Source: Pseudomonadota bacterium
GTDB taxonomy: Bacteria > Desulfobacterota > Syntrophia > Syntrophales > JADFWA01
Assembly: GCA_030610915.1 (NCBI GenBank)
Contig: JAUWQS010000054.1
Location: 1-8,754 of the forward strand
Direction: 5' to 3'
DNA: 8,754 bases
The notes below the pieces were generated by a model. That model ran no database searches. It saw only the letters and a program-made list of their open reading frames with translations, and had not been told where the DNA came from. Every line of letters begins with the position of its first letter. Position 1 is the stretch's first letter. Below, piece by piece: positions 1 to 8,754 of the stretch. A program made the translations under genes and the position numbers.

Positions 1-35
1 ACGCCGAAGTCTGTCAACTCGTAAATTCGTTTCAT
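1..35 (-). CDS. possible 5' end of a leftward gene, cut by the window edge
   Basis: On the minus strand an ATG at 35-33 opens a frame that reads MKRIYELTDFG and stays open to the window edge. A purine-rich GGGAGAG lies directly against the ATG, which is closer than an ideal Shine-Dalgarno spacing. Only 11 codons are visible, so no family can be assigned. It would be divergent from the tRNA/SRP/dnaX genes. The frame could be fortuitous. Confidence 0.22.
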   Translation of the reverse strand, partial: MKRIYELTDFG

Positions 36-414
36 CTCTCCCAAATTTCTAATTTCCAATTTCAAGTTTCACGCCGTGAATGGCTAAGATTCACAATCAC
101 TCTTACATATTGGGGGTTGCCCCTATTTATTGAGCTGATACATAATCTGTGTAGATCGGTGGCGAGATAATTACAAAAGTAATTACTCAGCCTACGACAG
201 CCTCAGCCTGACTACCTGAGTAGTTACCCCAAAATTAGAATTGCCGGCCGCTCCTGATTTTTCTTGAAAATCTTTACAACTTCAGATATACATAACAGTT
301 CATGAGTTCACCTCTAACCTTGAATGATGAGCTCTGAACACCTACATAAAGATAATAAGTGTGGGCGGCAATCTGTCTGTGCTGATATTATAAGAACAGT
401 ATAAACAGTGTACT
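36..414. other. gene-free region upstream of tRNA-Ser
   Basis: No convincing coding frame is seen. The stretch holds AT-rich iterated sequence around 45-69 (variants of AATTTCTAATTTCC), a small hairpin GTGAAT/ATTCAC at 76-94, a 14-bp palindrome TAATTAC-aaaa-GTAATTA at 168-185, and the 49-bp inverted-repeat remnant listed separately. A promoter for the tRNA and SRP RNA should lie in its right part. A TATTAT at 386-391 could be a -10 box, but no convincing -35 was found at the right distance. Confidence 0.5.
179..227. repeat. 49-bp mini-element with MITE-like terminal inverted repeats
   Basis: The left end GTAATTACTCAG (179-190) and right end CTGAGTAGTTAC (216-227) form an inverted repeat with 11 of 12 bases matching. 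The same terminal sequence bounds the 184-bp elements at 3541-3724 and 7498-7681. The interior carries CAGCCTCAGCCTGACTAC, which resembles the right part of those elements. It is probably an internally deleted derivative of the same family. No clear target duplication is seen. Confidence 0.55.
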
Positions 415-509
<95 letters not shown>

Positions 510-520
510 CGTCTTGATTT

Positions 521-621
521 GATAGCCGGATCCCGTGCAACGGAGGGTTGTGAACCCCGTCAGATCCGGAAGGAAGCAGCGGCAGCAATTACCGAAGTGT
601 GCTGCGGGTAACCCGGCTATC
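521..621 (+). ncRNA. ffs: small bacterial signal recognition particle RNA (4.5S type)
   Basis: This is the RNA of the signal recognition particle, which binds Ffh and directs ribosomes making membrane or secreted proteins to the translocon. The conserved domain IV apical motif GTCAGATCCGGAAGGAAGCA (559-578) contains the GGAA tetraloop and the asymmetric loop that Ffh recognises. The terminal helix closes exactly with GATAGCCGG (521-529) pairing to CCGGCTATC (613-621). At about 101 nt it is the short Gram-negative form without an Alu domain. A TTTTT run at 622-626 directly after the helix probably serves as the terminator. Its place between tRNA-Ser and dnaX is a recurrent bacterial arrangement. 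Confidence 0.95.
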
Positions 622-656
622 TTTTTAGGGGAGGTTCACGGTTGGTCGCCTTTTCC

Positions 657-700
657 CATTCAACATTCAACATTCGATGTTGGACGTTCGATGTTCATTC
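657..700. repeat. AACATTCGATGTT-type palindromic intergenic repeat (copy 1)
   Basis: This tract of iterated ATTCAACATTC and TTCGATGTT units is self-complementary. The reverse complement of 664-700 matches 5557-5593 at 35 of 37 positions, so it is a true dispersed repeat. A further same-strand relative lies at 5884-5913. It fills the gap between the SRP RNA and the dnaX leader. Function is unknown. Confidence 0.75.
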
Positions 701-728
701 TTTCTCCCTTGGTTCCGGCTTGTCCGGG

Positions 729-789
729 TTAGGCTGAAGGCTGAAAGAAAAACAACCTAACAGCCTTCAGCCTTCAGCCTTCAGCCTAA
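729..789. repeat. 17-bp perfect inverted repeat in the dnaX leader (CAGCCTT family)
   Basis: TTAGGCTGAAGGCTGAA (729-745) is perfectly complementary to TTCAGCCTTCAGCCTAA (773-789), with a 27-nt interval that includes one extra CAGCCTT unit. As RNA it would form a stable stem-loop ending 11 nt before the dnaX Shine-Dalgarno. The same heptamer units make up the interior of the elements at 3541-3724, 6740-6817 and 7498-7681. It could attenuate or terminate transcription from the tRNA/SRP genes, but no T-run follows it. Confidence 0.75.
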
Positions 790-814
790 GCAACCTGAGT
801 AAGGAATATAGTAA

Positions 815-2455
815 ATGGAATATCTTGTCACTGCCCGAAAGTGGAGACCCCAGGTTTTTGAAGATGTTGTTGGACAGGACCATGTGGTAAAAACCCTCAA
901 AAACTCCATCAGTCAGAATCGTGTCGCTCATGCCTTCATCTTTGGCGGGCCCAGAGGTGTTGGGAAGACATCCGTGGCGCGGATACTTTCCAAAGCCCTG
1001 AATTGTGAAAAGGGGCCGACGGAAACACCTTGTAATAACTGCGTCAATTGCAGAGAGATAACCGACGGGACATCTATAGATGTCCACGAAATTGACGGGG
1101 CGTCCAACAGAGGAATAGGCGAGATAAGAGAACTGCGGGAAAACGTAAAATTCTCTCCTGTCTCTTCACGCTGCAAGGTTTACATAATTGATGAAGTGCA
1201 TATGTTGACAAAAGAGGCATTCAATGCACTTCTCAAGACCCTTGAAGAACCCCCCGCCCACGTAATCTTTATATTTGCCACAACTGAAACCCACAGGGTA
1301 CCGGAAACTATACTTTCCAGATGTCAGCGTTTTGACTTCAGAAGGATATCACCCAAACAAATCAGTGACAAATTAGGACAGATTGCCAGGGCAGAAAAAA
1401 TCAATATAAGTGAAACCGGCCTGGCCTGGATTGCCGAGGGTGGTGATGGAAGTATGAGGGATGCGCAGAGCATATTTGACCAGGCAATTTCCTATGCCGG
1501 CACTGACATTAAGGATAGTGATATAAAAGACCTCTTAGCTTTGGTCGACAGACATCTTCTATTTGATCTTTCTGCGGCAGTTCTTGAAAGAAATGCGGGG
1601 AAATGTCTGAAAATTATTGATGATGGGTATTACTCCGGCCTGGACATGAAATATTTCTATCAAATGCTTCTCGATCACTTCAGAGACTTGCTTCTGATAA
1701 AGATAGCCGGTGATGATCTTTCCCTGATTATTCTTAGCGGAAAAGAAATTGAAAAGCTTAGAGAACAGGCGGACGGCGTTTCGAGAGAGACCCTTCAACG
1801 TTTGCTGGATGTCCTTTTGGATGAGGAGGAAGACATCAGGAGAAGCGCTAATCCGCGACTCAATGTTGAACTCGCATTAGTGCGAATGGCCTATCTCGAA
1901 CCGATGATACCGATTGATGAAGTGTTGGCAAAAATGGAGGAGATTGAGAGGAGATTGTCCCCGGAGCAGAGACTTCCCGCAAGATTCGATCAAAAACAAT
2001 CTCATATTCTTGAAGAGGAACAGCCAAAGTATGAAGTGGGCAAAAGCATACCCAATGACGAGCTATGGGAAAAATTTAAAGGTTTTGTAAAGAAAGAAAG
2101 TTTCCCCCTCTGGTCCAAGATTGAGCAGGGAAGATTTCTCGGATATGAAAACAAGCGCTTGCGAATAGGTTTCCCCAGTGGATATGTTTTTCTGGATTAT
2201 ATAAGTGAAAAATCCCATAAAGATCACCTGACAAAGATATCACGGGAGTTCTTTAAAGAGGATGTGGCTATAAAAATCGAATCGGTCGAACCGGATGCCG
2301 AAGATGGTAATCATATAAGTAAAAACGAGATTACCAAGGGTAACAGGATAGATGATATAAAGAAAGAAGCACTGCGCCATCCACTGGTGCAGAAGGTCAT
2401 TGATGTATTTGAGGGTGCCGAGATTCGTGAGGTTATTACGAGGGTTGGCCGTTAA
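815..2455 (+). CDS. dnaX: DNA polymerase III subunits gamma/tau (clamp loader ATPase)
   Basis: This is the motor subunit of the replicative clamp loader, which uses ATP to load the beta clamp on primed DNA and, in its long form, tethers the polymerase. The 546-residue product opens with the family signature YLVTARKWRPQVFEDVVGQ. Walker A is GPRGVGKT (45-52), the zinc cysteines are C64, C73, C76 and C79, Walker B is IIDEVH (124-129), sensor 1 is ATTET (155-159), the SRC arginine finger is at 168-170 and the sensor 2 region is GDGSMRD (210-216). The C-terminal part ends with the typical EALRHPLVQKVIDVF segment. AAGGA at 801-805 sits 9 nt before the ATG. No A-AAA-AAG slippery run like that of E. 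coli was seen, so a frameshifted gamma form is not supported. The ebfC gene follows after 145 bp of repeat. Confidence 0.97.
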   Translation: MEYLVTARKWRPQVFEDVVGQDHVVKTLKNSISQNRVAHAFIFGGPRGVGKTSVARILSKALNCEKGPTETPCNNCVNCREITDGTSIDVHEIDGASNRGIGEIRELRENVKFSPVSSRCKVYIIDEVHMLTKEAFNALLKTLEEPPAHVIFIFATTETHRVPETILSRCQRFDFRRISPKQISDKLGQIARAEKINISETGLAWIAEGGDGSMRDAQSIFDQAISYAGTDIKDSDIKDLLALVDRHLLFDLSAAVLERNAGKCLKIIDDGYYSGLDMKYFYQMLLDHFRDLLLIKIAGDDLSLIILSGKEIEKLREQADGVSRETLQRLLDVLLDEEEDIRRSANPRLNVELALVRMAYLEPMIPIDEVLAKMEEIERRLSPEQRLPARFDQKQSHILEEEQPKYEVGKSIPNDELWEKFKGFVKKESFPLWSKIEQGRFLGYENKRLRIGFPSGYVFLDYISEKSHKDHLTKISREFFKEDVAIKIESVEPDAEDGNHISKNEITKGNRIDDIKKEALRHPLVQKVIDVFEGAEIREVITRVGR

Positions 2456-2541
2456 TTGAGTTTCGGGTTTCGGGTTTTGAGTTTCGGGTTTAAATTCCAA
2501 TGCCCTTAACTCGAAACTTTAGACTCAAAACTCGAAACTGC
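2456..2541. repeat. TTTCGAG/TTTCGGG palindromic repeat between dnaX and ebfC
   Basis: It begins directly after the dnaX stop codon. Iterated GTTTCGGGTTT units on the left pair with AACTCGAAAC units on the right, giving a long imperfect hairpin. Positions 2481-2540 reappear in reverse complement at 5455-5514 with 57 of 60 bases identical and no gaps. A shorter relative (ACTCGAAACTCGAAAC) lies at 3806-3821. Confidence 0.85.
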
Positions 2542-2585
2542 TATGAACCCTGAACTGATAAATGATAGGTTGAGCAATACAGATT

Positions 2586-2593
2586 GAGGAGGT
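2586..2593 (+). promoter_or_regulatory. strong Shine-Dalgarno that fixes the TTG start of ebfC
   Basis: GAGGAGGT is close to the ideal anti-16S complement and lies 7 nt before TTG at 2601. No in-frame ATG with a comparable site precedes the conserved N-terminal region. The next in-frame ATG, at 2625, would remove the N-terminal residues that the family normally has. Confidence 0.8.
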
Positions 2594-2600
2594 AATTATA

Positions 2601-2915
2601 TTGGCAAAAAATTTGGGGAACATAATGAAACAGGCCCAGAAAATGCAGGCGCAGATTGCGCGTGTTCAGGAAGAGATGGCATCGAAGTCCGTCGAAGCAA
2701 CGGTTGGAGGAGGAATGGTGACCGCTGTTGTCAACGGAAAGTATGAGCTGGTATCACTTAAGATCGAGGAAGATGTGGTCAAATCCGAGGACATAGAGAT
2801 GCTGCAGGATTTGATCGTGGCGGCCGTGAATGAGGGGATACGCAATGCTCAGGAAATGGTTTCAGAAGAGATGTCAAAGATAACCGGCGGTCTTAATATT
2901 CCCGGTTTGATGTAG
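2601..2915 (+). CDS. ebfC: YbaB/EbfC family nucleoid-associated DNA-binding protein
   Basis: This is a small dimeric protein that coats or bends DNA in the nucleoid; its family is almost always encoded between dnaX and recR. The 104-residue product has the usual length. An N-terminal helical arm rich in Q and M ([20 protein letters not shown], 6-25) is followed by the family core [25 protein letters not shown] and a helical C-terminal half ending NIPGLM. It starts at TTG, supported by the strong GAGGAGGT site. recR begins 13 nt after its stop, so the two are surely co-transcribed and perhaps translationally coupled. Nothing is abnormal. Confidence 0.95.
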
Positions 2916-2928
2916 AGGTTGTTTCAGC

Positions 2929-3528
2929 ATGACAGGTTATGCACCTCCAATAAGACGTCTGATCGGGGAATTAAGCAAGTTTCCAGGTATAGGCGAGAAA
3001 ACCGCAACGAGATTGGCTGCTCATATTCTTCACGCTTCGGACAATGATGCGAAAAAACTTGCTGAGAGCATTATAGGCGTTAAAGAAAAAATCAGGCTTT
3101 GTTCCACCTGCTTCAACCTGGCAGAGGGAGATCTTTGTGAAATATGCAGGGATAGCATGAGAGACACAGATATAATATGCGTGGTCGAGGATCCAGATTC
3201 ACTAATAGCCATAGAGGAAAGCGGTAGTTTCCATGGAAGATATCATGTCCTTCACGGGACTTTGTCACCACTCGATGGAATCGGCCCGGATCAACTTAAG
3301 CTAAAAGAGCTTTTAGAGAGAATATCAGACGGAAAGATTGAGGAGATTATTGTGGCAACAAATCCGAGTGTTCAGGGAGAATCGACCGCCCTGCTTATAA
3401 CTAAGCTTCTCCAGGGAAAGGATGTGAAGGTTACCAGGATTGCTCTCGGTGTGCCGGTTGGGGGAGACCTTAAGTATACGGACAAAATGACCATGTCAAA
3501 GGCTATTGAATTCCGCCATGGAATGTAA
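2929..3528 (+). CDS. recR: recombination mediator protein RecR
   Basis: RecR works with RecO (and RecF) to load RecA on single-stranded gaps during recombinational repair. The 199-residue length is typical. A helix-hairpin-helix lies near the N-terminus ([13 protein letters not shown], 18-30). A four-cysteine zinc finger follows (C58, C61, C70, C73). The Toprim domain starts around [11 protein letters not shown] (82-92, with E87 and D90). The C-terminal [12 protein letters not shown] segment (174-185) and the end IEFRHGM are family hallmarks. The Shine-Dalgarno AGAGG (2914-2918) overlaps the ebfC stop codon, showing tight operon packing. The stop is followed 12 nt later by the first MITE-like element, so the operon may end there. 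Confidence 0.96.
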
Positions 3529-3540
3529 GCTACATTGTAA

Positions 3541-3724
3541 GTAACTACTCAGGTAGATAGACTGAAGGCTGAAGACTGTTAGTAAAAGCGGGAATACGGC
3601 ACACTTTGAAGCCATGTTTGATGCAAAAACCTGCTGTTTCTCTGCCAAAGTGCGGCAATCGTGTTTTTCGGGTACCTTCAGCCTTCAGCCTAAATAGCTT
3701 CAGCCTGACTACGTGAGCAGTTAG
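3541..3724. mobile_element. 184-bp MITE-like element, copy 1
   Basis: The terminal inverted repeats are GTAACTACTCAGGTAG (3541-3556) and CTACGTGAGCAGTTAG (3709-3724), matching at 13 of 16 positions. Inside each end lie CTGAAGG/CAGCCTT units. The element aligns without gaps to 7498-7681 with 157 of 184 bases identical. It encodes no transposase, so if mobile it would depend on an enzyme supplied in trans. No target duplication is visible here, and the right end directly abuts another inverted repeat (3726-3849), suggesting decay or nesting. A minus-strand frame stays open across the element in both copies (see findings). Confidence 0.8.
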
Positions 3725-3725
3725 T

Positions 3726-3849
3726 GCCTGAACGAAAACCCTGCAATATAGTTTTTCAGTTTTATTTGAAGAACTCAAACTCGCTGAGATTGTTTCCTTT
3801 TTTTAACTCGAAACTCGAAACAGTGCCTGAACGGGGTTTTCGTTCAGGC
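3726..3849. repeat. GCCTGAACG inverted/direct repeat pair upstream of the TPR gene
   Basis: GCCTGAACGAAAACCC (3726-3741) is the perfect 16-bp reverse complement of GGGTTTTCGTTCAGGC (3834-3849). The right side is itself a hairpin: GCCTGAACG (3825-3833), a 7-nt loop, CGTTCAGGC (3841-3849). AGTGCCTGAACG also occurs as a direct repeat (3723-3734 and 3822-3833). Between the arms lies AT-rich sequence with a TTTCGAG-family fragment (3806-3821). The right hairpin ends 18 nt before the TPR start codon, so it could influence translation. Confidence 0.75.
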
Positions 3850-3867
3850 GATAGTTATGGGAAATCA

Positions 3868-4806
3868 ATGAAAAGGAGCTCTGTCAACAAGATTGCAATT
3901 GTCCTGTCAATATTCTTTGCGCTATTTATTTTAGCGGCAAATCTACCGGCCAAACAAAAAATATCTTCCAGGACATATTATCTTCAGGGAAACCAACATT
4001 TTAATAAGAAAAGATTTGACAGGGCGATAGATAGTTATAAAAAAGCTATTGCGATAAATCCTAAGGTCGCCAAATATTATTACATGACAGCGAAGGCCTG
4101 TCAATTTAAAGGTTCAATGAAAACTGCCATTGCCTTTTATCAAAAGGCAATGGCGGTTGACCCGGATTACTACTGGTCATATTCTAAACTCGGAGATATC
4201 TGTCTTGAAAGAGGGGAGTCTGAAGAGGCTGTGGCATACTATGAAACTCTCATTGAGAAGTGTCCGAAAGACAGCACTGCCCATTTTTTTCGTGGGAAGA
4301 TATGTGACGTAAAAGGCGACATTGATGGAGCAATAAGGGAATATGGCGAGGCGATAAGATCACGGCCAAATTACTTTGATGCTATTCATTATATTGCCCG
4401 CGATTATTCAAAGAAGGGAGACTTCAAAAAAGCCGTAATATTTTACGGGAAGGCAAAGAAAATAAAGCCCTATGACGAAGATATCCTTGTTAACCTTGGC
4501 ATGATGTACACAAGGCTAAAAAAATTTACAAGCGCACTCGATGTGTTGCTCACAGCGCTCAAGATTAATCCGGTCAACAGTGAAACCCGTTTCTACCTCG
4601 GAAAGGCATACTATGGTCTTGGGAACTTTGAGCAGGCCATAAAACAGACGAAGAAAGCTGTTGAAATAGATCCTGAGAACGGCAGGACACACTTTACGTT
4701 GGGGTTGTACTATGATAAAAAGGGCTGGACTGATATGGCTCTTGCGGAATACAGAGAGGCCTTTTACCTTGCCCCGGATTATTACTATGAGGCTGTCCGA
4801 GAATAA
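3868..4806 (+). CDS. membrane-anchored or exported protein of eight tandem TPR repeats
   Basis: This is a protein-interaction scaffold with no recognisable catalytic domain; the partner is unknown. The 312-residue product begins with a short basic stretch and a hydrophobic segment (about 8-26, IAIVLSIFFALFILAANL), so it is either an uncleaved anchor or a signal peptide. The rest, 34-303, is built of eight 34-residue tetratricopeptide repeats. The helix-ending proline recurs at residues 65, 99, 133, 167, 201, 235, 269 and 303, in exact register. The frame is open upstream to 3724, but that part is repeat DNA and lacks a signal sequence, so the ATG at 3868 is chosen; only a weak GGGAAA precedes it. 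pyrE lies downstream on the same strand after about 90 bp, with no obvious functional link. Confidence 0.88.
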   Translation: MKRSSVNKIAIVLSIFFALFILAANLPAKQKISSRTYYLQGNQHFNKKRFDRAIDSYKKAIAINPKVAKYYYMTAKACQFKGSMKTAIAFYQKAMAVDPDYYWSYSKLGDICLERGESEEAVAYYETLIEKCPKDSTAHFFRGKICDVKGDIDGAIREYGEAIRSRPNYFDAIHYIARDYSKKGDFKKAVIFYGKAKKIKPYDEDILVNLGMMYTRLKKFTSALDVLLTALKINPVNSETRFYLGKAYYGLGNFEQAIKQTKKAVEIDPENGRTHFTLGLYYDKKGWTDMALAEYREAFYLAPDYYYEAVRE

Positions 4807-4890
4807 CGCAGAGTCAAGGAGTTAAAGCCTTACGCAAAGGCGCGAAGTTTTATTTTTTTGTCCTTTGCGGTCTTTGCGTGAGAATTGGTG
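4807..4890. repeat. CTTTGCG-type imperfect inverted repeat between the TPR gene and pyrE
   Basis: ACGCAAAGGCGCGAAG (about 4833-4848) faces CTTTGCGGTCTTTGCGTG (4863-4880) across a T-rich centre (TTTTATTTTTTT). The fold would be a stem-loop with U-rich sequence in the loop, not after the stem, so it is not a standard terminator. A possible GTG start for pyrE (4878) lies inside this repeat, which argues against that start. Confidence 0.5.
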
Positions 4891-4898
4891 ATTTTATC

Positions 4899-5489
4899 AT
4901 GAATGAAATGAAGAAGAGGCTTGCCGGGATTATTATTGAGCGATCCTTTAAATACAGCGACAATCCGGATTTCACGCTGGTGAGTGGAAAGAAGAGCAAC
5001 TTCTATTTCGATTGTAAACCGACAACCCTTGATCCTGAAGGGATGAATCTGATAGGCAACATTGTTTTCGATATGCTTGAGGATTCCGATGTCACCGCTG
5101 CCGGTGGATTAACCCTCGGCGCGGACCCTATAGCCAATGCCCTTTCCCTCATTTCCTATCAGCGGGGAAGGCCTGTAAAATCCTTTATTGTTCGAAAAGA
5201 TATAAAGGGGCATGGCACAAAAAGCAAGATAGAAGGTAATATCAGACCGGGAGAGAAGGCTGTAATTATAGACGATGTTATTACCACGGGGGCATCAACG
5301 GTAACGGCTATAAAGAGGGCCGTCGATGCGGGACTGGTTGTTGATCGCGTAATTGTGCTGATTGATCGTGAAGAGGGTGGGGTGGAAAACATAAGAAAAT
5401 ATGTAAATCGAATAGATGCTGTCTTGACAAGGACGGAGATAATGGCCATGTATACAGTTTCGAGTTTTGAGTCTAAAGTTTCGAGTTGA
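4899..5489 (+). CDS. pyrE: orotate phosphoribosyltransferase
   Basis: It joins orotate to PRPP to make orotidine monophosphate, the fifth step of de novo pyrimidine synthesis in the cytoplasm. From the ATG at 4899 the product is 196 residues. The PRPP-binding signature VIIDDVITTGAST lies at 122-134. The catalytic flexible loop is VRKDIKGHGTKSKIEG (98-113) with K100 and K103. The substrate region FTLVSGKKSNFYFD (25-38) and GLTLGADPIA (70-79) are typical. An in-frame GTG at 4878 would add seven residues, but it lies in a repeat; neither start has a strong Shine-Dalgarno. Oddity: the last 11 residues after Y185 (TVSSFESKVSS) and the TGA stop are encoded by a TTTCGAG repeat copy, so the native C-terminus has probably been replaced. 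Confidence 0.95.
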   Translation: MNEMKKRLAGIIIERSFKYSDNPDFTLVSGKKSNFYFDCKPTTLDPEGMNLIGNIVFDMLEDSDVTAAGGLTLGADPIANALSLISYQRGRPVKSFIVRKDIKGHGTKSKIEGNIRPGEKAVIIDDVITTGASTVTAIKRAVDAGLVVDRVIVLIDREEGGVENIRKYVNRIDAVLTRTEIMAMYTVSSFESKVSS

Positions 5490-5514
5490 GGGCATAGGAA
5501 TTTAAACTCGAAAC
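5455..5514. repeat. TTTCGAG repeat, inverted copy overlapping the 3' end of pyrE
   Basis: These 60 bp are the reverse complement of 2481-2540 with only three mismatches and no gaps. The first 35 bp form the final codons and stop of pyrE; the rest runs into the intergenic region. The two copies are in opposite orientation and bracket ebfC, recR, the TPR gene and pyrE. Confidence 0.88.
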
Positions 5515-5556
5515 CCGGTAGTCCCTACAAAGCAGTGCAGATTAGAATACCTCAAA

Positions 5557-5593
5557 GAATGAACATCGAACGCTCAACATCGAATGTTGAATG
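5557..5593. repeat. AACATCGAATGTTGA repeat (copy 2, inverted relative to copy 1)
   Basis: It matches the reverse complement of 664-700 at 35 of 37 positions. It is internally palindromic (ACATCGAATGTTGA). A degenerate unit (GATGAATATCGAACATTGAG) follows at 5602-5621. Confidence 0.75.
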
Positions 5594-5844
5594 AGAAAAG
5601 AGATGAATATCGAACATTGAGTGGAAAAAGATGGGAAGACAGAAACATCTGTTGAATGTTCGGTATTCAGACATCGTCAAGTGGTCAAGTAGTTGGTATT
5701 ATTCAAATAAGCAGGCTTTGCCCGAAAATTGGACAGTCGGTGTCAATTTGAATCCTAATGTATTGAATTGTTTGTGGTTTTTTCCCACTCGACTACTTTC
5801 CCACTCGACTATTTAACGAGGTCTGGTATTGGATGTTTGTTTTT

Positions 5845-5913
5845 CATTCGATGTTGGAATAATTTGAGGAGCGGAGCGACATCATTATTCGATGTTCGAT
5901 GTTGGACGTTCAT
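5845..5913. repeat. AACATCGAATGTTGA-family repeat (copy 3) with inner hairpin
   Basis: CATTCGATGTTGG at 5845-5857 and ATTCGATGTTCGATGTTGGACGTTC at 5887-5911 are units of the same family and same strand sense as copy 1. Between them lies a segment bounded by AATAAT (5858-5863) and ATTATT (5884-5889) that contains GAGGAGCGGAGCGAC. It looks like a repeat with another short palindrome embedded in it. Confidence 0.6.
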
Positions 5914-6031
5914 CTTTTAAAAAGAATTTTCCTCATGCGCTGCCGGGAGCCATGATATGTAACATGTTGAAATTATTGATCCGCACTGCTTTGTAGGAAC
6001 TACCGAAACCTTATTCAAGGAAGACCAGGTT

Positions 6032-6745
6032 ATGAGAACTAATAAATTATCATTTGTATTTTTGTATCTGGCAATTTTTGTCCTCGGATTGAGCGGAACA
6101 ACCCTTTTTGCCGGTGATGACAAAGTAATTGTTGCGGGATTTGCTTCCGACAGGATGGGAAAGGAGGTTCCTTCGGGATGGGAACTGAAGAAGTACGATG
6201 GGACACCGGTTGTAAGCCTTGAAAAGGTGGAAGATAAATTCTGCCTCCACATGATAAGCGATACTGAATCTTCCTTCGGGATAAGGAGAGAGTTTAAAAT
6301 AAATGTGAGGGCGTATCCTTTCTTGAACTGGAGATGGAAGGCTGTCAAACTTCCTGAGGGCGGAGATGTCAGGAAAACCGAAACCGATGATCAGGCCATA
6401 CAGCTCTATGTCGCTTTTACAGCGATAGGCTGGCCAAAGAGATTAAACACCCCGGTTGTTGGTTATATATGGGATAACGAGGCTCCGAGAGAGTTGATGG
6501 TCGCAAGCTCCCAGCCGCTTTGCGGTAAGATAAGATATGTTGTTGTGAGAAACAAAGAGGATAAACTTGGTAAGTGGTATACGGAAAAGAGAAATCTCTA
6601 TGAGGATTATAAAAAACTCTTCAAAGATATAGAGGAAGACAAACTGCCTGTAACAACAACAGGAATTCAATTTTCTATAAACTCACAGAATACCGGAAGT
6701 GAAGGGGAAAGTTATATCTGTGATGTCTATTTCAGTAAAGACTGA
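6032..6745 (+). CDS. secreted DUF3047 family protein
   Basis: A protein of unknown function, very likely exported to the periplasm. The 237-residue product starts with a signal peptide (basic MRTNK, hydrophobic 7-25, likely cleavage after LFA near residue 27). The rest is a single domain with features I associate with DUF3047: FLNWRWKAVKLPEGGDVR (97-114), the acidic TDDQAIQLYVAF (118-129), GYIWDNEAP (144-152) and, near the C-terminus, W182 followed by a charged helix. The start is well supported by AAGGAAG (6017-6023) 8 nt before the ATG. The gene stands alone after a repeat mosaic and converges on nfi; its TGA stop lies in the 11-bp end of a palindromic repeat. Family assignment is from recall of the motif pattern. 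Confidence 0.85.
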   Translation: MRTNKLSFVFLYLAIFVLGLSGTTLFAGDDKVIVAGFASDRMGKEVPSGWELKKYDGTPVVSLEKVEDKFCLHMISDTESSFGIRREFKINVRAYPFLNWRWKAVKLPEGGDVRKTETDDQAIQLYVAFTAIGWPKRLNTPVVGYIWDNEAPRELMVASSQPLCGKIRYVVVRNKEDKLGKWYTEKRNLYEDYKKLFKDIEEDKLPVTTTGIQFSINSQNTGSEGESYICDVYFSKD

Positions 6746-6817
6746 AGGTAATTATTTAGATTGTTCAGGCTGAAGGCTGTTAGCGCCTAATAGTCTTCAG
6801 CCTATCTACCTTCAGTC
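6740..6817. repeat. palindromic CAGCCTT-family element between convergent genes
   Basis: The ends GACTGAAGGTA (6740-6750) and TACCTTCAGTC (6807-6817) are a perfect 11-bp inverted repeat. Inside, AGGCTGAAGGCTGTTAG (6767-6783) pairs with CTAATAGTCTTCAGCCT (6787-6803) around a CGC loop with two mismatches, giving a strong stem on either strand. The outer arms carry the TGA stops of both the DUF3047 gene and nfi. It could act as a bidirectional transcription barrier, although no clean T-run follows the stem on either side. Confidence 0.8.
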
Positions 6818-7495
6818 TAACTCCATCCTGATCCTGTTAACGGTTAGATGCGCTTTTCTTGTGGGTTCAGGGAGTTTGTACCCGGCACAACATGAGAGAA
6901 CCACCTCGATTGCCTTTTGCAATCCGATTCTGTGTCCCTGCGATACGAATACCGGTTTGACATTCTTTTTGGTGCGCAGGGCGGCTCCAATGATCCCGCC
7001 ATTCAAGATAAGATGAGAATAAGCCCCTGTTTCGTTTTCCACTTCATTATATTTCCCGGAAAGTCTTGTTTTTGCACATCCTATCGTTGGTATGTCGAGG
7101 AACAGCCCCATGTGTGAGGCCAGACCGAATCCCCTCGGGTGTGCAATCCCCTGCCCATCAAATATCGCAACATCAGGAACATTTTTCAATTTTTCAAAGG
7201 CCTTCAGAAGCGCTGGACCTTCTCTGAAGGTTAAAAGACCAGGAATATAGGGGAAGCTCACTCTTTCTGAAAAGGAAGCCTCTTCTATGACCTCCATTGA
7301 CGGATACTCAAGAAGAACCACGACTGCGAAAAAAAGATCACTCCCCTTTGAGTAGGAAATATCGGCGCCGGCAACTGTCCTGATCTTGCAGGGTATTCCA
7401 TCATCATGGAGGATAAGTTTCTCTCTCAAGATATGCTGGATACTTATCGCTTCTTTGTAGTTTACGTCCCAGCTATGCAGATTTTTTGTCTTCAT
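6812..7495 (-). CDS. nfi: endonuclease V (deoxyinosine 3' endonuclease)
   Basis: It nicks DNA one phosphodiester bond 3' to deoxyinosine and starts repair of deaminated adenine. The 227-residue product shows the family motifs in order: ADISYS with metal ligand D45, the PYIPG strand-separating wedge (82-86), LTFRE with E92, DGQGIAHPR with D113, GCAKTRL (139-145) and PEPTRKAH ending in the likely catalytic H216. All active-site residues appear present. The ATG lies only 3 nt outside the second MITE-like element, inside its 9-bp flanking duplication, and has no Shine-Dalgarno. Translation was probably once coupled to ribF, which lies upstream on the same strand. The TGA stop comes from the palindrome shared with the DUF3047 gene. 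Confidence 0.95.
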   Translation of the reverse strand: MKTKNLHSWDVNYKEAISIQHILREKLILHDDGIPCKIRTVAGADISYSKGSDLFFAVVVLLEYPSMEVIEEASFSERVSFPYIPGLLTFREGPALLKAFEKLKNVPDVAIFDGQGIAHPRGFGLASHMGLFLDIPTIGCAKTRLSGKYNEVENETGAYSHLILNGGIIGAALRTKKNVKPVFVSQGHRIGLQKAIEVVLSCCAGYKLPEPTRKAHLTVNRIRMELD

Positions 7496-7497
7496 TT

Positions 7498-7681
7498 ATA
7501 ATTATTCAGGTGGATAGACTGAAGGCTGAAGGCTGTTAGGAAAAGCGGAAATACTGCGAATTTTGAAGCCATGTTTGGTACAAGAACCTGCTGTTTCTCC
7601 GCCAAAGCGCCGCAATCGCGCTCTTCCGGCCCCTTCAGCCTTCAGCCTAAACAGCTTCAGCCTGGCTACGTGAGTAGTTAC
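7498..7681. mobile_element. 184-bp MITE-like element, copy 2, between ribF and nfi
   Basis: It aligns gap-free to 3541-3724 at 157 of 184 positions. The right end CTACGTGAGTAGTTAC (7666-7681) is intact; the left end ATAATTATTCAGGTGG (7498-7513) has diverged. CATTTATAA occurs at 7493-7501 and again at 7682-7690, directly flanking the element. This is either a 9-bp target duplication, with the element then running 7502-7681, or a 5-bp CATTT duplication followed by chance identity. It carries no transposase. It supplies the last 10 codons and stop of ribF. Confidence 0.88.
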
Positions 7682-8615
7682 CATTTATAACTGGCGCCAA
7701 TATCTCTTTTGCCTGGTCTATATCCTTTTTGATCTGCTCCGCAAGTCTTTCTACGCTCTCAAACTTTCGTTCATCTCGTATCCTGTCAACGAAAAGGAGA
7801 TTCAGGCTCTTTCCAGCTATATTTCCTTTAAAATCGAGTACATGTGTCTCTACAGAGAGTTTGTCGTTTCCGAAAGTTGGATTGAAGCCTATATTTACAA
7901 CGGATGGGTGACTGCTTCCTTCCATTTCAGCTATGACGGCATAGACACCACTGCCGGGGATCAATACCTTATCGGGTTCTATATTTGCGGTGGGGAAACC
8001 GATGCCGGCGCCCCGCTGATATCCCTTTATAACGGTACCGCCGAGATTATACGGCCTTCCCAATAGCCTTGCGGCTAATTTAACATTGCCGTCGAGAATA
8101 GCGTTGCGTGTCGTTGTGCTGCTGACAGTAATGCCATCAGCCCTTATTGCATTGATAACCTCCACTTCGAAACCCAGCCTGTTGCCGGAGGATTTAAGAT
8201 ATTCTTCGTTTCCCTCTTTACCCCTTCCGAAGGAATAATCATGTCCGATGAATATCTTTTTTATGTGAAGCCTGTCATAGAGGATATTTTTTACAAATTC
8301 TGCCGCTGTAATGTTGGCGACTTCAAGTGAAAATCTTATCAGGACTACTGCATCTATTCCCATGTCCGCGATAAGTCTCAATTTTTCATCGAGAGAGGTT
8401 ATTAAAAAGAATGGCCGCCTCTCTGGATGAAGGACCTTCTTGGGGTGTGGATCAAATGTTATCACGATTGACTTTCTGTTCTCATTATCTGCTTCGATGA
8501 CGACTCTCTTAAATATCTTTTGATGCGCCAGGTGGACACCATCGAAATTACCTATGGTAACGATAGAATCCCTCATATCCCGCGTTATTTTATTTACTCC
8601 TTTAATAATTTTCAT
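7647..8615 (-). CDS. ribF: bifunctional riboflavin kinase / FAD synthetase
   Basis: It phosphorylates riboflavin to FMN and adenylates FMN to FAD. The 322-residue product has the N-terminal FMN adenylyltransferase domain: GNFDGVHLAH (22-31), TFDPHP (53-58), GHDYSFGRGKEGN (124-136) and the SSTTTR signature (165-170). The C-terminal kinase domain has GRPY (186-189), GYQRGAGIGFPTANI (198-212) with the PTAN motif, NIGFNPTFG and the likely catalytic E256 in ETHVLDF. The start MKIIKGV is a typical RibF N-terminus, although the upstream Shine-Dalgarno is poor. Oddity: after VING (309-312) the tail NYSRSQAEAV and the TAG are encoded by the inserted element. Without the insert the frame would end EDKKSA, giving 317 residues. 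nfi lies downstream on the same strand. Confidence 0.96.
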   Translation of the reverse strand: MKIIKGVNKITRDMRDSIVTIGNFDGVHLAHQKIFKRVVIEADNENRKSIVITFDPHPKKVLHPERRPFFLITSLDEKLRLIADMGIDAVVLIRFSLEVANITAAEFVKNILYDRLHIKKIFIGHDYSFGRGKEGNEEYLKSSGNRLGFEVEVINAIRADGITVSSTTTRNAILDGNVKLAARLLGRPYNLGGTVIKGYQRGAGIGFPTANIEPDKVLIPGSGVYAVIAEMEGSSHPSVVNIGFNPTFGNDKLSVETHVLDFKGNIAGKSLNLLFVDRIRDERKFESVERLAEQIKKDIDQAKEILAPVINGNYSRSQAEAV

Positions 8616-8687
8616 TTAACACCGATTTTCACAGCAGCTACAACCGCCAGGATATTACCCTAAAAAAGTAAGAGTGGATAGACGTAA
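8616..8687. other. spacer upstream of ribF
   Basis: Seventy-two bases with no clear promoter or Shine-Dalgarno on the minus strand. GAGTGGATAGACGTAACTACAGCCT (8672-8696) mixes words seen in the MITE ends (GGTGGATAGACTG, GTAACTAC, CAGCCT) and may be a scrambled remnant of that family. Confidence 0.3.
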
Positions 8688-8754
8688 CTACAGCCTGTAC
8701 ATTGTTTTCTTTTCATTGAGGTCCATAATATTAGGGTTTCCTTTTGGCGAATAA
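8688..8754 (-). CDS. possible 3' end of a leftward gene, cut by the window edge
   Basis: On the minus strand a frame enters from the right edge, reads YSPKGNPNIMDLNEKKTMYRL and stops at TAG (8690-8688), 72 bp upstream of ribF. The composition looks protein-like, and genes upstream of ribF on the same strand are common. With 21 residues no family can be named, and the frame could be fortuitous. Confidence 0.28.
   Translation of the reverse strand, partial: YSPKGNPNIMDLNEKKTMYRL

Follow-up and report, generated by a model that had tools for sequence, protein, structure and literature searches.

Probable separation of the overlapping ribF and nfi genes by a MITE insertion, with a second case at trkA-trkH

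Chunjie was reportedly described by Chen et al. in 2008 as a MITE of Geobacter uraniireducens, a former deltaproteobacterium. As summarized in a review (PMC10969869), it is multicopy and 178-235 bp long, close in size to the MITE analyzed here, and one copy lies in an operon whose structure is undisturbed according to the title of the work. In the review's account no gene overlap is described at its site, unlike at ribF-nfi, and the two elements are likened by description only. The RU-1, RU-2 and RU-3 elements of enterobacteria (PMC2759123) and the Rickettsia palindromic elements (PMC10969869) are presented in these sources as open reading frames inside genes, small mobile sequences that form an in-frame part of a host protein, as does our MITE; unlike them, it provides the last 11 residues of a protein and releases the following gene from an overlap. 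Elements of the IS66 family, as characterized in PMC11946415, have 8-bp direct repeats and ends beginning GTAAGCG. Our MITE shares the GTAA-initial ends and the 8-bp direct repeats, and differs in lacking a transposase gene, in being shorter than 200 bp, and in belonging to a family whose ends read GTAACTA where the cited IS66 end reads GTAAGCG. No precedent for a transposon duplication that splits overlapping genes was found in the literature searched, mostly at title or abstract level; overlap splitting by target duplication, for which we describe two cases, would be a variant without described precedent in that search.

We analyzed the ribF-nfi junction in a window of 8,754 nt, the whole stretch of DNA under study (Table 1). 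Our main explanation, to which we assign a probability of about 0.9, is that a non-autonomous MITE entered a 23-nt overlap between ribF and nfi, an IS66-family transposase having most likely mobilized it in trans. A check of the sequence located the repeat CATTTATAA at exactly 7493-7501 and 7682-7690, bordering the insert on either side as the original prediction had claimed.

Table 1. Features of the ribF-nfi junction and its surroundings in the window, and of the trkA-trkH locus (L040) in the genome of the nearest relative (G001).
Feature	Coordinates	Strand	Remarks
ribF	7647..8615	-	322 aa; FAD synthetase PF06574, riboflavin kinase PF01687
nfi, endonuclease V	6812..7495	-	PF04493; 227 aa, intact; start is the ATG in the duplication
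MITE	7501..7681	-	181 nt in its present form, 184 nt in relatives; homology to 3541-3724 and G001 copies, end and duplication statistics
Target duplication, nfi-side copy	7493..7500	-	CATTTATA on the plus strand; holds nfi ATG at 7493-7495
Target duplication, ribF-side copy	7682..7689	-	CATTTATA on the plus strand
Second full copy of the MITE	3541..3724	.	86% identical over 182 nt
49-nt short element with MITE-family ends	179..227	.	left 12-mer one mismatch, right none
trkA in L040			455 aa; PF02254, PF02080
trkH in L040			483 aa; PF02386

The MITE-like identity first proposed for the insert agrees with its features. At 181 nt it is short (under 500 bp) and carries no transposase gene, its longest frame being a repeat-derived 60 aa; it has inverted-repeat ends and a target duplication, and it is multicopy, with two full copies within the window. 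A 184-nt query returned 43 matches in G001, the genome that holds locus L001, 11 of which cover at least 90% of it, and matches were found in 11 of 60 relatives, G001 included. The terminal inverted repeats of the family are GTAACTACTCAG and CTGAGTAGTTAC; the window copy has GTAACTACTCACGTAG at its ribF-side end and is eroded at the nfi-side end, which is 3 nt short. The end 12-mer GTAACTACTCAG occurs 82 times in G031, 81 in G001, 76 in G003, 71 in G019, 37 in G015, 19 in G002, 10 in G004, 9 in G050, 6 in G005 and 5 in G011, with five or six other genomes having 1-2 occurrences; the reversed 12-mer, used as a control, occurs 0-2 times per genome and not at all in G001. Members with common ends differ widely in their interiors, and the window element represents a new MITE family. 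In loci L112, L167, L149, L194 and L039, the sequences between the GTAACTACTCAG ends are very dissimilar, and many are short direct-repeat runs with pairing arms (GGCTGAA, CACAAAG and GGTTCA types).

The predicted RNA fold of the window copy reaches -69.1 kcal/mol (z -4.33), and none of 200 shuffles was as good. No terminator-like site was found in 7300-7800, nor any promoter brought by the element, the sole promoter-like match (7429-7400, minus strand) falling within nfi. Elsewhere in the window, positions 415-621 hold a tRNA gene (415-506) followed by a small bacterial SRP RNA (524-621), and three inverted repeat pairs (2481-2540/5455-5514, 664-703/5554-5593 and 5516-5542/5979-6005), 93-95% complementary, belong to other dispersed intergenic repeat families.

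The length of the target duplication was assessed on 94 end pairs with full flanks, where length 8 alone rose above background, with a mean flank identity of 0.54 against 0.29 for shuffled pairs; lengths 4-7 and 9-12 gave 0.29-0.34. Among 83 non-redundant pairs, 34 matched at six or more of the eight positions (shuffled mean 1.2, maximum 6, in 1000 shuffles) and 16 matched at all eight (shuffled mean 0.2). The remaining 49 fell below 6/8, including the second full copy in the window, which shows no target duplication (2/8 bases match); the 8-bp flanks of the 49-nt short element agree at 3 positions only. A duplication of 9 bp was rejected, as length 9 stands at background in the 94 end pairs (0.309 versus 0.291 shuffled). 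The 9-nt repeat that had been taken for the duplication is better read as 8 bp, CATTTATA, plus one chance A, because only length 8 exceeds background. Against our main explanation stands the nfi-side flank of the window copy, which misfits an 8-bp duplication unless 3 nt were lost; given such a loss at that end, the copy would fit the duplication CATTTATA. Locus L048 in G001 likewise seems, by eye, to be 2 nt short at one end.

The junction without the element is found in L001, the best RibF match among the genome contigs (89% identical; 37 loci returned). This locus has no insert; its RibF ends LAPAINEDKKPA (AINEDKKPA) and, counting back from the end of the ribF stop, the ATG of nfi is reached after 23 nt. 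When the window flanks are joined with one copy of the duplication, RibF becomes 317 aa long, ends LAPVINEDKKSA and overlaps nfi by 23 nt, and the joined sequence agrees with L001 in 176 of 192 alignment columns. The empty site, the 23-nt overlap and the EDKKSA-like RibF end that the original prediction expected in related genomes are therefore all present as DNA in L001; weighing against the main explanation, the empty site was read as DNA in this single locus, whose contig stops 65 residues into nfi. At the protein level, an EDKKPA or EDKKSA end occurs in four of the seven closest RibF clusters other than the window's own (P0001): EDKKPA in P0003, P0005 (the L001 protein, as judged by its length and the contig size) and P0007, and EDKKSA in P0008 (81% identical). 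The ends INDSVDL (P0002) and EILRRL (P0004 and P0006) suggest that the overlap may have been altered in other ways too. Short repeats do break these draft assemblies, and many element ends lie near contig ends, as would suit an artefact in which a repeat had joined two unrelated contig ends; we consider this practically negligible, given that both flanks align to one continuous stretch of L001, that the duplication is exact, and that the tailed RibF cluster P0001 represents two contigs.

We then placed the overlap in the context of 37 loci, 28 of which contain both genes and represent 25 distinct junctions (L001/L068, L003/L090 and L006/L092 being duplicate places). The genes overlap in four of these junctions, by 23 nt in L001 and by 4 nt in L072, L079 and L081, and are separated by a gap of 8 to 1095 nt in the other 21. 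In L069 (75% identical) and L070 (70%), RibF ends SPHF and there is no overlap. Because relatives at 70-75% identity have separate genes, the 23-nt overlap appears to be derived: from this sampling, we infer that it arose within the window's clade and that the insertion undid it later. The overlap described at the outset as ancestral would thus precede the insertion, as claimed, while being itself a derived state within the clade.

The same junction carries another insert in G002 (L240/L069; RibF 75% identical), where the family's end, CCTGAGTAGTTAC, immediately precedes AAATGAAG at the nfi start; this insertion point is 3 nt away from that in the window. Its interior is unrelated and a second end was not found at this junction; the sequence appears to be an independent insertion, by which the ribF-nfi junction was occupied a second time. 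That elements with the same ends have occupied the site more than once would also suit a history in which the element was ancestral and was precisely excised in L001-like relatives, leaving the overlap as a remnant of the loss. We judge this very improbable, since the G002 insert differs in interior and insertion point, and a clean duplication flanks the window insert. Precise loss would, moreover, need to recur, because L070 has no insert and the empty-type RibF end is common to four clusters at 81-91% identity.

As the sequence shows, a staggered cut duplicated 8 bp containing the nfi start codon, and the ribF frame now enters the element end, meets TAG after ten element codons and has exchanged six residues for eleven. 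The minus-strand end of ribF now reads GTT ATA AAT G/GT AAC TAC TCA CGT AGC CAG GCT GAA GCT GTT TAG. The element contributes the final 11 codons as well as the stop; the first of these codons, divided by the slash, is a hybrid. EDKKSA is accordingly replaced by GNYSRSQAEAV (one hybrid codon and ten element codons), a net gain of five residues. A 10-residue element-encoded tail had been proposed: the ten element codons are there, the tail totals 11, and it takes the place of six residues. The three frames running into the ribF-side end of the element stop after 59, 0 and 10 codons. The riboflavin kinase match (residues 185-306) ends before the altered part of RibF, and nfi retained its ATG and whole coding sequence because the duplicated 8 bp contain its start codon. 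Two further claims of the original prediction hold here, namely that the duplication copied the nfi start codon, which lies inside it ahead of a complete gene, and that both genes survived, with ribF altered only beyond its conserved domain. The spacing between the genes is now a 151-nt gap, compared with the reconstructed 23-nt overlap, and the transcribed gap can form a stable RNA hairpin.

The last step of the proposed mechanism would be a weaker translational coupling of nfi to ribF. Gene overlaps are linked to coupled translation in reporter work (PMC10666635), where coupling was, in the results given, almost abolished at a distance of about 20 nt; it is therefore plausible that nfi lost its coupling to ribF, if the overlap coupled them at all. 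We put at slightly under even odds that the insertion was neutral, nfi having never been coupled to ribF and its expression being unchanged. The two genes lie 8 to over 1000 nt apart in most other relatives, and by eye no Shine-Dalgarno precedes nfi in the window or in the empty site of L001, both of which favor neutrality, against which stands the tie between overlaps and coupled translation in that reporter work. Since the L001 empty site also shows none, the missing Shine-Dalgarno is not new, and its loss through the insertion was rejected; the original prediction was right about the absence and mistaken in treating it as an effect of the insertion, which it predates.

A sister copy of the element, 88% identical to that in the window, lies between trkA and trkH in L040 (1499-1682) of G001. 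Its duplication, GATGAATG/GATGAATA (7/8), covers the ATGA shared by the trkA stop and the trkH start, and neither protein end is changed, because the 4-nt overlap is wholly inside the 8-bp duplication. The sister element acted as in the window, with both proteins unaltered. We sought trkH in ten genomes and found it in eight (all except G015 and G031), taking the best locus in each and leaving out the weaker hits L305 and L306 of G006; trkA and trkH overlap without an insert in all eight relatives examined, the overlap being 4 nt long in six of them and 1 nt long in the other two. The ribF-nfi junction remains the unusually readable example it was said to be, and is not unique, trkA-trkH in G001 being a second case.

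Across 86 G001 loci we counted 26 distinct duplication-supported insertions (27 rows, with L279 twice); the window copy is outside the 26, as its eroded end fails the filter. As raw counts, the start codon of a long frame downstream falls within the duplication in 2 of the 26, namely that of trkH in L040 and that of a DFP/flavoprotein gene in L044; start-codon targeting by the element was considered from these numbers and is not claimed. In one of the 26, L050 (1498-1698), the duplication copies AAGGAG upstream of a putative beta-barrel porin gene, which keeps it; for an empty-site comparison at L050, the relatives of the upstream gene beyond G001 are at most 39% identical and too distant. In L038 (1501-1685, G001), the terminal GTAA of the element gives an RNA pseudouridine synthase its stop at about native length. 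This locus was rejected as a third overlap case, as it has no duplication (1/8) and its flank has lost bases relative to relatives.

As to the source of mobility, the extended end of the MITE family, GTAACTACTCAGG, is carried by IS66 remnants in these genomes. We searched for the 13-nt end, allowing 0-1 mismatch, in 32 loci that match the IS66 transposase (PF03050), 83,576 bases in total. By arithmetic on that number of bases about 0.1 such match is expected by chance; the end was found in four loci, L126 (G011), L129 (G017), L214 (G069) and L218 (G147), in each case some 230-245 nt past the match to a transposase that is a remnant. In L214 both ends are exact over 13 nt around a 1248-bp remnant, with no duplication and a broken transposase, and in L238 (G017, extended contig) the opposite end, with 1 mismatch, is next to a DruA-like gene (PF14236) and a transposase start. 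A DruA-like gene adjoins the IS66 transposase in L128 and L238 of G017 (PF14236 in L128) and, by eye, in L214 of G069. In a plasmid search, 66 records had IS66-type matches, of which the top-ranked reached 51% identity across 97% of the query. Of the 32 IS66 loci, 28 lack the end at 0-1 mismatch, including those with the best-scoring transposases, although some loci may stop before the element ends; no complete IS66 bearing both ends and flanked by a duplication was found among these incomplete draft assemblies.

Mobilization in trans by an IS66-family transposase is most likely on these sequence comparisons. Against this step are the 28 loci without the end and six end-carrying genomes, G001, G002, G003, G005, G015 and G019 (incomplete drafts), in which there is no PF03050 match. 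Most of the MITE-rich genomes show no PF03050 match, and the same facts lend themselves to another transposase that makes 8-bp duplications and is not IS66. We hold that to be unlikely in view of the four IS66 remnants, from four genomes, with the end at a similar distance beyond the transposase match, and of the two exact ends in L214.

The two junctions suggest a rule, according to which a t-bp duplication is able to separate overlaps no longer than t nt without loss, and a longer overlap leads to the rewriting of one gene end; the ribF end would have been rewritten because its 23-nt overlap exceeds the 8-bp duplication. More tentatively, and with rather less than even confidence, we propose that transposons making 8-bp duplications recurrently remove bacterial gene overlaps in a loss-free manner: the most frequent overlaps, of 4 and 1 nt, are short enough to lie within the duplication, so that stop and start would both be copied and the pair uncoupled in one step, while longer ones would need one protein end rewritten. 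If this is true, the length of its duplication would predict which transposon families are able to uncouple operons cleanly. Junctions in which a 23-nt or 4-nt overlap has become a gap of at least 151 nt with both genes spared would provide matched before and after alleles bearing on overlap function. Overlaps could be lost in this way without a damaging intermediate, and such insertions may also be one source of new protein ends.
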